A stretch of 64,000 nt of DNA from Cytophagales bacterium. GTDB taxonomy: Bacteria > Bacteroidota > Bacteroidia > Cytophagales > Microscillaceae. Positions 1 through 64,000 of the stretch are shown one piece after another; position 1 is the stretch's first letter, and every line of letters begins with the position of its first letter. The stretch lies in assembly GCA_013298075.1 (NCBI GenBank), contig JAAFJG010000006.1, positions 20,535 to 84,534 of the forward strand. The letters are read 5' to 3'. A model generated the notes under the pieces. That model searched no databases and had not been told where the DNA came from. It worked only from the letters and a program-made list of their open reading frames with translations. The translations under genes were made by a program, and so were the position numbers.

Positions 1-59
1 AATTTATTGCTCTTATCAATCGGAATTTGTTGCGTCTGAGTTTGTTGTTTTTTTCCCAT
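1..59 (-). CDS. 5' end of an unidentified gene, cut by the window edge
   Basis: An ATG on the minus strand at 59-57 opens a frame that stays open to the window edge and encodes MGKKQQTQTQQIPIDKSNK. The Gln/Thr/Lys-rich start is hydrophilic, with no signal peptide. A TATATTTG promoter box on the minus strand lies 17 bases upstream (77-84), which supports it as a real gene start. Too little is visible to name a family. Confidence 0.55.
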   Translation of the reverse strand, partial: MGKKQQTQTQQIPIDKSNK

Positions 60-76
60 AATTTTTATTTTTTTTG

Positions 77-84
77 CAAATATA
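77..84 (-). promoter_or_regulatory. Bacteroidota -7 box for the left-edge gene
   Basis: On the minus strand the sequence reads TATATTTG, matching the Bacteroidota TAnnTTTG -7 element. No TTTG is seen at the ideal -33 distance, so the assignment rests on one half of the promoter and its position just upstream of the ATG. Confidence 0.4.
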
Positions 85-159
85 TAATTTTTTTTTAGTA
101 TTTGTATTACTTTTATTTTTATTTTTTTTATAAAAATATTTATTCCTTTAAAAATCAAG

Positions 160-196
160 GTATAAAAAAAAAAGCATTGAAAAAAATCAATGCTTT
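160..196 (-). terminator. Rho-independent terminator of ndh
   Basis: AAAGCATTGA (171-180) pairs perfectly with TCAATGCTTT (187-196) around a six-base A/T loop. On the minus strand the stem is followed by a run of T residues (170-160), just past the ndh stop codon. This is a standard intrinsic terminator. Confidence 0.8.
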
Positions 197-204
197 ATAT
201 ATTT

Positions 205-1524
205 TTAAATTTCTTTATTTTCTACATCAGGCTGCTGTTCTGTGCCTGTGCTTCCAATAATTAAACGATTGCTTCTATCATAAGAAAAATAATTCCACAT
301 CCAACTAAAAAATACTAAAACTCTATTTTTATACCCAACCAAAGACATCAAATGAACAAACATCCAAATAAACCAAGCAAAAAATCCTTGTGTTTTGAAT
401 TTTCCCATTTCAATGACTGCACGATTTCTACCAATAGTTGCCATCGCTCCTTTGTGTGAATATTTGAAGGCTTTTAATGGTTTTTTCTCCATTATTTTTT
501 TGATATTTTTAGCAATTAACATACCTTGTTGCATCGCAGGTGGTGCCATTTGTGGATGTCCGCGTGGATAATCCTCTGATGCCATACAAGCCACATCACC
601 TATAGCAAAAATATCATCATATCCGTTAATTTGATTAAATTCGTTTACATTATAACGATTTCCTTTGGCAACTGCTTCAGCATTTAATCCTTCCAACACG
701 CAACCTGTAACTCCTGCCGCCCAAATCAAATTACGTGTAATCAATTTTTTTCCATCGCTCAATTCCACCGTATAACCATCATAAGATTTTACAGAAGTAT
801 TCGTATGCACTCTCACGCCCATTTTTTCTAAAAATTGTTGTGCTTTTTGTCCTGCGGGTTGTGCCATTCCGTTCAAAATACTTGGACTTGCCTCTATCAA
901 ATCAATATCCATTTTCAATAAATCCAATTCTTTATAGTCAGTTGGAAATACGTGATTACGCAATTCTGATAATGCTCCTGCAATTTCTACGCCTGTCGGA
1001 CCTCCTCCCACTACCACAAAATCAATCAAACTATTCAATTTAACTTCGTCTTCTACTAACAAAGCTTGTTCAAAATTATTGATAATTCGGTTACGCAAAC
1101 GAATAGAATCCTCTATTGTTTTCATAGGAAGTGCGTGTTTGGCAATGTCTTTCGCTCCGTAATAATTGGTAGTTGCGCCTGTGGCAATAATCAAAAAGTC
1201 ATATTCTAATGTACCGATAGAAGTTTCAATATATCTTTCTTCTGGATTTATTCTTTTTACTTCTCCCAATCTAAAATAAAAATTTTTTTGATTGTCAAAT
1301 TTTTTTCGAAAAGGATATACAATAGAGCTTGTTTCTAAGCCCGAAGTAGCGACTTGATATAATAAAGGTTGAAAAGTATGATGATTATGTTTATCAAATA
1401 AAACGGTTTGTACATCAACTTTTTTTAATGCTTTTGCTAATTCTAATCCACCAAATCCACCACCAATAATAATCACTCTTGGTTTTCCAATATTTGGAAT
1501 ACGAGTTTGTTTTTGATTTTCCAT
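205..1524 (-). CDS. ndh: Type II NADH:quinone oxidoreductase (NDH-2)
   Basis: The 439-residue protein has the two-dinucleotide-fold layout of NDH-2, the single-subunit flavoenzyme that passes electrons from NADH to quinone without pumping protons. The FAD-binding GGGFGG is at about residues 21-26 and the NAD-binding GGGPTG at about 173-178; FAIGDVA near residue 310 is the second FAD contact. The C-terminal part (about 375-415) is rich in Trp and Phe and should act as the membrane-associating segment, so the enzyme is expected on the inner face of the cytoplasmic membrane. The length is normal for the family. It is monocistronic, with its own promoter (1559-1590) and terminator. A general pyridine nucleotide-disulphide oxidoreductase is the alternative, but the hydrophobic C terminus favours NDH-2. 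Confidence 0.9.
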   Translation of the reverse strand: MENQKQTRIPNIGKPRVIIIGGGFGGLELAKALKKVDVQTVLFDKHNHHTFQPLLYQVATSGLETSSIVYPFRKKFDNQKNFYFRLGEVKRINPEERYIETSIGTLEYDFLIIATGATTNYYGAKDIAKHALPMKTIEDSIRLRNRIINNFEQALLVEDEVKLNSLIDFVVVGGGPTGVEIAGALSELRNHVFPTDYKELDLLKMDIDLIEASPSILNGMAQPAGQKAQQFLEKMGVRVHTNTSVKSYDGYTVELSDGKKLITRNLIWAAGVTGCVLEGLNAEAVAKGNRYNVNEFNQINGYDDIFAIGDVACMASEDYPRGHPQMAPPAMQQGMLIAKNIKKIMEKKPLKAFKYSHKGAMATIGRNRAVIEMGKFKTQGFFAWFIWMFVHLMSLVGYKNRVLVFFSWMWNYFSYDRSNRLIIGSTGTEQQPDVENKEI

Positions 1525-1558
1525 ATTATAGTTTTGTTCGTTAAGTAATAATATTTGG

Positions 1559-1590
1559 CAAAGGTAGTATTATTTTTATATAAATACAAA
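1559..1590 (-). promoter_or_regulatory. Promoter of ndh
   Basis: On the minus strand TTTG (1590-1587) is followed after 20 bases by TACCTTTG (1566-1559). Both match the Bacteroidota -33/-7 elements, and the -7 box lies 34 bases upstream of the ndh ATG. Confidence 0.65.
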
Positions 1591-1722
1591 TAAAAAAGAA
1601 GAAAGTTTGTGAAAATGTATTTTTTAACTTACTTTTTTCGCTTTCAATATTATTATTAAAATTAAGAAGTTACACATAATTCGACTCATGATAACTTTAT
1701 AGTTTGAGAAAAATTAAAAAAA

Positions 1723-1764
1723 AATTTGGCACTTATATAATATATCGTATATTTGTGCCAAATT
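1723..1764 (+). promoter_or_regulatory. Promoter of the ABC exporter inside a perfect inverted repeat (operator-like)
   Basis: TTTG at 1725-1728 and TATATTTG at 1748-1755 are separated by exactly 19 bases, an ideal Bacteroidota promoter, 25 bases upstream of the exporter ATG. AATTTGGCAC (1723-1732) and GTGCCAAATT (1755-1764) are perfect inverted repeats with a 22-base spacer. The left arm contains the -33 element and the right arm starts at the last base of the -7 element. A dimeric regulator binding both arms would cover the whole promoter; no candidate regulator gene is adjacent. Confidence 0.65.
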
Positions 1765-1780
1765 AAAAATATGAATTTTT

Positions 1781-2518
1781 ATGAGCAATTTATTAATAGA
1801 AACAAAAAGTATAAGTTATCTTAAAAAAAATAAATTTATACTTGATAATGTAAACTTAGAAATCGAGAAAGGTAGTATTTATGGGCTTTTGGGACTTAAT
1901 GGGGCAGGAAAAACGACTTTGATTAAAATTTTATTAGGTTTACTCTTCGTTGAAGGAACACATCTTAAAGATACTTACATAAAATTATTTGATAGGGAAT
2001 TTACACAAGAAAATAGATATTTTATTTTAAGTCAAATAGGCGTTCTTATAGAAAATGCAGCTTTATATGAGCATTTAACTGCGTATGAAAATTTAAGAAT
2101 TGTTCAGTTAATGAGAAATTTACCTAAATCATACATCAATGAATCCCTTGAAATAGTAGGATTAAAAAATGAAATTCATCAAAAAGTAAAGAGATTTTCT
2201 TTGGGAATGAAACAACGTTTAGGTATTGCGATAGCTATTATTAGTAAACCACAATTATTGATTTTAGACGAGCCAACTAACGGATTAGACCCGCAAGGAA
2301 TTATTGATTTACGTAATTTAATACTTGACTTGAATAAAAATAGTGGAATTACTTTTTTAATTTGTTCGCATTTACTGCCTGAGATAGAAAATTTAGCCAC
2401 TCATATTGGAATTTTACATCAAGGTAAATTAGTATTTCAAGACACGTTATTAAATATTCACCAAAAAGAAAGTTTAGAACATTTATTTACCACAATTACC
2501 AATACAAATTTAAAATAA
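1781..2518 (+). CDS. ABC transporter ATP-binding protein, lantibiotic-immunity/BcrA type
   Basis: This 245-residue ATPase has all core motifs: Walker A GLNGAGKTT (about 38-46), the signature FSLGMKQ (about 139-145) and Walker B LLILDEP (about 159-165), followed by TNGLD and the switch His in SHLLPE. The family powers exporters that remove peptide antibiotics from the membrane (BcrA, EpiF/NukF type). It is the first gene of a three-gene operon: its stop overlaps the next start by one base (TAATG), so translation is coupled. The two following genes are the membrane partners. The substrate cannot be read from the sequence; self-protection against a bacteriocin or resistance to a membrane-active peptide is an inference from family and layout. 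Confidence 0.85.
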   Translation: MSNLLIETKSISYLKKNKFILDNVNLEIEKGSIYGLLGLNGAGKTTLIKILLGLLFVEGTHLKDTYIKLFDREFTQENRYFILSQIGVLIENAALYEHLTAYENLRIVQLMRNLPKSYINESLEIVGLKNEIHQKVKRFSLGMKQRLGIAIAIISKPQLLILDEPTNGLDPQGIIDLRNLILDLNKNSGITFLICSHLLPEIENLATHIGILHQGKLVFQDTLLNIHQKESLEHLFTTITNTNLK

Positions 2519-3318
2519 TGATACTTTTTTTACAACTACTTCAATCTGAATGGATAAAAACAAGAAAACTTTCATATCTTTGGTTATTATTATTAGCACC
2601 TTCATTTGTTACTTTTCTAATAATACTTAATCTAATATTGAGAGAAAATAATGGTGATTATTTGGTATATATCCAATCTCACGATGGAGATAAAAACCCT
2701 TGGAACTACAATACAAATATGATTTTATTTTTAATCAATGTTATTATTTGTTTATTTTTAAGTTTTTTAGTATATTATCTATCAGTTTTTGAAAGGACGA
2801 CTAAAAATTGGATAAAACTAAATACACTTCCTACCCCAACTATACATATTCATATAGTAAAATTATTGAGTACTTATTTTTATGCTTTTTTAATGTTTTT
2901 ATTTACATTCATAACCATTATTTTTTTGAGTTATTTAATGAGTTACATTAAATCGTATCTACCATATCAAAAATATTCGAATAATTTTTACTTAGTTTTT
3001 ATCTATTTATCTAAATATTTTATCAGTTCATTGGCATTGATAGCATTGCATATTATTATTCATTCTAACCTAAAAAATTTAGTTATTTTATGTTTTTTAC
3101 TCCCTATTGTTAGTCTGATTTCTGGAATAAAATATTTACCACATAACTATCTAAATTATAATTATTACTACACTAATTTTATTTATTCATACAAACCAAT
3201 CTTAGCAAACAATATTATATTTTTTGGTGAATTGGAATATATGAGTATTTTTGCTACTTTTTTTATTTTATCTTTATATTATTATTTATTGTCCTCAATA
3301 CAAAAACTAAATGAATAA
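2518..3318 (+). CDS. ABC-2 type permease, first of two (EpiE/MutE-like)
   Basis: The 266-residue protein has about six hydrophobic segments and the EpiE/MutE/NukE-like layout: an N-terminal LQSEWIKTRKLSYLW amphipathic stretch, a short extracytoplasmic loop containing DGDKNPWNY, and paired C-terminal helices. Many Tyr, Phe and Leu residues reflect the AT-rich codons. It shares this layout with the next gene, which also starts AEWIKVYKSREIW and has GNKNPWTYY in the same place, so the two are paralogues and probably form a heterodimeric membrane channel with the upstream ATPase. Its start overlaps the ATPase stop by one base and its end overlaps the next start by eight bases. Confidence 0.75.
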   Translation: MILFLQLLQSEWIKTRKLSYLWLLLLAPSFVTFLIILNLILRENNGDYLVYIQSHDGDKNPWNYNTNMILFLINVIICLFLSFLVYYLSVFERTTKNWIKLNTLPTPTIHIHIVKLLSTYFYAFLMFLFTFITIIFLSYLMSYIKSYLPYQKYSNNFYLVFIYLSKYFISSLALIALHIIIHSNLKNLVILCFLLPIVSLISGIKYLPHNYLNYNYYYTNFIYSYKPILANNIIFFGELEYMSIFATFFILSLYYYLLSSIQKLNE

Positions 3319-4120
3319 TTTAAAAAATCTTGTTTATGCTGAATGGATTAAAGTATATAAATCGAGAGAAATTTGGATAATAGCAAGCAGTGGAGTAATT
3401 CTAATATTGATATTTTCTATCATGTTTTCATCAATTCCTGAAAATCATTATATAGATTTTGCCAATAAAATGGGTAATAAAAATCCTTGGACTTATTATT
3501 ATTTACGAGATTTTTTTGTTTATTGTTTTTTTATATCATTTGCTGTTAGTTTTTTAGTATATTTTATTATAGATATAGAAAACTCATCAAAATCTTGGTA
3601 TTTGATAAATACATTACCATTTTCTAAACTTCAAATATACATATCAAAATTAATAATTGTTTTGTTTATGGTTTTTATTCTTTACTTTTTGAGTGCGATA
3701 TTTATGATACTTAGTGCTTATATTTTAAGTTTTATTAGAACTGATATTCCTTTTAAACATTATAATCCTAATATTGATTTAGTCATAAAATTATTTTTAA
3801 AAATTTATCTTTGTTCTTTTGCTATCATTATTTTACATTTTATTTTACATATTTTATTCAAAAACTCTATCAGTTTATGCATTATATTACCATTATTTAG
3901 CCCTTTTACTAGTTTATATCTACTGCCTCATAATTTCTTAATTAATGATCATTATGAATTAAAAATTGGTATTCCTATTATTGCTGAAAGAGTTTACTTC
4001 ATAACTTCATTAGAAGTTGGGAGCATTTTAGTAGGTCTTTTTATATTCTCAATATTTATTATTTCCATTACTTATCAAAAAAATTTCTATTATTATGTTT
4101 CAAAAAATCCTAAAAATTGA
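3311..4120 (+). CDS. ABC-2 type permease, second of two (EpiG/MutG-like)
   Basis: This 269-residue protein is a paralogue of the preceding permease, with the same N-terminal AEWIKVYKS motif, KNPWTYYYLRDFF loop and about six membrane segments. In lantibiotic-immunity exporters the two different permeases (E and G) assemble with one ATPase (F), and the gene order here is the same F-E-G type. It overlaps the upstream gene by eight bases, so the three proteins are likely made together. No precursor peptide or modification enzyme is seen nearby, so the exporter may protect against another organism's peptide. Confidence 0.75.
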   Translation: MNNLKNLVYAEWIKVYKSREIWIIASSGVILILIFSIMFSSIPENHYIDFANKMGNKNPWTYYYLRDFFVYCFFISFAVSFLVYFIIDIENSSKSWYLINTLPFSKLQIYISKLIIVLFMVFILYFLSAIFMILSAYILSFIRTDIPFKHYNPNIDLVIKLFLKIYLCSFAIIILHFILHILFKNSISLCIILPLFSPFTSLYLLPHNFLINDHYELKIGIPIIAERVYFITSLEVGSILVGLFIFSIFIISITYQKNFYYYVSKNPKN

Positions 4121-4162
4121 TGTTAAAATTTTTATAATTGTTTACCTAATTCTTATCTTAAT

Positions 4163-4285
4163 ATGTTAAAATATTTAATCAAAAAAGATTTTAATTTTGG
4201 ATTAATGTTCGTTATTAAAAGCTATGGCTTAGCGTGGTTATGTTATTTATTATGTGTAACGTATATAAAATTAATGATTAAATAA
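4163..4285 (+). CDS. Possible 40-residue cationic membrane peptide after the exporter
   Basis: An ATG at 4163 opens a 40-codon frame: MLKYLIKKDFNFGLM, then a hydrophobic stretch AWLCYLLCVTYIKLM, ending in IK. It follows the second permease by 42 bases in the same direction and is basic with one hydrophobic segment. Such a short frame can arise by chance in AT-rich DNA; its place at the end of an immunity-type exporter operon is the only reason to list it. No leader, GG site or Cys/Ser/Thr-rich core typical of a lanthipeptide is present. Confidence 0.3.
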   Translation: MLKYLIKKDFNFGLMFVIKSYGLAWLCYLLCVTYIKLMIK

Positions 4286-4326
4286 AAATACAAAAAAGAA
4301 TAAAATTTGTGAAAACAGATTTATTT

Positions 4327-5097
4327 TTATTTTACAACATACCCAAATTCTTTCATAATTCTTTTTGAAACAGGTGCTGATAAAAACTCATAAAACTGTT
4401 TTGCGGCTAATTTATTACTACAAAGCAAAGCACCCTGCGGAATAATATATTGGTCTAAAATAATATAATTTTTGGGAGCATTTTGTTCGTATAAATAACT
4501 TTGAGGTAAAAAAGCCGCCTCACAAGCTTTTTTTTCCATATATCTGAAAGTTTGGGCTGTGCCATCAGCACGCAACATTTTATGTTTTACTTTATCCCAA
4601 ATTTGATTTTCTTCTAAACATTTTTGAGCCATATAACCAAAACTCGAAACATTCGAATTAGGTATAGAAATCTTTTTTACTCTTGGGCTTAATAAATATT
4701 CTTTCCAATCATTTACAGTAGTTTTGTGATAAGTTATCAACACTAATTTCGAGTACGCATACGTCATAGGTGGCTCAATGCGTACACTTGCATTCACATA
4801 CAAATCTCTAGTAAATAATGTATCAGAAGCAATAAAAACATCAAATGAATTACTATGTTTTAGTTGTCCCGCCAAATTTCCAGATGGAGCGATAATAAAT
4901 TCAATCGAAACCGTTGGATGTTGTTGTTTAAAGGCTTGCGAAATCGTTTTCATTGTATTGATAGCACTGCCCGACACTGCGACTCGGATAATGTTACTTT
5001 TTGTTTCTAAGGCAAAATGACAACTTTTGCATAATAAAATACAAATTAAACAGACTGTAAGCCTGATTTTAATAGATATAGCCATTCTTCTATACAT
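4327..5097 (-). CDS. modA: Molybdate ABC transporter substrate-binding protein ModA
   Basis: The 256-residue protein has a hydrophobic N-terminal export signal (about 9-25) and the ModA fold: VAVSGSAINTMKTISQAF at the start of the mature domain, IAPSGNLAGQL, then FDVFIASD, all characteristic of periplasmic oxyanion-binding proteins of the molybdate/tungstate family. It would capture molybdate in the periplasm and hand it to ModBC. No modB or modC is in the window, and the gene is instead last in an operon with yigZ and a TetR regulator, whose end it overlaps by 52 bases. A second ATG five codons downstream (5082) is an equally possible start. The ModA call is firm at family level; the oxyanion is not certain. 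Confidence 0.8.
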   Translation of the reverse strand: MYRRMAISIKIRLTVCLICILLCKSCHFALETKSNIIRVAVSGSAINTMKTISQAFKQQHPTVSIEFIIAPSGNLAGQLKHSNSFDVFIASDTLFTRDLYVNASVRIEPPMTYAYSKLVLITYHKTTVNDWKEYLLSPRVKKISIPNSNVSSFGYMAQKCLEENQIWDKVKHKMLRADGTAQTFRYMEKKACEAAFLPQSYLYEQNAPKNYIILDQYIIPQGALLCSNKLAAKQFYEFLSAPVSKRIMKEFGYVVK

Positions 5098-5651
5098 TTT
5101 TCAGATGAATAATTAGGAAAAAGTTGTAATATTTCTGGCAAAGAACGCCCAGACTGCACAATAAAATATGCCATTACATCAATAGAAACATCTTTTCTGA
5201 TTTTGTTATTCGTTTGTTCTTTTAAAAGTAAGTTTTTATAATATTGTACGGATTGTAACCAAGACTGTTCGTATAAATTACCAATTTCTTCATTATTTTT
5301 TTCATATTGTACTTGAAATAGAAATTTTTGTATGATTTCATTTTCTTTGTCAAACTTAATTCCTAAAAGGTAAATTTGTTTTAATAATTCAAAAAAATCT
5401 GTAGGAATTTCTTTTAAATATTGTGTTATAAATTGTTGTTTTTTTTGATTTACTTCATTCAATAAATAAAAATACAAATCTTTTTTACTTTCAAAATATT
5501 GATAAATACTTCCTTTTGCAATGTTCATTTTCTTTGCTAATTGCGTAATAGACGCATTTTGATAAGTATTTGAAGCAAATTCTTCCAATGCAAATTGTAT
5601 TAATTTCTCTTTTTTTTCTGTTTTTAATTTATCAAATGTAAGTGTTGGCAT
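5046..5651 (-). CDS. TetR/AcrR family transcriptional regulator
   Basis: The 201-residue protein has an N-terminal TetR helix-turn-helix: ITQLAKKMNIAKGSIYQYF followed by ESKKDLYFYLL at about 36-66. The remaining 130 residues are the variable helical ligand-binding and dimerisation domain, ending SGLQSV. It lies four bases after yigZ and overlaps modA by 52 bases, so it belongs to the same minus-strand operon. It may regulate its own operon or a distant efflux system; no palindrome was recognised at the operon promoter. Confidence 0.85.
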   Translation of the reverse strand: MPTLTFDKLKTEKKEKLIQFALEEFASNTYQNASITQLAKKMNIAKGSIYQYFESKKDLYFYLLNEVNQKKQQFITQYLKEIPTDFFELLKQIYLLGIKFDKENEIIQKFLFQVQYEKNNEEIGNLYEQSWLQSVQYYKNLLLKEQTNNKIRKDVSIDVMAYFIVQSGRSLPEILQLFPNYSSEKCIEEWLYLLKSGLQSV

Positions 5652-5655
5652 TTTT

Positions 5656-6255
5656 TTATTCTTCTAAAATTAAAATAGGTTTGAGAGCAATAGATTCTTT
5701 AAAATGTTCAATCAAATTTAATCTCAAATCAAGTTCCATCACACAATTTAATTCTAATTTTTGAGTAATAATTTCTATCGATAAATCTTTTACTAATTTC
5801 ATTACTTCGTTCATTGCTGGATATTGAAATTCAATTTTTATTCTTTTTTTTACTAATTTTTCTATTTTTTTTGTATTTTCTAAACATAAATTAGCCGCCG
5901 TTTTATAGGCATTTACCAAACCACTCACGCCCAAATTTGTACCGCCATAATATCGAACCACCACGACCAGAGTATCTGTGAGTTGATGAGAACGAATTTG
6001 TCCCCAAATAGGAATTCCCGCAGAATGTGCAGGTTCGCCATCATCATTAGTTCGATAAATTTCTTGATGTATGCCCAAAATATACGCAAAACAATGATGT
6101 GTGGCATCATAATATTTTTTTTTAAGTGCATTTATTTTTTCTTTTATTTCGATTTCGGTTTTGACAGGATAAGAAAAAGATAAAAATTTACTTCCTTTTT
6201 CCTTATACAAACCTTCTCCTTCTTCCAAAATAGTTAAATACGTATCTTTTATCAT
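5656..6255 (-). CDS. yigZ: YigZ/IMPACT family protein
   Basis: The 199-residue protein matches the IMPACT/YigZ family along its length. The N-terminal UPF0029 domain contains DDGEPAHSAGIPI and VVVVRYYGGTNLGVSGL, both hallmarks of the family, and a smaller C-terminal ferredoxin-like domain follows. YigZ proteins are linked by homology to translation and RNA binding, but their exact reaction is unknown. It is the second gene of the operon, 31 bases after the membrane-protein gene and four bases before the TetR gene. Confidence 0.9.
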   Translation of the reverse strand: MIKDTYLTILEEGEGLYKEKGSKFLSFSYPVKTEIEIKEKINALKKKYYDATHHCFAYILGIHQEIYRTNDDGEPAHSAGIPIWGQIRSHQLTDTLVVVVRYYGGTNLGVSGLVNAYKTAANLCLENTKKIEKLVKKRIKIEFQYPAMNEVMKLVKDLSIEIITQKLELNCVMELDLRLNLIEHFKESIALKPILILEE

Positions 6256-6286
6256 TTTGTTTTTTGATTAGATTATAGCAAACAAA

Positions 6287-6808
6287 TCAATATTTTTTTT
6301 GTAATATTTCAGATAAAACAAAGGCTTTTCTGATACTATCTTTATCAAATTTTAAATTGATACTATTATTTTCCGAATAAGTTTCGACTACAGATTTTCT
6401 ATATGCTTCTGGTTTTAATTTAGTTTTACTTTTTGGTTTATTTTTTTTAGTAGTATATATTTCGTAATTTTTAATTTCATAATTTACTATTTCTCTTGAT
6501 TTTTCTTGATAAGGAACTACTTCATTTTTTTCATATTGTTGAATAGAATAATCTTGTTTTTCTTCTGATTTTTCTTGATAAATACTTATATTTTTACTTG
6601 TTCCTGTTGCTTTTTCATAATATTCCTTTTGTTTTGCAGCCATTTCCAAAATTTCTTGTAAACTTTTTACGCCATCTTTAGTAGAAATAGTTTTTGCTTC
6701 CCATTTTTTTGGTTGAGGTAAAGTCTCATCTGTAAAATTTTTTGTTAAACCTTTAATAACGCTATAAATAATATAAATAGCCAAAGCCAAAAACCATAAA
6801 CCTTCCAT
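6287..6808 (-). CDS. Unknown single-pass membrane protein with a Lys/Glu-rich cytoplasmic tail
   Basis: I do not recognise this 173-residue protein. Residues about 4-20 (LWFLALAIYIIYSVIKG) form one membrane anchor; the rest is hydrophilic, rich in Lys, Glu, Tyr and Asn, with low-complexity stretches such as KKNKPKSKTKLKPEAY, and ends in a helix IRKAFVLSEILQKKY. Single-pass proteins with this ending are common in Bacteroidota next to housekeeping genes. It is the first gene of the yigZ-tetR-modA operon, preceded by a TACCTTTG promoter box on the minus strand. Confidence 0.7.
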   Translation of the reverse strand: MEGLWFLALAIYIIYSVIKGLTKNFTDETLPQPKKWEAKTISTKDGVKSLQEILEMAAKQKEYYEKATGTSKNISIYQEKSEEKQDYSIQQYEKNEVVPYQEKSREIVNYEIKNYEIYTTKKNKPKSKTKLKPEAYRKSVVETYSENNSINLKFDKDSIRKAFVLSEILQKKY

Positions 6809-6832
6809 AATTGTAATTATTTTAATATACTA

Positions 6833-6840
6833 CAAAGGTA
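6833..6840 (-). promoter_or_regulatory. -7 box of the membrane protein-yigZ-tetR-modA operon
   Basis: The minus strand reads TACCTTTG, the Bacteroidota -7 consensus, 24 bases upstream of the first ATG of the operon. Confidence 0.6.
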
Positions 6841-7380
6841 ATTAAAAAAAGATTGTTTTTACAAAAAAGGTGAAATATTTTTTTCAATTGCCTCCCTCCT
6901 ATTTTTTTTTTCATTAATTTGTTTTTTTATTGAATATAAAAATACTAAAAATCAGCATCAAAATTTTTCCGCTCTTTTTTAATAGAATGTTTGTTTTTGG
7001 AAAATAATTTGTTCGTATATAAGTTTTTATACAAATAACTTTAATTATCAATATAAAAAATTGATTTTCGTAGCAAGATGAGTGCTATTTCTTATTCAAA
7101 AATATTAATGCTGTTTTTTTCTGAATTGCCTCCAGATTTATCTGAATTGCCTCCAGATTTATCTGGAGGATAATATAATTGTAATAATTGGCTTTAGCCA
7201 AAATTTTCAAAACGTACATTTTTTAACCTAAAAAAACGCAATAAATTTGGAACACCCTCACAATTTTCCTATCAATCAAAAAAATTTAATATTTTGAGAT
7301 TTAAAAAGTACGTATATATGTTTTTTCAAAAATAACTTTATAAAAATAGTATTTTTTTTAGAATATATAGCCTAAAAATA
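6841..7380. other. Non-coding stretch between two minus-strand transcription units
   Basis: About 540 bases without a convincing gene. It is very AT-rich in its first half. The second half holds a copy of the palindromic interspersed element (hairpins at 7150-7169 and 7188-7201) and, at about 7233-7252, a piece resembling one arm of the inverted repeat seen at 31239-31313. Confidence 0.5.
7121..7201 (+). repeat. Palindromic interspersed element, copy A (core only)
   Basis: CCTCCAGATTTATCTGGAGG at 7150-7169 is a perfect palindrome, preceded by one extra half-unit (CTGAATTGCCTCCAGATTTA from 7121). The second hairpin TTGGCTTTAGCCAA is at 7188-7201. The same pair of hairpins recurs near 17.8, 18.1, 23.6, 40.0 and 41.9 kb. 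The outer ends of this copy are not clear. Confidence 0.7.
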
Positions 7381-7412
7381 AAAAAACCTCTACAAGTAGA
7401 GGTTTTCTTTTT
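7381..7412 (-). terminator. Rho-independent terminator, usable in both directions
   Basis: AAAACCTCTA (7383-7392) pairs with TAGAGGTTTT (7397-7406) around a CAAG loop. T-rich tracts follow on both strands. It lies just 3' of the small membrane-peptide gene at 7440-7520 and would end that minus-strand transcript. Confidence 0.8.
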
Positions 7413-7439
7413 TATGTAAATGATTGATAATTCAAAATA

Positions 7440-7520
7440 TTATTTTGTTTGGCGTTTCAAACTTAAAGCCTGAAAATAAAACACGGCGGTAAAACCTGCC
7501 AATAAAATGGATACTAACAT
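7440..7520 (-). CDS. Possible 26-residue membrane microprotein
   Basis: The frame upstream is open to 7652, but a TATCTTTG -7 box at 7640-7633 lies inside it, so translation should begin later. The first ATG after the promoter is at 7520 and gives MLVSILLAGFTAVFYFQAL followed by SLKRQTK: one membrane segment and a basic tail. The unit has its own promoter box and a strong terminator at 7381-7412, so a transcript of about 250 bases is well supported. Whether it codes for the peptide or is a small RNA cannot be decided here. It follows murG by 273 bases. Confidence 0.4.
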   Translation of the reverse strand: MLVSILLAGFTAVFYFQALSLKRQTK

Positions 7521-7632
7521 AATAAATATTGTTTTTTGTGTTAAATTTTTGAAAGTATTTTTTGTTAATAAATATTTTTTGTTTATTAACTCAAATAGTG
7601 TTATAAATTTATAACTTCTTTCGTTCTCTATG

Positions 7633-7640
7633 CAAAGATA
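7633..7640 (-). promoter_or_regulatory. -7 box of the small transcript at 7.4-7.6 kb
   Basis: The minus strand reads TATCTTTG. A TTTG exists further upstream (7658-7655) but at only 14 bases, short of the usual 19-20, so the promoter is incomplete or uses a weaker -33 element. Confidence 0.4.
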
Positions 7641-7793
7641 CGCTAAAAACAATACAAAGTTACATTCCGAAGGAAAAATTGTTGATTATTAACAAAACTT
7701 TTTTTTCAATTTGTACTTTTCCAAGATATTCATATAAGAATTTTTATTTTTACGTTTTTTTATAATTATTTCTAAAAAAATATTTCTAAAAAA

Positions 7794-8888
7794 TCATTTC
7801 ACCAATTTCATTACTTCCTCCGCAATATCACTCGAAGCATTTGGTTTGGCTAAAAATGCTAAATTCTTTTGATACATTTCACAAATATCTTGATTTTGAA
7901 TTAAAGATAACAATTTTTCCATCAAAATTTGCTTAGTTTCATTATCTTTTACCATTTCAGCCGCTTTTTGATTGACTAACGCCAAGGCATTTTGAGTTTG
8001 ATGGTCTTCAGCCGCAGAAGGCAACGGAATAAAAATAGTTGGTTTTTGTACCAAACAAATTTCAGAAACTGCCAACGCACCTGCGCGAGAAATAATCACA
8101 TCAGCCAAACTATACGCCAAATCCATTTGATAAATAAATTCAGTTTGATACAACAATGGATTTTTCAGCAATTCCTTTTCATTTGGATTAGTTTGATAGG
8201 TATTTTTTCCTGTCTGCCAAATCAGTTGTAAATCATTATCAATAAAAAATGACAAATTAGCAGAAATAGTTTCATTGATACTTCTCGCACCCAAGCTCCC
8301 TCCTATCACTAATACAGTTTTTTTATTTGGATTTAATTTAAAAAATTCAATCGCTTTTTCTTTTTTTTCTGGAGAAATATCTAAGATATCCTGCCTAACT
8401 GGATTTCCTGTGAGAATAATTTTTTCTTTGGGGAAAAATTTATCCATATTTTGATAAGCAACACAAATTTTTTTAGTTTTTTTGGAAAGCCATTTATTTG
8501 CCATTCCTGCAAAAGAATTTTGCTCTTGAATAAGCGTAGGAAACTTCATCGAATTAGCCGCATAAAGTAAGGGCGCACTGGCATATCCGCCCACACCTAT
8601 CACGACATCAGGTTTAAAATCTTTTAAAATTGCTTTAGCTTTCCAAATACTTTGTAATAATTTGAAAGGAAATAATAGGTTTTTGAGGCTTAATTTTCTT
8701 TCTATTCCTATAATATTTAACCCAATAATAGTATAACCTGCTTTAGGGATTTTTTCCATTTCCATACGTCCTAATGCACCTACAAACAATATTTCAGCAT
8801 TTTTATGTATATTTTTTAATTCGTTTGCTATGGCGATAGCGGGATAAATATGACCGCCTGTTCCACCGCCACTAATAATAAATTTCAT
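7794..8888 (-). CDS. murG: UDP-GlcNAc:lipid I N-acetylglucosaminyltransferase MurG
   Basis: MurG adds GlcNAc to lipid I to make lipid II on the inner face of the cytoplasmic membrane, the last intracellular step of peptidoglycan synthesis. The 364-residue length is normal. The N-terminal domain starts with the donor/acceptor loop GGGTGGH (residues 7-13) and has VIGVGGYASAP; the C-terminal domain shows VIGGSLGARSIN and the UDP-GlcNAc contacts ISRAGALAVSE and PTIFIPLPSAAEDHQTQNA. The gene is away from the usual division and cell-wall cluster and follows ccmD by eight bases, so the two are probably cotranscribed. Confidence 0.95.
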   Translation of the reverse strand: MKFIISGGGTGGHIYPAIAIANELKNIHKNAEILFVGALGRMEMEKIPKAGYTIIGLNIIGIERKLSLKNLLFPFKLLQSIWKAKAILKDFKPDVVIGVGGYASAPLLYAANSMKFPTLIQEQNSFAGMANKWLSKKTKKICVAYQNMDKFFPKEKIILTGNPVRQDILDISPEKKEKAIEFFKLNPNKKTVLVIGGSLGARSINETISANLSFFIDNDLQLIWQTGKNTYQTNPNEKELLKNPLLYQTEFIYQMDLAYSLADVIISRAGALAVSEICLVQKPTIFIPLPSAAEDHQTQNALALVNQKAAEMVKDNETKQILMEKLLSLIQNQDICEMYQKNLAFLAKPNASSDIAEEVMKLVK

Positions 8889-8896
8889 AGCTAATT

Positions 8897-9112
8897 TTAG
8901 TGTTTTAATTCTTTTTCTAACTTTGTCATTTTTCTATCAGTTTGCCAAAGATACCAGAAAAATCCTAATAAAATTACCAATAAAGTAGCCACAACCACAT
9001 ATATTTTTCCGTCTGCTCTCATCAAATCAGCCATTTCTACTTTTTGAGTATTTTGTGCTGATAAAATTTGTGTAGAAAATAGAAACACAAACGATGCTAT
9101 TAATCGAAACAT
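8897..9112 (-). CDS. ccmD: CcmD family protein (cytochrome c maturation)
   Basis: This 71-residue protein has an export-like hydrophobic start ending LSAQ, then the CcmD signature of Bacteroidota: ADLMRADGKIYVVVATLLV, one membrane helix, and a charged tail WQTDRKMTKLEKELKH. CcmD is the small membrane subunit that helps release haem-loaded CcmE from the CcmABC complex. No other ccm gene is in the window, but the family often lies at the edge of ccm clusters or alone. It is eight bases upstream of murG. Confidence 0.75.
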   Translation of the reverse strand: MFRLIASFVFLFSTQILSAQNTQKVEMADLMRADGKIYVVVATLLVILLGFFWYLWQTDRKMTKLEKELKH

Positions 9113-9179
9113 TTTTTTATTTTTTTGAAGTTTAAGTTTTAGAGAAGCATTTTTAAGGTTTTTAAAAATGGTTCAATTT

Positions 9180-10079
9180 TTATTTATTTTTAATAACATT
9201 TTTAACATAATCAATACTCACCTCAAAAAAATCTGCTAATTCTTCTAAATTCATTCCTTTAGAATATCCTTTTAGAATATTTTTAAACCTTTCTTTTTGC
9301 TCGCCAATAGTTTCGCCCCTTGCTTCGCCTGTAGCTTCGCCAATTTGTTTGCCTTCTTGATAACGAAGGTCTTTTGTGATGTCTAATGTAATGGGCATAT
9401 TGTTAATTGTTTCAATGATGATATTTTGTAAACCACGTAAGCCGCGTAAACCACTCATAACATCTATTTGTTTTAGATATTTTTCTTGTTCAAGCGTACC
9501 TTTATAACGTATATCCGTTTCAGTTATTGTAATAATTCGATCCAAAATATTTTTGGCGACTACCCTTTCTGTCCCTTTGTCAAACTTCGCTAAAATTCCT
9601 AAAATCACAAATTCAGGAATATCTGACTCCAAAAATTCTTCGTAATCAATATCTCGAATATCGATAAGATTAAACCTAAATTTTATATTTTCATACTCAA
9701 AACTATTTTTCATCGTCATTTTTTCATCACCAATATAAATGACATACTGACGAACAGGTAATTTATGTTTTTTTAGCAAAATCATAAAATATTCACCCAT
9801 ACGAATATTCATATCAGTTTCATTTTTGGATTGAAATTCTATTTGAAGCAAATAATTCTTCTTTGGGTCATCTTCAAAAGTTACTTTGCGTAAAACATCA
9901 CTCTCACGTTCAATCGTAGATTGAATCAAAGGGTCTATTTCTGAAAGTTGAGTTTCAAGAATATCCAACGAAAATAATTTATTGACAATCGGTAAAGCAG
10001 ATTTATCAATATTTTCTTTGATAATTTTATCAAATTTATTACTTTTGTCGTTCTCTTTATTTTTAGGTTGTTCTTCCAT
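9180..10079 (-). CDS. Rpn family recombination-promoting nuclease / PD-(D/E)XK transposase-like protein, intact copy
   Basis: The start used is ATG 10079 (MEEQPKNKEND); a TTG 18 codons upstream lies on a promoter-like CAATTTTG and is less likely. The 299-residue protein has the Rpn/PD-(D/E)XK layout: YLLQIEFQSK carries the E-x-Q variant of the nuclease motif, followed by NIRMGEYFMILLKKH and YVIYIGDE. A Gly/Glu-rich linker (GEATGEARGETIGEQKE) joins this to a C-terminal helical domain with an HTH-like LEELADFFEVSIDYVKNVI. Rpn proteins in E. coli promote RecA-independent recombination. The adjacent broken copy (10220-11306) is almost identical, so the duplication is recent. Confidence 0.85.
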   Translation of the reverse strand: MEEQPKNKENDKSNKFDKIIKENIDKSALPIVNKLFSLDILETQLSEIDPLIQSTIERESDVLRKVTFEDDPKKNYLLQIEFQSKNETDMNIRMGEYFMILLKKHKLPVRQYVIYIGDEKMTMKNSFEYENIKFRFNLIDIRDIDYEEFLESDIPEFVILGILAKFDKGTERVVAKNILDRIITITETDIRYKGTLEQEKYLKQIDVMSGLRGLRGLQNIIIETINNMPITLDITKDLRYQEGKQIGEATGEARGETIGEQKERFKNILKGYSKGMNLEELADFFEVSIDYVKNVIKNK

Positions 10080-10133
10080 TTTATTGTTATGATTTATTTT
10101 TTTGAGTTTTATTGATGAAACTATTTTGTGCAA

Positions 10134-10219
10134 AATTGATAAAAAAATATTACTTTATTTATTCGCCAATAGTTTCATATTATTGATATTATTAATTGTT
10201 TCAATGATGATTAAAAAAA
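10134..10219 (-). pseudogene. Short remnants of a third Rpn copy between the two genes
   Basis: The spacer contains pieces that match internal parts of the neighbouring Rpn genes: CGCCAATAGTTTC, found in the GE-linker region at about 9303, and TTAATTGTTTCAATGATGAT, found near 9402. They are in the same order and orientation as in the genes but with the DNA between them lost. This looks like a deletion scar of a further gene copy. Confidence 0.5.
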
Positions 10220-11306
10220 TTAGTTACTTTTAATAACATTTTTAACATAATCAATACTCACCTCAAAAAAATCTGCCAATTCTTCTAAACTCATTCCTTT
10301 GGAATATCCTTTTAGAATATTTTTAAATCTTTCTTTTTCTCCGCCTTTGATTTCGCCTTTAATTTCGCCGATTGCTTCGCCGATTTCTTTACCGATTTCT
10401 TTGCCGATTTCTCTACCTCTCGCCTCGCCTTTCGCTTCGCCAATTTGTTTGCCTTCTTGATAACGAAGGTCTTTTGTGATGTCTAATGTAATAGGCATAT
10501 TGTTAATTGTTTCAATGATGATATTTTGTAAACCACGTAAGCCGCGTAAACCACTCATTACATCTATTTGTTTTAGATATTTTTCTTGTTCAAGCGTACC
10601 TTTATAACGTATATCCGTTTCAGTTATTGTAATAATTCGCTCCAAAATATTTTTGGCGACTACCCTTTCTGTCCCTTTGTCAAACTTCGCTAAAATTCCT
10701 AAAATCACAAATTCAGGAATATCTGACTCCAAAAATTCTTCGTAATCAATCTCTCGAATATCGATAAGATTAAACCTAAATTTTATATTTTCATACTCAA
10801 AACTATTTTTCATCGTCATTTTTTCATCACCAATATAAATAACGTATTGACGAACAGGTAATTTATGTTTTTTTAGCAAAATCATAAAATATTCACCCAT
10901 ACGAATATTCATATCAATTTCATTTTTGGATTGAAATTCTATTTGAAGCAAATAATTCTTCTTTGGGTCATCTTCAAAAGTTACTTTGCGTAAAACATCG
11001 CTCTCACGTTCAATCGTAGATTGAATCAAAGGGTCTATTTCTGAAAGTTGAGTTTCAAGAATATCCAACGAAAATAATTTATTGACAATCGGTAAAGCAG
11101 ATTTATCAATATTTTCTTTGATAATTTTATCAAATTTATTTCGTAGATTGAATCAAAGGGTCTATTTCTGAAAGTTGAGTTTCAAGAATATCCAACGAAA
11201 ATAATTTATTGACAATCGGTAAAGCAGATTTATCAATATTTTCTTTGATAATTTTATCAAATTTATTGCTTTTATCAATCTCTTTATTTTTAGGTTGTTC
11301 TTCCAT
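10220..11306 (-). pseudogene. Rpn family nuclease gene broken by an exact 127-bp duplication
   Basis: The gene starts at ATG 11306 like its neighbour (MEEQPKNKEID) but runs into a stop at 11136 because a 127-base segment is present twice (11014-11140 and 11141-11267, identical). 127 is not a multiple of three, so the frame shifts. Removing one copy gives an intact 319-residue frame, 20 residues longer than the intact paralogue; the extra length is wholly in the Gly/Glu linker, which here repeats GKEIG and GEIKG units. The downstream part remains open from a TTG at 11068, so a 282-residue C-terminal product is conceivable. Because the duplication is exact, reversion by recombination or slippage is possible. 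Confidence 0.85.
11014..11267. repeat. Exact 127-bp tandem duplication inside the Rpn gene
   Basis: Two identical copies lie end to end, both starting TCGTAGATTG and ending CAAATTTATT (11014-11140, 11141-11267). No mismatch was seen, so the event is very recent or the copies are kept alike. Confidence 0.9.
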
Positions 11307-11461
11307 TTTATTGTTATGATTTATTCTTTTGAGTTTTATTGATGAAACTATTTTGTGCAAAATTGATAAAAAAATATTACTTTTACAATGCTTTGATTGA
11401 TTATATTTTGATGATTATTGATGATTTTACATTTTTATATTAAAATTTAGATTTTCTTTTT

Positions 11462-11469
11462 TACCTTTG
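11462..11469 (+). promoter_or_regulatory. -7 box upstream of scpB
   Basis: TACCTTTG matches the TAnnTTTG consensus and lies 29 bases upstream of the scpB ATG. Confidence 0.5.
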
Positions 11470-11498
11470 CAAAAAAAATCATACTAAAAAAAATAAAT

Positions 11499-12035
11499 AT
11501 GCAATATCTTATCAATCAAGTAGAAGCCTTGATTTTTGCTACTCCACAACCTTTGGGCGTGCCTGATATAAAAATTATTTTAACAGAATATTTTGATACG
11601 GCTATTCCCGAAAATCATGTTGTAGAAGCCATCGAAAGTTTGAAAGAAAAATACCAACGAGAAGACTTTGCTTTTGGCTTAGTAAAAGCAGGTGGCGGTT
11701 ATCAAATGATGACCAAAGCGGATTATCACCCTGTTTTATCGAGTATGTTAAAACAACAATCTAAAAAACAACTTTCAAAATCTGCTTTAGAAACTTTATC
11801 GATTATTGCGTATAAACAACCTATCACAAAATCACAAATTGAACAAATTAGAGGGGCAAATTCTGATTATGCAGTGCAAAAATTAGTAGAAAAAGATTTA
11901 ATTGAAATGAAAGGAAAAGCAGAAACCGCTGGAAATGCAATTTTATATGGCACTTCTGAAAAATTTATGGAATATTTTGGATTAGATTCGTTAGAAAATC
12001 TACCTAAACCACAAGATTTATCCCACCAAGAATAA
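11499..12035 (+). CDS. scpB: Segregation and condensation protein ScpB
   Basis: The 178-residue protein matches ScpB, the winged-helix subunit that binds the kleisin ScpA and so forms the SMC-ScpAB condensin complex used in chromosome segregation. It starts VEALIFATPQPL, and the second winged helix shows the conserved SALETLSIIAYKQPITKSQI, EQIRGANSDYAVQKLVEKDL and ILYGTSEKFMEYFGL. Length is typical. Neither scpA nor smc is nearby, and the gene appears monocistronic with a TACCTTTG box upstream. Confidence 0.93.
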   Translation: MQYLINQVEALIFATPQPLGVPDIKIILTEYFDTAIPENHVVEAIESLKEKYQREDFAFGLVKAGGGYQMMTKADYHPVLSSMLKQQSKKQLSKSALETLSIIAYKQPITKSQIEQIRGANSDYAVQKLVEKDLIEMKGKAETAGNAILYGTSEKFMEYFGLDSLENLPKPQDLSHQE

Positions 12036-12106
12036 TTTTTTTGAGATGTAAAATTATTTTTTCGTTACTTTTCGGTTATTTTTCATCTATTTTCAAAAAA
12101 AATAAT

Positions 12107-12114
12107 TATATTTG
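12107..12114 (+). promoter_or_regulatory. -7 box upstream of the membrane patatin; decides its start
   Basis: TATATTTG at 12107-12114 is a consensus -7 element. It overlaps a TTG (12112) that would otherwise extend the patatin frame by nine codons, so the ATG at 12139 is the likely start. Confidence 0.6.
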
Positions 12115-12138
12115 CGAATACTTTTTTATCTTGAATTG

Positions 12139-14535
12139 ATGCGAAATTTTTTAATTGCTTTTTACAATAGATATTTTTTGACGAATTTTTATTATAGTTT
12201 TGCTATTCAACTATTTTTTTATAACCTCAAAAAAAATCAATTATTATTATTGTTTTGGTTTATTTTATTGGGCATCGTAACAGAAAATATGGGCGTGGCT
12301 ATGGGCGTTCCATTTTTATTATTAGAGCCTGAATATCTGAATCAAGTCAATTTTATGAGTTGTTTTTTGTTGGGTTTGGCTTGGGGAATTTTTATTTTAT
12401 CTTTTCATATTATTTGTTATTTATTAGATGCACCACAATTCAAATTTTTGGGAACTTTGCGAAGACCTTTTACCCAGTTTTTGCTAAATAACAGCCTTAT
12501 TCCAGCCGTAGTCCTCTGTTTTTATTTTTATAATTTTTTTCATTACCAATATAGTTATGAAAAATATGCCCAAAATCCAACTCAAATTTGGATACGATTT
12601 GCGGGTTTAATTTCGGGACTTTTGCTTTCATGCAATGTTTTGTATATTTATTTTATTCAAACTAATTATGATATTTTTAAACGTTTTTCTTTTCGTTTTT
12701 CTAAAAAATTAGATAATAAAACAAAAAATAAAATCGTAAAAGTAAACATATTTAAAGATAAAAATAAAGCCACTAATTTAGTCAGAGTTGATACGTATTT
12801 GAATGATAGATTGGCGTGGAAAAGCGTTTCAAAAAATGAAATTTTAGACGAAGAAGAAATTATGCACATCTTTGACCAAAATCATCTCAATGGAGTAATT
12901 ATTCAAATGTGTATTTTTGGAATGGTACTTTTTTTAGGAACTTTAAGAGATTATCCATCTTTTCAGTTGCCTGCGGGAGCAAGTTTAGTATTATTGTTTA
13001 CGATTGTTTTGATGATTGCGGGAGCATTAAATTATTGGTTTAGAGGTTGGGCAGTTACCGTTACCGTTTGCATTATTTTCATCGTCAATTTTTTTTCCAA
13101 AGAAGATATTTTATCCACCAAATATGCCGCTTATGGCTTAAATTATACAGGCAAAAAAGCAGAATATTCGCTCAAAAGAGTCAAAGAATTAGCCAATGAT
13201 AGTTTATATAAATACGACTACGAAAACACGTTAGTAGCACTCGAAAATTGGAAGAAAAAAATAACAAAATTAAACCCAAGAAAAAAACCAAAAATAGTTT
13301 TTACGTGTGTGAGCGGAGGCGGACAACGAGCAGCTATGTGGGTAATGAGAACCTTACAATATGCCGATAGCACGTTAGAAGGGCGATTAATGTATCATAC
13401 GATGTTAATTACAGGTGCTTCAGGAGGTATGGTGGGAGCAGGATATTTTCGAGAATTATGTTTGCGAAGAGAATATTTTTGGCGAAATGAAAGCCCAGAT
13501 TATGTCAATCCTTATGATAAAAGATACTTAGAAAATATTGCCAAAGATAACCTTAATTCAATCGTTTTTAGTTTGGTTGTCAATGATATGTTTTTAGGCA
13601 CGCAAACCTTCGAATATGCAGGAGAAAAATATGCCAAAGACAGAGGTTTGGCTTTCGAACAACAATTTAATAGAAATACAGAAGGGATTTTGGACAAATC
13701 TTTGTGCGATTATAAAGAACCTGAATTGTTATCTTATATTCCGATGATGATTCTTTCGCCCACTATTGTCAATGATGGTAGAAAATTATTTGTTTCGCCG
13801 CAGTCAGTTTCTTATATGACCACACCAAGAATTGACCAATCTCGTTTTTTAAATCAAAAGACAAAAGGAATCGATTTTTTACGATTTTTTCATCAACAAA
13901 AAGCAGGGAATTTACGTTTTTTAACGGCTATGCGTATGAGTGCGACTTTTCCTTACGTTACGCCCAATGTAAAACTACCAAGTGAGCCTGAAATGGAGAT
14001 TATGGACGCAGGAATTTCTGATAATTTTGGCGTAGGTGATGCCACTCGTTTTATTTATACATTTCGAAAATGGATTCAAGAAAATACATCAGGAATTGTA
14101 ATTTTATCGATTCGAGATTCTCAAAAAGATCAACCTATGGAGCGAAAATTAGAGCCTTCTTTGTTTCAAAAAGTTTTTACGCCTGTAACAAGTTTTTTTG
14201 AAAATTTAGAATATTTGCAAGATATAAATAATGATAATTTAATCGAATATACAAAAGATTGGTTTCCAAAAAGTTTTGGTATTCATCGCATTGAGTTTCA
14301 ATATGTTCCATTTTCTAAAAATTTAAAAGAAGTGCTAGATAAACAAAAAAAATGGGAATTAGAACAAAAAACAGGAAAAATAACAACTCAAAAACCTAAA
14401 ATTATTACTATTCAACAAGCATCATTAAGTTGGAGATTGACACAAAAAGAAAAAGATAGTATTTATAGAACTATTTATGAACTCAGAAATCAATCTTCTT
14501 TAAGACAATTAAAAAGACTTTTGATGGGTGATTAA
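12139..14535 (+). CDS. Membrane-anchored patatin-like phospholipase
   Basis: The 798-residue protein has two halves. The first 350 residues hold about seven or eight hydrophobic segments (for example LLLLFWFILLGIVTENMGVA). The second half is a patatin domain: the oxyanion loop SGGGQRAA (about 392-399), the nucleophile elbow GASGG with Ser428, and Asp623 in DAGISDNFG. The usual DG[GA] is DAG here, with the Asp kept. Patatins hydrolyse acyl esters of phospholipids with a Ser/Asp dyad. The active domain should face the cytoplasm if the last helix ends inside, but topology is not certain. It appears to be transcribed alone, and no partner gene is evident. Confidence 0.8.
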   Translation: MRNFLIAFYNRYFLTNFYYSFAIQLFFYNLKKNQLLLLFWFILLGIVTENMGVAMGVPFLLLEPEYLNQVNFMSCFLLGLAWGIFILSFHIICYLLDAPQFKFLGTLRRPFTQFLLNNSLIPAVVLCFYFYNFFHYQYSYEKYAQNPTQIWIRFAGLISGLLLSCNVLYIYFIQTNYDIFKRFSFRFSKKLDNKTKNKIVKVNIFKDKNKATNLVRVDTYLNDRLAWKSVSKNEILDEEEIMHIFDQNHLNGVIIQMCIFGMVLFLGTLRDYPSFQLPAGASLVLLFTIVLMIAGALNYWFRGWAVTVTVCIIFIVNFFSKEDILSTKYAAYGLNYTGKKAEYSLKRVKELANDSLYKYDYENTLVALENWKKKITKLNPRKKPKIVFTCVSGGGQRAAMWVMRTLQYADSTLEGRLMYHTMLITGASGGMVGAGYFRELCLRREYFWRNESPDYVNPYDKRYLENIAKDNLNSIVFSLVVNDMFLGTQTFEYAGEKYAKDRGLAFEQQFNRNTEGILDKSLCDYKEPELLSYIPMMILSPTIVNDGRKLFVSPQSVSYMTTPRIDQSRFLNQKTKGIDFLRFFHQQKAGNLRFLTAMRMSATFPYVTPNVKLPSEPEMEIMDAGISDNFGVGDATRFIYTFRKWIQENTSGIVILSIRDSQKDQPMERKLEPSLFQKVFTPVTSFFENLEYLQDINNDNLIEYTKDWFPKSFGIHRIEFQYVPFSKNLKEVLDKQKKWELEQKTGKITTQKPKIITIQQASLSWRLTQKEKDSIYRTIYELRNQSSLRQLKRLLMGD

Positions 14536-14559
14536 AAAGTACTCTACCCTACTAAAAAT

Positions 14560-14610
14560 ATTCCTTTTGAAAATCTGTGTTTTATCTGTTCAATCTGTAG
14601 TGAAAGTTAT
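14560..14610. repeat. Short degenerate ATCTGTG-type intergenic repeat
   Basis: The spacer contains AAAATCTGTGTTTTATCTG followed by TTCAATCTGTAGTG, a run of near-copies of AATCTGTG. A related run (AATCCGTATTAATCCG and AATCCGTGTTATCTGTG) is present near 55105-55150. The function is unknown. Confidence 0.35.
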
Positions 14611-14650
14611 CCAACAAAAAACTTCCCAAATAAAAATTTACAAGACTTGT

Positions 14651-14681
14651 TTTGTAAATTGATAAATATTCTATATTTTTG
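14651..14681 (+). promoter_or_regulatory. Promoter of the TPR/binding-protein gene
   Basis: TTTG at 14651-14654 and TATTTTTG at 14674-14681 are separated by exactly 19 bases, the ideal Bacteroidota spacing. The gene's ATG lies 75 bases further on, leaving a leader of about 70 bases. Confidence 0.65.
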
Positions 14682-14756
14682 CAAGAAAATATAATTATTT
14701 GCAAATCTTATTCACAAAAAAATAGTGAATAACATAACTTTATAAAGTACAACACA

Positions 14757-16448
14757 ATGAAACTAAAATTACTTTTTATTTTAATCTTTCTTTTTTTAGG
14801 CGATTTGTATGCACAAAAAACACCTAAAAAAGTACGTAAAAATTATGAAAATGCTCAAAAATCATTCAATAATAAAGATTATCAAAACGCTTCCGATTTT
14901 TTTAAATTGGTTTATTTATACAAAGAAAAAACTGATTTGACTGCTATCGCTACTTTTTATCAGGCATTATGCGAATATAAAAAAGAATCTTGGCAGGCAG
15001 CTTTGCAAGGTTTCGAAAATGCTGAAAAATTTACAGAAAATCCAAAAATCAGCAATGAAGCAAAATTTTATTTGGTTGATATAAATTTTAGATTGTTACA
15101 AAATGAAAAAGCATTGGCTTTAATCAGTAATTTTCCTGATAAATCTTTTCAAAAAGAATTAGAAAATATGAAAGGAAGTTATTTAAAATATATTTCTTCA
15201 CAAAGATTAGAAAGTCTTTTGCAAACTTTTCCAAAAGATACTTTGATTGCGCAAATGTGGATTGATAAGCGTGCAGGCGAAATAGAAAACCTAAAAGAAC
15301 TCGAACAATTACAAAAAATATGCACGCAATTTGGACAAGTTTTGCCTGAAAAAAGAAAATTAGCAGGCGAAAATTATTTCAAAAAAAAATATAATATTGC
15401 TGTTATTTTGCCTTTTGAGTTATCAAAATTAAAAAAACGAGCAGATACTTCAGGCTTTAGTAAAGTGGCTTTGCATCTATATCAAGGAATGAGATTAGCC
15501 AAAAAAGAATTGGATACGTTGAATAAAAACATTACTTTTCAATTACGGACTTACGATATTTCGAAAGATGATGAAGAAAGTTTACAAAATCTAATCAAAA
15601 AAGATGATTGGAAAGATATTGATTTTGTCATCGGAACTGTTGTCGAAAAACAATTTGAAACGCTTACCAATGAATTGACAAAAAAGAAAATTAATTTTTT
15701 ATTTCCAATGAGTTTGAATGATAAATTAATGAAAAATGAATTTGTTTATAGTTTTTTGCCTACTCAACAAACACAAATTGAGCAATTAATTGACTTTGCG
15801 AAAACAAAATATAATACTAAAAGTGTAGTGATTTTATACGATAATCTTCCTAAAAATAAAGTTTGGGCTGAAAAATACAAACAAAATTGCGAAGCACAAG
15901 GCATAGAAATATTGGCTTATGAAGAAATGAATTCGTCCGATTTATTAAATATTCCTGCCGTTTTAGAAAAAATAAATACAAACAATACAGGACATATTTT
16001 TATCAGCACAACGAGTCAATTATTGGTACAAGAATCGTTAAAATACATCAAAAATCGTAAATTTGAATGTCCACTTTTCGCTCCTGATGCGTGGTTTAAA
16101 TTTGAAAATCTAACTTTCGAAATGTATGAAGAACAAAAAGTACATTTTTGGATAAATGATTATGCAGACTTGGACAATGAAAAAGCATTGGCTTTCAAAA
16201 CTAAATATTTTAATTTTGCACGCACACAACCTACTCAAAATAGTTATATTGGCTATGAAATGTTGCATTGGGTTGCCAATGTATTGACAAAAAATGGCAC
16301 ACAAAAAAGTTATGAAACATCTTTGATGAAAGAAGAACCAAAAAAAGGATTAGTTACGCCTAAAATACTCATCAATCACAAACGTTCTAATCAATTTGTA
16401 CCTATTTTTAAAGTCGAAAAAGGGGAATTAAAAGAAATAAATTTCTAA
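14757..16448 (+). CDS. Exported TPR protein with a type 1 periplasmic-binding (LpoA/LivK-like) domain
   Basis: The 563-residue protein starts with a signal peptide (MKLKLLFILIFLFLGDLYAQ). Residues about 25-190 are helical repeats of TPR type (YENAQKSFNNKDYQNASDFF; YQALCEYKKESWQAALQGF). From about 210 a Rossmann-like binding-protein fold begins with YNIAVILPFEL and LYQGMRLAKKELD, as in branched-chain amino-acid receptors and in LpoA, the outer-membrane activator of penicillin-binding protein 1A, which has the same TPR plus binding-fold architecture. A role in envelope assembly is an inference from this architecture; no transporter genes are nearby. Confidence 0.7.
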   Translation: MKLKLLFILIFLFLGDLYAQKTPKKVRKNYENAQKSFNNKDYQNASDFFKLVYLYKEKTDLTAIATFYQALCEYKKESWQAALQGFENAEKFTENPKISNEAKFYLVDINFRLLQNEKALALISNFPDKSFQKELENMKGSYLKYISSQRLESLLQTFPKDTLIAQMWIDKRAGEIENLKELEQLQKICTQFGQVLPEKRKLAGENYFKKKYNIAVILPFELSKLKKRADTSGFSKVALHLYQGMRLAKKELDTLNKNITFQLRTYDISKDDEESLQNLIKKDDWKDIDFVIGTVVEKQFETLTNELTKKKINFLFPMSLNDKLMKNEFVYSFLPTQQTQIEQLIDFAKTKYNTKSVVILYDNLPKNKVWAEKYKQNCEAQGIEILAYEEMNSSDLLNIPAVLEKINTNNTGHIFISTTSQLLVQESLKYIKNRKFECPLFAPDAWFKFENLTFEMYEEQKVHFWINDYADLDNEKALAFKTKYFNFARTQPTQNSYIGYEMLHWVANVLTKNGTQKSYETSLMKEEPKKGLVTPKILINHKRSNQFVPIFKVEKGELKEINF

Positions 16449-16517
16449 AAACCAAGCAGTTTTTTAATAAAATTGTCAAACAAAAATTCAAAATTAAAAG
16501 TAATTATATCATTATAT

Positions 16518-17663
16518 ATGAAATTCGGAACAAAAGCTATTCACGCAGGCATTGAGCCTGAACCAATCACAGGAGCGGTTATGACTCCTATTTTTCAAAC
16601 TTCTACCTACGCACAAGAAGGCATAGGCAAGCACAAAGGATATGAATATGCTCGTACTCAAAATCCTACTCGAACTGTCTTAGAAAAAAATATTGCAGCC
16701 TTAGAAAATGGGCAATTTGGTTTATGTTTTGCCTCAGGAATGGCAGCCGTTGATGCGGTGATTAAATTATTAAAACAAGGCGATGAAATTATTGCTTGCA
16801 ACGATTTGTATGGTGGAACGTACAGAATTATCACTAAAATATTCGAAGGTTTGGGCATCAATGCAAAATTTGTAGATATGGAAAATCCAGCCAATATCGA
16901 GCAATATATTACTCCAAAAACAAAACTAATTTGGGTAGAAACGCCCACAAATCCTTTGTTAAATTTGATTGATATTGAAGAAATTGCTAAAATTTCCAAA
17001 AAACATCAAATCAATTTATGTGTGGATAATACATTTGCTACACCTTATTTACAAAATCCATTAGACTTGGGAGCGGACATTGTGATGCACTCGATGACAA
17101 AATATTTAGGCGGACATTCTGATGTGGTGATGGGTGCTTTGGTAACAAATAGTGCCGAAACTCACGCAAAATTAGCATTTATTCAAAATTCTTGTGGGGC
17201 AGTTCCAAGTCCTCACGATTGTTTTTTGATGTTGCGTGGCATCAAAACTTTGCATATCAGAATGGATAGACATTCAGAAAATGGTAAAAAAATGGCAGAA
17301 TATTTGGTCGGTCATCATAAAATTGGAAAAGTATATTGGATTGGTTTGCCAACGCACAAAAATCACCATATTGCTTTGAAACAAATGCGAGGTTTTGGTG
17401 GAATGGTTGCTTTTACGCTCAAAAATGATTCCTTAGAAAATGCTATCAAAGTAATGGAAAGTTTTGAAGTTTTTACTTTGGGAGAGTCTTTAGGAGGCGT
17501 TGAGTCGCTTTGCACGCACCCCGCCACAATGACACACGCAGCCATTCCAAAAGAAGACAGAGAAGCAAGAGGTTTGTCTGATACTTTGATTCGATTGAGT
17601 GTGGGGATAGAAGATGCTGATGATTTGATAGCAGATTTAGAAAATGCTTTGAAAAATATTTAG
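16518..17663 (+). CDS. Cystathionine gamma-synthase / gamma-lyase family PLP enzyme
   Basis: From ATG 16518 (MKFGTKAIHAG) the protein is 381 residues, the normal length. It has the Cys/Met metabolism PLP signature: GYEYARTQNPTR, the cofactor-stacking Tyr in NDLYGGTYR, VDNTFATPYLQNPL, and the Schiff-base lysine in SMTKYLGGHSDVVMG. The enzyme either joins an activated homoserine to cysteine (MetB) or cleaves cystathionine (MetC/CGL); motifs alone do not separate these. A longer frame from a TTG at 16473 is less likely because its N terminus does not fit the family. The gene is followed at once by two copies of the palindromic element. Confidence 0.9.
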   Translation: MKFGTKAIHAGIEPEPITGAVMTPIFQTSTYAQEGIGKHKGYEYARTQNPTRTVLEKNIAALENGQFGLCFASGMAAVDAVIKLLKQGDEIIACNDLYGGTYRIITKIFEGLGINAKFVDMENPANIEQYITPKTKLIWVETPTNPLLNLIDIEEIAKISKKHQINLCVDNTFATPYLQNPLDLGADIVMHSMTKYLGGHSDVVMGALVTNSAETHAKLAFIQNSCGAVPSPHDCFLMLRGIKTLHIRMDRHSENGKKMAEYLVGHHKIGKVYWIGLPTHKNHHIALKQMRGFGGMVAFTLKNDSLENAIKVMESFEVFTLGESLGGVESLCTHPATMTHAAIPKEDREARGLSDTLIRLSVGIEDADDLIADLENALKNI

Positions 17664-17935
17664 ATTTTTAGAGAGAATATTTTTTGAATTATATCTTGAA
17701 TTTTCTTCAGATTTATCTTGAATTGTTTATAGATTTATCTTGAATTGCCTCCAGATTTATCTTGAATTGTTTATAGATTTATCTTGAATTGCCTCCAGAT
17801 TTATCTTGAATTGCCTCCAGATTTATCTGGAGGTCAATATACAATTTAACATTGGCTTTAGCCGAAATTCTATATTTTTGTATATTTCAAAATAAACAGT
17901 ATAAATGTCATTTATATTCAAAATGATAAATTTAT
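17664..17935 (+). repeat. Palindromic interspersed element, copy B, with expanded 22-bp array
   Basis: This copy begins right at the stop codon of the cystathionine gene with GATTTTTAGAGAGAATA, similar to the outer end of other copies. It carries the perfect hairpin CCTCCAGATTTATCTGGAGG at 17814-17833 and the second hairpin GGCTTTAGCC near 17859. Between the end and the first hairpin the half-unit has been multiplied (17696-17827). Copy C follows in opposite orientation. Confidence 0.75.
17696..17827 (+). repeat. Six tandem 22-bp units inside element copy B
   Basis: Six units start at 17696, 17718, 17740, 17762, 17784 and 17806, each beginning TTGAATT and ending AGATTTATC. Units 3, 5 and 6 carry the centre GCCTCC, units 2 and 4 carry GTTTAT and unit 1 carries TTCTTC. 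Only the last unit is followed by TGGAGG and can form the full hairpin. The alternation of two variants suggests duplication of a 44-bp pair. Confidence 0.85.
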
Positions 17936-17945
17936 TAAAAAATTT

Positions 17946-18143
17946 GGTTCATAGGAAATTATTGCGGAGCCGATTTTGTTCTAATACAAATAGCAATTTA
18001 TTTTGAAAATATAGAAAATATCGATTTGAGAAATACAGAGATTTTGGCTAAAGCCAATATGTAATTTTATATTATCCTCCAGATAAATCTGGAGGCAATT
18101 CAAAAAACGTATTTTTTATTTTTTTTACAAATTTTATAAGAGT
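17946..18143 (-). repeat. Palindromic interspersed element, copy C
   Basis: It starts with GGTTCATAGGAAATT at 17946, has GGCTAAAGCC near 18048 and the hairpin CCTCCAGATAAATCTGGAGG at 18076-18095, and ends near ACAAATTTTATAAGAGTT at 18143, which is an imperfect inverted match to the start. It lies between the cystathionine gene and the 3' end of the minus-strand gene at 18170. Confidence 0.75.
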
Positions 18144-18169
18144 TGAAAATCAATGAATTACAAAAAATT

Positions 18170-18604
18170 TTATTTTTTTTCTTTGGGAATAAATTTTTGA
18201 ACATAACTTTTTAGTTTTTCATAATTCGTATATTCTTGTTCTGAAACTTCTAAACGTCCATTTTTAAATTGTATCATCAACAATCGATAAGGAGATGAAA
18301 ATGTGTTAATTCTTTCTTCTTTCACAGCCACTAATTCTTTTAATTCAAAAGTAATTTTGCTTTTTAAAAATCGTTTGACTACAATTAATTTGCCTTGATT
18401 GGCATCAATCGTTTTACAAGTTAAAAACCATCTAATAATCATTCCAAATCCTAAAACCCAAAAAAAGATAAAAGAATAAGACCAAAAAGTTGGGCGCGGA
18501 AACGCAAATATATAATTTCTAAAAGGAATAATTCCTATTAAAATTAAAGCGATTGAAAACACAAACATTGAAATAGTGCTGCGTTCTCTTGGTTCTGAAA
18601 TCAT
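18170..18604 (-). CDS. Unknown two-helix membrane protein with a PH-like C-terminal domain
   Basis: The 144-residue protein has two membrane helices (about 12-32 and 40-62) connected by a short loop, then a cytoplasmic beta-rich region (LIVVKRFLKSKITFELKELVAVKEE, then YRLLMIQFKNGRLEVSEQEY) that resembles the small bacterial PH-like domains of membrane proteins. I do not assign a function. A TATTTTTG box on the minus strand (18646-18653) precedes it. The neighbouring tilS gene is divergent, with 59 bases between the starts. Confidence 0.7.
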   Translation of the reverse strand: MISEPRERSTISMFVFSIALILIGIIPFRNYIFAFPRPTFWSYSFIFFWVLGFGMIIRWFLTCKTIDANQGKLIVVKRFLKSKITFELKELVAVKEERINTFSSPYRLLMIQFKNGRLEVSEQEYTNYEKLKSYVQKFIPKEKK

Positions 18605-18645
18605 AATTTATTTTTTTATATTCTTAATTATATCTTAATTTGTTG

Positions 18646-18653
18646 CAAAAATA
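18646..18653 (-). promoter_or_regulatory. -7 box of the two-helix membrane protein gene
   Basis: The minus strand reads TATTTTTG, matching TAnnTTTG, 41 bases upstream of the ATG at 18604. Confidence 0.45.
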
Positions 18654-18663
18654 TTAAAAATTT

Positions 18664-19992
18664 ATGTTAAATCAAATAAAAAAATTTATTCAACAAGAAA
18701 ATTTATTTTCTATTGATGATAAAATAGTATTGACGGTCAGTGGCGGCATAGATTCGATGGTTTTAGCACATATTTTTTTAGAATTGAAGGCTGATTTTAT
18801 GATTGCACATTGTAATTTTGGATTGCGTGGAGAGGATTCTGATAATGATGAAAAATTTGTAGCACAATTTGCTCATCAAAATAATATTCTGTTTTTCACC
18901 AAAAAATTTGACACCTTACATTTTTGTGAACAACATAAAATAACCATTCAAGAAGGTGCAAGAAAATTAAGATATGAATGGTTTTATGAAATAGCCAAAG
19001 AACAAAAATGTGATTTTATTGCCACAGCACATCACCAAGACGATAATTTAGAAACTATTTTATTGAATATTGGGCGTGGAACAGGTTTTTTTGGTATCAA
19101 AGGAATTTTACCAAAGCATAATAAAAGAATTAGACCTTTATTAAATACAACCAAAGAACAAATTTATCAATACGCAAAACAAAATAATATTTTGTGGAGA
19201 GAAGATTCTTCTAATGAAAAAATTGATTATCAACGCAATCAAATTCGACATCAATTAGTGCCTATTTATCATCAAATTTCACCTAATTTGGTTAATTCTT
19301 TGGGTGATACGATGGAAAGAATGAGAATGGCTTATCATATTTTGGAGCAAAATATTCAATCAACCATCAATTTATTTGTAAAAAAAGAAGGAATATATGA
19401 ATTATTAGATATGGGTAAATTAAAAACCACAGAAAATCCTTTTTTTTATTTTTCTGAATACTTGAAAAAATACAATTTTTTTTATCAAAATGCAAAAAAA
19501 ATTTGGGAAAAACAACCTTATAAAGTTGGAAAAATAGTATATTCGAATAAAGGAAAAAATAGACTTTTGATGGATAGAAAATATTGGATAATGGCTAAAA
19601 AACAAGTATATCAAACGTATATTCTCGAAAAAAATATAACGGAAATAAATATTGGCAATCAAATATTATCTATCAACGAAATTTCACGTCCTGATGATTT
19701 TAAATTACCTAAAAATGAAGTTTATTTAGATATAAAAAAAATACAATTTCCTTTGATTATTAGAAATTATAAAAATGGCGAAAAATTTTATCCTTTGGGA
19801 ATGAAAGGAAAAAGTCAAAAAATGAGTGATTTTTTAACCAATCAAAAATTATCAAGATTCGAAAAAGAAAGTACTTTAATTTTGGAAAGTGAACAAAAAA
19901 TTGCTTGGGTAATCAATCATCGGGCAAGCGAATTATATAAATGTGATAAACATACAGAAAAAGTATTGCATCTTAAATTTTTGGAGCAATAA
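18664..19992 (+). CDS. tilS: tRNA(Ile)-lysidine synthase TilS
   Basis: TilS converts C34 of the CAU anticodon of tRNA(Ile2) to lysidine with ATP and lysine, so that it reads AUA; it is essential in AUA-using bacteria such as this AT-rich genome. The ATP pyrophosphatase P-loop SGGIDS is at residues 26-31, followed by IAHCNFGLRGEDSD and TAHHQDDNLETILLN. A middle domain and a C-terminal domain ending in LGMKGKSQKMSDFLTNQK and IAWVINHRASE are present, so the enzyme is full length (442 residues). Confidence 0.95.
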   Translation: MLNQIKKFIQQENLFSIDDKIVLTVSGGIDSMVLAHIFLELKADFMIAHCNFGLRGEDSDNDEKFVAQFAHQNNILFFTKKFDTLHFCEQHKITIQEGARKLRYEWFYEIAKEQKCDFIATAHHQDDNLETILLNIGRGTGFFGIKGILPKHNKRIRPLLNTTKEQIYQYAKQNNILWREDSSNEKIDYQRNQIRHQLVPIYHQISPNLVNSLGDTMERMRMAYHILEQNIQSTINLFVKKEGIYELLDMGKLKTTENPFFYFSEYLKKYNFFYQNAKKIWEKQPYKVGKIVYSNKGKNRLLMDRKYWIMAKKQVYQTYILEKNITEINIGNQILSINEISRPDDFKLPKNEVYLDIKKIQFPLIIRNYKNGEKFYPLGMKGKSQKMSDFLTNQKLSRFEKESTLILESEQKIAWVINHRASELYKCDKHTEKVLHLKFLEQ

Positions 19993-20028
19993 GTTCGTTT
20001 CTGGCGTGTACGTACACATATATAGACA

Positions 20029-20250
20029 CTAAGGCACAGGGTCGTGTCCGCTTTTCCCCCACGGATGACAGCGAGAAATGCGTTTAATTCCTAACCAACC
20101 ACCTTTCAAAACGCCGTATTTTTGAATGGCTTCAATCATATATTGCGAGCAGGTTGGGTGAAAACGACAAGCATTGGGTAGCCAAGGCGAGATAATTAAT
20201 TGATATAATCTCACAGGAAAAATAAATATTTTTTTAAGGATTTTTTGCAT
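20029..20250 (-). CDS. yidD: Membrane protein insertion efficiency factor YidD
   Basis: The 73-residue protein matches YidD end to end: an amphipathic start [17 protein letters not shown], then the conserved [19 protein letters not shown] with its Cys residues, and [16 protein letters not shown] at the C terminus. YidD assists insertion of membrane proteins by YidC at the cytoplasmic membrane. yidC, rnpA and rpmH, its usual neighbours in other phyla, are absent, which is common in Bacteroidota. Confidence 0.93.
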
Positions 20251-20311
20251 GTTTTTAAATAATAAAAATCATTTTTTCTGATATTAAAAAAAATACTTTT
20301 TGAGTTATTTT

Positions 20312-20740
20312 TTAGGTAATATCTAAGGTTTTCTGTAATAAATCAACACAAATTTTTTTATCTTTAAAGAAATCCAATCCCAAAACTCCACCATATTCTC
20401 CCGCATCTACAGGCATATCATACGTCCAGATTTCTATATTTTCTACTCCATAATCAATTTCGCTAAGTCGCATTTTTGGTACAATATAAGAATACGCAAC
20501 CTGTTCGTTACCTGCAGTTAATATTTGTGTTTTGGGAGTTCTCCTTTTGTCAAGTTTAAAGCCTATTTTTTGTGCAAATTTTATATTTAAAATGGTAACA
20601 TTAGCACCAGTGTCTAAAATCATAGGGATTTTCCAAACATCTTTTTCTTGTGAATCTTCCAAAAAATACCAAAAATCAACAAACACAATAATACGTAAAT
20701 CAGTTGATGTTTTGTAAGAAATATTTACTTTTTTCTTCAT
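20312..20740 (-). CDS. Retropepsin-like aspartic protease (clan AA)
   Basis: The 142-residue protein has a single retropepsin fold: the catalytic D-T-G in MILDTGANVTILN (about residues 41-53), a flap region, then GVLGLDFFKDKKICVD near the end, equivalent to the hydrophobic-hydrophobic-Gly motif of the family. Such one-domain proteases act as homodimers. No signal peptide or membrane anchor is seen, so a cytoplasmic role is likely. It lies two bases after the gene at 20743, and the pair probably functions together; the partner's substrate or inhibitor role is unknown. Confidence 0.75.
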   Translation of the reverse strand: MKKKVNISYKTSTDLRIIVFVDFWYFLEDSQEKDVWKIPMILDTGANVTILNIKFAQKIGFKLDKRRTPKTQILTAGNEQVAYSYIVPKMRLSEIDYGVENIEIWTYDMPVDAGEYGGVLGLDFFKDKKICVDLLQKTLDIT

Positions 20741-20742
20741 AA

Positions 20743-21054
20743 TTATTTTATAGTAATAGTAGTGTAAGCAGGAAATACTAATTTTTTTGTTTTTTCAATA
20801 ATCTTTGTGGTTTCCATACAAAACGCATCATATTGTTTAGTTTTCCAAAAAAAAGTATGATGTTTATTATCAAATTCATTGATTTCATCAAAACTATCAG
20901 CTACGCCTAAAACATCAAGTTCGTTATTTTCTAATTGTCCTATCCCTTTACAACCTAATAATAACCATTTATTCGGATATTTTTCTTTCACTTCTTTCCA
21001 CGAAAGCCATAGAGGTGTATGTGTTGTTATTTCGCTTTCAATTTTATTTATCAT
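20743..21054 (-). CDS. Unknown protein paired with the aspartic protease
   Basis: I do not recognise this 103-residue protein. It has a central LSWKEVKEKYPNKWLLLGCKG block, then DVLGVADSFDEINEF, and a C-terminal beta-rich part ending VFPAYTTITIK. The WKE-x-YPN-x-W pattern is seen in small proteins encoded next to clan AA aspartic proteases in Bacteroidota and cyanobacteria. It is the first gene of the two-gene unit, with two bases before the protease start, and has a TATTTTTG promoter box upstream (21088-21095). Confidence 0.65.
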   Translation of the reverse strand: MINKIESEITTHTPLWLSWKEVKEKYPNKWLLLGCKGIGQLENNELDVLGVADSFDEINEFDNKHHTFFWKTKQYDAFCMETTKIIEKTKKLVFPAYTTITIK

Positions 21055-21087
21055 AATTTTATTTTTTATATATGTTTATTTATAACG

Positions 21088-21095
21088 CAAAAATA
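21088..21095 (-). promoter_or_regulatory. -7 box of the aspartic-protease pair
   Basis: The minus strand reads TATTTTTG, 33 bases upstream of the ATG at 21054. Confidence 0.45.
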
Positions 21096-21114
21096 CACAT
21101 AAAAATTCATTTTT

Positions 21115-21969
21115 TTACAAATTATGTTTCCATCTATCGTGCGACCATAACCAAGTTTCAGGATATTTTTGGATAACTTTTTCCAATGATTCGATAAATT
21201 TTTGTGTGATTTCTCCTTCTTTTGTTTCTGTTGGATTCGATTCTAATAATGATAATTCAATGGCATAATAACCTCTTTTTTCTTTGATAATATTCGCAAA
21301 AACGACAGGATAATTAAATTTTTGGGCTAATTTTTCTGTTCCCCACAAAAAACCTGCTTTTCGATTCAAAAAATTACCCCAATAAGCGTCATTTGGATTT
21401 TCTGGACGTTGGTCTGCTATCAAGGCGGTGGATGCTAATTCATTTTTGAGTTGTATCATACAACGTAAAGTGGCTTTCATCGCGGATGCTTTTTGCCCAA
21501 ATCGAGTTCGCCATTGTAACACTAAATTATCAAAAAAAACATTAGACAAAGGTTTATAAACGACTAACACTTGATAATTTGTTTGTGTTTGGAAAGCCCC
21601 CGAAGCCCATTCCCAATTTCCACAATGTCCCAACGCAAAAATAAAATTCTTTTTTTGAGCCGCAAATTCATTTACAATAGATAAATCTTTAAAATAAATT
21701 CTTTTTTGCAATGTTTTGACAGACATAGTAGACATTTTTAAGGTTTCTAACATCACATCTACCAAATAAACATAAAAACCTCTCATAATTTTTTTAATTT
21801 CTTGTTGATTTTTCTCAGGAAATGCCAATCGAAGATTAGTTTCAATGACTTTTTTTCTATATTTTAACACATAAAAAATAATAAGAAACAAAAAATTACT
21901 CAATAAATAAATTGCCCAAAATGGTAATTTTGAAATGATTTTTAGAAATAAATGGATAAAAAAATTCAT
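21115..21969 (-). CDS. LpxL/HtrB-type lysophospholipid acyltransferase
   Basis: From ATG 21969 (MNFFIHLFLK) the protein is 284 residues. A 17-codon longer frame is open, but its start at 22020 overlaps the promoter -7 box (22018-22025), so the shorter form is chosen. An N-terminal membrane anchor (FWAIYLLSNFLFLIIFYVL) is followed by GHCGNWEW, where the HxxxxN/E pattern is the acyltransferase active site, and by ADQRPENP and the C-terminal PETWLWSHDRWK. The family adds secondary acyl chains to lipid A on the cytoplasmic face of the inner membrane. The acyl donor and exact position cannot be read. Confidence 0.85.
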   Translation of the reverse strand: MNFFIHLFLKIISKLPFWAIYLLSNFLFLIIFYVLKYRKKVIETNLRLAFPEKNQQEIKKIMRGFYVYLVDVMLETLKMSTMSVKTLQKRIYFKDLSIVNEFAAQKKNFIFALGHCGNWEWASGAFQTQTNYQVLVVYKPLSNVFFDNLVLQWRTRFGQKASAMKATLRCMIQLKNELASTALIADQRPENPNDAYWGNFLNRKAGFLWGTEKLAQKFNYPVVFANIIKEKRGYYAIELSLLESNPTETKEGEITQKFIESLEKVIQKYPETWLWSHDRWKHNL

Positions 21970-22017
21970 TTGTACTGATTTGAAAATAAAAAATCTTTCA
22001 TGGCGTTTTAACTTCTG

Positions 22018-22049
22018 CAAAATTATAACTTTTTTATCATTCTGGCAAA
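22018..22049 (-). promoter_or_regulatory. Promoter of the acyltransferase gene
   Basis: On the minus strand TTTG (22049-22046) is followed after 20 bases by TAATTTTG (22025-22018), a good Bacteroidota promoter. It fixes the start of the acyltransferase downstream of 22018. Confidence 0.6.
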
Positions 22050-22223
22050 TTCATTCATTATTTATTTTAGAAATAGACAAATTTCAATTATTGAAATTTA
22101 TATTAGAATTTTTAAAATAACAAAGATTTTTAGCACGCGAGTTTTACGAATTAAAACGGATTTATTCTCGAATTTTTGTTACTGTAATTAAAAGTATGTA
22201 AAATATTTTGATTATTAGTAGTT

Positions 22224-22262
22224 TTTTCAGTTGTCAAGGTCGAATACTTGACAAACTGAAAA
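22224..22262. repeat. Inverted repeat in the divergent spacer before the heptose kinase gene
   Basis: TTTTCAGTTGTCAAG (22224-22238) and CTTGACAAACTGAAAA (22247-22262) pair over about 14 bases with one bulged T and an eight-base loop. It lies in a 400-base non-coding spacer between two divergent genes. It could be an operator or a terminator-like hairpin; no T-run follows on the plus strand. The remainder of the spacer is plain AT-rich DNA apart from the two promoters. Confidence 0.5.
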
Positions 22263-22358
22263 TGAAAATAAAAACAATCTATGACAATAAATAAACTCTA
22301 AAAAACATAGAAACAAATACAGAAAAAACATCAATCTAACCAAAATAATCAAAAAAAG

Positions 22359-22389
22359 TTGCTTATTTTGATAAAAATATCTAATTTTG
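22359..22389 (+). promoter_or_regulatory. Promoter of the heptose-7-phosphate kinase gene
   Basis: TTG at 22359-22361 and TAATTTTG at 22382-22389 are spaced by 20 bases. The start codon is 62 bases downstream. Confidence 0.5.
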
Positions 22390-22451
22390 TGGCATAAATA
22401 CGCCTAAATGGAATAACATAAATAAAAACTATTTTATTTTCAATATAAAAA

Positions 22452-23441
22452 ATGGACTATAATTTCGACAAAATTTTTGAACAATTCAATCAAATAAACG
22501 CCTTAGTGATTGGTGATGTGATGATTGATTCTTATTTATGGGGTGAGGTAAATCGCATTTCGCCTGAAGCACCTGTGCCTATCGTAAACGTAAAAAAACG
22601 TGAAAAAAGATTGGGTGGAGCGGCTAATGTGGCTTTAAATCTCAAAGCAATGGGCGCAAAACCAATCTTATGTGCGGTTGTGGGCGACGATGCAGATGGG
22701 CAAGATTTTTTCCAAATTCTACAAGAAAATCAATTAGAAACCGAAGGGATTTTGGTTTGTAAAAATCGCCCAACGACTATCAAACATAGAATTTTGAGCG
22801 GACATCAACAAATGTTACGCATTGATGCAGAAACCACTGAAAATATCAATGTAGAAGAACAAAATTTGTTATTTGATAAAATTGAAAAACTTGTTTTGCA
22901 ATGTCAAGTCATTATTTTTGAGGATTATGATAAAGGCGTTTTGAATGAAAATTTAATTCAAAAAGTGATTACATTAGCCAAAAAAAATAATATTCCTACC
23001 GTAGTTGATCCGAAAAAAAGAAATTTTTTGAATTATACAAATGCAACTGTTTTTAAACCAAATTTAAAAGAATTAAAAGAAGGTTTGAAAGTTGATTTTG
23101 ATGTAAAAAATAATGCAGAACTACAAAAAAATGTATTATTATTAAAAGAAAAACTAAAAATTGAATATGCGTTTGTTACTTTGTCAGAAAGAGGTGTTTT
23201 ATTAGCCAAAAATAACAACGATTTTTTTGCTCAAAATGCGCATATTAGACAAATTGCAGATGTTTCGGGAGCAGGCGATACGGTGATTAGTATTGTAGCG
23301 TTGGGTATTTCGATAGGGTTAGATGCTCATCTTTGGGCATCTTTGGCAAATTTGGCGGGCGGTTTAGTTTGTGAATATGTGGGAGTTGTTTCGATAGATA
23401 AATCACAACTTTTGGCGGAAGCAAAAGAACATTTGTCTTAA
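22452..23441 (+). CDS. rfaE1: D-glycero-beta-D-manno-heptose-7-phosphate kinase (RfaE1/HldE kinase domain)
   Basis: The 329-residue PfkB-family kinase has the RfaE1 features: VIGDVMIDSYLWGEVNRISP at the start with the APVPIV that follows, GGAANVALNLKAMGA, and the catalytic DVSGAGDTV near the C terminus. It phosphorylates heptose-7-phosphate at C1 on the way to ADP-heptose for lipopolysaccharide core. The adenylyltransferase half found fused in E. coli HldE is absent, so it must be encoded elsewhere. It stands alone behind a promoter at 22359-22389, and two element hairpins follow its stop. Confidence 0.88.
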   Translation: MDYNFDKIFEQFNQINALVIGDVMIDSYLWGEVNRISPEAPVPIVNVKKREKRLGGAANVALNLKAMGAKPILCAVVGDDADGQDFFQILQENQLETEGILVCKNRPTTIKHRILSGHQQMLRIDAETTENINVEEQNLLFDKIEKLVLQCQVIIFEDYDKGVLNENLIQKVITLAKKNNIPTVVDPKKRNFLNYTNATVFKPNLKELKEGLKVDFDVKNNAELQKNVLLLKEKLKIEYAFVTLSERGVLLAKNNNDFFAQNAHIRQIADVSGAGDTVISIVALGISIGLDAHLWASLANLAGGLVCEYVGVVSIDKSQLLAEAKEHLS

Positions 23442-23447
23442 AAAAAT

Positions 23448-23726
23448 GGTTCTAAGAAAATTATTGTGGCTATAATTTTATTCTAATATAATTCGAAAAT
23501 ATATAAAAATATCGATTTGAGAAACGCAGAGATTTTGGCTAAAGCCAATAATTGAATTTTATATTGTCCTCCAGATAAATCTGGAGGCAGTTCAAAAAAA
23601 CATTTTCCGCGCAAATTTCCTGAGAACCTTAAATTTTATATTGTCCTCCAGATAAATCTGGAGGCAATTCAAAAAATATATTTGAAAAAAAATATTTCCA
23701 TTTTTCTCACAAATTTTCTAAAATCT
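23448..23726 (-). repeat. Palindromic interspersed element, copy D, with a partial second unit
   Basis: The first unit runs from GGTTCTAAGAAAATT (23448) to AATTTCCTGAGAACC (ending 23628); these ends are inverted repeats with 13 of 15 positions matching, and the unit is 181 bp. Inside are GGCTAAAGCC near 23538 and the hairpin CCTCCAGATAAATCTGGAGG at 23568-23587. A second, partial unit (23629-23726) repeats the hairpin at 23645-23664 and a similar end. It starts six bases after the rfaE1 stop and fills the spacer to the sucC promoter. Confidence 0.8.
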
Positions 23727-23778
23727 AAAAAAAAATTAAAAAAAAAGCACAAAAAACATTTTTTTTAAATTTAATTAC

Positions 23779-23786
23779 TAACTTTG
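23779..23786 (+). promoter_or_regulatory. -7 box of sucC
   Basis: TAACTTTG matches TAnnTTTG, 30 bases upstream of the sucC ATG. No clear -33 TTTG is present. Confidence 0.45.
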
Positions 23787-23816
23787 AACTAAAATTAAGA
23801 AAATCATTTTTTATTT

Positions 23817-25007
23817 ATGAATCTTCACGAATATCAGTCAAAAAACATTCTGAAAAAGTACGGAGTCCGAATTCAAGAAGGACTTGTAGCAGAATCACCT
23901 GAAAAAGCCTTAGAAGCAGCCAAAGCATTGAGTGCGCAAACAGGTACAAAGTGGTTTGTGATTAAAGCACAAATTCACGCAGGCGGGCGAGGGAAAGGTG
24001 GCGGCGTAAAATTAGCCAAAGGTATAGATGAAGTAGTGCCAACTGCTGAAAAAATCATCGGTATGCAACTCATCACGCCACAAACGGGTGCAGAAGGCAA
24101 AAAAGTTCACACCGTTTTAATTGCTGAAGATGTATATTATCCGGGCGAAAGCGAACCAAAAGAATATTATGTCAGTATTTTACTTGACCGCAGCACAGGC
24201 AAAAATGTATTGATTGCAAGTGCCGAAGGTGGTATGGATATTGAAGAAGTAGCCGAACATCATCCTGAAAAACTTATCAAAGAAATTATCGAACCAAGCG
24301 TAGGTTTTCAAGATTTTCAAGCCCGCAAAGTTGCTTTTGCTTTGGGTTTGGAAGGCAATGCTTTCAAAGAAATGATTACTTTTTTGAAAAATTTATATCG
24401 TGCTTATAACGATATTGATGCGTCTTTATTCGAAATTAATCCTGTATTAAAAACATCAGACAACAAAATTATTGCCGTTGATGCCAAAGTAGATTTAGAT
24501 GACAATGCTTTGTATCGTCATAAAGATTTGGAAGAAATGCGTGATATTAGAGAAGAAGATCCTTTTGAAGTAGAAGCAAAAGCGTCTGATTTGAACTATG
24601 TAAAATTAGATGGAAATGTAGGTTGTATGGTCAATGGAGCAGGTTTGGCGATGGCAACGATGGATATTATTAAAATTTCTGGTGGTGAACCTGCAAACTT
24701 TTTAGACGTGGGTGGAGGCGCAAACGCTAAAACGGTGGAAGCTGGTTTTAGAATTATTTTGAAAGATTCGAATGTAAAAGCAATTTTAATCAATATTTTT
24801 GGTGGTATTGTGCGTTGTGATAGAGTAGCAACGGGAATTGTAGAAGCATACAAAAAAATCGGTAATATTCCTGTGCCAATTATTGTGCGTTTGCAAGGAA
24901 CAAATGCAGAAGAAGGTGCAAAAATTATTAACGAATCAGGCTTAAAAGTATTCTCTGCTATTTTATTAAAAGAAGCTGCAGAAAGAGTAAAAGAAGTGTT
25001 GAAATAG
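23817..25007 (+). CDS. sucC: Succinyl-CoA synthetase beta subunit (ADP-forming)
   Basis: The 396-residue protein is a standard SucC: it starts MNLHEYQSKNILKKYGV, has the ATP-grasp region with KAQIHAGGRGKGGGVKLAK, the metal-binding FEINPVL region, and the CoA-ligase domain with NGAGLAMATMDII, FLDVGGGANAKTV and NIFGGIVRCDRVA. With SucD it makes succinate and a nucleoside triphosphate from succinyl-CoA in the citric acid cycle. sucD is not adjacent, which is usual for Bacteroidota. The gene is monocistronic, with its own promoter box and a strong terminator. Confidence 0.96.
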   Translation: MNLHEYQSKNILKKYGVRIQEGLVAESPEKALEAAKALSAQTGTKWFVIKAQIHAGGRGKGGGVKLAKGIDEVVPTAEKIIGMQLITPQTGAEGKKVHTVLIAEDVYYPGESEPKEYYVSILLDRSTGKNVLIASAEGGMDIEEVAEHHPEKLIKEIIEPSVGFQDFQARKVAFALGLEGNAFKEMITFLKNLYRAYNDIDASLFEINPVLKTSDNKIIAVDAKVDLDDNALYRHKDLEEMRDIREEDPFEVEAKASDLNYVKLDGNVGCMVNGAGLAMATMDIIKISGGEPANFLDVGGGANAKTVEAGFRIILKDSNVKAILINIFGGIVRCDRVATGIVEAYKKIGNIPVPIIVRLQGTNAEEGAKIINESGLKVFSAILLKEAAERVKEVLK

Positions 25008-25033
25008 TATTTTCGATAAATTTTGTTATATTT

Positions 25034-25085
25034 CAATTCCTATAAATCTTTTTTTTTAAATTTGATTTATAGGAATTGTTATTTT
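25034..25085 (+). terminator. Rho-independent terminator of sucC
   Basis: CAATTCCTATAAATC (25034-25048) and GATTTATAGGAATTG (25064-25078) are perfect 15-bp inverted repeats around an A/T-rich loop, followed by TTATTTT. It lies 27 bases after the sucC stop. Confidence 0.8.
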
Positions 25086-25242
25086 AATTTATCAAAATAA
25101 TTTAATTTTTTTAGATAGTCAATGAAAAATATAGATAAAAAAAGTCTGGTAAATAATTACAACAATCTTATTATTACGAAGGATACGCAAAAGAAAATAA
25201 TGAGGTGTAAATTTATTATTCTTGATTTTCAAAAATAGAAAA

Positions 25243-25662
25243 TTACAAATCAATCAAAATTTCAATATTTTTATTGATTAAAAAACTACTTTTTTGAAAA
25301 GCTGGCGGACCGAAAGTTCCGCTTGCTTTGTTTGAAAAACCATATTTTTCTGTCGGAATTCCTAATAAATTAGTGTTTAATTTATTATCATTATTTTTAT
25401 CATGAAAATAAACAAAAGCATATTTTCCTGTTTTGAGTTGATTAAATTGAATAGTTGCTTTGCCATTTTTGATGTTTGCAATTTGTGTGGCGAAGGCTTT
25501 TTTTTCATTCATATAATTTTTTTCGCTATCATAGATAGCAAACATCATTTTTCCCTTTTCTGAATTTATTTTTTGGATTGATATAGTTAAAGTATGATTT
25601 TCAACTTCCAACAAACGAAATAATAACGAAAAAGAAAACAAAAAATAAATATTGAAAAACAT
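25243..25662 (-). CDS. DUF2141 family exported protein
   Basis: The 139-residue protein starts with a hydrophobic export segment (FFNIYFLFSFSLLFRLL) and continues with the DUF2141 beta-sandwich: LTISIQKINSEKGKMMFAIY, GKYAFVYFHDKNNDNKLNTN, then the characteristic GIPTEKYGFSNKA and GTFGPPAF. DUF2141 proteins are small periplasmic or outer-membrane-associated proteins of unknown function, and the DKNNDNKL stretch looks like a calcium-binding loop. It stands alone, with no clear promoter found. Confidence 0.85.
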   Translation of the reverse strand: MFFNIYFLFSFSLLFRLLEVENHTLTISIQKINSEKGKMMFAIYDSEKNYMNEKKAFATQIANIKNGKATIQFNQLKTGKYAFVYFHDKNNDNKLNTNLLGIPTEKYGFSNKASGTFGPPAFQKSSFLINKNIEILIDL

Positions 25663-25776
25663 ATTTTTTTAGTGGATATTTTTATTTTTATTTTTTTTAA
25701 AAAATATTTCAATCTACAAATTTTTTGATTTATAAATTGAAATATTTTTGTATTGATTACATTTTGAGAATAAAAA

Positions 25777-26064
25777 TTAACTGAATAATGATTGTAATTT
25801 CATAGCTACACTCATATCGCCATCAACTTTCATTTTTCCGCCCATAAATGCTTGCATTGGGTTTAATTCTCCGCTTAACATATCTTTTAAGTCAGATAAT
25901 TCAACAGATACAACACAATCAGCATCTTTATTTTCGTTAGTTACATTTTGTCCTTCTACGTGAATTACAGTCTCATCAGGAAATAAAAATTTCACAGTTG
26001 AACCTAAATCACCAGACATTAATTTTAATTTTTCCGTTACGGATTGCGTTACTTCACTTAGCAT
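25777..26064 (-). CDS. SCP2 sterol-binding domain protein
   Basis: The 95-residue protein is a stand-alone SCP-2 fold: GSTVKFLFPDETVIHVEGQN, then NENKDADCVVSVELSDLKDMLSGELNPMQAFMGGKMKVDGDMSVAMKL, which is the typical SCP2 C-terminal block. The fold has a hydrophobic tunnel for lipids or acyl-CoA. It is cytoplasmic, with no signal peptide. It is preceded by a good promoter (26119-26150) and is monocistronic. Confidence 0.88.
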   Translation of the reverse strand: MLSEVTQSVTEKLKLMSGDLGSTVKFLFPDETVIHVEGQNVTNENKDADCVVSVELSDLKDMLSGELNPMQAFMGGKMKVDGDMSVAMKLQSLFS

Positions 26065-26118
26065 AAGTAAAAAAAATTTGAGATAAATGATAGAAAAAAG
26101 CTACTTTGCTTTTCTTTG

Positions 26119-26150
26119 CAAATTTAGTTTGATTTTTCTTTTTTTGCAAA
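26119..26150 (-). promoter_or_regulatory. Promoter of the SCP2 gene
   Basis: On the minus strand TTTG (26150-26147) precedes TAAATTTG (26126-26119) by 20 bases, 55 bases upstream of the ATG. Confidence 0.6.
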
Positions 26151-26183
26151 TAATCTTAAAAAAAAAAAATTATTGTTTATTTT

Positions 26184-27992
26184 CTATTCTTCTTTCCAGA
26201 AAAATTGAAAATTAAATGTATTTATTTTTTTTATTTTTTTAGTTTTTACTTCGAGCATAATATCTAAATTACGAATGATAATTTGTGCCTTCAAATTATC
26301 TTTTTCGAGTGAAATTACTTTATCAACCTCTTCAATACTTTTATATTGTTCAATCTCTACCATTTTTTCTAAATTTTTAGTGATATTAAATGTATAAGTT
26401 TTTCTATCAGAGATAAAAACAACTTCTTTTTCAGCATTAAAAGAAATACTTTTACGATTATCTATAATCTTTTTAGAATCTTCATCATTTACATTCCAAT
26501 CTACCTCGTACATATAATCGTAGTTTTTGAGTTCTATTATTTGTTTCTTAGTATTTGGTTGAATAATTGATCTATGTTCATCTTCTGGTTTTACTACCTC
26601 ATTTCTATTACGATAACTTATCTTCAAACCTAAATGGGAAGTGATTTTTGATTCTCTTTCATAATCACTATCCTTTTTAGAAAATTTAAAAGGTGTTTCT
26701 AAACGACTATTAATAATATTGATTTTATCTCTTCGGGTAAAAAAATCAATAATATTTATTATTTCCTCATGATCTTTTATATCGATTTTATTGTTAATAA
26801 TTTTTCTCGAACTATTGATACATTTATTTTTTTCTAATAAAGAAAATAAGCGAGAAGTTTGGCTATATTCTGCCACCGAAAATGAACTCCAAGGTCCGAA
26901 AGAACTTAAAAAGAATATCAAAAATAAAGATAAAGGAATAATTTTTATGTGTTCATAACGCCTAAATACAGCATAATGCACGCACATACCCAATAGCCAA
27001 AGCCCTAACATCAATACATAATATCGATTTTCTGTAAAACCATATTGCGAAATTCGCACACCTATTGAAATAAAAAGTAAGACTAATAAAGGTAACAAAG
27101 CAATATAAAATGTACGTATAAAAATATTTATCCAACCTTCATTTTTTTCGTTTTGTAAAGGATAAATCATCAATAAAGCAAAAATTCCAGCAATCGAAAA
27201 AGCAAGAATCAAATAAACAACCCAACCTTTTGGCAATTCCATATTCAATAAAATACGAAACGCATACGCATATAAAATAAGCATATACAAACTCGTCAAG
27301 GGCAGCAAAACATATTTGGTGAGAACGCCTAAAAACTCAGGATAATCTATTTTTTCATCTAATATTTTTAAATCGTCAGGAGCGCCCGCTAAGAAAAACC
27401 ACGTATGTAAATAAGTACAAGTAATGAATATATGTGAAAATGTTTTAGGCGAAATATTAGCAGAAAATAAAACATTTATCGCCACTAATGCCAAAGAAAT
27501 ACCTACAAACAATACGCCTGAAAAAACCGCACTCATCAAAAAACGTCCTAAAATAAGTTGATTATAAGCCCAAAAACCAAAATTTTCTCCTTTGCTATAA
27601 AATGGCAAAAATGCTGCTAATAAATGTATTGATAAAGCCCATAAACCCAACTGAAATGCTAAAATCATATTTATTTTTGAGGGAAATAAGAAAAATAAAA
27701 CAATCAAAAATACAATCAAACTTGCATTGATAATTATTTTTTTACTTTTATCAAACGATTGTCTTTCTACCCATAAAGTAGTAGAAAACAACAAACCAAT
27801 CCCCAATAAAGACAAATAAATAACATAACCATAATTGGTGAGTAAGGCTTCGTTTTTACTGCTTTCTAAGAGTAATAATTCAACCAACAAAACTGAAGAA
27901 ATATAAGCCATTGTGGCGCATAACATCACAAAAGGAAATCTTTCCCAAGTTTTTTTAGCACCGCTAATTGTTTTTTCCCAATGAAATTCCAT
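26184..27992 (-). CDS. DUF4153 family polytopic membrane protein
   Basis: The 602-residue protein has about ten to twelve membrane helices in its first 380 residues, starting ERFPFVMLCATMAYISSVLLVE, with the DUF4153 features PFYSKGENFGFWAYNQLILGRF, FFLAGAPDDLKILDEKIDYP and NRYYVLMLGLWLLGMCVHY. The last 200 residues are hydrophilic and rich in Lys, Glu and Asn, and would lie outside the membrane. DUF4153 proteins are common in Bacteroidota, and their function is unknown. A TATATTTG -7 box lies on the minus strand at 28034-28041. Confidence 0.82.
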   Translation of the reverse strand: MEFHWEKTISGAKKTWERFPFVMLCATMAYISSVLLVELLLLESSKNEALLTNYGYVIYLSLLGIGLLFSTTLWVERQSFDKSKKIIINASLIVFLIVLFFLFPSKINMILAFQLGLWALSIHLLAAFLPFYSKGENFGFWAYNQLILGRFLMSAVFSGVLFVGISLALVAINVLFSANISPKTFSHIFITCTYLHTWFFLAGAPDDLKILDEKIDYPEFLGVLTKYVLLPLTSLYMLILYAYAFRILLNMELPKGWVVYLILAFSIAGIFALLMIYPLQNEKNEGWINIFIRTFYIALLPLLVLLFISIGVRISQYGFTENRYYVLMLGLWLLGMCVHYAVFRRYEHIKIIPLSLFLIFFLSSFGPWSSFSVAEYSQTSRLFSLLEKNKCINSSRKIINNKIDIKDHEEIINIIDFFTRRDKINIINSRLETPFKFSKKDSDYERESKITSHLGLKISYRNRNEVVKPEDEHRSIIQPNTKKQIIELKNYDYMYEVDWNVNDEDSKKIIDNRKSISFNAEKEVVFISDRKTYTFNITKNLEKMVEIEQYKSIEEVDKVISLEKDNLKAQIIIRNLDIMLEVKTKKIKKINTFNFQFFWKEE

Positions 27993-28033
27993 ATAATACG
28001 TAGATTTTAATAATTTATAATTGATTTAAAAAG

Positions 28034-28041
28034 CAAATATA
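28034..28041 (-). promoter_or_regulatory. -7 box of the DUF4153 gene
   Basis: The minus strand reads TATATTTG, 41 bases upstream of the ATG at 27992. Confidence 0.45.
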
Positions 28042-28112
28042 TATATAAAAATTAAAAAAAACAAATTTTTTTTGAGATTTTTTTATGTATAATTATAGGA
28101 AAATATACAAAA

Positions 28113-29639
28113 TTATTGATATTTTTCGTGTAAAATTTCTTTAATTTCTTTCTCATAACAATTCACGCCCAATAAATAAATTTCTTTGTTGGGTTGTAAA
28201 TATTTTTGAAAATATTCTCTATCTTTGATTTGTTTTAAGGCAATTTCAGGAGTTTTATTTACCTTAAATTCAAATAAAAAAACGGCATTGTTATATTCTA
28301 ACACTGCATCAATTCTACCTTTCGAAGTTCTAACTTCTGCTTGCATTTTATAGCCTAGTAATTGAAAAGTAAGAAAAATAATGGCATGATAATAACTCTC
28401 TAATTCTTTCTCAAAAATATCACCAGGAATACTACCAAATAGTACATTTAATTGTTGTTTTAATAATTCAAAATCTCGTTTTAATAATGATTGTTCAATA
28501 TAATAAACCACCGAATAAGCCTCAGAAACATAACTAAAACCATTCAATAAATACCTAAACATCGATTTTTTTACTTCTAAATTTGGATAAGTTAAAACAT
28601 ATCCCTCTCCCAAATCCTCTTTAATGGTCAAGTAACCTGTTTGATATAATAAAGTAACTTGGTTGATATTTTCTAATGAAAAACTACCGATTAGATCATC
28701 TCCAATGACTATATTATCGACATTAAATGTTCTTTTTTTCTGTAATAAATTTATCAATAAAGAAGGAGTTCCTGTCTCGAACCAAAAATTAGCAAATCTT
28801 CTATTCGATAAAAAACGTAACATGGAAAAGGGATTATACACTTTTTCTTTTCCCAAAAAATTATACCCATTATACCAAAGTTTTACTTCTTGGGAAAAAT
28901 CAGCATAAGATAAGTTTAAATTTGATGCAATTTCTTTTAATTTTTCAGGAAAGTAAAACTCTAATTCTGTTTGTGTATAACCTAATAATTCCCCAAAATC
29001 TGGGTGTAAACTTAAATCATCTAAATTATTCAAATCAGAAAAAATAGACACTTTGGCAAATTTTGTAATCCCTGTTAAAAAGAAAAAACGAATGTGGGAA
29101 TCCAATCCTTTTAATGTACTATAAAAATTTTTGAGAATATCACGATTTTCAATAGCCAGTTCTATTTTCCCTTTTTCCAAATAATCCCCAATCGGTTTAT
29201 CATATTCATCAATCAAAATAACAACTTTCTCGATTTTGGATAATTTGATAATCAATTCGTTAAAAATAGATTTTATATCATCAGTATTTATCTCAATATT
29301 ATAATCTTGAGCAATATCTAATAATCTTTTTTTGAGCGTAACTTCTAAACCTAATTTATCATAACTCAACAAAGTAAAATCAATTTTTATAACGGGATGT
29401 TTTTTCCATTCAATTTGCTCTTCTATCCAAAGTCCTTTGAATAGGTCTTTTCTTCCTTCAAATAAATAATATAATGTATTGACTAACAAGGATTTACCAA
29501 ATCTACGCGGACGCGAAAGGAAATAATATTTTCCTTGTAACATTTGAAAAATATACTTTGTTTTGTCCACGTATACATAATTTCCCTCAATTACTTCTGC
29601 AAAGTCTTGTATGCCAATCGGATATTTTTGATTTTCCAT
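28113..29639 (-). CDS. DUF1703 AAA-type ATPase with PD-(D/E)XK nuclease-like tail, copy 1
   Basis: The 508-residue protein has the AAA-ATPase-like N-terminal domain of the DUF1703 family: YPIGIQDFAEVI, YVYVDKTKYI, a P-loop-like RPRRFGKSLLVNTL (about 43-56) and the Walker B-like ILIDEYDKPI (about 141-150). The C-terminal part ends in a PD-(D/E)XK-type core: GRIDAVLEYNNAVFLFEFK with the E-F-K catalytic triplet. The family is strongly expanded in gut and aquatic bacteria; its role is not settled, and links with mobile DNA or defence are suggested by its patchy distribution. It lies nine bases after an almost identical gene. Confidence 0.8.
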   Translation of the reverse strand: MENQKYPIGIQDFAEVIEGNYVYVDKTKYIFQMLQGKYYFLSRPRRFGKSLLVNTLYYLFEGRKDLFKGLWIEEQIEWKKHPVIKIDFTLLSYDKLGLEVTLKKRLLDIAQDYNIEINTDDIKSIFNELIIKLSKIEKVVILIDEYDKPIGDYLEKGKIELAIENRDILKNFYSTLKGLDSHIRFFFLTGITKFAKVSIFSDLNNLDDLSLHPDFGELLGYTQTELEFYFPEKLKEIASNLNLSYADFSQEVKLWYNGYNFLGKEKVYNPFSMLRFLSNRRFANFWFETGTPSLLINLLQKKRTFNVDNIVIGDDLIGSFSLENINQVTLLYQTGYLTIKEDLGEGYVLTYPNLEVKKSMFRYLLNGFSYVSEAYSVVYYIEQSLLKRDFELLKQQLNVLFGSIPGDIFEKELESYYHAIIFLTFQLLGYKMQAEVRTSKGRIDAVLEYNNAVFLFEFKVNKTPEIALKQIKDREYFQKYLQPNKEIYLLGVNCYEKEIKEILHEKYQ

Positions 29640-29648
29640 AGTTTTTGT

Positions 29649-31175
29649 TTATTGATATTTTTCGTGTAAAATTTCTTTAATTTCTTTCTCATAACAATTC
29701 ACGCCCAATAAATAAATTTCCTTATTAGGTTGTAAATATTTTTGAAAATATTCTCTATCTTTAATCTGTTTTAAGGCAATTTCAGGAGTTTTATTTACCT
29801 TAAATTCAAATAAAAAAACGGCATTGTTATATTCTAACACTGCATCAATTCTACCTTTCGAAGTTCTAACTTCTGCTTGCATTTTATAGCCTAGTAATTG
29901 AAAAGTAAGAAAAATAATGGCATGATAATAACTCTCTAATTCTTTCTCAAAAATATCACCAGGAATACTACCAAATAGTACATTTAATTGTTGTTTTAAT
30001 AATTCAAAATCTCGTTTTAATAATGATTGTTCAATATAATAAACCACCGAATAAGCCTCAGAAACATAACTAAAACCATTCAATAAATACCTAAACATCG
30101 ATTTTTTTACTTCTAAATTTGGATAAGTTAAAACATATCCCTCTCCCAAATCCTCTTTAATGGTCAAGTAACCTGTTTGATATAATAAAGTAACTTGGTT
30201 GATATTTTCTAATGAAAAACTACCGATTAGATCATCTCCAATGACTATATTATCGACATTAAATGTTCTTTTTTTCTGTAATAAATTTATCAATAAAGAA
30301 GGAGTTCCTGTCTCGAACCAAAAATTAGCAAATCTTCTATTCGATAAAAAACGTAACATGGAAAAGGGATTATACACTTTTTCTTTTCCCAAAAAATTAT
30401 ACCCATTATACCAAAGTTTTACTTCTTGGGAAAAATCAGCATAAGATAAGTTTAAATTTGATGCAATTTCTTTTAATTTTTCAGGAAAGTAAAACTCTAA
30501 TTCTGTTTGTGTATAACCTAATAATTCCCCAAAATCTGGGTGTAAACTTAAATCATCTAAATTATTCAAATCAGAAAAAATAGACACTTTGGCAAATTTT
30601 GTAATCCCTGTTAAAAAGAAAAAACGAATGTGGGAATCCAATCCTTTTAATGTACTATAAAAATTTTTGAGAATATCACGATTTTCAATAGCCAGTTCTA
30701 TTTTCCCTTTTTCCAAATAATCCCCAATCGGTTTATCATATTCATCAATCAAAATAACAACTTTCTCGATTTTGGATAATTTGATAATCAATTCGTTAAA
30801 AATAGATTTTATGGTTATGTTTTCAATCTCTATTTGATATTTTTTGGCAGTTAAAAATAAGGTTTCTTTGATAGAATTTTCCAACCCTAATTTATCATAA
30901 TCTAACAAAGTAAAATCAATTTTTATAACGGGATGTTTTTTCCATTCGATTTTTTCTTCTATCCAAAGTCCCTTGAATAAGTCTTTTCTTCCTTCAAATA
31001 AATAATATAAAGTATTGACTAACAAGGATTTACCAAATCTACGCGGACGCGAAAGAAAATAATATGCTCCTTGTAGCATTTGATAAATATACTTTGTCTT
31101 GTCCACATACACATAATTTTCTTCTCGCAATTTAGCAAAATCTTGTATGCCGATTGGATATTTTTGATTTTCCAT
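29649..31175 (-). CDS. DUF1703 AAA-type ATPase with PD-(D/E)XK nuclease-like tail, copy 2
   Basis: This 508-residue protein matches copy 1 residue for residue from about position 121 onwards, and the DNA is the same over most of that length, at a constant offset of 1536 bases. The first 120 residues differ: for example, NSIKETLFLTAKKYQIEIEN here against VTLKKRLLDIAQDYNIEINT in copy 1, and the DNA differs again over the last few dozen bases. This pattern fits a duplication later made uniform in the middle by gene conversion. It is the upstream gene of the pair; the spacing suggests one transcript. The P-loop-like RPRRFGKS and the E-F-K triplet are intact. Confidence 0.8.
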   Translation of the reverse strand: MENQKYPIGIQDFAKLREENYVYVDKTKYIYQMLQGAYYFLSRPRRFGKSLLVNTLYYLFEGRKDLFKGLWIEEKIEWKKHPVIKIDFTLLDYDKLGLENSIKETLFLTAKKYQIEIENITIKSIFNELIIKLSKIEKVVILIDEYDKPIGDYLEKGKIELAIENRDILKNFYSTLKGLDSHIRFFFLTGITKFAKVSIFSDLNNLDDLSLHPDFGELLGYTQTELEFYFPEKLKEIASNLNLSYADFSQEVKLWYNGYNFLGKEKVYNPFSMLRFLSNRRFANFWFETGTPSLLINLLQKKRTFNVDNIVIGDDLIGSFSLENINQVTLLYQTGYLTIKEDLGEGYVLTYPNLEVKKSMFRYLLNGFSYVSEAYSVVYYIEQSLLKRDFELLKQQLNVLFGSIPGDIFEKELESYYHAIIFLTFQLLGYKMQAEVRTSKGRIDAVLEYNNAVFLFEFKVNKTPEIALKQIKDREYFQKYLQPNKEIYLLGVNCYEKEIKEILHEKYQ

Positions 31176-31238
31176 AGTTTATTTTAATTTTATATCATTC
31201 TAAAAAAGTCTTTAAAATTATTTTCAAAAATAATTTAA

Positions 31239-31313
31239 TCAACGCTGTCCTTAATTTGTTGCAAAAAAAATTTACGTTTCTTAAATTTTTTGCAATAGAT
31301 TTGGAACAGCATC
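31239..31313. repeat. Long imperfect inverted repeat upstream of the DUF1703 pair
   Basis: AACGCTGTCCTTAATTTG (from 31241), followed by TTGCAAAAAAAATTTA, pairs imperfectly with TAAATTTTTTGCAATAG and then ATTTGGAACAGCATC (ending 31313), giving arms of about 33 bases around a short loop. A fragment like the right arm (GCAATAAATTTGGAACACC) recurs near 7235. It may be a hairpin terminator between the convergent ends or a degenerate mobile element. Confidence 0.55.
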
Positions 31314-31372
31314 AATTATTTCCATCATAATTTTCTAAAAATATAAACAATCAAATAAAATTAAAAAATCAA

Positions 31373-33154
31373 TTATTTTTTTGACTTAAATTTCATTTCT
31401 ACACGTCTATTTTCTGCTCTTCCTTCTGCAGTTTCGTTGGTTGTTTTGGGTTTTGTCAATCCAAACCCTTCTGCAGTAATGCGTGAGGCATCAATACCTT
31501 TGCTGACAAAATAATTTTTCACTGCCTCTGCTCTGTCCTGTGAAAGTTTTAGATTTTTTTCAGACTTTCCAACGCTATCTGTATGTCCTTCTACACTCAA
31601 AAAACCTTCTTTATGTCTTTGCAACAAAGCCACTACTTCATCTAAAATTTGATATGAATTGGCTAAAATAACCGCTTCATTTGTTTTAAACTGCACTCGA
31701 CTTGCTGCTTTCTCCAACAAATTTTCTTCTTCTTTGGTGATTTTATCTTCTTTTTCAGGGCAACCTTCCAGACTAACCAAACCTTTTTCATCAGGGCATT
31801 TATCCTTTTTATCAATCACGGTATCGCCATCTCTATCAGGACAACCATTGTATTCTTTCGAACCTTTATCATCAGGACAATCATCTTTTTTATCAGGAAT
31901 GCCATCTTTATCTCTATCAGGACAACCGTTAAATTCTTGCAAACCAAATTCATCAGGACAATCGTCTTTTTTATCAGGAATGCCATCTTTATCTCTATCA
32001 GGACAACCGTTAAATTCTTGCAAACCAAATTCATCAGGACAATCGTCTTTTTTATCAGGAATGCCATCTTTATCTCTATCAGGACAACCATTAAATTCTT
32101 GCAAACCAAATTCATTGGGACATTCATCGTCTTTATCACAAATATCGTCTTTGTCTGTGTCTTTACATTTTGGATTTAATTTTTTTCTAAAACCCAATGT
32201 AATTTCAGTAGAACCATTGCGTTGCCAAACTTGTGCATTATTTGAAACAGAAAAATCATAACTTAAAACCAACAAATAATTAGGTTGAATCCATTCCAAA
32301 GAAGTTATCAACGCATTGTTTGTATTATACCAAATTCCTGTGCCAATGCTTCCTTTTTTAACAAAACTTTCGCTTTCTGGTAATTTATACCTCAACCAAG
32401 TACCAATATTAGCCACATTATTACCCGAAAAATTAGAATAACGCAAAGTGGGCATTATCGCAAATTTACTATCATCACTCAACACATTATACCCTGCGTG
32501 TGCATTAAAAAAAATCGGAACTTTTACCACATCTGCCGTTGAATATTTGAGTGAAGGTTGATTAAGATTTGCCCCCATAATACCTACAAAATATTTATGA
32601 TTACCGTCAGAATCTTCTTTATAAAACAATGCTCCACTCGATACATTGAAAAAACCTGCTTGATTTGCTTGCAAATTTTCGCCATTAGGCAACAACGAAT
32701 TAAGACTTCCATTTTGATATTGTGAAGAAGTACTCAAATTATTTATATCCACCGTTCTTCTAAAATAACCCGCCTGCACACCCAACGCTAATTGATTGCC
32801 TCCCAAATTAAAATTATACGCAAAAGCAGCCATTCCGCCAAAAGTATTCATAAAATTGGTGGCTTTGTCTTGCAAAATAGAAATGCCCGCTCCTCCCCAG
32901 CGTTTGCCTGTATTTCTATTCAAAAATGGCATCGAGGCAGAAAACATAGGCGTTTGAATACTTTGACCATCAGGAACAGGCTGCATACGATAGTGCAAAC
33001 GTACATTGACGTAATTATCAGACGCTAAAAGGGCTGGATTGGTCAGAAATGGCGTATAATAATACTGCGAAAATCCAAAATCTTGTGCCGAAATAAAGGA
33101 TATATTTGCCAAAAAAAGCAAAAAAAGGAACGATTTTTTAGTAATGTAATTCAT
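31373..33154 (-). CDS. PorP/SprF-like outer membrane protein fused to TSP3 repeats and an OmpA domain
   Basis: The 593-residue protein has a signal peptide ending SAQ, then a PorP/SprF-type beta-barrel to about residue 325 (FGFSQYYYTPFLTNPALLA is the classic start). About residues 328-468 are thrombospondin type 3 calcium-binding repeats (NGCPDRDKDGIPDKKDDCP). The last 110 residues are an OmpA peptidoglycan-binding domain: VEGHTDSVGKSEKNLKLSQD, then SRITAEGFG and GRAENRRVEM. PorP/SprF proteins work with type IX secretion and gliding; the OmpA end would tie the barrel to the cell wall. No other gld/spr/por gene is in the window. Confidence 0.88.
   Translation of the reverse strand: MNYITKKSFLFLLFLANISFISAQDFGFSQYYYTPFLTNPALLASDNYVNVRLHYRMQPVPDGQSIQTPMFSASMPFLNRNTGKRWGGAGISILQDKATNFMNTFGGMAAFAYNFNLGGNQLALGVQAGYFRRTVDINNLSTSSQYQNGSLNSLLPNGENLQANQAGFFNVSSGALFYKEDSDGNHKYFVGIMGANLNQPSLKYSTADVVKVPIFFNAHAGYNVLSDDSKFAIMPTLRYSNFSGNNVANIGTWLRYKLPESESFVKKGSIGTGIWYNTNNALITSLEWIQPNYLLVLSYDFSVSNNAQVWQRNGSTEITLGFRKKLNPKCKDTDKDDICDKDDECPNEFGLQEFNGCPDRDKDGIPDKKDDCPDEFGLQEFNGCPDRDKDGIPDKKDDCPDEFGLQEFNGCPDRDKDGIPDKKDDCPDDKGSKEYNGCPDRDGDTVIDKKDKCPDEKGLVSLEGCPEKEDKITKEEENLLEKAASRVQFKTNEAVILANSYQILDEVVALLQRHKEGFLSVEGHTDSVGKSEKNLKLSQDRAEAVKNYFVSKGIDASRITAEGFGLTKPKTTNETAEGRAENRRVEMKFKSKK
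31870..32112 (-). repeat. Three 81-bp repeats in the TSP3 region
   Basis: Units starting CATCAGGACAATC occur at 31870, 31951 and 32032, exactly 81 bases apart, and code for a 27-residue unit (GLQEFNGCPDRDKDG followed by IPDKKDDCPDEF). They are nearly identical in DNA, so copy number may vary between strains. Diverged units flank them. Confidence 0.85.
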
Positions 33155-33321
33155 AAATTATTTTAACTTTTTTTGTGCTATTGTTTTAAATAGATAAATT
33201 TAAGCTAAATTATAGTAAATTTTTCAATTATCTAATATAAACCAATATTTTTTATAAAATAATTTTGATGATTACTTTTATTTTGGATTTTGAGAAAAAA
33301 AATGTTGAAAAAGAACGATCA

Positions 33322-36225
33322 TTACAACACTCTTTTCAATGTAATAGAAATATTTGTACCTATATTTTGTTGGCTTTCGATATGTAAATCTGCGTCTATT
33401 TCTTTGGATCTTTGTGCCATATTTTTCAGTCCATAATGACCATCTTTATTGATAGAAGTATCAAAACCAAGTCCATTATCCGAAATTTGTAAGGTTAAAA
33501 AATCGTTTTCAATCAAAATTTTGATGCTAATTTCTGTGGCAAAACTATGTTTTATGATATTTGTAAAAATTTCTTGCGTAATTCTAAACACTTGTAATGA
33601 TTGTTGAGAGGTTAAATAAAAGTCATTATAAATGTCTGATTGAAAATTTATTTTATTTTTGGTTGCTTCTTCATATTGTAAAGTATGTTTTTTTATTCTG
33701 ATAATGAGTTCAGAAGCAAAAATATTTTCTTTATTCATCACCCAAATAGTTTCTCTCAGACTTCGAATAGTTTCTTTTGTAAACAATTTTAAGGAACTAA
33801 ATAATGATTTTTTTTCATTTATTTCATTATTTTTATGTTGTATCTCGTCTAAAGTATGCAAAATATAGGTAAGTTGAGAGCCAATATTATCGTGTAAATC
33901 TTGTGAAATACGTTGTCTTTCTGCTTGAATTTTTTGTAAAATATAGACTTCTTTTGTTTTTTTGAGTAGATTTTTATTCGAATAATACCACATTATCAGA
34001 AAAATAAATCCTAAAAAACAAATAAAAAATATAAAAAAATATAAAAATTTTAGCCAAAAAGATGATAAAATTTCAAAATTAATAACCATTTTTTCGGATA
34101 AAACTTGATTAGAATCTACCGCCCAAACGGTCAAAGTATATTTTCCTGTTTCTAAATTTTGAAAATTGAGTTGCATATTTTCAGCAAAACCTTTTTGAGT
34201 AGATTTATAAGTTTCTAATTGGAACAAAATTTTATTTTCTTTTTCATTCAAAAAACTTAAATTTGCGAACTCAAACCGAATATTATTTTCTAAATGATTT
34301 AATTTCAATATTTCATTTATATCAATATTTTTTTCTGTGCTATCTATTTTGACACGCAATAAGTATAATTTTGGCGTAGATGTTGCCAAATATTTTATTT
34401 TATGAACATCAATCGTGCATACACCTTTGGAAGTAGCCAATAATATTTTTTGATTATTTTCATCAAAATTTGCTTTATTTATGTGTAAATCTTTATCAAA
34501 AAGAAAGAAAAAATCTCCCAATTTTCTAAAATTTTCTTGTTCTTTTATATACAAATACTTATCTGTCAGCACAAAAAAATCTTCATTTTCGTTCTGAAAA
34601 ATCAATAAAATTTTTATTCCAACTAATATTTTATTGTCAATTTTATAATTTTTTATAACTTTATTTTCATTCAAAATACTAATTCCTTTGTCTGTTCCTA
34701 TCCAAATAATTGGATTTTTTTCTGTATTTTTTTGTTCATATACATAATAAACTTGGTTAGAAAGTAGTCCATTTTTGGTAGAAAAATTAATTATTTCCTT
34801 GTTTTTTGTCCATAAACTTACCCCATTTGTATAAGTATGCCACCATAATCCTGCGTTATTTTTGGTCATTCGTTCTATTAAAGTGCCTGTTTTTTCATTA
34901 AAATTTTCAAAAATATAGTTGATTTTATTGTTTTCAAAAATGCCTACAGAATTGCCAAAAGTAGATAAATAAATATCATTTTCAAAAAAAGCAATATCAG
35001 AAGTACCTCTCCCTTCTCGAATTTTTTGTTTTATTTCTCCTTTTTCATTCAAAATAAAAAAGTTTTCAAAACTACCTACGTACATTTCTCCCTTTTCATT
35101 TTGTTTGGCTACTCTTATATTTCCTTCTTCTAAAATTAACGAACTAACTATTTGATTTTCAATGATTTGTAATCCTTTTTTATGTCCAATAATTAATTTA
35201 TTTTTGCTATAATTGACATCATTTATGTCTTCGTATGTTAGTCCATCTTGTTGATTATAAACGTTTATATTTTCTGAAATAATTTTTTGAACGCCATCAC
35301 CAAAAGCAGAAATCCAAACGTTTTTTTCATAATCTACAAAAATATTTTGTATTAAATTATTATTGAGTCCATCTTTTTCTGTGATTTGCGTCATTTGCGT
35401 AGGCGAAATCATAAAAACGCCTTTATTAGAACCAACCAAATAAGACTCTGTAAATTTATCTCTACAAATAGAATTTCTAAATATAAAATCATCTTTTACT
35501 TTAAAACTATACAAAAGTTCAAAAAAATGTGTTTTGATATTTTGTCTAAAAACTCCTACTTCATTTTTATTTATTTTAAGCAAGAAAAAATTAAAATGTA
35601 AAGCATAAAAATTACTTATCATATCTTGAGATATATTAGTATTAAAAATAGGTTTTTCAAATAGAATAGGTACTTTTTGTTCTCCATAATTTTGTACAAT
35701 TTGGTTTTTATCCACATAAATTTTTGGATATATATCAGACTTATCAATCTCTTTTAAATATGTTTGAACAAACGTATTATTTTTAAATACATAACTCAAA
35801 CTATCCATTTCATTCACATAAATTTGTACTTGTTTTTCATTATTTTCTCTGATATTCCAAGCATATTTTCTTGATATATTTGGTAAAAAACATTTCATTT
35901 CTTTGCCATTATATCTACATATTCCCCCTTCATATACATAAAACCAAATATTATTTTGACTATCTTGAAATATTTTGTGTATCATATTTTTAGGTAGCCC
36001 ATTTTCGATAGATAAATTCATAAATTTTTTTCCATCATATCTACTTGCACCTTTTTCGGTGGCAAACCACATAAAACCTTGTCTATCTTGAAAAATTTGA
36101 AACACATAATTACTGGGCAATCCTTGTGTGGTCGTATAATTTTCGAAGAAAATAGTTTTTTGTGCTGATAAAAAATGGGAAATAAAAAAAAATAAGGAAA
36201 AATAAAATACAATAATCAATCGCAT
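33322..36225 (-). CDS. Two-component regulator-propeller sensor histidine kinase
   Basis: The 967-residue protein starts with a signal peptide and a periplasmic beta-propeller made of Reg_prop repeats (LPSNYVFQIFQDRQGFMWFA; FVDYEKNVWISAFGDGV; LLSNQVYYVY), followed by a Y_Y_Y domain, one membrane helix (FLYFFIFFICFLGFIFLIMWYY) and a cytoplasmic HisKA_3 kinase. The phosphoacceptor is His778 in RISQDLHDNIGSQLTYIL. The ATPase motifs EIFTNIIKHS, SDNGLGFD and GHYGLKNMAQR are intact. There is no receiver or AraC domain, so a separate NarL-type response regulator is expected; none is adjacent. A TATCTTTG box precedes it (36245-36252). Confidence 0.9.
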   Translation of the reverse strand: MRLIIVFYFSLFFFISHFLSAQKTIFFENYTTTQGLPSNYVFQIFQDRQGFMWFATEKGASRYDGKKFMNLSIENGLPKNMIHKIFQDSQNNIWFYVYEGGICRYNGKEMKCFLPNISRKYAWNIRENNEKQVQIYVNEMDSLSYVFKNNTFVQTYLKEIDKSDIYPKIYVDKNQIVQNYGEQKVPILFEKPIFNTNISQDMISNFYALHFNFFLLKINKNEVGVFRQNIKTHFFELLYSFKVKDDFIFRNSICRDKFTESYLVGSNKGVFMISPTQMTQITEKDGLNNNLIQNIFVDYEKNVWISAFGDGVQKIISENINVYNQQDGLTYEDINDVNYSKNKLIIGHKKGLQIIENQIVSSLILEEGNIRVAKQNEKGEMYVGSFENFFILNEKGEIKQKIREGRGTSDIAFFENDIYLSTFGNSVGIFENNKINYIFENFNEKTGTLIERMTKNNAGLWWHTYTNGVSLWTKNKEIINFSTKNGLLSNQVYYVYEQKNTEKNPIIWIGTDKGISILNENKVIKNYKIDNKILVGIKILLIFQNENEDFFVLTDKYLYIKEQENFRKLGDFFFLFDKDLHINKANFDENNQKILLATSKGVCTIDVHKIKYLATSTPKLYLLRVKIDSTEKNIDINEILKLNHLENNIRFEFANLSFLNEKENKILFQLETYKSTQKGFAENMQLNFQNLETGKYTLTVWAVDSNQVLSEKMVINFEILSSFWLKFLYFFIFFICFLGFIFLIMWYYSNKNLLKKTKEVYILQKIQAERQRISQDLHDNIGSQLTYILHTLDEIQHKNNEINEKKSLFSSLKLFTKETIRSLRETIWVMNKENIFASELIIRIKKHTLQYEEATKNKINFQSDIYNDFYLTSQQSLQVFRITQEIFTNIIKHSFATEISIKILIENDFLTLQISDNGLGFDTSINKDGHYGLKNMAQRSKEIDADLHIESQQNIGTNISITLKRVL

Positions 36226-36244
36226 TATGATAAGTTTATAGTTA

Positions 36245-36252
36245 CAAAGATA
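36245..36252 (-). promoter_or_regulatory. -7 box of the sensor kinase gene
   Basis: The minus strand reads TATCTTTG, 19 bases upstream of the ATG at 36225. The divergent LRR gene has TAATTTTG at 36360-36367. Confidence 0.45.
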
Positions 36253-36359
36253 GCATTTTTTTCAGATTTTAGTAGAAAAAAAGAAAAAAAACTATCTTTT
36301 TAACAAATTCATTCTAAAAAATCACCTTTTAATGTTATAAAATTGAAAAAAATGTGAAC

Positions 36360-36367
36360 TAATTTTG
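36360..36367 (+). promoter_or_regulatory. -7 box of the LRR/TPR-CHAT pair
   Basis: TAATTTTG matches TAnnTTTG, 57 bases upstream of the LRR gene ATG. The TTG further upstream (36343) is too close for an ideal -33. Confidence 0.45.
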
Positions 36368-36424
36368 CAACATCAAACTAATAAATCGCTTTAATACTTT
36401 TAAAAATTAAACTTCAAAAATCAA

Positions 36425-37003
36425 ATGAAAAAACTTGTTTTTATGTTTATATGTGCGTTTATATGTGTGTATGCACACGCACAAAATACTTTGCTTGATT
36501 CTGTAAAATTATCAAAAAAACCTACTTTTAGGTCTTTTACAGAAGCTATGAAAACAAATAATGGAGTTTATAAATTATATTTGTACAATAAAAATTTAAA
36601 AGAATTGCCACAAGAAATCGGAAAATTTAAGAAGTTACAAGAATTAAATTTGCACGCTAATCAATTAACTACTTTACCAAAAGAAATCGGAAATCTAAAA
36701 AATTTGCAAAGTTTAGAATTAAGAGATAATCGACTTAATTGTTTACCAAAAGAAATGAGTGAATTAAAAAACTTAAAAAAATTGGATTTATTTGTAAATC
36801 AATTTACTAATTTTCCAAAAGAAATAATTGGATTACAAAATTTACGAATATTGAATTTATCATCAAATCAATTGACTATGTTACCAGAAGAAATCAGTGA
36901 GATGAGAAATTTAGAGTTCTTAAATTTGAAAGGAAATCCTATTGCTAACGAAAAAAAGAGAAATATAAGAGAACTTTTGCCAAATTGTGAAATTACATTT
37001 TAA
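36425..37003 (+). CDS. Secreted leucine-rich repeat protein
   Basis: The 192-residue protein has a signal peptide (MKKLVFMFICAFICVYAHAQ) and about five LRR units of the bacterial 23-residue kind (LQELNLHANQLTTLPKEIGN; LRILNLSSNQLTMLPEEISE), capped by NPIANEKKRNIRELLPNCEI. LRRs form curved binding surfaces for proteins. The gene ends 13 bases before the ATG of the TPR-CHAT gene, so both are likely on one transcript and both are exported. An LRR partner next to a CHAT protease suggests a recognition or substrate-targeting role; this is inference. Confidence 0.85.
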   Translation: MKKLVFMFICAFICVYAHAQNTLLDSVKLSKKPTFRSFTEAMKTNNGVYKLYLYNKNLKELPQEIGKFKKLQELNLHANQLTTLPKEIGNLKNLQSLELRDNRLNCLPKEMSELKNLKKLDLFVNQFTNFPKEIIGLQNLRILNLSSNQLTMLPEEISEMRNLEFLNLKGNPIANEKKRNIRELLPNCEITF

Positions 37004-37016
37004 ACTAAAAAAAATT

Positions 37017-39956
37017 ATGAAAAAATATATCTTACTTTTTATATTATTGTTGTTTTACATCAATATATACGCCCAAAATTCTTGGCGAGAATTATTAGAT
37101 AATGCTCAAAAATATTTTGAGGCTGGAAAAATTATTTCTGCTCTCGATTTTGCTGAAAAAGCACGCATAGCAGGCGAAAAAGAATTTACCAAAAAATCAA
37201 AAGAATATAGCATTACTTTGACTATATTGAGCATTATCAATAGAAAATCAGGTAATTTGCAAAATGTTGAAAAATATTTACTCGAATCTATCGAAATTAT
37301 TGAACAAATAGAAGGTAAAAATGGACAACAATATGCGCCCGCTATCAATCAATTAGGACTTTTTTATGCAGAAGTAGAAAAACATCAAAAGGCAATTAGT
37401 TTGTATGAAAATGCTATCAAAATAATAGAAAATAATCCAAAACAACAAGAAATTTATTTGCAATTTACTAATAATTTGGCGTTGAGTTATGCAAGATTGA
37501 ATAATTATGAAAAAGCCCATAAAATATTGAATGATAATATTACTTTTATAGAAAAAAATAAAATGCAAAAAAGAGAACAAGGCATTGTTACTCGAAATAT
37601 TATTGGAGAAATATATAAATATGAAGGAAAATATGCGTCTGCAGAATTGAATACTAAAATTGCAAAATTATACATAGAAGATATTTATAAAGTCTATGAA
37701 AAAGGAATTGGCTCTTTTAATTTTGAATTATATGTGTCAATTATTACAAATTTAGCAGAAATACAAAAGTTAATGGGACGTTTTTCGGAGGCGGAACCTT
37801 TGTATGATAAATCTTTGGACTTTTCGGGGAAATTATACGGCAAACAATCGCAAATGTATGCAGGAGTTTTAACTCAATTAGCCTCACTTTATATGCGTAC
37901 TCAACGTATGGAAAAAGCAGCGCAAAACTATTTAGAATCTTTGGCGATTGTCGAAAAAATATATGGAAAAAACCACGTCAATTATGCCCTTGTCGTGAAT
38001 AATTTAGCGGTTTTATACATGCAAAATAAGAATTATCCAAAGGCTGAAAAGTTATATGAAGAAACTATTAATATCTCAAAAATAGAAAAAAATAGAGAAT
38101 ATTACAATAGTTTAAATAATTTGGCTAATTTATATATGGAACAAAAAAAATATGAACCAGCAAAAAAACTTTTAATTGAATGTGAAAAAGAACTAAAAAA
38201 AATTGTGGGAGTTTTGCACAATTCTTATATTAGATGTATTAAAAGTTTGGGCGAAACGTATTTTTATTTGGGCGATTATACTAATGCAAAAAAATATTTG
38301 ATGGACATGTCTATTTTTAAATTGAAAGAAATGAGCGATAATTTTGGCTTTCTCTCTGAGTCACAAAAATTGACTTATTTAGAAGAAAATAGAAAATATT
38401 TTGAAACATTTTCATCTTTTGCTTTTTCTTATTCCTATATTAATAAAAACCAAAATGATAAACAAGCCGTTTTAAATACTTTATATTCATTATTTACGGC
38501 ACAAAAAGGCATTGTTTTTAATTCAAATAAAAAAATTGTACAAGAAATTATGAGCAGTGGAAATGCTGATATGATCAACAAATATAATAATTGGAAAGAA
38601 CAAAAAGAACAATTAGCCCATTATTCTAATTTAACTTCTGAAGAATTGAACCAAAAAGGAATCAATATTAAAGAACTTAGAATAGGCACTGAAAATGTTG
38701 AGAAATTAATAAATTTACAATCTTTTGAAAGAAAAAAAAAGGAATTTTCTTTTAGTTCTATTGATGAAATAACTAAAAAATTAAACGTTGATGAATGTTT
38801 GATTGAAATTATTAGAATAAAAATTGATACCGCAATAACTTATGGATTTTTGTTGGCAAATAATCAAGGAAAATTAGATATAGAATTGGGAATAAATGGA
38901 AAAGATTTGGAAGAAAAATTTTTGAAATATTATAAAAATATGATTAAAAATAAATCTTTTGACAAACATAGTTACAAAAATTATTGGTCGCCAATAGAAA
39001 AAGTACTCAAAAGAAATGGCAAATTTAAAAAAATATTTATGGCTGCTGATGGCGTATATAATGAAATTAATTTGTCTTCTATCAAAATTGGAGAAACAGA
39101 AAAATTTGTGTTAGATGAATTTAATATTCATTTACTTACGAATACAAAGGAAATTTTGGATTTAGAAATTAAAAAAACAAATTCAAAAAAAGAAAAGAAA
39201 ACAACCAAAACTGCTCGCCTTTTTGGTCGCCCAACTTATCAAATGGAAGGAGAAAAACATCAAGAACACACCAAACAAGAAAGAAAAACAGGCGAAGAAC
39301 GCGAAGTTACTTTTTCAGAAAATTATGCCAATGTAGAATGGAATGATTTGCCGGGAACAGAAACAGAAATAAAAAGTATCGAAAAAATTATGAACGCCAA
39401 TAATTTAAAAGTCGAAAGTTTTTATAAAGAAAAGGCAACAGAAGAAGCCGTAAAAAATTCTAAAAATCCAACTATTTTGCATATTGCCACACACGGTTTC
39501 TTTTTTCAAGACGAAGACAAAACCAAAATAACTAACTCTAACGAAACAATGATGCGTTCAGGAATTGCGTTGGCGGGCGTGAGCAATTATTTTAGAGCAA
39601 AAGAAAAACCAAATACAGATGATGGAATTTTGACTGCTTATGAAGTTTCAAATATGGATTTAGGTAAGACAGAATTAGTAGTTTTATCTGCTTGCGAAAC
39701 AGGTTTAGGCGATATAACGGCAGGAGAAGGCGTTTTTGGTTTGCAGAGAGCGTTGCGTGTGGCAGGTGCGAAAACGATTATTACAAGTCTTTGGACGGTC
39801 AATGATGAAGTTACACAAATGTTGATGACCGAATTTTATTCGATTTGGTTTTCGGGAATTTCGTGTAGAGATGCGTTTAATCAAGCCCAAAAGAAAATCA
39901 AAGAAAAATATCCTGAGCCATATTTTTGGGGTGCTTTTTTGATGATTGGGGAATAA
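37017..39956 (+). CDS. Exported TPR-CHAT caspase-like protein
   Basis: Start ATG 37017 (MKKYILLFILLLFYINIYAQ) gives a signal peptide; a longer frame from 36987 would hide it. The 979-residue protein has a run of TPRs over about residues 20-450 (YAPAINQLGLFYAEVEKHQK; YALVVNNLAVLYMQNKNYPK), a linker, and a C-terminal CHAT domain. The catalytic dyad of caspase-like proteases is intact: His826 in LHIATHGFFF and Cys893 in VLSACETGLG, followed by GVFGLQRALRVAGAKTIITS and PYFWGAFLMIG. CHAT proteases cleave partner proteins on activation; in this case the partner may be the upstream LRR protein or an envelope substrate. Confidence 0.9.
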   Translation: MKKYILLFILLLFYINIYAQNSWRELLDNAQKYFEAGKIISALDFAEKARIAGEKEFTKKSKEYSITLTILSIINRKSGNLQNVEKYLLESIEIIEQIEGKNGQQYAPAINQLGLFYAEVEKHQKAISLYENAIKIIENNPKQQEIYLQFTNNLALSYARLNNYEKAHKILNDNITFIEKNKMQKREQGIVTRNIIGEIYKYEGKYASAELNTKIAKLYIEDIYKVYEKGIGSFNFELYVSIITNLAEIQKLMGRFSEAEPLYDKSLDFSGKLYGKQSQMYAGVLTQLASLYMRTQRMEKAAQNYLESLAIVEKIYGKNHVNYALVVNNLAVLYMQNKNYPKAEKLYEETINISKIEKNREYYNSLNNLANLYMEQKKYEPAKKLLIECEKELKKIVGVLHNSYIRCIKSLGETYFYLGDYTNAKKYLMDMSIFKLKEMSDNFGFLSESQKLTYLEENRKYFETFSSFAFSYSYINKNQNDKQAVLNTLYSLFTAQKGIVFNSNKKIVQEIMSSGNADMINKYNNWKEQKEQLAHYSNLTSEELNQKGINIKELRIGTENVEKLINLQSFERKKKEFSFSSIDEITKKLNVDECLIEIIRIKIDTAITYGFLLANNQGKLDIELGINGKDLEEKFLKYYKNMIKNKSFDKHSYKNYWSPIEKVLKRNGKFKKIFMAADGVYNEINLSSIKIGETEKFVLDEFNIHLLTNTKEILDLEIKKTNSKKEKKTTKTARLFGRPTYQMEGEKHQEHTKQERKTGEEREVTFSENYANVEWNDLPGTETEIKSIEKIMNANNLKVESFYKEKATEEAVKNSKNPTILHIATHGFFFQDEDKTKITNSNETMMRSGIALAGVSNYFRAKEKPNTDDGILTAYEVSNMDLGKTELVVLSACETGLGDITAGEGVFGLQRALRVAGAKTIITSLWTVNDEVTQMLMTEFYSIWFSGISCRDAFNQAQKKIKEKYPEPYFWGAFLMIGE

Positions 39957-39976
39957 AATTTTTAAAAAAAATGTTA

Positions 39977-40140
39977 GTTTTTAGAGAATTTTTGCATTTT
40001 TTTTTGAAATGTATTTTTGAATTGCCTCCAGATTTATCTGGAGGATAATATAAAATTCAATTGTTGGCTTTAGCCGAAATTTTATACTTTTTGATATTTC
40101 AAATAAGTGAAATAAATCTAATTTCTACATAAATAATAAT
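39977..40140 (+). repeat. Palindromic interspersed element, copy E
   Basis: The left end GTTTTTAGAGAATTTTTGC starts at 39977, 20 bases after the TPR-CHAT stop. The hairpin CCTCCAGATTTATCTGGAGG is at 40025-40044 and GGCTTTAGCC near 40066. The right end is decayed. Orientation is opposite to copies C, D and F. Confidence 0.7.
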
Positions 40141-40224
40141 ATTAAAAATAATTCTGCAAAACTCTCTAAAAAAATTAAAATTATAAAAAAAATCAAAGTT
40201 AAATTATAAAAAAAAGTTATTATT

Positions 40225-41718
40225 ATGAAAAAAATAAGTGTAAAAGTACTTGCTTTGGCAAGTTTAATGTTGTCGTTACAGTTTTGTAATACGAGCAGCA
40301 ATGAAAGCAAAAAAGACAAACAAACAGACGAAAAATCTGTGAATTTGGACAGCAAAAAAGGCTTCGGAAATCTCGAAATTAAGCCTGATGTGTATTCTTT
40401 TGAGGCAGAAAAAGGCAAAGTAATCGAGACAGAAACAGGGACAAAAATCACTTTTTCGGCTGATAATTTTGTTGATGCCGATGGGAAAATCGTGAAGGGA
40501 AAAGTGGATATTTCTTTTCGAGAATTTCATACAATCGCGGATATTATGGCTTCTGGTATCACTATGGCATACGATAGCGCGGGACAGACGTATAATTTTG
40601 AGTCTGCAGGTATGTTCGAAATGTCAGGAAAACAAAATGGCAAAGAGATTTTTATTGCCAAAGAAAAAGACGTAAAAGTAGATTTGGCTTCTTACAAAGA
40701 TGGAGCGTTTAATCAATATGAATTAAACAAAAAAAATAATTTACAAACATATTTTCAAGGAAAAAAATCGTTGGATTATGGTAGTTTTATCATACCGCAA
40801 TTAAACGCACAAACGAAACCTGAAGACCCAAGTATCAAAAAAACAAATGGTAAATGGTTTATTACCAAAACAAGTCAGTTGCCTTCGATTAACGTTGAAA
40901 AACTGAAAAAAATGGCAGAATTAAAATCGGAAGCGCCCACAAAACCGATTATGCCTGAGCCTTTTAATGACAAAGAACCGATTATGGATTTTGATATTAA
41001 CACAAAACAATTTCCAGAATTAGAAACGTTTAAAAATATTATTTGGCAATATGCGGGCAATAATCAAGGTGATAGTCCAAGCAAAAATCAATGGATTTTT
41101 GAAACAAAATGGTCAAATATCAAATTAGAAAGTGCTAATTTGGAAAATATTATTCGTTATAAATTGATTCTTTCAAACAATGCGAAAACATTTGTAACTT
41201 ATATCAAACCTTGTTTGCGCGGACAACAATTAGAAAGTGCCAAAACTATTTTTGCTCAAAAAAATATGGAGTACGAAAAAGAAATGAAAAACGATAGACG
41301 CTCAAATATTGATAAAGAAATGAAAAAAATCAAAATTAAAGGTGATTTTATCAGAGCATTTGCGATTCAAAATTTTGGTACGTATAATTGTGATATTATC
41401 TCAAGTATGAGAAATCCTATGAGAGTAGTTGCCAATTTTGGTGATTTGACTTTGTCGAGTCTTTGTTTGATTAGTGGAGATAGGTCTTTTAGGGAATATA
41501 GAAACCAAAAAGATGTGATTTTATTTGACCAAGGAGCAGTCAATCAAATTGTCGCTAATATTATTGATAGTAATGGTAAAGCAAAAACTTATCATTTTTC
41601 TAAAGATGAATTTGCTCAATTAGATTTCAAAAAAATCAAAGAAACAGGCAAAATTGATATTAATTTGAGAGAGGTAAATATGGATAATTTACTCGATTTT
41701 AGAAAAATGATCAATTAA
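40225..41718 (+). CDS. Unknown lipoprotein
   Basis: The 497-residue protein has a lipoprotein-type start (MKKISVKVLALASLMLSLQF, then Cys21), followed by a Ser/Lys/Asp linker. Residues about 55-175 form a beta-rich region (GTKITFSADNFVDADGKIVK; KVDISFREFHTIADIMASGI) of a type seen in many Bacteroidota outer-surface proteins, where it resembles carboxypeptidase-regulatory-like or ZU5-like sandwiches; I cannot name the domain. The C-terminal third has a second beta-rich unit ending IDINLREVNMDNLLDFRKMI. It stands alone between two interspersed elements and has a hairpin terminator. Confidence 0.65.
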   Translation: MKKISVKVLALASLMLSLQFCNTSSNESKKDKQTDEKSVNLDSKKGFGNLEIKPDVYSFEAEKGKVIETETGTKITFSADNFVDADGKIVKGKVDISFREFHTIADIMASGITMAYDSAGQTYNFESAGMFEMSGKQNGKEIFIAKEKDVKVDLASYKDGAFNQYELNKKNNLQTYFQGKKSLDYGSFIIPQLNAQTKPEDPSIKKTNGKWFITKTSQLPSINVEKLKKMAELKSEAPTKPIMPEPFNDKEPIMDFDINTKQFPELETFKNIIWQYAGNNQGDSPSKNQWIFETKWSNIKLESANLENIIRYKLILSNNAKTFVTYIKPCLRGQQLESAKTIFAQKNMEYEKEMKNDRRSNIDKEMKKIKIKGDFIRAFAIQNFGTYNCDIISSMRNPMRVVANFGDLTLSSLCLISGDRSFREYRNQKDVILFDQGAVNQIVANIIDSNGKAKTYHFSKDEFAQLDFKKIKETGKIDINLREVNMDNLLDFRKMIN

Positions 41719-41727
41719 AAAAACATA

Positions 41728-41757
41728 AAAAGTGCAAGTAAAACTGCTTGCACTTTT
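41728..41757 (+). terminator. Hairpin terminator after the lipoprotein gene
   Basis: AAAAGTGCAAG (41728-41738) pairs perfectly with CTTGCACTTTT (41747-41757) around an eight-base loop, ten bases after the stop. Only four T residues follow, so termination strength is uncertain. Confidence 0.65.
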
Positions 41758-41786
41758 AAAAAAAAATCATAAAAAAAAAAAAAATA

Positions 41787-42000
41787 GGTTCATAAGAAAT
41801 TATTGCAGAGCTAATTTTATTCTACTATAAATAGCCATTTATTTTGAAAATATAGAAAAATATTAATTTGAAAAATGTAGAGATTTCGGCTAAAGCCAAC
41901 TATTGATTTTTTTATTATCCTCCAGATAAATCTGGAGGCAATTCAAAAAATATATTTCAAAAAAAATATTTTCATTTTACGCACAAATATCCTAAGAATC
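41787..42000 (-). repeat. Palindromic interspersed element, copy F (best full-length copy)
   Basis: The 214-bp unit begins GGTTCATAAGAAATT (41787) and ends AATATCCTAAGAATC (42000), imperfect inverted ends with about 11 of 15 positions matching. Inside are GGCTAAAGCC near 41888 and the hairpin CCTCCAGATAAATCTGGAGG at 41919-41938. It fills most of the spacer between the lipoprotein gene and the WG-repeat gene. Confidence 0.8.
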
Positions 42001-42035
42001 AAAAAATAATAAACAAAAATTAAAAAATTACAATT

Positions 42036-45000
42036 ATGAAAAATATTTTGTGGCAAGTGTTGGCATTTCTAATGACTATTACGACCGTTTTTGGACAACC
42101 TCATCTACCTTTCAAAAAAAATAATCTTTGGGGAATTATGGATATTGATGGAAAAGAAATTTTTTCACCTACTTTTTTACACATTAATTTTTTTAATAAA
42201 AATGGTTATGCTATCGCCAGAGATAAAGAAGAAAAACAGCATATTATTGATACCAAAGGTAATATTATTGTGTCATTTAAAAATAAAAATTTAGAATTAT
42301 TGGAAAGTGATTTTATAGTTTTTTCTGAAATAAGCATAGACACAAATGTAGTTAGTAATCCGAAAAAAAAGCAAGAAAAATTCGGATTGATGAATATAAA
42401 AGGAGAAACTATTCTGGACGCAAACTATAAAGAAATTAGACAACTTACGCAAGCAGATAATGTATCGACTTTACATAAAATTATTGTTTTTAAAAGTTTT
42501 GAAAATCTATCAGGCTGCGTGTCTATGGAAGGAAAAATAATGGCAAATGCCGAATTTTTTGAAATTAAATTTATTCCAAATAGAACTCTTTTAGATATTT
42601 CGGATAGTAAAGACGAAAAAATTCAAAATATTGTTATCAATAATGAAAAAATACTAAGAGATAATTTTGTTTGGGGCGTTAAAAATGGTATTATTACCTA
42701 TATTTCAGATAGAAAAAATAGCACCGAAAATACGCCCATTTATTTGGATAATATAGAAGAAGAACAATTTGAGGACGAAAATGGATTGGTAATTATTCAT
42801 AATAAAGAAAAAAAATTAAGAGGACTTTTTAGTTTTGTTGATTTAAAAATGGTATTAGATACTGAATATTATGACATTAAATTAAACAAAGGAATTGCTT
42901 ATTTATTCAAAGCACAAAAAAAATTAGTAGGCGTTTATTACAAAAAACTTATTTTATTTCCGCCTAATCTTGATATTGATAATATTAGATTTGATAAAAG
43001 TATCAACGGTTATATAGCCAAATATGGTAATTCTGGGACTTTATTTTTAAACCAAGATTTTGAGGTAATCAAAAATATTCCGCAGGGAATATTAGATACT
43101 ATGAGTGATTTTAAAAGTAATATTGCTTTGATTACTTGGAAAGGCAAAAAAGGCTTATTGAATAGCAAAGGAATTGTTATTGCACAACCTATTTATGAAT
43201 TTATCAAAAGACAAGGTACAAAAATAAGATTATACAAAGACAAAAAAAATGAACTTTGCACCATCATAACGGTTGATGAAATGGGTAATAAAGTTGATGA
43301 ATTTGAGGCTACGGTCAAAATTATCACTATTAAAAGTACTACTTCCATAGACGAAGAATGGGATATGATAGAAAGAGCAAAAAATGAAAATCTAATCAAT
43401 AATAATGTAAGAATAACGCGAAACATAAATGGAAATAATACTTTTTTAGATGAAGAAGATATTTTTCCAAGTTTAGGAAGTAGTTATATTCCAAAACCAG
43501 AATCTTTTAAAGTTGGTGCTATTTCTTATGAATTAGATACAATCAAAACAAAAACAGGCACAACACAATGGCGTTTTAAATTGACTAAGCCCAAACAAAA
43601 AAGAGCATCAGAAATACAACTAACGCAAGATTCTGAATATGCATTCATTAGAACTTATTATTATGATTCTGAAAAAAATCTTAAAGTAAGACCCGAATTA
43701 ATCAACCAAATAACAGGAGAGCAAGTAATTCAGTATGATTTTCAAGACCCTGTAAGAAGTGCGAGAGGAGAATTGGGGCGTGCTTTATACTCTTTTAAAA
43801 ATGATTATTACGCAATTATTCAACGAAATGTTTTGTTAAATAAAAACGGCACAACTATTCGAAGCATGGATTATCAAAATCCTATAACCAAAAAATTAGA
43901 AAAAAAAATCCTTAATCGAATCCGATATTTTAATGGTATGTTTTTATGTATTGTGAATACAAAAAGTGGTAATGATAGATTTATAGCAAACGAAAATGGA
44001 AGTTATGGTTTGATTGATTATCACGGAAAAGTAATCATTCCAGCCAAATATAATGGCATCAAACGTTTTGGTAACAATCGTTTAATGAAAGTAATCATAA
44101 AAAATAAAAAATTAGACAAAATAACTTATGGCATTATCGATACAAGTGGCATAGAAATTATTCCGCCTATTTATTCGGAGATTGAGTATTTATCTGATGG
44201 AAAAATAAAAAAAGATACTGGAAGTTATGTCAAATTGACCACAGATTTTGGGAGTTTGTTTGCGTTGGTAGATAGAAATGGAAAATTAAAAACGTCTTTT
44301 AAATTTCAAGAAATAGAAGAATTTCAGGAAAATTTGGCGGTTGTAAAAATAAAAAATAAATTTGGGGTGATTGATAAAAATGGCAATGAAATTATTCCTG
44401 CTATTTATGATAAAGTTGAATCTTGTTATAATGGTTTAATTATTGTGAGATTGAAAAATTTTTATGGTATATTTTCTTCCAAAGGAGCGAAAATAGTTGA
44501 GCCAACTTCTTTTTTACGGATTGGAAAGTTTCATACAGATTTTAATTGGATAAGTGAGAAAGGGAAATATAGTATTATCGATAAAACGGGTAATAAAGTC
44601 AATAAAGCAACATTTAATAGAATTTCTGATTTTCATTGTGAACTTACTTTTGCTTATTCTAAAGGAAAATGGGGCGTTATCAATACACAAGGAGATTGGA
44701 TTATTAAACCTAAATACTCATCGGAAGGAAAAATTGACGCTAAAAACTTGTTGATAATCGTTAAAAAATCAATAGATGAATTTGCTATATTCGATAAAAA
44801 TGGTAAACAATTATCAAAATATTACAAAAATATTGGCGAGTTTAAACACGAATTAGCAATCGTTACCAAAAGGACAAAAAAAACAAATTATATCGATTTA
44901 CAAGGGCAAGAAGTGAGCAAAATAGATTTTGAAGAAATAGAAGAATTTCAAGAAGGACTTGCTTTATTTACCAAAAATAAATTGCAAGGTTTTTTGGATA

Positions 45001-45461
45001 CAACAGGAAAAATATGTATCCATCCTATTTATTCTTATGCGTCAGAATTTTATAACGGATATGCAAAAGTAGTCAATAAAAATAAAACCTATTTTTTGAA
45101 TATTAAAGGCGATTCTTTGGCTACAATTCCCGAAAATATTACTTGGCAAATTCCGAACTATGTACGTATGAATAAAAACAAGAAAAAAATCATCAATTAT
45201 AAAAAACTAAATGAAATAAAAAATCTTGTTTTTAATAATAATCCACCTGAAAATATAAAATTTTTAGACTTAAATAATGATTTTTTTGGGATAGGATTGA
45301 ATAATTTTCAAGGCATTGCTGATGAAAAAGGACAAATTATTATCGAGCCAGATAATGAAAATATTCAACTGATAGATAAAAATTTATTTGCTATCACAAA
45401 ACAAGGAAAATTAGGTTATTGGCACAAAGAAAAAGGTTGGATTTTGATGCCGCAGGAGTAA
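42036..45461 (+). CDS. Large exported WG-repeat protein
   Basis: The 1141-residue protein has a signal peptide (ILWQVLAFLMTITTVFGQ) and is built mainly of WG repeats, about 35-50 residues each: FKKNNLWGIMDIDGKEIFSP, KFGVIDKNGNEIIPAIYDKV, KWGVINTQGDWIIKPKYSS, GYWHKEKGWILMPQE at the end. The middle part (about 480-640) lacks clear repeats and may be a separate domain. WG (KWG) repeats form beta-propeller-like folds in secreted or surface proteins of Bacteroidota and Clostridia; their ligand is unknown. The gene is monocistronic behind element copy F. Confidence 0.88.
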   Translation: MKNILWQVLAFLMTITTVFGQPHLPFKKNNLWGIMDIDGKEIFSPTFLHINFFNKNGYAIARDKEEKQHIIDTKGNIIVSFKNKNLELLESDFIVFSEISIDTNVVSNPKKKQEKFGLMNIKGETILDANYKEIRQLTQADNVSTLHKIIVFKSFENLSGCVSMEGKIMANAEFFEIKFIPNRTLLDISDSKDEKIQNIVINNEKILRDNFVWGVKNGIITYISDRKNSTENTPIYLDNIEEEQFEDENGLVIIHNKEKKLRGLFSFVDLKMVLDTEYYDIKLNKGIAYLFKAQKKLVGVYYKKLILFPPNLDIDNIRFDKSINGYIAKYGNSGTLFLNQDFEVIKNIPQGILDTMSDFKSNIALITWKGKKGLLNSKGIVIAQPIYEFIKRQGTKIRLYKDKKNELCTIITVDEMGNKVDEFEATVKIITIKSTTSIDEEWDMIERAKNENLINNNVRITRNINGNNTFLDEEDIFPSLGSSYIPKPESFKVGAISYELDTIKTKTGTTQWRFKLTKPKQKRASEIQLTQDSEYAFIRTYYYDSEKNLKVRPELINQITGEQVIQYDFQDPVRSARGELGRALYSFKNDYYAIIQRNVLLNKNGTTIRSMDYQNPITKKLEKKILNRIRYFNGMFLCIVNTKSGNDRFIANENGSYGLIDYHGKVIIPAKYNGIKRFGNNRLMKVIIKNKKLDKITYGIIDTSGIEIIPPIYSEIEYLSDGKIKKDTGSYVKLTTDFGSLFALVDRNGKLKTSFKFQEIEEFQENLAVVKIKNKFGVIDKNGNEIIPAIYDKVESCYNGLIIVRLKNFYGIFSSKGAKIVEPTSFLRIGKFHTDFNWISEKGKYSIIDKTGNKVNKATFNRISDFHCELTFAYSKGKWGVINTQGDWIIKPKYSSEGKIDAKNLLIIVKKSIDEFAIFDKNGKQLSKYYKNIGEFKHELAIVTKRTKKTNYIDLQGQEVSKIDFEEIEEFQEGLALFTKNKLQGFLDTTGKICIHPIYSYASEFYNGYAKVVNKNKTYFLNIKGDSLATIPENITWQIPNYVRMNKNKKKIINYKKLNEIKNLVFNNNPPENIKFLDLNNDFFGIGLNNFQGIADEKGQIIIEPDNENIQLIDKNLFAITKQGKLGYWHKEKGWILMPQE

Positions 45462-45642
45462 ATTTAGTGTATAAATTATCATATTTTTTGTAAATTTAAA
45501 AAACTCTAATCATCTGTCAATATAAAATAAATTATGTATTTATTGGTAAAAATGAATAGAAATTAGTCCCAAAAATAGGGATTATATTGGTTGTTAGTAG
45601 GTCTATAATATCCATAAATAATAACGTCACTAAATTAGGAAT

Positions 45643-45650
45643 TAAATTTG
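45643..45650 (+). promoter_or_regulatory. -7 box of the 125-residue protein gene
   Basis: TAAATTTG matches TAnnTTTG, 41 bases upstream of the ATG at 45692. Confidence 0.4.
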
Positions 45651-45691
45651 TGGTATTATCTATAAAATAAACTCAAAAATTAAAAAAAAAT

Positions 45692-46069
45692 ATGGACTAT
45701 CAAACTGTTGCCAATAAAGTAAAAGAATTTGTTACGTTAAAGGTTGAAATTCAACAAAAATTAGATGAAATAGCACAATTAGAAATCAATCCACCCAAAT
45801 TAGAAAAAGAAGTTTTGACTTGGGAAGAAGCAGTGGCTTATGCTGAACATCAAAAATCACACGCAGATAATTTGATAAAATTGCGTATGGGCATTATGAA
45901 TCGACAAGAAATTGTATTGAATAGAGAAAAAGAAATTGGCGAAATTTTACCTATTCAAAATCATTATATTTTATTTAAAATCAAGCTAAACGAAGCAGAA
46001 GAAACCTATAAAATTGGTTATTTCCCCGAATCTTATGGATTTAGAATGGAAAAAATGATAGAAAAATAA
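45692..46069 (+). CDS. Unknown 125-residue coiled-coil protein
   Basis: I do not recognise this protein. It has a helical N-terminal half (KEFVTLKVEIQQKLDEIAQL), a central helix with WEEAVAYAEHQKSHADNLI, and a short C-terminal part ending YGFRMEKMIEK. It is hydrophilic with no signal peptide. It lies just outside the left direct repeat of the R-M cassette and would have been next to the FKBP gene before the insertion. Confidence 0.65.
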   Translation: MDYQTVANKVKEFVTLKVEIQQKLDEIAQLEINPPKLEKEVLTWEEAVAYAEHQKSHADNLIKLRMGIMNRQEIVLNREKEIGEILPIQNHYILFKIKLNEAEETYKIGYFPESYGFRMEKMIEK

Positions 46070-46086
46070 GTGTATTTTAGATTTAA

Positions 46087-46150
46087 AACAACCAATTATC
46101 CAAATAAATAAAAATATTTTTTGTTGTTTTGAATATATTTTATTACTTTT
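46087..46150. repeat. Left 64-bp direct repeat flanking the R-M cassette
   Basis: Matches 50360-50423 in 62 of 64 positions (AACAACCAATTATCCAAATA at the start, GAATATATTTTATTACTTTT at the end). Its last two bases are part of the endonuclease stop codon (46149-46151). The promoter box at the end of the right copy (TACTTTTG) reads TACTTTTA here, so this copy lost the promoter. Confidence 0.9.
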
Positions 46151-47978
46151 AAAGTAATTCTGTTTGTTCTTGTTTAATTTTACGTTGTATTTTATACACC
46201 AATGGAAAATCTGTTTCACCTTCAATAATTGGAATTAAATCTCGTAGAGTTTGATTGAATATACCTATTGCCCAACGTGTTCGATTAGTAATTCGGAAAA
46301 TAAAATCTACTTTATCAGGTTGCCAAGTAGTTGGTGTATTTGTAATTGTACCAAAGGCAACACCTATCAAAATATTACGAATATTATCGTTTTGATCTAT
46401 CACTTTTGCTGCAACTAATGTTTGTTTCAAAGCATTTTTATAATTATATTCATTCTTGTATTGTAATATTTTTGCTGTATCTCGCTCTAATTCAGATTTT
46501 ATAAACATTCCTTTGCTTTCATTAAGCAATACATCAGTGTTATTTTCTGGCGAAACCGCTATAATATCAGGATATTGACGAGACTGTTCTTTACCTTTTT
46601 CTGGCTCAGGTAAAACTGCACCTCCACCTTGTGCGCCTGGGTAAGAAACGGAAACTATTTTAAACTTATTTGGTAGTAATAGTTTGTGAATGATTGTATA
46701 AGTTACTTCATCTTCATCTACTTCTATTTTTACTTCTTGGGTTGGTGTTGCTTCTGTAAAATCTATAAAGTTTAAATTTTTCTTTAAATTATTCAAAAAA
46801 CTACCTTGTGGATTTCCTAATAATTCTCGTCTATCCCAAACTAATTTGATACCATTATGGTTAAGATACATACCATCTAAAAAGTAAGCGAGTGTTAAAA
46901 TTACCTTATTTTCTGTTATTCTTCCAGCATATTTTTTCCAAAAGTATTGAAAATCAACTTCTTGAGTTAGACTTGTGGCATTATCAGCAATTTTAATTAG
47001 TTCTATAGCTAAAATTTTTGAGAGATTATTGTCCTTACCTTTTAACCATTCATCTTTTTCAAGAGCTATTCTTAATTGTGTTCGTAACGTAGTTAAGTCT
47101 GTAATATCTGTTTTTAATATTTGCATTTTGCGAACTAATGCGTAAATCCCAAATATTTTATGTGTTTCAGAAAATATAAACGAAATAAAAGTAAGTACTC
47201 CTCTATCAGGATCCATAGCATGGCTAAAGCGATTGATTTTTGCTCCCACCCAACTCGAACGCACAAAATAACGAAGTTTATTTAGTTTATGATTTCTATC
47301 TTCTCTTTCTTTCCAATTTTTTAACAGTTCTATAGCGCCAGTAGCTTCATTTATGATAGTTTGATAATTTTTGTGAGATGTTGTTTTGCTTAATTCTAAT
47401 GTTGCGTGTTTAAACCAATTTTCTTTATATTGCTGAAATGTAGTAATAGATTTTTGTATTGTTTCTTGTAAAATAGGAATAATAGGAGGACAAGAAGGGA
47501 AACAATTATTACGCTGTAAGTTAAAAATATTTTCACCTGTTTCCCAATCTGCTATGATAAAGCCATAATAATTATATTGTATCTGTAACATTTTAGGCGT
47601 ACTATATGGATTATAGGTTGCTCCACCAAAAGCCTTTTCTGCTTGTTTATTTCCCGAAATTTTCACATAAAACATCGGACATAAATAAGCTGCAACAGCA
47701 CCATAAGTTCGTTGTAATTCGTGATCTTCTGTTTGTACAGCTTCTGTAAATTCAATTAGTACTAACGGATATTCAATATTGTTACTTATAGCAGTTATTA
47801 AAATATCAGGGGTAGTTAAGGATTGAATGGCAGAAATTACACCTTGACAAAGATGTGTAGCAGATTTAGGACGTTTGATTAACTTGATTTCTACATTTAA
47901 CGCATTTGCTTTAACCATAGGTAATATGTAATTATGCCCCTGTTCCAAGCATTCATAATAAATTCTAAATTCAGTCAT
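46149..47978 (-). CDS. Restriction endonuclease, PD-(D/E)XK type, of a two-methyltransferase system
   Basis: The 609-residue protein has no overall family I recognise, but its place after two DNA methyltransferases (8-base overlap with the second) and a clear nuclease motif support restriction activity. P470-D471 in RQYPDIIAVSPENN and E487-S488-K489 in LLNESKGMF form a PD-(D/E)XK centre with typical spacing. A second PD-like site is near the N terminus: PDILITAISNNIEY (P57-D58) followed by VLIEFTEAV (E76), where the lysine is replaced. Enzymes cutting asymmetric sites often carry two catalytic domains, so a two-centre enzyme is possible. The stop codon lies at the edge of the left direct repeat. 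Confidence 0.75.
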   Translation of the reverse strand: MTEFRIYYECLEQGHNYILPMVKANALNVEIKLIKRPKSATHLCQGVISAIQSLTTPDILITAISNNIEYPLVLIEFTEAVQTEDHELQRTYGAVAAYLCPMFYVKISGNKQAEKAFGGATYNPYSTPKMLQIQYNYYGFIIADWETGENIFNLQRNNCFPSCPPIIPILQETIQKSITTFQQYKENWFKHATLELSKTTSHKNYQTIINEATGAIELLKNWKEREDRNHKLNKLRYFVRSSWVGAKINRFSHAMDPDRGVLTFISFIFSETHKIFGIYALVRKMQILKTDITDLTTLRTQLRIALEKDEWLKGKDNNLSKILAIELIKIADNATSLTQEVDFQYFWKKYAGRITENKVILTLAYFLDGMYLNHNGIKLVWDRRELLGNPQGSFLNNLKKNLNFIDFTEATPTQEVKIEVDEDEVTYTIIHKLLLPNKFKIVSVSYPGAQGGGAVLPEPEKGKEQSRQYPDIIAVSPENNTDVLLNESKGMFIKSELERDTAKILQYKNEYNYKNALKQTLVAAKVIDQNDNIRNILIGVAFGTITNTPTTWQPDKVDFIFRITNRTRWAIGIFNQTLRDLIPIIEGETDFPLVYKIQRKIKQEQTELL

Positions 47979-49104
47979 TTTTCTTCGTTAATATAATTAA
48001 ATGTTCTTTTTTACCTTTCTTAGCAAAAGTTGGGTTAAATATTCGAGAGTGATTTGAAAGATCTGATGAAATAATATCTTTAACTTCAAAACCAATATTA
48101 CTAACAAATTCTTTAATTACTTCATCAATTTTTATGATTTTTTGTTTGATAACGCTATCACCAATTATGATAAATGCAGGATGATTGATCTTTAAGACTC
48201 GATGCATTTCTTTAAAACATAAAATTAAATCATCTGTCCATTTTTGAGAATCATGTTTTAGACTTGAAAATTGTCGCCGTGACCCTATTTCATTATATTG
48301 TGCAAACTTAACATCTAAGTCTAGCCAACGTTTACGAAATTTATGGTATAAATAATAGTCATAAGTATTCGCATAAGGTGGTGATGTAATAATAATATCA
48401 ATACTATTATCAGTAATAAAAGATAAATTTCGGCTGTCTGCATTAAATAATGTTAATTCTGTTTTTGTATCTATTTTATTTGAAAGTTCTACAACTCGTT
48501 TCAAATATTCAACAGCTTTTGAAATAAATATTTTAAAAGTAAAATCATCTAAAATATTTTTGTTAACGGCAGCAAATCGTGTATCACTATCTTGATTAGA
48601 TACTTTTACAATTATCGAAGAAAACACAATTTTCAAAAAATCTTTAATTTCATTGTCTTCTATTTTTGTTATTTCTTGTAAAATATAAGTTAATTCTTCA
48701 GCTACATTTAGTTGAAACCAGTGTGATAAACCCTCAATATTTTTAGTAGTAATTTGGGGACGAATATTTTTCCATCCAGAATTATCCTTTTCTAATTGAG
48801 TTATGAATTGTTTAATGATTATTTGTTTTTCTTGTGTCAAAGGCGTTGATTTTACCTTTGAAAGTAAAATAGATAAACCATTTACATCAACACCAATAGC
48901 ATTAATTCCTTGTAAACGTGCTTCTAATAAGGTTGTTCCAGAGCCACAAAAAGGATCCAGAACTGTCTGCCCTACTCCTGCAAATTGTTTAAGCAAACTT
49001 TGTGGAAGTTGAGGCGGAAACTTAGCAGGGTATGGATGTAATGAATGTGTTAAATAAGATGTGTTACTACCTTTAAAGTTAAACTCTATATTTGTTGTTA
49101 TCAT
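47971..49104 (-). CDS. DNA methyltransferase with SPPY motif (second of two)
   Basis: The 377-residue enzyme has the SAM-binding motif I DPFCGSGTT (50-58) and the catalytic TSPPYA (240-245), with motif I first. SPPY is most often found in N4-cytosine methyltransferases, although some N6-adenine enzymes have it. The N terminus SLHPYPAKFPPQLPQSLLKQ and the C-terminal FIIIGDSVI and HLIILTKK strands are typical of the family. It follows the other methyltransferase by two bases and overlaps the endonuclease by eight. Two separate methyltransferases suggest an asymmetric recognition site, one for each strand. Confidence 0.85.
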   Translation of the reverse strand: MITTNIEFNFKGSNTSYLTHSLHPYPAKFPPQLPQSLLKQFAGVGQTVLDPFCGSGTTLLEARLQGINAIGVDVNGLSILLSKVKSTPLTQEKQIIIKQFITQLEKDNSGWKNIRPQITTKNIEGLSHWFQLNVAEELTYILQEITKIEDNEIKDFLKIVFSSIIVKVSNQDSDTRFAAVNKNILDDFTFKIFISKAVEYLKRVVELSNKIDTKTELTLFNADSRNLSFITDNSIDIIITSPPYANTYDYYLYHKFRKRWLDLDVKFAQYNEIGSRRQFSSLKHDSQKWTDDLILCFKEMHRVLKINHPAFIIIGDSVIKQKIIKIDEVIKEFVSNIGFEVKDIISSDLSNHSRIFNPTFAKKGKKEHLIILTKKND

Positions 49105-49106
49105 TA

Positions 49107-50054
49107 TTAATTTACTTTTCTAAATATCACAATAAATGAGCAGTTTTGATTCGAGTATAATACACTTGGATAACCTAATAATACTAAACGTCTTTGACCT
49201 GTTTGATCCCAAATAATTAAATCATGAAACTTCCAACCTACTTCCTCACCTGCTCTTGCAAGGTCAGAATGAAAGGGAACATAAGGAATTTTATTTTTAG
49301 TATCTCTATAATCTTTTACTACCCAACATGAATAACCACCTTGTTTTGTAACAGTTAGATTTGCTGTTAGAACTTCTTTTATTTGTTCTAAAAATTCAGG
49401 ATAAGGTAGATTCCCAAAGTCTTTTTCACTTTCACTATATTGTTTCACCGTACTATTATTTTCATTCTTAATAATAGATGTTTTGTGTACAGTAGCTCTA
49501 TCTTTTAGTGATTTTTGGATAAAATCAGCATAAGGTGGTGATGTTACGGTAAGTTGTATTTTCTCAGATCGAACATGGTTTAGTAAGTTTCTACAATCAT
49601 CATTTACTATTTTATAATGTAAGTCATTTTTAAAAATCCCTTCTATATCATAAAGCCAGTTTTCTGCGATTTTTGCGAACTTTGGGTTTAGTTCTGTACC
49701 TATAGCGTGACGTTTGAGGTTATGGGCTGCAATTATAGCTGTACCAATACCTAAGAAGGGATCAAAAATCGTGTCTCCCTCTTTTGAGTACATTTTTATC
49801 AGTCTTTCTGCTAACTTTATAGGATAAACAGCGCCATGTTCTAATTGATATTTATTTCTTGGAGATGAAAGATTATTCCAAACTGGATTTAATAATTCAT
49901 CTTCATTAATAACGTTTTTTGAAAGTAATGCCCATTCACTTGGGGTCAAACCATTAAAGCCTAATTTTGCTTTTTTTTCCTCATTTTCAATTTCTCGTTT
50001 CACTAATAAAGGATTATCAGTTTCAGAAACTATTTTATTTATATTTTCTTCCAT
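49107..50054 (-). CDS. DNA methyltransferase with SPPY motif (first of two)
   Basis: The 315-residue enzyme has LEHGAVYPIKLAERLIKMYS, then motif I DPFLGIGT (98-105), an acidic SAM-ribose contact in GTELNPKF, and the catalytic TSPPYA (171-176). The C-terminal part has SCWVVKDYRD and HDLIIWDQTG as expected. It is the first gene of the operon, made before the nuclease, so methylation can precede restriction. A promoter at 50283-50314 leaves a leader of about 225 bases with no gene for a controller protein. Confidence 0.85.
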   Translation of the reverse strand: MEENINKIVSETDNPLLVKREIENEEKKAKLGFNGLTPSEWALLSKNVINEDELLNPVWNNLSSPRNKYQLEHGAVYPIKLAERLIKMYSKEGDTIFDPFLGIGTAIIAAHNLKRHAIGTELNPKFAKIAENWLYDIEGIFKNDLHYKIVNDDCRNLLNHVRSEKIQLTVTSPPYADFIQKSLKDRATVHKTSIIKNENNSTVKQYSESEKDFGNLPYPEFLEQIKEVLTANLTVTKQGGYSCWVVKDYRDTKNKIPYVPFHSDLARAGEEVGWKFHDLIIWDQTGQRRLVLLGYPSVLYSNQNCSFIVIFRKVN

Positions 50055-50282
50055 TTTATATTTATGTTCTCTTTCATTTTTGAAATAAAATTGTTTTAAA
50101 TTCTATTCTTAATAATATCTTATTTTTTGAATTTTTATAGAAAGTATAGTTTTGTTAGCGATACAATATTTTATTACTACTTCAGAAATTTTCAATAATT
50201 TTTAATGTTTTTTTATATTGTAATATCTCATACATAATTTAATTTTTAGTAAAAATAAAAAATATTAAAATAGAATAGGATA
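50055..50282 (-). other. Untranslated leader of the R-M operon
   Basis: Between the operon promoter and the first methyltransferase ATG are about 230 bases of AT-rich DNA. No open frame for a C (controller) protein and no strong hairpin was seen. With the promoter and right direct repeat, this makes a gap of about 435 bases before the FKBP gene. Confidence 0.4.
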
Positions 50283-50314
50283 CAAAGGTATGATACTATT
50301 TGGTATTCTCCAAA
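50283..50314 (-). promoter_or_regulatory. Promoter of the R-M operon
   Basis: On the minus strand TTTG (50314-50311) precedes TACCTTTG (50290-50283) by 20 bases. It lies inside the inserted cassette, so the operon brought its own promoter. Confidence 0.65.
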
Positions 50315-50359
50315 TATTTGTATGATAATTTTATTATTTTTGGTTTTTTAGTACCACTT

Positions 50360-50423
50360 AACAACCAATTATTCAAATAAATAAAAATATTTTTTGTTAT
50401 TTTGAATATATTTTATTACTTTT
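50360..50423. repeat. Right 64-bp direct repeat, containing the FKBP promoter
   Basis: Second copy of the flanking repeat, with two differences from 46087-46150. It contains TTTG at 50393-50396, and TACTTTTG (50417-50424) ends one base past the repeat, a promoter with a 20-base spacer for the FKBP gene 68 bases downstream. Confidence 0.9.
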
Positions 50424-50491
50424 GCAATGCTTTTGAGTAGAAATAAAAATTCTTCTTAAAAAAACTAAAAATTTAATTACTTTCGTTATTT

Positions 50492-51739
50492 ATGAAAAAT
50501 ATTCTTATTGGAATTATATCCATTTTTTGTTCATTATTTTTGTCAAGTTGTTATATCAATAGTGATAACACAGAACAACAAGCACGCGAATTGAACAACC
50601 AACAAATTCAACAATATATTAGAGCCAATAATTTGACCGCACAAGGCACTGGAAGCGGACTTTTTTATGTGAAAACCGTTACAAACCCCACAGGAGCAAT
50701 ACCACAAACAGGCGATTCTCTAAAAATTCATTTTACTGCTCGTTTATTAAGCGGAAAAATAGTAGATAGTACTTCTGTTTATTACAGCAAACCTGACGGT
50801 ATTATTTTAGGAGCAGGAACGGTCGTGGCAGGCTTAGACGAAGGATTGAGATTGATGAAAGTAGGCGAAAGAATGACTTTGATGATGCCTTCTTATTTGG
50901 GAATAGGCGCAAGAGCAAACACCTATATTCCACCTTATTCGGTTTTAATTTATGATGTAACATTGGTTTCTATCAAAACAGAAGAACAACAAATCGCGGC
51001 ATTTATTGCTCGAAAAGGATACACAGTTACCTCTACAAATGCTGATAAATTGAGATATGTAAGAGTAACAGCAGGTTCAACAGGGGCAAATATTTATGAT
51101 GGAAATGTAATAAACGTCAATTATAAAGGAACTTTATTGAATGATTTTGTATTTGATAGCAAAACAGACTCAACTTTCTTTTTTATTGCAGGACAAAATC
51201 AAGTCATCAAAGGTTGGGAACAAGGCATTAAATTAACTACCGAAGGTGAAAAATGTATTTGGATTATTCCATCAGCATTGGCTTATGGTGCAGGAGGTTC
51301 TTCGGGAAGAATACCACCTTATGCTCCTTTATGTTTCGAAATCACACACGTAAAAAGTCAAAGAAGAAGAATTATAGAATATGTGGCTACTCGTACTTGG
51401 AACGATACTATTCGCACTAATTCGGGACTTTATACACGAAAAATTGTAACTAATTCGACAGGAAGAACGCCTACAATAAATTCTTCTATTCGTTTTAATT
51501 ATACGACTACTTTATTTGATGGCACAGTAGCAAAAACAGGTGCCAATATTTCTACTACTATTAATTCAGGATTAGATATATTAGTACCAGGTTTGAAAGA
51601 AGGTTTGCAACTAATGAAACAAGGAGAAAGATGGGTATTTTTAGTACCTTCATTTTTGGGGTATGGAAATAGTGGCTCAGGTAGAATTGCAGGCAAAACG
51701 CCTGTGGTTATGGAGGTCGATTTGATAGAAGTTAATTAG
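50492..51739 (+). CDS. Lipoprotein with three FKBP-type peptidyl-prolyl isomerase domains
   Basis: The 415-residue protein has a lipoprotein signal (SIFCSLFLSSC, Cys at about 20), then three FKBP domains at about 60-165, 190-290 and 310-415. Domain 2 keeps the active-site Trp (VIKGWEQGIKL), while domains 1 and 3 have Leu at that place (VVAGLDEGLRLM; LVPGLKEGLQLM). Each domain ends with the usual PP/TPVVxEVxL strand. FKBPs catalyse cis-trans isomerisation of proline bonds and can act as chaperones for exported proteins; this one is likely anchored at the outer membrane facing the periplasm. In Bacteroidota similar lipoproteins (GldI-like) support gliding or secretion. Confidence 0.87.
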   Translation: MKNILIGIISIFCSLFLSSCYINSDNTEQQARELNNQQIQQYIRANNLTAQGTGSGLFYVKTVTNPTGAIPQTGDSLKIHFTARLLSGKIVDSTSVYYSKPDGIILGAGTVVAGLDEGLRLMKVGERMTLMMPSYLGIGARANTYIPPYSVLIYDVTLVSIKTEEQQIAAFIARKGYTVTSTNADKLRYVRVTAGSTGANIYDGNVINVNYKGTLLNDFVFDSKTDSTFFFIAGQNQVIKGWEQGIKLTTEGEKCIWIIPSALAYGAGGSSGRIPPYAPLCFEITHVKSQRRRIIEYVATRTWNDTIRTNSGLYTRKIVTNSTGRTPTINSSIRFNYTTTLFDGTVAKTGANISTTINSGLDILVPGLKEGLQLMKQGERWVFLVPSFLGYGNSGSGRIAGKTPVVMEVDLIEVN

Positions 51740-51770
51740 ATAAAAATTAAAAAAAATATTATTCAAGATA

Positions 51771-51812
51771 AAAACCTTTACAATCATTTTAGAATATTTG
51801 TAAAGGTTTTTT
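51771..51812 (+). terminator. Rho-independent terminator of the FKBP gene
   Basis: AAAACCTTTACA (51771-51782) pairs with TGTAAAGGTTTT (51799-51810) around a 16-base loop and ends in T residues, 31 bases after the stop. Confidence 0.75.
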
Positions 51813-51887
51813 AAAAGTATTTTCAAGCATAAAAATATCACCAAAACTTTTTTTCGTCATATACACACAAAATAACAAATTAAAATT

Positions 51888-52916
51888 ATGGCAAAATTTA
51901 GAATATTGTCTTTAGACGGTGGTGGAATAAGAGGCATTATTCCTGCTCAAATTTTGGTTAGTTTAGAACAAAAATTACAAAAAAAAACCAATAATTCTAC
52001 AGCAAGATTGGCTGATTTTTTTGATATGATTACAGGCACGAGTACAGGTGGAATCTTGACTTGTATGTATTTAGCGCCTCGAAAAGATGACATAACAAGA
52101 GCCTTATATTCAGCAGTTGATGTAGTTAATTTTTATATGAAATATGGTGGAGAGATTTTTAGTATTCCTACCTATCATAAAATAAGAACATTTTCAGGCT
52201 TGACCGATGAAAAATTTCCTGCCCGTAATTTAGAAAGAGTTTTGGATATGTATTTCGGAAAATTAGAACTCAAAGACTTGATAAAACCTTGTCTAGTTAC
52301 TGCTTATGATGTTTTTGAAAGCAAGGCACATTTTTTTAGACAACATCAAGCCTTAGAAAATGAAGGACGAAATTTTTATGTCAAAGATGTAGCCAGAGCC
52401 ACTTCTGCTGCGCCCACTTATTTTGAATCTCCTTTAATTACCTCAAAATCAGGTGTCAAATATCCATTAATAGATGGCGGAGTTTTTGCTAATAATCCTG
52501 CTTTGTGTGCGTATGCGGAAGCAAGACAAGTTTTTAAATCAGAATCAGGCAATCCAATTAGTGCTAAAGAACTCATTATTTTTTCTTTGGGAAATGGTGG
52601 TTTGACAAAAATGGAATTAGACCATAACAAAGTAAAAAACTTCGGATTGATAGAATGGATTAAACCTTTGATTGATATTATGATGTCAGGCGTGAGCCAA
52701 ACTGTTGATTATCAACTCAAACAAATCTATAAAACAGAATTTTCTTTGCCACAATATGTACGTATCGAACCAGAATTAGGAAATGCCAAATCTGATATGG
52801 GTGATGCAAGCCCACGTAATTTGGCTGCGTTGCAAGAAGCGGGAGTTAAATCCGCAGAAAAAGAAGAAAATGATGATAAATTAGAACGATTAGCAGAAAT
52901 GTTAATCCATAGATAA
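51888..52916 (+). CDS. Soluble patatin-like phospholipase
   Basis: The 342-residue protein is a complete patatin: the oxyanion loop DGGGIRG (10-16), the nucleophile elbow GTSTGG with Ser52 and the catalytic Asp196 in LIDGGVFANNPA. There is no signal peptide or membrane helix. Patatins release fatty acids from lipids, and cytoplasmic versions with this short form also serve as membrane-attacking effectors in CBASS defence (CapV type). No CD-NTase or other defence gene is adjacent, so a general lipid hydrolase is the default reading. Terminator hairpins follow at 52936 and 53025. Confidence 0.88.
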   Translation: MAKFRILSLDGGGIRGIIPAQILVSLEQKLQKKTNNSTARLADFFDMITGTSTGGILTCMYLAPRKDDITRALYSAVDVVNFYMKYGGEIFSIPTYHKIRTFSGLTDEKFPARNLERVLDMYFGKLELKDLIKPCLVTAYDVFESKAHFFRQHQALENEGRNFYVKDVARATSAAPTYFESPLITSKSGVKYPLIDGGVFANNPALCAYAEARQVFKSESGNPISAKELIIFSLGNGGLTKMELDHNKVKNFGLIEWIKPLIDIMMSGVSQTVDYQLKQIYKTEFSLPQYVRIEPELGNAKSDMGDASPRNLAALQEAGVKSAEKEENDDKLERLAEMLIHR

Positions 52917-52935
52917 TAAAATAAAAATTATAAAA

Positions 52936-52963
52936 CATAAAAAATTTTATGATTTTTTATTTT
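52936..52963 (+). terminator. Short terminator after the soluble patatin
   Basis: CATAAAA pairs with TTTTATG around two A residues (52936-52951), followed by ATTTTTTATTTTT. It is 20 bases after the stop. Confidence 0.55.
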
Positions 52964-53256
52964 TCTTATCTAAATAATACACATTTTATTAGTTTTGGTA
53001 AGCGTGTAATAAAAATAATAAAATAAAAAAATAATTATTTTTTTTTAATAATTATTTTTTTATAAAACAGCCTCAAAATAATAATTTTTTTAAAAAATAT
53101 CACAACAAATAGTTATTCTTAATTTTTTATGATGTAATATTTATATAAAAAAACTATATTTTAGTATAAAAAAAACACTTTTTTAACTAATTCAAAATAA
53201 TCTTAGGTGTGCTATTTTTACGATATTTTTAATTATTTTATCTCAATAATTTCCCC
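52964..53256. other. Non-coding AT-rich spacer with a strong A/T hairpin
   Basis: AAAAAAATAATTATT (53025-53039) and AATAATTATTTTTTT (53047-53061) are perfect inverted repeats and may act as a second terminator. Nothing else was recognised here, and no gene-length frame is present. Confidence 0.45.
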
Positions 53257-53264
53257 TACCTTTG
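53257..53264 (+). promoter_or_regulatory. -7 box of the STAS-like protein gene
   Basis: TACCTTTG matches TAnnTTTG, 38 bases upstream of the ATG at 53303. Confidence 0.5.
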
Positions 53265-53302
53265 CATTATAATTACTTATCAACCCACAAAATAATAATA
53301 TT

Positions 53303-53683
53303 ATGCAAACTATAATAAATAATGATTGTTTTAGTATCCTTTATAATACCGAAACACGCGTGATTAGATTAGATTGGAACGGATTTTTTCGTAGCGAAGA
53401 CTACAGAAAAAATTTAGATTATGCTTTAGAAATATTCAAAAAATATAGATTGAAAAAATGGGTAAATAACATGAAATATATGAGTGTTATTAGCTTACAA
53501 GACCAAGATTGGACAAATAACGATTGGTTAGGACGTACCTTAGAAGCAGGAATTTCACAAATGATTATTGTAGAATCTGACGATGTTTTTCATCAAGTTT
53601 CTATGCGAAATATTCAAAATTATGCTAATTTATGCGGTTTGCGTTGGCAAAATGTAGAAAAATTAGATAAGGAATATTGCTAA
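53303..53683 (+). CDS. Small protein with a possible STAS/SpoIIAA-like fold
   Basis: The 126-residue protein has the beta-alpha order seen in SpoIIAA/STAS-like Bacteroidota proteins: FSILYNTETRVIRLDWNGFF, then YRKNLDYALEIFKKYRLKKW, VNNMKYMSVISLQDQDWTNN and ISQMIIVESDDVFHQVSMRN. The fold is inferred from the secondary-structure pattern, not from a clear motif. It is cytoplasmic and monocistronic. A SpoIIE-type phosphatase is 2.3 kb away, which would fit a partner-switch pair, but this is only suggestive. Confidence 0.6.
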   Translation: MQTIINNDCFSILYNTETRVIRLDWNGFFRSEDYRKNLDYALEIFKKYRLKKWVNNMKYMSVISLQDQDWTNNDWLGRTLEAGISQMIIVESDDVFHQVSMRNIQNYANLCGLRWQNVEKLDKEYC

Positions 53684-53710
53684 TTTTTACCTTGAAACAT
53701 TACTAAAATT

Positions 53711-53752
53711 AAAAAAACGAAATGATTTACAAAATAAATTACTTCGTTTTTT
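53711..53752 (+). terminator. Terminator after the STAS-like gene
   Basis: An AAAAAACGAAATGATTT arm pairs with AAATTACTTCGTTTTTT with two mismatches around a short loop and ends in T residues. Confidence 0.6.
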
Positions 53753-53756
53753 CTAT

Positions 53757-53991
53757 TTTAAAAATAAATTCTCAAAAAAAACAAAAAGCAAAGAAACTTT
53801 TTTTAGATAAATAACGTTATAAAGTGGTTGAGTTACAATTCTTTGAATAAAGAAACCGCAGATCTCAGAGGTTTAGGTTTAAGTAAGGTTTCGCGTATCA
53901 AAATTAAGAAATTTGCAAAAAACAATTCAAGAAAAACAAATATTATGGCTTTTTAAAATTAAAATTTATTCAATCAAATATGACCTCAAAA
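53757..53991. other. Spacer with a short start-less open frame
   Basis: Between a terminator and the 3' end of mlaE. A frame open over 53807-53956 would code for a basic peptide (LRGLGLSKVSRIKIKKFAKN in part), but it has no start codon before its last three codons. It could be a decayed gene fragment. Confidence 0.3.
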
Positions 53992-54735
53992 TTAGTGAGC
54001 CAAAAACTCCGCCAACATTTGTGCTAATATAAAATCTGCAAACAAAATCGCAATACAACTCGCCGTTACGGCTTGTGTACTTGCTTTTCCTACTTCTAAA
54101 GCACCACCTTCCGCATAATATCCTTTAAAAGCAGAAATAGAAGCAATCAAAAAAGCAAAAGTAAATGCTTTAATCATCGCAAAAGTTACGCTAAATTGTT
54201 TAAAATCTGTCCTAATTCCTTGAATATATTCTACTTCTGTGAGTTGCCCTGCAAAAGTTCCAGCTAAAAAACCACCTGTAATTGATAAAAAACCAGCCAT
54301 AATTACCAGCATCGGAATTGTAATTAATGCTCCTAAAATCTTAGGTAAAACAAGGTAAGAAACCGAATTAATACCCATCACTTCTAACGCATCTATTTGT
54401 TCTGTGATACGCATCGTCCCTAATTCGCCTGCAATATTAGAACCAACTTTTCCTGCCAAAACAATGCAAGTAATGGTGGGAGCAAGTTCTAGAACGGTCA
54501 TATCTCGTACAATTTGACCAATCACATACAAAGGAATCAAAGGACTTATCAAATTATAGGCGGTTTGCAACGCACTTACTGCACCAATAAAAGTAGAAAC
54601 AATGGCAACAATAAAAATAGAATTGATACCTATGCCCACGCATTCATCAACGACTAATTTGACATAGACCACAAAACGCTCTCTATTGACAAATAAATTA
54701 GAAATAAAAATTAAATATTTACCAAATTGCAACAT
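53992..54735 (-). CDS. mlaE: MlaE-type ABC transporter permease
   Basis: The 247-residue protein is a complete MlaE/YrbE permease with about five to six membrane helices: IFIVAIVSTFIGAVSALQ, then VIGQIVRDMTVLELAP, TCIVLAGKVGSNIAGELGTM, TEQIDALEVMGINSVSYLVL, all characteristic of the family. With MlaF (ATPase) and MlaD (MCE protein) it moves phospholipids between inner and outer membrane. The partner genes are not upstream on the same strand within the window, so the complex is split or the ATPase gene lies elsewhere. A perfect promoter lies at 54774-54804. Confidence 0.92.
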   Translation of the reverse strand: MLQFGKYLIFISNLFVNRERFVVYVKLVVDECVGIGINSIFIVAIVSTFIGAVSALQTAYNLISPLIPLYVIGQIVRDMTVLELAPTITCIVLAGKVGSNIAGELGTMRITEQIDALEVMGINSVSYLVLPKILGALITIPMLVIMAGFLSITGGFLAGTFAGQLTEVEYIQGIRTDFKQFSVTFAMIKAFTFAFLIASISAFKGYYAEGGALEVGKASTQAVTASCIAILFADFILAQMLAEFLAH

Positions 54736-54773
54736 ATTTTATATGTTAGTTAATTATTTTTACAAAGCAAATG

Positions 54774-54804
54774 CAAAATTAGTGTTTTTTTTCAAATATG
54801 CAAA
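54774..54804 (-). promoter_or_regulatory. Promoter of mlaE
   Basis: On the minus strand TTTG (54804-54801) precedes TAATTTTG (54781-54774) by exactly 19 bases. Confidence 0.65.
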
Positions 54805-55193
54805 AGATAAAAGAATATATTTTAGAAAATAGAACTAAATTTCTAACTTATTTTATACTTGACTGCTACCATTTTTAGAGTAATTTTGATATTAAAAAAG
54901 AAAAAAAGATTAGTGTAATTAAAAGTGTGGAAAATTATTTTGTACCAAAATAGTTACAAATTTTTAATAAATAAAGTGGATTAACCAGCATAAAATTACA
55001 AATAAAGCCGCTATTTTTATCTATACTACATCAAAAATTAGAATAGAGTTTTTTAAATGGTAGCCAAAAATTGACAAAAATCATTAAAAATTCGAGAAAA
55101 AACAAAAAAAATCCGTATTAATCCGCTAAATCCGTGTTATCTGTGTGCTAAAATATCTTTCATTTAAAAAATACTAATAACAAAAAAATGCAC
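54805..55193. other. Non-coding spacer with degenerate AATCCG repeats
   Basis: About 390 bases without a gene. Near 55105-55150 there are near-copies of AATCCG (TCCGTATTAATCCGC and AATCCGTGTTATCTGTG), related to the run at 14560-14610. The rest is AT-rich and unremarkable. Confidence 0.4.
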
Positions 55194-55233
55194 AAAAAAA
55201 TGCACAAAAAAATCTATACTTTGTACATTTTTT
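55194..55233 (-). terminator. Terminator of the acireductone dioxygenase gene
   Basis: AAAAAATGCACAAA (55194-55207) pairs with TTTGTACATTTTTT (55220-55233) with one mismatch, just past the stop on the minus strand, and runs into T residues. Confidence 0.6.
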
Positions 55234-55239
55234 TATTTC

Positions 55240-55767
55240 TTATGGATTAAATATCACATCAACTCCCGATTCTGTATAATGAGGCACCCAACCAGACATA
55301 TCAATAAACATTCGAATTGCTTTTACGTGTGGATTAGATTTGCCTGCATCAAACCAATGGGCAGTGCCTTGTGGCACAGAAATTAAATCACCTACTTGAC
55401 ATAATACATTAAAAATAGGCTCTCCATTTTCTAAATTAAACCAAAAAAAACCTTCTCCATCGACAAAAAAACGAACTTCATCTTCAGTGTGTCTATGTTC
55501 AGATAAAAATTTATTGCGAACCGCTTCATAATTAGGGGTTTCAGAATTGATATTGATAACATCAGCCGTACCATATCCATTTTTTTTCATATACGGATTT
55601 AATACGTGTGAGTATGCTTGTAACACTTCATCTTGCGAAGCTGTTTTTGTTAAAGGAATACTTGCTTCCCATTGTTCATAAATAACACCTCTTTCATTCA
55701 AAAATACACGAATTTCTTCTGGATTTTTAGTAGTAAAATTTTTTTCTGGAATATTTAAAACTGCCAT
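55240..55767 (-). CDS. mtnD: Acireductone dioxygenase (methionine salvage)
   Basis: From ATG 55767 (MAVLNIPEKNFTTKN) the protein is 175 residues, as expected for ARD. A start 11 codons earlier (55800) overlaps the -7 box TATATTTG (55805-55798) and is rejected. The cupin metal ligands are visible: HRHTEDEVRFF (HxHx3E) and the last His in VPQGTAHWFDAG. ARD oxidises acireductone to the keto acid precursor of methionine (Fe form) or to methylthiopropionate (Ni form). No other mtn gene is in the window. Confidence 0.9.
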   Translation of the reverse strand: MAVLNIPEKNFTTKNPEEIRVFLNERGVIYEQWEASIPLTKTASQDEVLQAYSHVLNPYMKKNGYGTADVININSETPNYEAVRNKFLSEHRHTEDEVRFFVDGEGFFWFNLENGEPIFNVLCQVGDLISVPQGTAHWFDAGKSNPHVKAIRMFIDMSGWVPHYTESGVDVIFNP

Positions 55768-55797
55768 ATATTTAAAATAATTTTTTATTTTGAAGTG

Positions 55798-55805
55798 CAA
55801 ATATA
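55798..55805 (-). promoter_or_regulatory. -7 box of mtnD
   Basis: The minus strand reads TATATTTG, 30 bases upstream of ATG 55767; it rules out the longer start. Confidence 0.55.
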
Positions 55806-55920
55806 AAATATATTTTTAAAAATGCTATCAAAAAAGTAAAGTTTTTGGCTAATTATTTTTTTTAAATAATTTTTTTAGCCCAATTTTTGTTAAATGTTAG
55901 ATATACATATCTTTTTTTAT

Positions 55921-55928
55921 TATATTTG
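55921..55928 (+). promoter_or_regulatory. -7 box of the receiver-SpoIIE phosphatase gene
   Basis: TATATTTG at 55921-55928, 37 bases upstream of ATG 55966. It lies inside a longer frame from 55894 and so rejects that start. Confidence 0.55.
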
Positions 55929-55965
55929 CGAAAATTTTTTATACAATACCAAAAAAATCAAAATT

Positions 55966-57312
55966 ATGTTTGCAGACGATGAAGATGAACTCTTATTTGC
56001 TGATGATGACGAAATAGAAAACGAAAACTCAGAAAATACAAAAGAAATAAAAACATGGAAAGTAATGATTGCTGATGATGAAGAAGAAATTCATACAGTA
56101 ACCAAATTTGCCTTGAGTGATTATCAATACAAAGGCAATAAAATTCAATTTATCAATGCTTTTACAGGCAGACAAGCGGTTGATTTATTGATAGAAAACC
56201 CCGATACCGCCCTTATTTTATTAGATGTAGTGATGGAAAGTAATGAAGCAGGTTTACAAGCCATCGATAAAATTAGGAATGAATTAAACAATCAATTTGT
56301 ACGAATTGTATTGCGAACAGGACAACCTGGACAGGCTCCCGAAGAAGAAATTATCCTAAAATATGACATCAACGACTATAAAAATAAAACCGAATTGACT
56401 GATAAAAAACTATTTACAGCCATTACAACAGGTTTGAGGTCTTATAGTGATATTATTGAAGTAGAAAATTTTAGACAAAATTTGGAGCAATTAGTTCAAG
56501 ACAGAACAGCAGAATTAAACGAGCAGAAACTAATTTTAGAAAGACGAAATAATGATATTATGTCAAGTATTAACTATGCTTTTAGGATTCAAGATGCGAT
56601 GCTTTCTGATTTTGATAAAATAGAAGAACATCTGCCCGAATTTTTTATATTTTTTCAACCCAAAGATATTGTCTCAGGTGATTTTTATTGGTTTGGTCAA
56701 CAAGATAATAAAATTATTATCAGTGCCATCGATTGCACAGGACATGGAGTTCCGGGTGCCTTTATGAGTATGGTAGGCGATGCACATCTGAATCAAATTA
56801 TTTTGATTGATGAAGTGTATTCTACTAATATAATAGCACAAAAACTACATCAAAAAGTAAGACAATCTTTGAAACAATCTGAAAGCCAAAATCGTGATGG
56901 TATGGAATTAGGAATTTGTGTAATTGATAATGAACGAAAAGGAGTTGAGTTTACGGGAGCAGGAAGACCGCTTTTATACGCCCAAAATGGAGAATTATTT
57001 GAAATAAAAGGAGATAGACAAAGTATAGGCGGAAGGCAAGAAGAAACTGACCGAATTTTTACCAAGCATTTTATTCCTGTCAATGATATTCCGACCACGT
57101 TTTATATGTTTTCAGATGGTTTACCTGACCAATTTGGTGGAGAACATGCACGAAAAATGATGATAAAACACGTGAGAGAAATTATTTTGTCTATTTGTGA
57201 TAAACCATTAGAAGAACAAGGCAAAATAATCAATCAAATTTTTAATGAATGGAAAGGAGATTTAAAACAAACTGACGATGTTTTGGTCATTGGTTTTAAA
57301 ATTTGCTTTTAA
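55966..57312 (+). CDS. Response-regulator receiver fused to a SpoIIE/PP2C phosphatase
   Basis: From ATG 55966 (MFADDEDELLFADDDE) the protein is 448 residues. An acidic N terminus leads into a receiver domain (WKVMIADDEEEIHTVTKFAL; phosphoacceptor Asp in ALILLDVVMES; LRTGQPGQAPEE), then a coiled coil (LEQLVQDRTAELNEQKLILE) and a SpoIIE-type Ser/Thr phosphatase: FFQPKDIVSGDFYWFG, AIDCTGHGVPGAFMSMVG, TFYMFSDGLPDQFGG and QTDDVLVIGFK, all metal-binding motifs intact. Such proteins dephosphorylate anti-anti-sigma or STAS partners. A STAS-like protein is encoded 2.3 kb upstream. The sensor kinase that controls the receiver is not adjacent. Confidence 0.9.
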   Translation: MFADDEDELLFADDDEIENENSENTKEIKTWKVMIADDEEEIHTVTKFALSDYQYKGNKIQFINAFTGRQAVDLLIENPDTALILLDVVMESNEAGLQAIDKIRNELNNQFVRIVLRTGQPGQAPEEEIILKYDINDYKNKTELTDKKLFTAITTGLRSYSDIIEVENFRQNLEQLVQDRTAELNEQKLILERRNNDIMSSINYAFRIQDAMLSDFDKIEEHLPEFFIFFQPKDIVSGDFYWFGQQDNKIIISAIDCTGHGVPGAFMSMVGDAHLNQIILIDEVYSTNIIAQKLHQKVRQSLKQSESQNRDGMELGICVIDNERKGVEFTGAGRPLLYAQNGELFEIKGDRQSIGGRQEETDRIFTKHFIPVNDIPTTFYMFSDGLPDQFGGEHARKMMIKHVREIILSICDKPLEEQGKIINQIFNEWKGDLKQTDDVLVIGFKICF

Positions 57313-57316
57313 TTTT

Positions 57317-57348
57317 TTTGTTAATTCAACAAATAATATATAACTTTG
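57317..57348 (+). promoter_or_regulatory. Promoter of the DUF4836 gene
   Basis: TTTG at 57317-57320 and TAACTTTG at 57341-57348 are 20 bases apart, 37 bases upstream of ATG 57385. A TTG start inside the -7 box is therefore not used. Confidence 0.6.
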
Positions 57349-57384
57349 CACATATTTTTAAAATATTTATACAAAATAAAAAAA

Positions 57385-59058
57385 ATGAATTTAAAGTACT
57401 TAAAATTGTCATTGATAATAATGACATTTTCTTTGGTAATATTTGCCTGTGGTAAAAAAGGCGGTTCTGCTAATCACGTTCAAATTCCTGATGATATGCA
57501 CTATGTAGTGAGCATCAACTCAAAATCTTTACAAAACAAAGTAAAAGATATTGCACAAGTTTTTGATAATAATTTTTTGAAAAACGTTGATATTTCTGAA
57601 AAAGATGCCAAAGAAATGAAAGAAATAGGAGATGCATTATTGAAATCAGGCATAGATTTGAACGAAAAAGCGTATGTTTTTGGAAAAATAGAAGAAAATA
57701 TGGATAATGTGTTTGTAGGACTTTCTTTTATTTTGAAAGATGCTAAATCTTTCGAAACATCAATTCAAAAAGCATTCAAAAAAGATTTTGTGGTGAAAGA
57801 AGAAAGTGGAATTAAATTTGGTAAACCTAAAAAGAATGATATTAGAGAAAGTGTTATCGCATGGAAAGGTAAAACTGCTTTGTTTTTGATGATGAAAAAA
57901 GGTGATGTAATGAAATTTGCCAAAGAAATTTTTGCTACAAAAAGCAATAAATCTATCTTTACTAAATACAAAGAAGCAGCAGAAATGGAAGCTAAAAATT
58001 ACGATTTTGGTACTTGGATTGATTACGTACAAGTAAACAAAGTTATCAAAAAAGCGAACAAAGACAGAATGGAGGATATTTATAACCTGCCTGAAATGGA
58101 TAAATTTCTTGAAGTTACTACAAGCCTAACCGCAGGACTTAGTTTTGAAAATGGAGAAGTTAAATTAGATAGCGAAGTAAGTTTAGACCCTTCTAAAAGT
58201 AAATTGTATGAATCGATGTTAAAATCAGGGATTGCACAAAATGTTATTAAAAATATCCCGATTCAAGCACCACAAGTAATGGCTGGTTTTGGCTTTGCTT
58301 TGAGACCTTTATATGATTTAGTAAAAAATTCAAAATCTATCAAAGAAGAAGAAAAAAATACTAAAAAAGCAATAGGACTTTCTAACGATGAATTGATAGA
58401 TATGTTAAGTGGTGATTTTTTAATCGCATTAAAAAACTTAAAAGTAGGAGATGCCATAGGTGGAAATCCTGACCCTGAAGCCGTAGTAGCTGTAGGAGTT
58501 GCTAAAAAAGATTTATTTGAAAAAATGATGAAAAATGGTGAAGCATTTAAGGATTTTACAAAAGAAGGTGATTATTATGTATATGCACCTATGCCCAATG
58601 TATCGGTGTTTTTAGTATTCAAAGATAACGGTTTGTATGTAGTAGGAAGTAAATCTCTTCGTGATGCTATTTTGAAAGGAAGTGGAAAAGTTGATGGTGA
58701 ACATTTAGCATTGACAAAAAATAATTCTTCTCTTATGTATTTAGATTTTAAATTCTTTGAACAATTAATGAGTTTTATTGGGAAAAATAAACCACTCGAA
58801 ATTACATTAAAAGAATTAAAAAATTTAACGATAGAATCCTCTACTGTAAAAAATCATAAATTAACTGCCAAAGGCTCTCTAAAAATGACTAATACAAAGG
58901 ATAATTCATTGTTAGTATTGGTGAATATGATTAAAGAAATAGCCGCAGAAGAAGCGAAAGAACGAAAAAAACGCCTTGAAGAGGAACCAAAAGAAGAAGG
59001 AACTGATGAAAAACCTGTTGAAGAGGAAAAAGTTGAAGAACCTAAAGAAAGTTTATAA
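57385..59058 (+). CDS. DUF4836 family lipoprotein
   Basis: From ATG 57385 (MNLKYLKLSLII) the protein is 557 residues, with a lipoprotein signal (MTFSLVIFACGKKGG). The DUF4836 features are the repeated beta-alpha unit beginning VQIPDDMHYVVSINSKSLQNK, then VFGKIEENMDNVFVGLSFIL, and later EDPEAVV-like DPEAVVAVGVAKKDLFEKM. The tail of about 30 residues is almost only Glu, Lys and Pro (EEEPKEEGTDEKPVEEEKVE). The function of the family is unknown; lipoproteins of this type sit in the periplasm or on the surface. It follows the phosphatase by 72 bases but has its own promoter and a strong two-way terminator. Confidence 0.82.
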   Translation: MNLKYLKLSLIIMTFSLVIFACGKKGGSANHVQIPDDMHYVVSINSKSLQNKVKDIAQVFDNNFLKNVDISEKDAKEMKEIGDALLKSGIDLNEKAYVFGKIEENMDNVFVGLSFILKDAKSFETSIQKAFKKDFVVKEESGIKFGKPKKNDIRESVIAWKGKTALFLMMKKGDVMKFAKEIFATKSNKSIFTKYKEAAEMEAKNYDFGTWIDYVQVNKVIKKANKDRMEDIYNLPEMDKFLEVTTSLTAGLSFENGEVKLDSEVSLDPSKSKLYESMLKSGIAQNVIKNIPIQAPQVMAGFGFALRPLYDLVKNSKSIKEEEKNTKKAIGLSNDELIDMLSGDFLIALKNLKVGDAIGGNPDPEAVVAVGVAKKDLFEKMMKNGEAFKDFTKEGDYYVYAPMPNVSVFLVFKDNGLYVVGSKSLRDAILKGSGKVDGEHLALTKNNSSLMYLDFKFFEQLMSFIGKNKPLEITLKELKNLTIESSTVKNHKLTAKGSLKMTNTKDNSLLVLVNMIKEIAAEEAKERKKRLEEEPKEEGTDEKPVEEEKVEEPKESL

Positions 59059-59087
59059 TAATTAAAAAAAGATAAACTTTGAAATAC

Positions 59088-59127
59088 AAAAAAGACTAAT
59101 TTTATACACATAAAATTAGTCTTTTTT
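59088..59127. terminator. Bidirectional terminator between convergent genes
   Basis: AAAAAAGACTAATTTTAT (59088-59105) and ATAAAATTAGTCTTTTTT (59110-59127) form a perfect 18-bp stem with a four-base loop. It lies between the DUF4836 gene and the NUDIX gene, which converge, so it can stop both transcripts. Confidence 0.85.
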
Positions 59128-59157
59128 ATTTTGATACAATAAATTTCAATACAAAAT

Positions 59158-59802
59158 TTATCCTTTTAATTGTCTGTACAAAAAATAATTGAGTTGTGAA
59201 GCAACACTATTCATCAAAGGCAATGCTTGATCAATCGGACAAATATAGGTTTGGATAAATTCATTTTCACCTTCTGCTCCTGCTGTTTTATTCTGAAAAG
59301 CATCAATTTCTGCTTGTGATAAATGTACTTCGCAATAGAAAAAATAACCACCTTCATCTAACAAACCCGCAGAAGTATATAACATTTTATCGTTCAACTG
59401 CACTAATTGCGAAGATTCAATCGATAAACTCGTTTCTTCTTTTACTTCCTTGACCGCTACTGCCAACGGATTACTTTCGTTATCACACATACCCGCAGGA
59501 TGCTCGTAAGAAATTGCCCCATTTGCGATTCGAAATTGTTTAACTAATAATAAATATTTTTTTTGCGTTTCTTTCGAAATCAAACAAGTCAATACAGATA
59601 CAAAATGTCCTCTCAAAAGTACAATCGGTAATAATTTTTCACCACTTTTGCTATACGCATCAATTTTTAATTTGGCAAATAAAATTTCTCCGTTTGGTTT
59701 GCGAGAAATAGAAAGTTCTTCTACACTTTTTAAATTGATACCATTTTCTTCAATGGTTTTTACCCATTGTTTATATTTAAGAGAATCTTGCAGTTTTTCC
59801 AT
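59158..59802 (-). CDS. NUDIX hydrolase (ADP-sugar pyrophosphatase-like)
   Basis: The 214-residue protein has the NUDIX box: GMCDNESNPLAVAVKEVKEE followed by TSL, matching G-x5-E-x7-[RK]E-x2-EE. The flanking FRIANGAISYEHPAGM and YTSAGLLDEGGYFFY fit the ADP-ribose/ADP-sugar pyrophosphatase branch. The exact substrate is unknown. It lies 15 bases after the DUF4175 gene on the same strand, so they may be cotranscribed. Confidence 0.85.
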   Translation of the reverse strand: MEKLQDSLKYKQWVKTIEENGINLKSVEELSISRKPNGEILFAKLKIDAYSKSGEKLLPIVLLRGHFVSVLTCLISKETQKKYLLLVKQFRIANGAISYEHPAGMCDNESNPLAVAVKEVKEETSLSIESSQLVQLNDKMLYTSAGLLDEGGYFFYCEVHLSQAEIDAFQNKTAGAEGENEFIQTYICPIDQALPLMNSVASQLNYFLYRQLKG

Positions 59803-59817
59803 TTTTTTTATAATCGA

Positions 59818-62800
59818 TTATTTAATTTTTTCGAAATATTTATCTACTTCTTTTTTATAATAAGGCGAAAAAGAAGGCGGAATTGTTTTTAATAATTCAG
59901 TTTGTTTTTGCTTATTTTTAAAAAATTGTTGCAAGGCAGGCGGAATAACTTTTTGTTTTTCCTTTGCTTGTTCTGCTTTTCGTTGCTCTTCCTCCCCTTT
60001 TTCTCTCAATGCTTTTTCAGATTCGAGCAATCGTGTTTCAATCTCTTTTAACCTTTGTTGTGAGATGCGTTGTAAATTTTTATTGACTAAATCCTCTTCG
60101 ATTTTATCCATTTCTTTGGCTAAATCTTTGAGTTGGCGAGCCAATTCACGCTTTGCTTTTTCTTGTTTTTCTTTCGAATCTTTATCACCATTTTTATTGC
60201 CATCTTTTCCACCACTTCCATCGCCACCATTTGTTCCGTTAGGCATTTTTCCGCCATTCATTTTTTCTAATTGTCGCAAAGATTCTCTAATTCGTTGTTG
60301 TTCAGCCGCTAATTTTGCCAATTCTTCAGACATTTCTTTGCCTGATTTTCCACTTTGTTGCAATTTTTTAATTTGTTCACCTAATTTTTTTTGCATTTCT
60401 CCAATATTAGGCTGTTTTCCTTTCCCTTTTCCCTTACCTTTGCTTTGTTGTGGTTTTCCTGATGATTTCTTTTTCCCTGATTTTTTACCCGATTGTTGTT
60501 GTTGCTGTTGTTGCATTTGATTTAACGATTCGCTCAACATCAACGCCAAATTATTCATAGAAGTCATCGAAGATTGTTGTTTGCTTGTGGCTTGTCCTAA
60601 CTTTCTTTGTTTGATTCCATCGGCACTTTCGCCCATATATTTTTTCATAGCCGCCAATTCTCTTGTAACAAAAGATTGAATTTGAAAAACACGTTTTGAG
60701 AGCGAAAACAAAGAATCTTCTACGATTTTTGCGTCATCTTTTAGTTTTAATTGTTGTTGTGCCAATTTTACAAATCTTGGGTCTGATAAATTCACGCCTC
60801 TAAATTCTTTCATCAATGCTTCTTGGTCAAAAGAAAGTTGTATCAAATTTTCAAGAATTGCTCTCAAATCTTCGATATTTTCTTCATTTTCTTCGCCTTC
60901 CATATCCATTTGCATTGCGTCCATTTTTTCAGCCATTTCTTTCATTTTTTTGGCTGCTTTTTTTTGTGATTTAGATGCTTTATCTTTTTGGTCTTTTTGG
61001 AGTTCGTCAGAACTATTTTTTTGTTCTTCAGAAATTTCTTTTTTGTCCTCCTCCAATTCCTTTTTTTTGTCCTCCATTCCATTTGGATTTTGGAGTTCTT
61101 TGTCCATTTTTTGTAGTTCGTCGAGGTCTTTTTTAGCGTCCTCAAATTTTTCGTTGAGGTCTTTTTGTTCCTCTTTCAATTTATCATTTTCATCATTTTT
61201 TTCTTGTTCGGTTTGATTTTTATCATTTTTTTCAGCCTCTTTTGTTTTTTCGGCTAATTTTTCTTGTTTTTCGGCTATATCTTTTAACTTTTCTGCTGTT
61301 TGTTCCATTTTTTGGTCAAATTGCATTTGCTTAAACATTTCCAAAGTTCTTTCCAATTCTTTTTCCATGTTTTGCTCTTTTTCTTTTATTTCTTTGAGTT
61401 TTTGCAAAACATTTTCATTGTCTTTATTTTTTTCCAACAATTTTTGCAACTCCTCGTACAATTTTTTAGTTTCTGGGTCTAAAAGTTGTTCCATCAGTTT
61501 TTTTAATTGTTCCATTTTTTCAGCCAATTCAGGACTTTGTTCTTGGAATCTTTCTTGTTGTTCTTTTAATTTTTCGGCTTGTTCTTGTAGTTTTTTGACT
61601 TCTTCAGTCAATTCCTCTCTTTTTTTGAGTAATTCTTCTAATTGTTTTTTATCTTGATAATCCAAATTTTCTTTGGTTTTTAGTTTATCTTCTATTTTTT
61701 GCAATTCACTTTGTAATTGTTTTGCTTTTTTCAAAGTTTTGTCAATTTGACTTTCAGTTTTTGACACGTTACTTTCCATTTCTTTTTCGAAATCGGCTGC
61801 TGTTGGCACTTTAAAATTATTGACAAAAGTTTTGGCAGATTTGGCACCATTTACGCCATCATTATCCCAGACTTGAGAAAAATATTCTACTTCATCGCCT
61901 TGTTTGAGTTCCAAAGGCGTTAAATCTAATTGATATACAAAATTTTGTAAAGTTTGTTGCGAAGAAAAAGGCAAATTAACAGATTGATAATTCCCAAATT
62001 TTCCTTCTTTTTTGACACGATAAAACAATTTCAAACCCGAAATTCCATAATCATCTGTGATATTTCCGCCCACGCTCAAATTTAAAAACGTAAGTGTATC
62101 CGCATATCCTTGCATATTAATTTGTGGATATTTATCATTGATGACACTCAAAGAATATTTAATTTCTTCTTTATTTTTGGCGTGTTGATTGTTCAAATTT
62201 ATTTCATAATTTTCAGAATTTTTAGCAAAACGAGAAAAATAAAACTTTTGTCCACTTTTATTTTCTACTTTTATTTCTTCTTTTGCTTCACCAAATCTCA
62301 AACTCAATTTATCAGTTGCTTGCGTATCAAATTCCCATTCAATTTTTGTACCTTCAGGCACAACCAAATTACCGATATTATTCCAAGTTTCATTGCTTTT
62401 TCCTAAATAAGAAGGATAAGTCAATTTTGCAGCAAAAGCCAACAAAGAAGGTCTTTCTACCACTTTCAAATCATAACTATTAGAGCCAAAACCTGCGGCT
62501 TCGAACTCAAATCGCACATCTTTTTGAACTTTTGGCAATAAATACGAAAACGAACCATCTTGTTCTTTCACCATTTTATATTTGCGTTGTCCTATTTGAA
62601 TATACGTTTCTGTGGGAATTGTACGCCCTTTCATAGTCAATTTTAACGTATAATCTTCATTTTTAAAACTACTTAAAGATTTATTTTGGACGTGAAATGT
62701 GAAAGGGGCAGGTTCTGCAAAAGTTTCATTATAACGAATAATTCGAGTGGCACTATTGCTAAAAATCTCTTTAAAAAGGCTTGGAAATACAAAAAATATC

Positions 62801-63285
62801 AACAGAAAAAGAAACAAAGGAATAAAAATAAAACGTAAATATTTCTTATTTTCTTCATAATGAACAGCATCTGTAAATTTTACCACGCCCAATTCTTTGG
62901 TTCTTTGGGCGATGCTGGCACGCAACAAAGCAGAATTTTCGAGAGAAATTGCTTGTAATTGTAACGTATTGACTAATTTATCATCTATATTTGGGAAATA
63001 TTGTCCAATTTGCAAGGCTGCTTCTTCATCAGAAATTTGTTTATTGATATGCAAAAGTTTGAATAATGGCAAAATTATCCACGAAATACTCACAAAAGTA
63101 AGCATCATAATAAAACCATAAAAAAATATTGCTCGAATCGAAGAGTTAAATCTACCTAAATATTCTAAAAAATTTAAAGACATATACACGCTCAATAACA
63201 TAGCAGACGCTATCAAAACGCCTTTTAATAATTGATTAGTGTAATATTTTTGTTTGTATTGTTTTAATTCTGATAATAAATTCAT
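59818..63285 (-). CDS. DUF4175 family membrane protein with very long coiled coil
   Basis: The 1155-residue protein has three membrane helices in the first 180 residues (GVLIASAMLLSVYMSLNFLE; FFYGFIMMLTFVSISWIILP; FIFIPLFLFLLIFFVFPSLF) and a beta-rich region to about 500, as in DUF4175 proteins of Bacteroidota. Residues about 510-860 are a nearly unbroken Glu/Lys/Gln coiled coil. A Gln/Lys/Gly/Ser-rich low-complexity stretch (about 930-1060) follows, and the C terminus ends FSPYYKKEVDKYFEKIK. DUF4175 proteins are often encoded near moxR/batA genes, and their role is unknown; the long coiled coil could span the periplasm. A TACATTTG box is upstream (63312-63319). Confidence 0.88.
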   Translation of the reverse strand: MNLLSELKQYKQKYYTNQLLKGVLIASAMLLSVYMSLNFLEYLGRFNSSIRAIFFYGFIMMLTFVSISWIILPLFKLLHINKQISDEEAALQIGQYFPNIDDKLVNTLQLQAISLENSALLRASIAQRTKELGVVKFTDAVHYEENKKYLRFIFIPLFLFLLIFFVFPSLFKEIFSNSATRIIRYNETFAEPAPFTFHVQNKSLSSFKNEDYTLKLTMKGRTIPTETYIQIGQRKYKMVKEQDGSFSYLLPKVQKDVRFEFEAAGFGSNSYDLKVVERPSLLAFAAKLTYPSYLGKSNETWNNIGNLVVPEGTKIEWEFDTQATDKLSLRFGEAKEEIKVENKSGQKFYFSRFAKNSENYEINLNNQHAKNKEEIKYSLSVINDKYPQINMQGYADTLTFLNLSVGGNITDDYGISGLKLFYRVKKEGKFGNYQSVNLPFSSQQTLQNFVYQLDLTPLELKQGDEVEYFSQVWDNDGVNGAKSAKTFVNNFKVPTAADFEKEMESNVSKTESQIDKTLKKAKQLQSELQKIEDKLKTKENLDYQDKKQLEELLKKREELTEEVKKLQEQAEKLKEQQERFQEQSPELAEKMEQLKKLMEQLLDPETKKLYEELQKLLEKNKDNENVLQKLKEIKEKEQNMEKELERTLEMFKQMQFDQKMEQTAEKLKDIAEKQEKLAEKTKEAEKNDKNQTEQEKNDENDKLKEEQKDLNEKFEDAKKDLDELQKMDKELQNPNGMEDKKKELEEDKKEISEEQKNSSDELQKDQKDKASKSQKKAAKKMKEMAEKMDAMQMDMEGEENEENIEDLRAILENLIQLSFDQEALMKEFRGVNLSDPRFVKLAQQQLKLKDDAKIVEDSLFSLSKRVFQIQSFVTRELAAMKKYMGESADGIKQRKLGQATSKQQSSMTSMNNLALMLSESLNQMQQQQQQQSGKKSGKKKSSGKPQQSKGKGKGKGKQPNIGEMQKKLGEQIKKLQQSGKSGKEMSEELAKLAAEQQRIRESLRQLEKMNGGKMPNGTNGGDGSGGKDGNKNGDKDSKEKQEKAKRELARQLKDLAKEMDKIEEDLVNKNLQRISQQRLKEIETRLLESEKALREKGEEEQRKAEQAKEKQKVIPPALQQFFKNKQKQTELLKTIPPSFSPYYKKEVDKYFEKIK

Positions 63286-63311
63286 AGTTTTATATGTTTA
63301 TTTTTAGTTGG

Positions 63312-63319
63312 CAAATGTA
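63312..63319 (-). promoter_or_regulatory. -7 box of the DUF4175 gene
   Basis: The minus strand reads TACATTTG, 26 bases upstream of ATG 63285. Confidence 0.5.
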
Positions 63320-63488
63320 ACTATTATTTATAAGAATACCAAAAAAATCATAAAAAATTACATTTATTTATGATTTTTTAACTTTATGATGTTCTGATTT
63401 ATTTTGGTACAAAAAAACGAAATAATTTATCAACATAAATTTATTTTGGGGGCATAGATTTTTATTTTTTATATCCTAAATTTGTCTA

Positions 63489-63728
63489 TCATTTATTTGT
63501 TTTAATCCATTCTTGTATATTTTGATATAGTTTTGTTTTTTCAAAATCTTCTTTTGTGTTAGCAATTCTAAAATTACGTTCTACATCTTCCTTTTTTAAA
63601 TTTCCACCAAAAAAACTTGCAAATGTTTTCATAAAATCATGCCCATTGCATATTTGCAATATATCAGGATTTTTTAACCTTAATCGATTATTTTTGCTTA
63701 TTTTTTGTTTCCTTGTTAATAATTTCAA
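63489..63728 (-). CDS. Possible small protein overlapping the end of the Rpn gene
   Basis: A 79-codon frame overlaps the last 41 bases of the Rpn gene. The first part (MKLLTRKQKISKNNRLRLKN) is made by the other frame of the Rpn tail and may not be translated. The later part (MKTFASFFGGNLKKEDVERN, then ANTKEDFEKTKLYQNIQEWI) looks protein-like and could start at ATG 63632. I do not recognise it. It might be a fragment of a larger gene. Confidence 0.4.
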   Translation of the reverse strand: MKLLTRKQKISKNNRLRLKNPDILQICNGHDFMKTFASFFGGNLKKEDVERNFRIANTKEDFEKTKLYQNIQEWIKTNK

Positions 63729-64000
63729 TTACTTTTTGTTCTGTAACATTCAAAATATCAGCAATGACGATAGAGTCCATTTTTTTTTCATTCATTCTTA
63801 ATATAGAATCATAGACAGTTTCCTCGCGTCCTTCCTTACGTCCTTTCTCAATTCCTTTCTCAAGTCCTTTCTCGATTCCTATTTCCTCTCCCTTTCCGAT
63901 ACCTTGCAAATAGCGAATATCGGTTTCAATATCATATTCAAAAGCCATATTATTTGTTTTTTGTTGAATTGTTTCTTGTAAATTTCTTAATTTTGATACC
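63688..64000 (-). CDS. C-terminal part of an Rpn-family nuclease gene, cut by the window edge
   Basis: The frame is open to the edge of the window, so the ATG at 63948 is internal (KLRNLQETIQQKTNN precedes it). The visible part has the Rpn C-terminal layout: DIETDIRYLQGIGKGEEIGI, a Gly/Glu/Lys-rich repeat (EKGLEKGIEKGRKEGREE), then a helical end ADILNVTEQKVIEIIN. The linker of GxExG units is the same kind as in the Rpn genes at 9-11 kb, but the proteins are otherwise different, so this is a distinct family member. Confidence 0.75.
   Translation of the reverse strand, partial: VSKLRNLQETIQQKTNNMAFEYDIETDIRYLQGIGKGEEIGIEKGLEKGIEKGRKEGREETVYDSILRMNEKKMDSIVIADILNVTEQKVIEIINKETKNKQK

Follow-up and report, generated by a model that had tools for sequence, protein, structure and literature searches.

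A restriction-modification operon between 64-bp direct repeats in a Cytophagales genome: insertion with target duplication as the favoured reading

Introduction

In Helicobacter pylori, restriction-modification (R-M) genes have been found flanked by long direct repeats of host sequence and without a transposase (Nobusato et al., 2000, as described in passages of PMC1643837, PMC3874152, PMC3031569 and PMC4978471). The original prediction for the locus presented here took insertion with a long target duplication to be known for these genes, and the citing papers, in those passages, agree. Similar flanks have been described elsewhere. In Arabidopsis, transposed genes have direct-repeat flanks, and a relative without the gene at the orthologous site carries the repeat sequence there; the relevant parts of that paper set out a model of excision circles and ectopic recombination, and mention target duplication as one explanation (PMC2869330). 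PaeR7I is an example of IS-linked movement of an R-M unit within a genome, after which direct repeats flank it (PMC3031569, passage on PaeR7I). Among the titles and abstracts of the literature searched, none reported defence cassettes with a long target duplication in Bacteroidota, which leaves their absence in print unproven. How defence genes are transferred without a transposase or an integrase is an open question.

Results

The R-M unit and its flanking repeats

The window, i.e., the whole stretch of 64,000 nucleotides that was analysed, contains three R-M genes between two copies of a direct repeat:

46087..46150, + strand: left 64-bp repeat copy, probably the duplicate; the G that closes the -7 box of the promoter is missing
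46151..50359, no strand: unit between the repeat copies, 4,209 bp
46149..47978, - strand: restriction endonuclease R, 609 aa (PADLOC REase_II PDLC03439, 8.2e-36)
47971..49104, - strand: DNA methyltransferase M1, 377 aa (N6_N4_Mtase)
49107..50054, - strand: DNA methyltransferase M2, 315 aa (N6_N4_Mtase)
50283..50313, - strand: promoter-like site of the R-M operon, TTG-N20-TACCTTTG, within the unit
50360..50423, + strand: right 64-bp repeat copy, probably the resident one, carrying the FKBP promoter-like site

PADLOC assigned one REase_II and two MTase_II to the three adjacent genes, which lie on one strand, and the unit is predicted to be a Type II R-M system with endonuclease and methyltransferases in one operon. 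In R, the residues D471, E487 and K489 (YPD-x15-ESK) are invariant in five aligned homologues, a pattern that we take to be PD-(D/E)XK-like. No solved relative of R was found at E<=1, and the predicted structure model is poor (mean pLDDT 53). Besides R, M1 and M2, the unit has two ORFs of at least 60 aa: a 69-aa frame opposite M1 and a 79-aa frame that crosses the left edge.

As originally predicted, positions 46087-46150 and 50360-50423 match directly at 62 of 64 positions, with a spacing of 4,273, and blastn of the two flanks against each other recovers the match at E 1e-26. Both copies are AT-rich and non-coding, and they are 97% identical to each other. The left copy indeed ends within the endonuclease stop codon (46149-46151), with two bases common to both. 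These two bases serve both repeat and stop codon, so that the duplication itself may measure anything from 62 to 64 bp. By eye, imperfect terminal inverted repeats (7/10 bases) are present at the unit ends; no claim is made for them.

The whole genome was searched with the 64-bp repeat, and 40 of 272 candidates were scored. At E<=0.001 this gave 16 matches: the two copies and 14 weaker ones, including 80% over 49 bases (contig C109) and 91% over 34 (contig C118). Among the scored candidates there was no third close copy, and hence no sign of the repeat at many unrelated sites, which would speak against an insertion. One gapped match of 75% on contig C68 spans the repeat upstream of another gene, and is taken for a promoter-like AT-rich region rather than a repeat copy. 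A dispersed promoter repeat is rejected on these grounds, and a REP-like family as source because its sequence differs. The two close copies, together with the match of the right one to the FKBP promoter of a congener (see below), identify the repeat as target DNA rather than a dispersed element.

No transposase or integrase was found among the unit proteins scanned (R, M1 and M2), and no composite transposon or IS family in the unit or the nearest genes scanned (WG-repeat, 125-residue, FKBP and patatin). A composite transposon or IS-borne unit does not fit a non-coding repeat of only 64 bp with no IS or transposase; neither does an integrase-borne island with attL and attR fit a unit whose genes are R, M1 and M2 only.

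The putative FKBP promoter and the age of the copies

To the right of the unit lie the following features:

50394..50424, + strand: FKBP promoter-like site, TTG-N20-TACTTTTG, within the right copy except for its last base
50492..51739, + strand: FKBP-type peptidyl-prolyl isomerase, 415 aa, followed by a patatin gene, as it is in the congeners G001 and G002

Both promoter-like sites follow what we take to be the Bacteroidota promoter consensus. The pattern is not rare, with two more matches inside the coding part of the unit. The left copy had been said to lack the last G of the -7 box, and it does: this G (50424) is the first base beyond the repeat, and the corresponding base after the left copy is A.

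The right copy matches the FKBP promoter of G001 at 31 of 36 positions in the best alignment. Its score was reached by 0/300 mononucleotide shuffles with the 64-bp query and by 1/300 with a longer query, compared to 3/300 for the left copy; moreover, G001 has A at a position where the left copy has G. In G002, a copy was not recognisable above shuffles at the FKBP promoter. Because the G001 promoter matches the right copy, this copy is probably the older, resident one and the left copy the duplicate. The duplication appears to be recent, as the copies are 97% identical whereas FKBP has approximately 79% protein identity to the congeners.

Gene order around the unit

On the left, the unit is preceded by one gene:

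45692..46069, + strand: 125-residue gene, present in 11 of 36 relatives with varying neighbours

The repeat had been read as showing the order 125-residue gene, promoter, FKBP gene before insertion. The relatives give this no support. FKBP is present in 0/11 relatives' loci of the 125-residue gene compared, and the 125-residue gene in 0/8 relatives' FKBP loci; some of these loci span only a few kb. A contig scan gave four loci of the 125-residue gene, three of them, by contig coordinates, those of G001, G002 and G006, with an FKBP match in none. In G001 and G002, it adjoins an rtcB-like gene, which in the present genome sits on contig C2. In G001, FKBP has a single copy of the promoter and the endonuclease is missing, yet in no relative compared are the two flanking genes adjacent. 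Gene order changes too quickly for the compared genomes to show a true empty site here.

The displaced rtcB-like neighbour implies that the surroundings changed in one lineage, and the neighbours of the 125-residue gene differ in nearly every relative compared. Both observations would suit a rearrangement scar, in which the 125-residue gene came to lie beside a copied FKBP promoter through a duplication or translocation and the R-M genes were captured at or near the breakpoint, with no single insertion; R-M systems are reportedly tied to inversions and translocations (PMC3031569, in part). We consider this rather unlikely, as the copies are direct and tightly bracket the unit, with only R-M genes between them, while an inversion-linked duplication would be expected to leave inverted copies.

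Other repeat-flanked gene sets in the genome

Classed by eye in 1.47 Mb of this genome, eight further gene sets lie between direct repeats of 82-174 bp. Their cargo consists of an R-M operon, a SocA-type antitoxin pair, a D12 methyltransferase, PDC-M31, PDC-M45, a KilA-N gene and two non-defence sets. The targets that they duplicate, among them thrS, smc and a transporter promoter, are unrelated. At the 3′ end of thrS, a KilA-N gene lies between the end and its 173-bp second copy; both congeners (2/2) have one copy and no such insert, and KilA-N had no match in their thrS stretches compared, of which that of G002 extends only 368 bp beyond thrS. At the 3′ end of smc, the D12 methyltransferase and PDC-M31 lie between the end and its 100-bp second copy, and G001, the one congener with smc, has a single copy and neither gene. 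The PDC-M45 repeat has a third copy (84%), and the PDC-M31 repeat is partly a dispersed REP-like palindrome. No common motif was seen by eye at the edges of the nine inserts.

The pair scan of the 1.47 Mb gave 74 raw pairs, and 36 of these had no more than three partial copies. This copy filter lost the window's own pair and those of PDC-M31 and PDC-M45, which were re-added by hand (39 pairs). By eye, six of the 36 flank cassettes and one is ambiguous (C70:2885/8131), while the other 29 resemble tandem or paralogous gene copies, or are uninspected. Pairs with more copies were left out of the count, as was a 55-bp pair around two genes of contig C73 that passed one scan and failed the other. 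As a control, random 3.9-kb segments of the DNA analysed were similarly flanked within 1 kb in 60/20,000 draws; in a cruder control on the window alone, 2/152 random segments had some flanking direct repeat. Among the PF01555 methyltransferase loci, 20 of 21 places were compared (C75:54196, below the cut-off, was left out) and two, this unit and one on contig C92, have locus-specific flanking repeats, with at least four of the 20 no more than 500 bp from a contig end and difficult to judge. Two further loci have dispersed or low-complexity flanking repeats.

Distribution of the R-M unit

At E<=1e-15, R was found in 3/390 genomes of the order; in the phylum it was found in 4/395, its own genome included in both counts. 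At the same threshold it is absent from both congeners (G001 91% and G002 79% complete) and from 12 other family members searched. Neither a phage match nor a viral-contig relative of R was found. The data support an R-M unit of patchy distribution that lies between two copies specific to this locus.

The R/M1/M2 gene set is conserved in G090, G634 and G459, and a related three-gene set lies on a Helicobacter plasmid of 15 kb (R: 29% identity over 45% of its length). No flanking repeats were found at the units of G634 and G459 and none close on the plasmid; those of G090 are long and partly multi-copy, and the unit of G168 is broken by a contig end. Homologous R-M units elsewhere thus mostly come without such flanks, which counts against an insertion.

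The operon order is M2-M1-R here, in G634 and in G459, and R-M2-M1 in G090. These orders are related by circular permutation, and the plasmid illustrates that circular carriers exist. A circular R-M molecule with a similar promoter segment could have integrated by a single crossover at the FKBP promoter, leaving one copy per parent. The two mismatches fit two parental copies equally well as later mutation, and PMC2869330 describes, in the part concerned, how circles could give rise to flanking repeats. However, the operon is joined to the FKBP gene in no compared FKBP or R-M locus, and the unrelated targets of the other inserts would each need a new matching donor segment, which makes this route improbable.

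Finally, it is very improbable that the repeat pair predates the R-M unit, or that the whole arrangement dates from an ancestor and recombination of the two copies later deleted the unit in relatives: direct-repeat-flanked segments are prone to deletion, and repeats, mostly of <30 bp, flank 10-18% of the variable segments of four bacterial data sets (PMC2884548, in part), but the absence of the endonuclease across the family members searched and the recent duplication argue against it.

Discussion

Insertion of the R-M operon upstream of FKBP with duplication of approximately 62-64 bp of target is, in our view, reasonably probable. The original prediction of such an insertion is favoured rather than proven: locus-specific repeats bracket a patchy R-M unit, but a true empty site is lacking. 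The two copies and their edges, the internal promoter-like site, the lack of the endonuclease in two congeners and the right-hand promoter in one of them were observed directly; a single insertion event and its chemistry are inferred, as would be any gene order before it. A horizontally acquired Type II R-M operon would have inserted just upstream of the FKBP gene. Most likely, the DNA would first break to leave long staggered ends, or undergo an equivalent strand displacement. A linear or circular operon fragment would be captured at the break ends, perhaps via a few shared bases, and the overhangs would be copied by fill-in. The right copy would have kept or rebuilt the FKBP promoter, leaving the neighbour intact, and the left copy would be an inert scar.

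Elsewhere in this genome, other cargo seems to show the same outcome. The mechanism is therefore probably a property of the host, or of its DNA uptake or repair, rather than of the R-M enzymes. A broader proposal is tentative, and we hold it to be possible rather than probable: this lineage may take up small cassettes, including many entire immunity systems (R-M, SocA-type toxin-antitoxin, PDC-M31 and PDC-M45), by one transposase-free process that copies approximately 60-175 bp of the landing site and spares the neighbouring promoter or gene end, with R-M as cargo and not as engine. If one process indeed moves many cassettes and the duplication restores the neighbour, direct repeats of 60-175 bp could be used to search for genes that have moved recently, whether they serve defence or another function, and a culturable Bacteroidota host would allow the mechanism to be tested.

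As far as the cited passages describe them, the known systems both resemble this locus and differ from it. In PaeR7I, an R-M unit is likewise flanked by direct repeats, but these are insertion sequences with target duplications of 4-10 bp, and the present unit has no IS. The Arabidopsis transposed genes are ordinary genes between direct repeats; that case differs in concerning a plant genome, with no restriction or other bacterial defence genes. As in the H. pylori insertions, R-M genes are bracketed here by long direct repeats, with a duplication of the order of 100 bp (62-64 bp here) and no mobile-element gene. An R-M insertion of this kind is already known, and what makes the present case interesting is that it recurs with other cargo, although only two of the 20 methyltransferase loci show it. 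Unlike the H. pylori case, the present one comes from a Cytophagales (Bacteroidota) genome, without an empty site in the same species, and the pattern appears also for antitoxin, candidate defence and surface genes.

The repeat pair and the unit it encloses

The restriction-modification (R-M) operon of the window is enclosed by two copies of a 64-base sequence, and insertion with target duplication is the best single account of this arrangement. As the original prediction had it, the copies are directly oriented and identical at 62 of 64 positions. The last two bases of the left copy belong to the stop codon of the endonuclease gene, and the right copy carries a promoter-like site of the FKBP gene, TTG-N20-TACTTTTG. 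The features are as follows.

45692-46069 (+), gene of 125 residues
46087-46150, left copy
46149-47978 (-), R, endonuclease gene
47971-49104 (-), M1, methyltransferase gene
49107-50054 (-), M2, methyltransferase gene
50313-50283, operon promoter-like site inside the unit, named from a pattern with a presumed consensus
50360-50423, right copy
50492-51739 (+), FKBP, peptidyl-prolyl isomerase gene

The final G of the FKBP site, which is likewise named from a consensus that we assume, is the first base beyond the right copy; two further matches to the promoter pattern fall within coding sequence of the unit. The unit measures 4,209 bp between the copies and has three minus-strand genes, M2, M1 and R. 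Both M2 and M1 encode N6_N4 DNA methyltransferases, and the presence of two suggests that the target site is asymmetric. R has 609 residues, is classified by PADLOC as a Type II endonuclease and matches no Pfam family. In an alignment with four relatives (67, 62, 49 and 31% identity), five residues do not vary: D58, E76, D471, E487 and K489. The last three would fit a putative PD-(D/E)XK nuclease. No solved relative of R was found, and its predicted model is poor.

A search of the genome itself (4.71 Mb, 153 contigs) for the repeat produced 16 matches at E<=0.001 among the 40 scored of 272 candidates. Beyond the pair, the best of these scored matches cover 49 bases at 80% and 34 bases at 91%. 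A match on contig C68, gapped and 75% identical, spans the repeat and lies upstream of a different gene.

The window also contains a REP-like palindromic repeat with a GCCTCCAGATTTATCTGGAGG core (7122-7232, 17670-17896, 23532-23693, 39996-40107 and 41865-41967), which is dispersed in many copies over the compared genome stretches. Recent tandem duplications are found at 28113-31189, where a unit of 1,536 bp recurs with 96% identity, and at 9180-11383 (a paralogous gene pair at 91%).

Similar inserts in the same genome

Twenty loci were taken initially, 19 around PF01555 methyltransferases and one around a presumed rtcB-like gene, and further stretches chosen without regard to methyltransferases brought the total to 1.47 Mb, including the window. 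In this sequence eight cassette-flanking repeat pairs were listed besides that of the window. The genes labelled thrS, smc, transporter, glycosyltransferase and TonB receptor have presumed identities based on their translations.

Table. Repeat-flanked inserts besides that of the window (contig; insert; repeat)
C92; R-M operon with TdeIII-like and EcoO109I-like endonucleases and one methyltransferase; 84 bp, in one of the copies the promoter region of a transporter-like gene
C92; SocA_Panacea antitoxin and a family-less partner; 174 bp of a glycosyltransferase-like 3' end
C109; D12 methyltransferase and PDC-M31; 100 bp of the smc 3' end
C109; PDC-M31 alone, nested inside the preceding insert; 118 bp
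C147; KilA-N gene; 173 bp of the thrS 3' end
C88; PDC-M45, components A, B and C; 82 bp
C2; three genes, of which the two scanned have no Pfam family; 85 bp of a TonB-receptor-like 3' end
C77; glycan-type genes, three of four scanned; 148 bp

With the window counted, the cargo of six of nine inserts includes an R-M system, a methyltransferase, an antitoxin or a candidate defence gene. This share is biased, as methyltransferases guided the choice of some of the sequence; the three inserts from stretches chosen otherwise (C88, C2, C77) include one defence candidate. Divergence between copies runs from 0.6% (thrS) to 12% (PDC-M45), which indicates insertion events of different ages. On C92 the 84-bp and 174-bp pairs are interleaved around the R-M operon and the SocA-type antitoxin pair (locus L112, 7506-12469), as if two cassettes at one site had become tandem. 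The nested inserts behind smc occupy 10816-14278 of C109, and on C147 (locus L125, 6540-7663) the KilA-N gene lies between thrS copies that are 99.4% identical. A further direct pair of 55 bp and 93% identity surrounds two genes on C73 (locus L121, 460-514 and 2676-2730); it passed one of two copy-number filters, failed the other and was left uncounted.

Of random 3.9-kb segments drawn from the 1.47 Mb, cassettes themselves included, 60 in 20,000 were flanked within 1 kb by pairs of a wider list of 39. The same holds for 2 of 20 PF01555 loci including the window, with at least four too close to a contig end to judge. Since the window was selected for its repeat, the independent count is 1 of 19 (window left out), which makes this weak evidence for an enrichment of R-M loci. 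The genome holds many N6_N4-type methyltransferase loci (28 PF01555 matches at 21 places).

Empty sites, the probable older copy and the prior order

Whole-genome searches of the congeners G001 and G002 found the thrS 3' end in single copy in each, and no KilA-N match in their thrS stretches, that of G002 reaching only 368 bp beyond thrS. The smc 3' end is single in G001, and the 1.5 kb beside it is free of both the D12 methyltransferase and PDC-M31; smc has no match in G002. At the transporter-like gene, G001 has one place matching both 84-bp copies of C92, over at most 43 bases, while the repeat was not recognised in G002; none of the C92 R-M genes lies beside this gene in either congener.

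For the window pair, the region upstream of FKBP in G001 shares 31 of 36 bases with the right copy. Mononucleotide shuffles reached the G001 score in 0 of 300 cases with the 64-bp query, 1 of 300 with a longer query and 3 of 300 with the left copy. At the sole clearly aligning mismatch G001 agrees with the right copy, and upstream of FKBP in G002 no match rises above shuffles. Judged from this one congener, the right copy is probably original to the site, with the left copy its duplicate.

The predicted order before insertion, i.e., 125-residue gene, promoter and FKBP, was not recovered, as the flanking genes are adjacent in no compared relative locus. The 125-residue gene is present in 11 of 36 relatives, and FKBP is in none of these loci. 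The FKBP loci of eight relatives, some only a few kb long, contain neither the 125-residue gene nor R-M genes. In both congeners patatin follows FKBP, as in the window, and the upstream neighbour differs; the 125-residue gene adjoins a gene that is presumably rtcB-like, whose counterpart in the genome under study lies on C2. Synteny decays fast, and the compared loci therefore neither prove nor exclude the order just before the event. In G001, methyltransferase-like stretches with distant similarity to M1 and M2 (locus L058 on C226, 3784-4706) lie 5-6 kb from the 125-residue gene.

Homologous units elsewhere

A threshold of E<=1e-15 gives R in 3 of 390 genomes for the order and in 4 of 395 for the phylum, with the genome under study counted both times; one of the phylum matches (G551) is an 89-residue piece. 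R is absent at this threshold from both congeners and 12 other family members listed. Between the window (46149-50054) and loci L053-L056 the operon order is circularly permuted, with M2-M1-R in the window, G634 and G459 and R-M2-M1 in G090. In G168 R-M2 stands at a contig end. On a 15-kb Helicobacter plasmid, two methyltransferase genes are followed by a distant R relative. The operon type thus occurs in distant hosts.

Flanking repeats of this kind were found around neither the G634 nor the G459 unit, and the G168 unit is cut by the contig end. The G090 unit has direct repeats on both sides, 92-98% identical and in part present elsewhere in that genome, made of 3' ends and genes that we take to be uvrA-like and nucleotidyltransferase/HEPN-like, respectively. 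Its operon lies amid repeated pieces (L054, 4895-10948), some also on another G090 contig. As two units lack such repeats and a third has different ones, the repeat is a feature of the landing site and not of the R-M family of the window.

Proposed mechanism and known insertions

Staggered ends followed by fill-in would duplicate the target during insertion. The neighbour would stay whole thanks to the duplicated stretch, which in the cases inspected is either a promoter (of FKBP and the transporter) or the end of a gene (thrS, smc, glycosyltransferase and TonB receptor); this gene-edge position could result from selection for survivors. Restriction cleavage is probably not needed for the staggered ends, since the outcome is no different for inserts that lack restriction genes.

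Passages on related arrangements describe ordinary transposed genes with similar flanks in Arabidopsis (PMC2869330) and, in bacteria, repeats that are common at the ends of variable segments and mostly <30 bp (PMC2884548). In Helicobacter pylori, long and variable target duplications are described as accompanying the insertion of R-M genes (Nobusato et al., 2000, as reported in passages of PMC1643837, PMC3874152 and PMC3031569). The window is a good further case of that kind, in a Bacteroidota genome. That a single genome repeats the pattern with antitoxin, PDC and surface genes goes beyond the known R-M case, but the Arabidopsis genes and the bacterial variable segments offer parallels.
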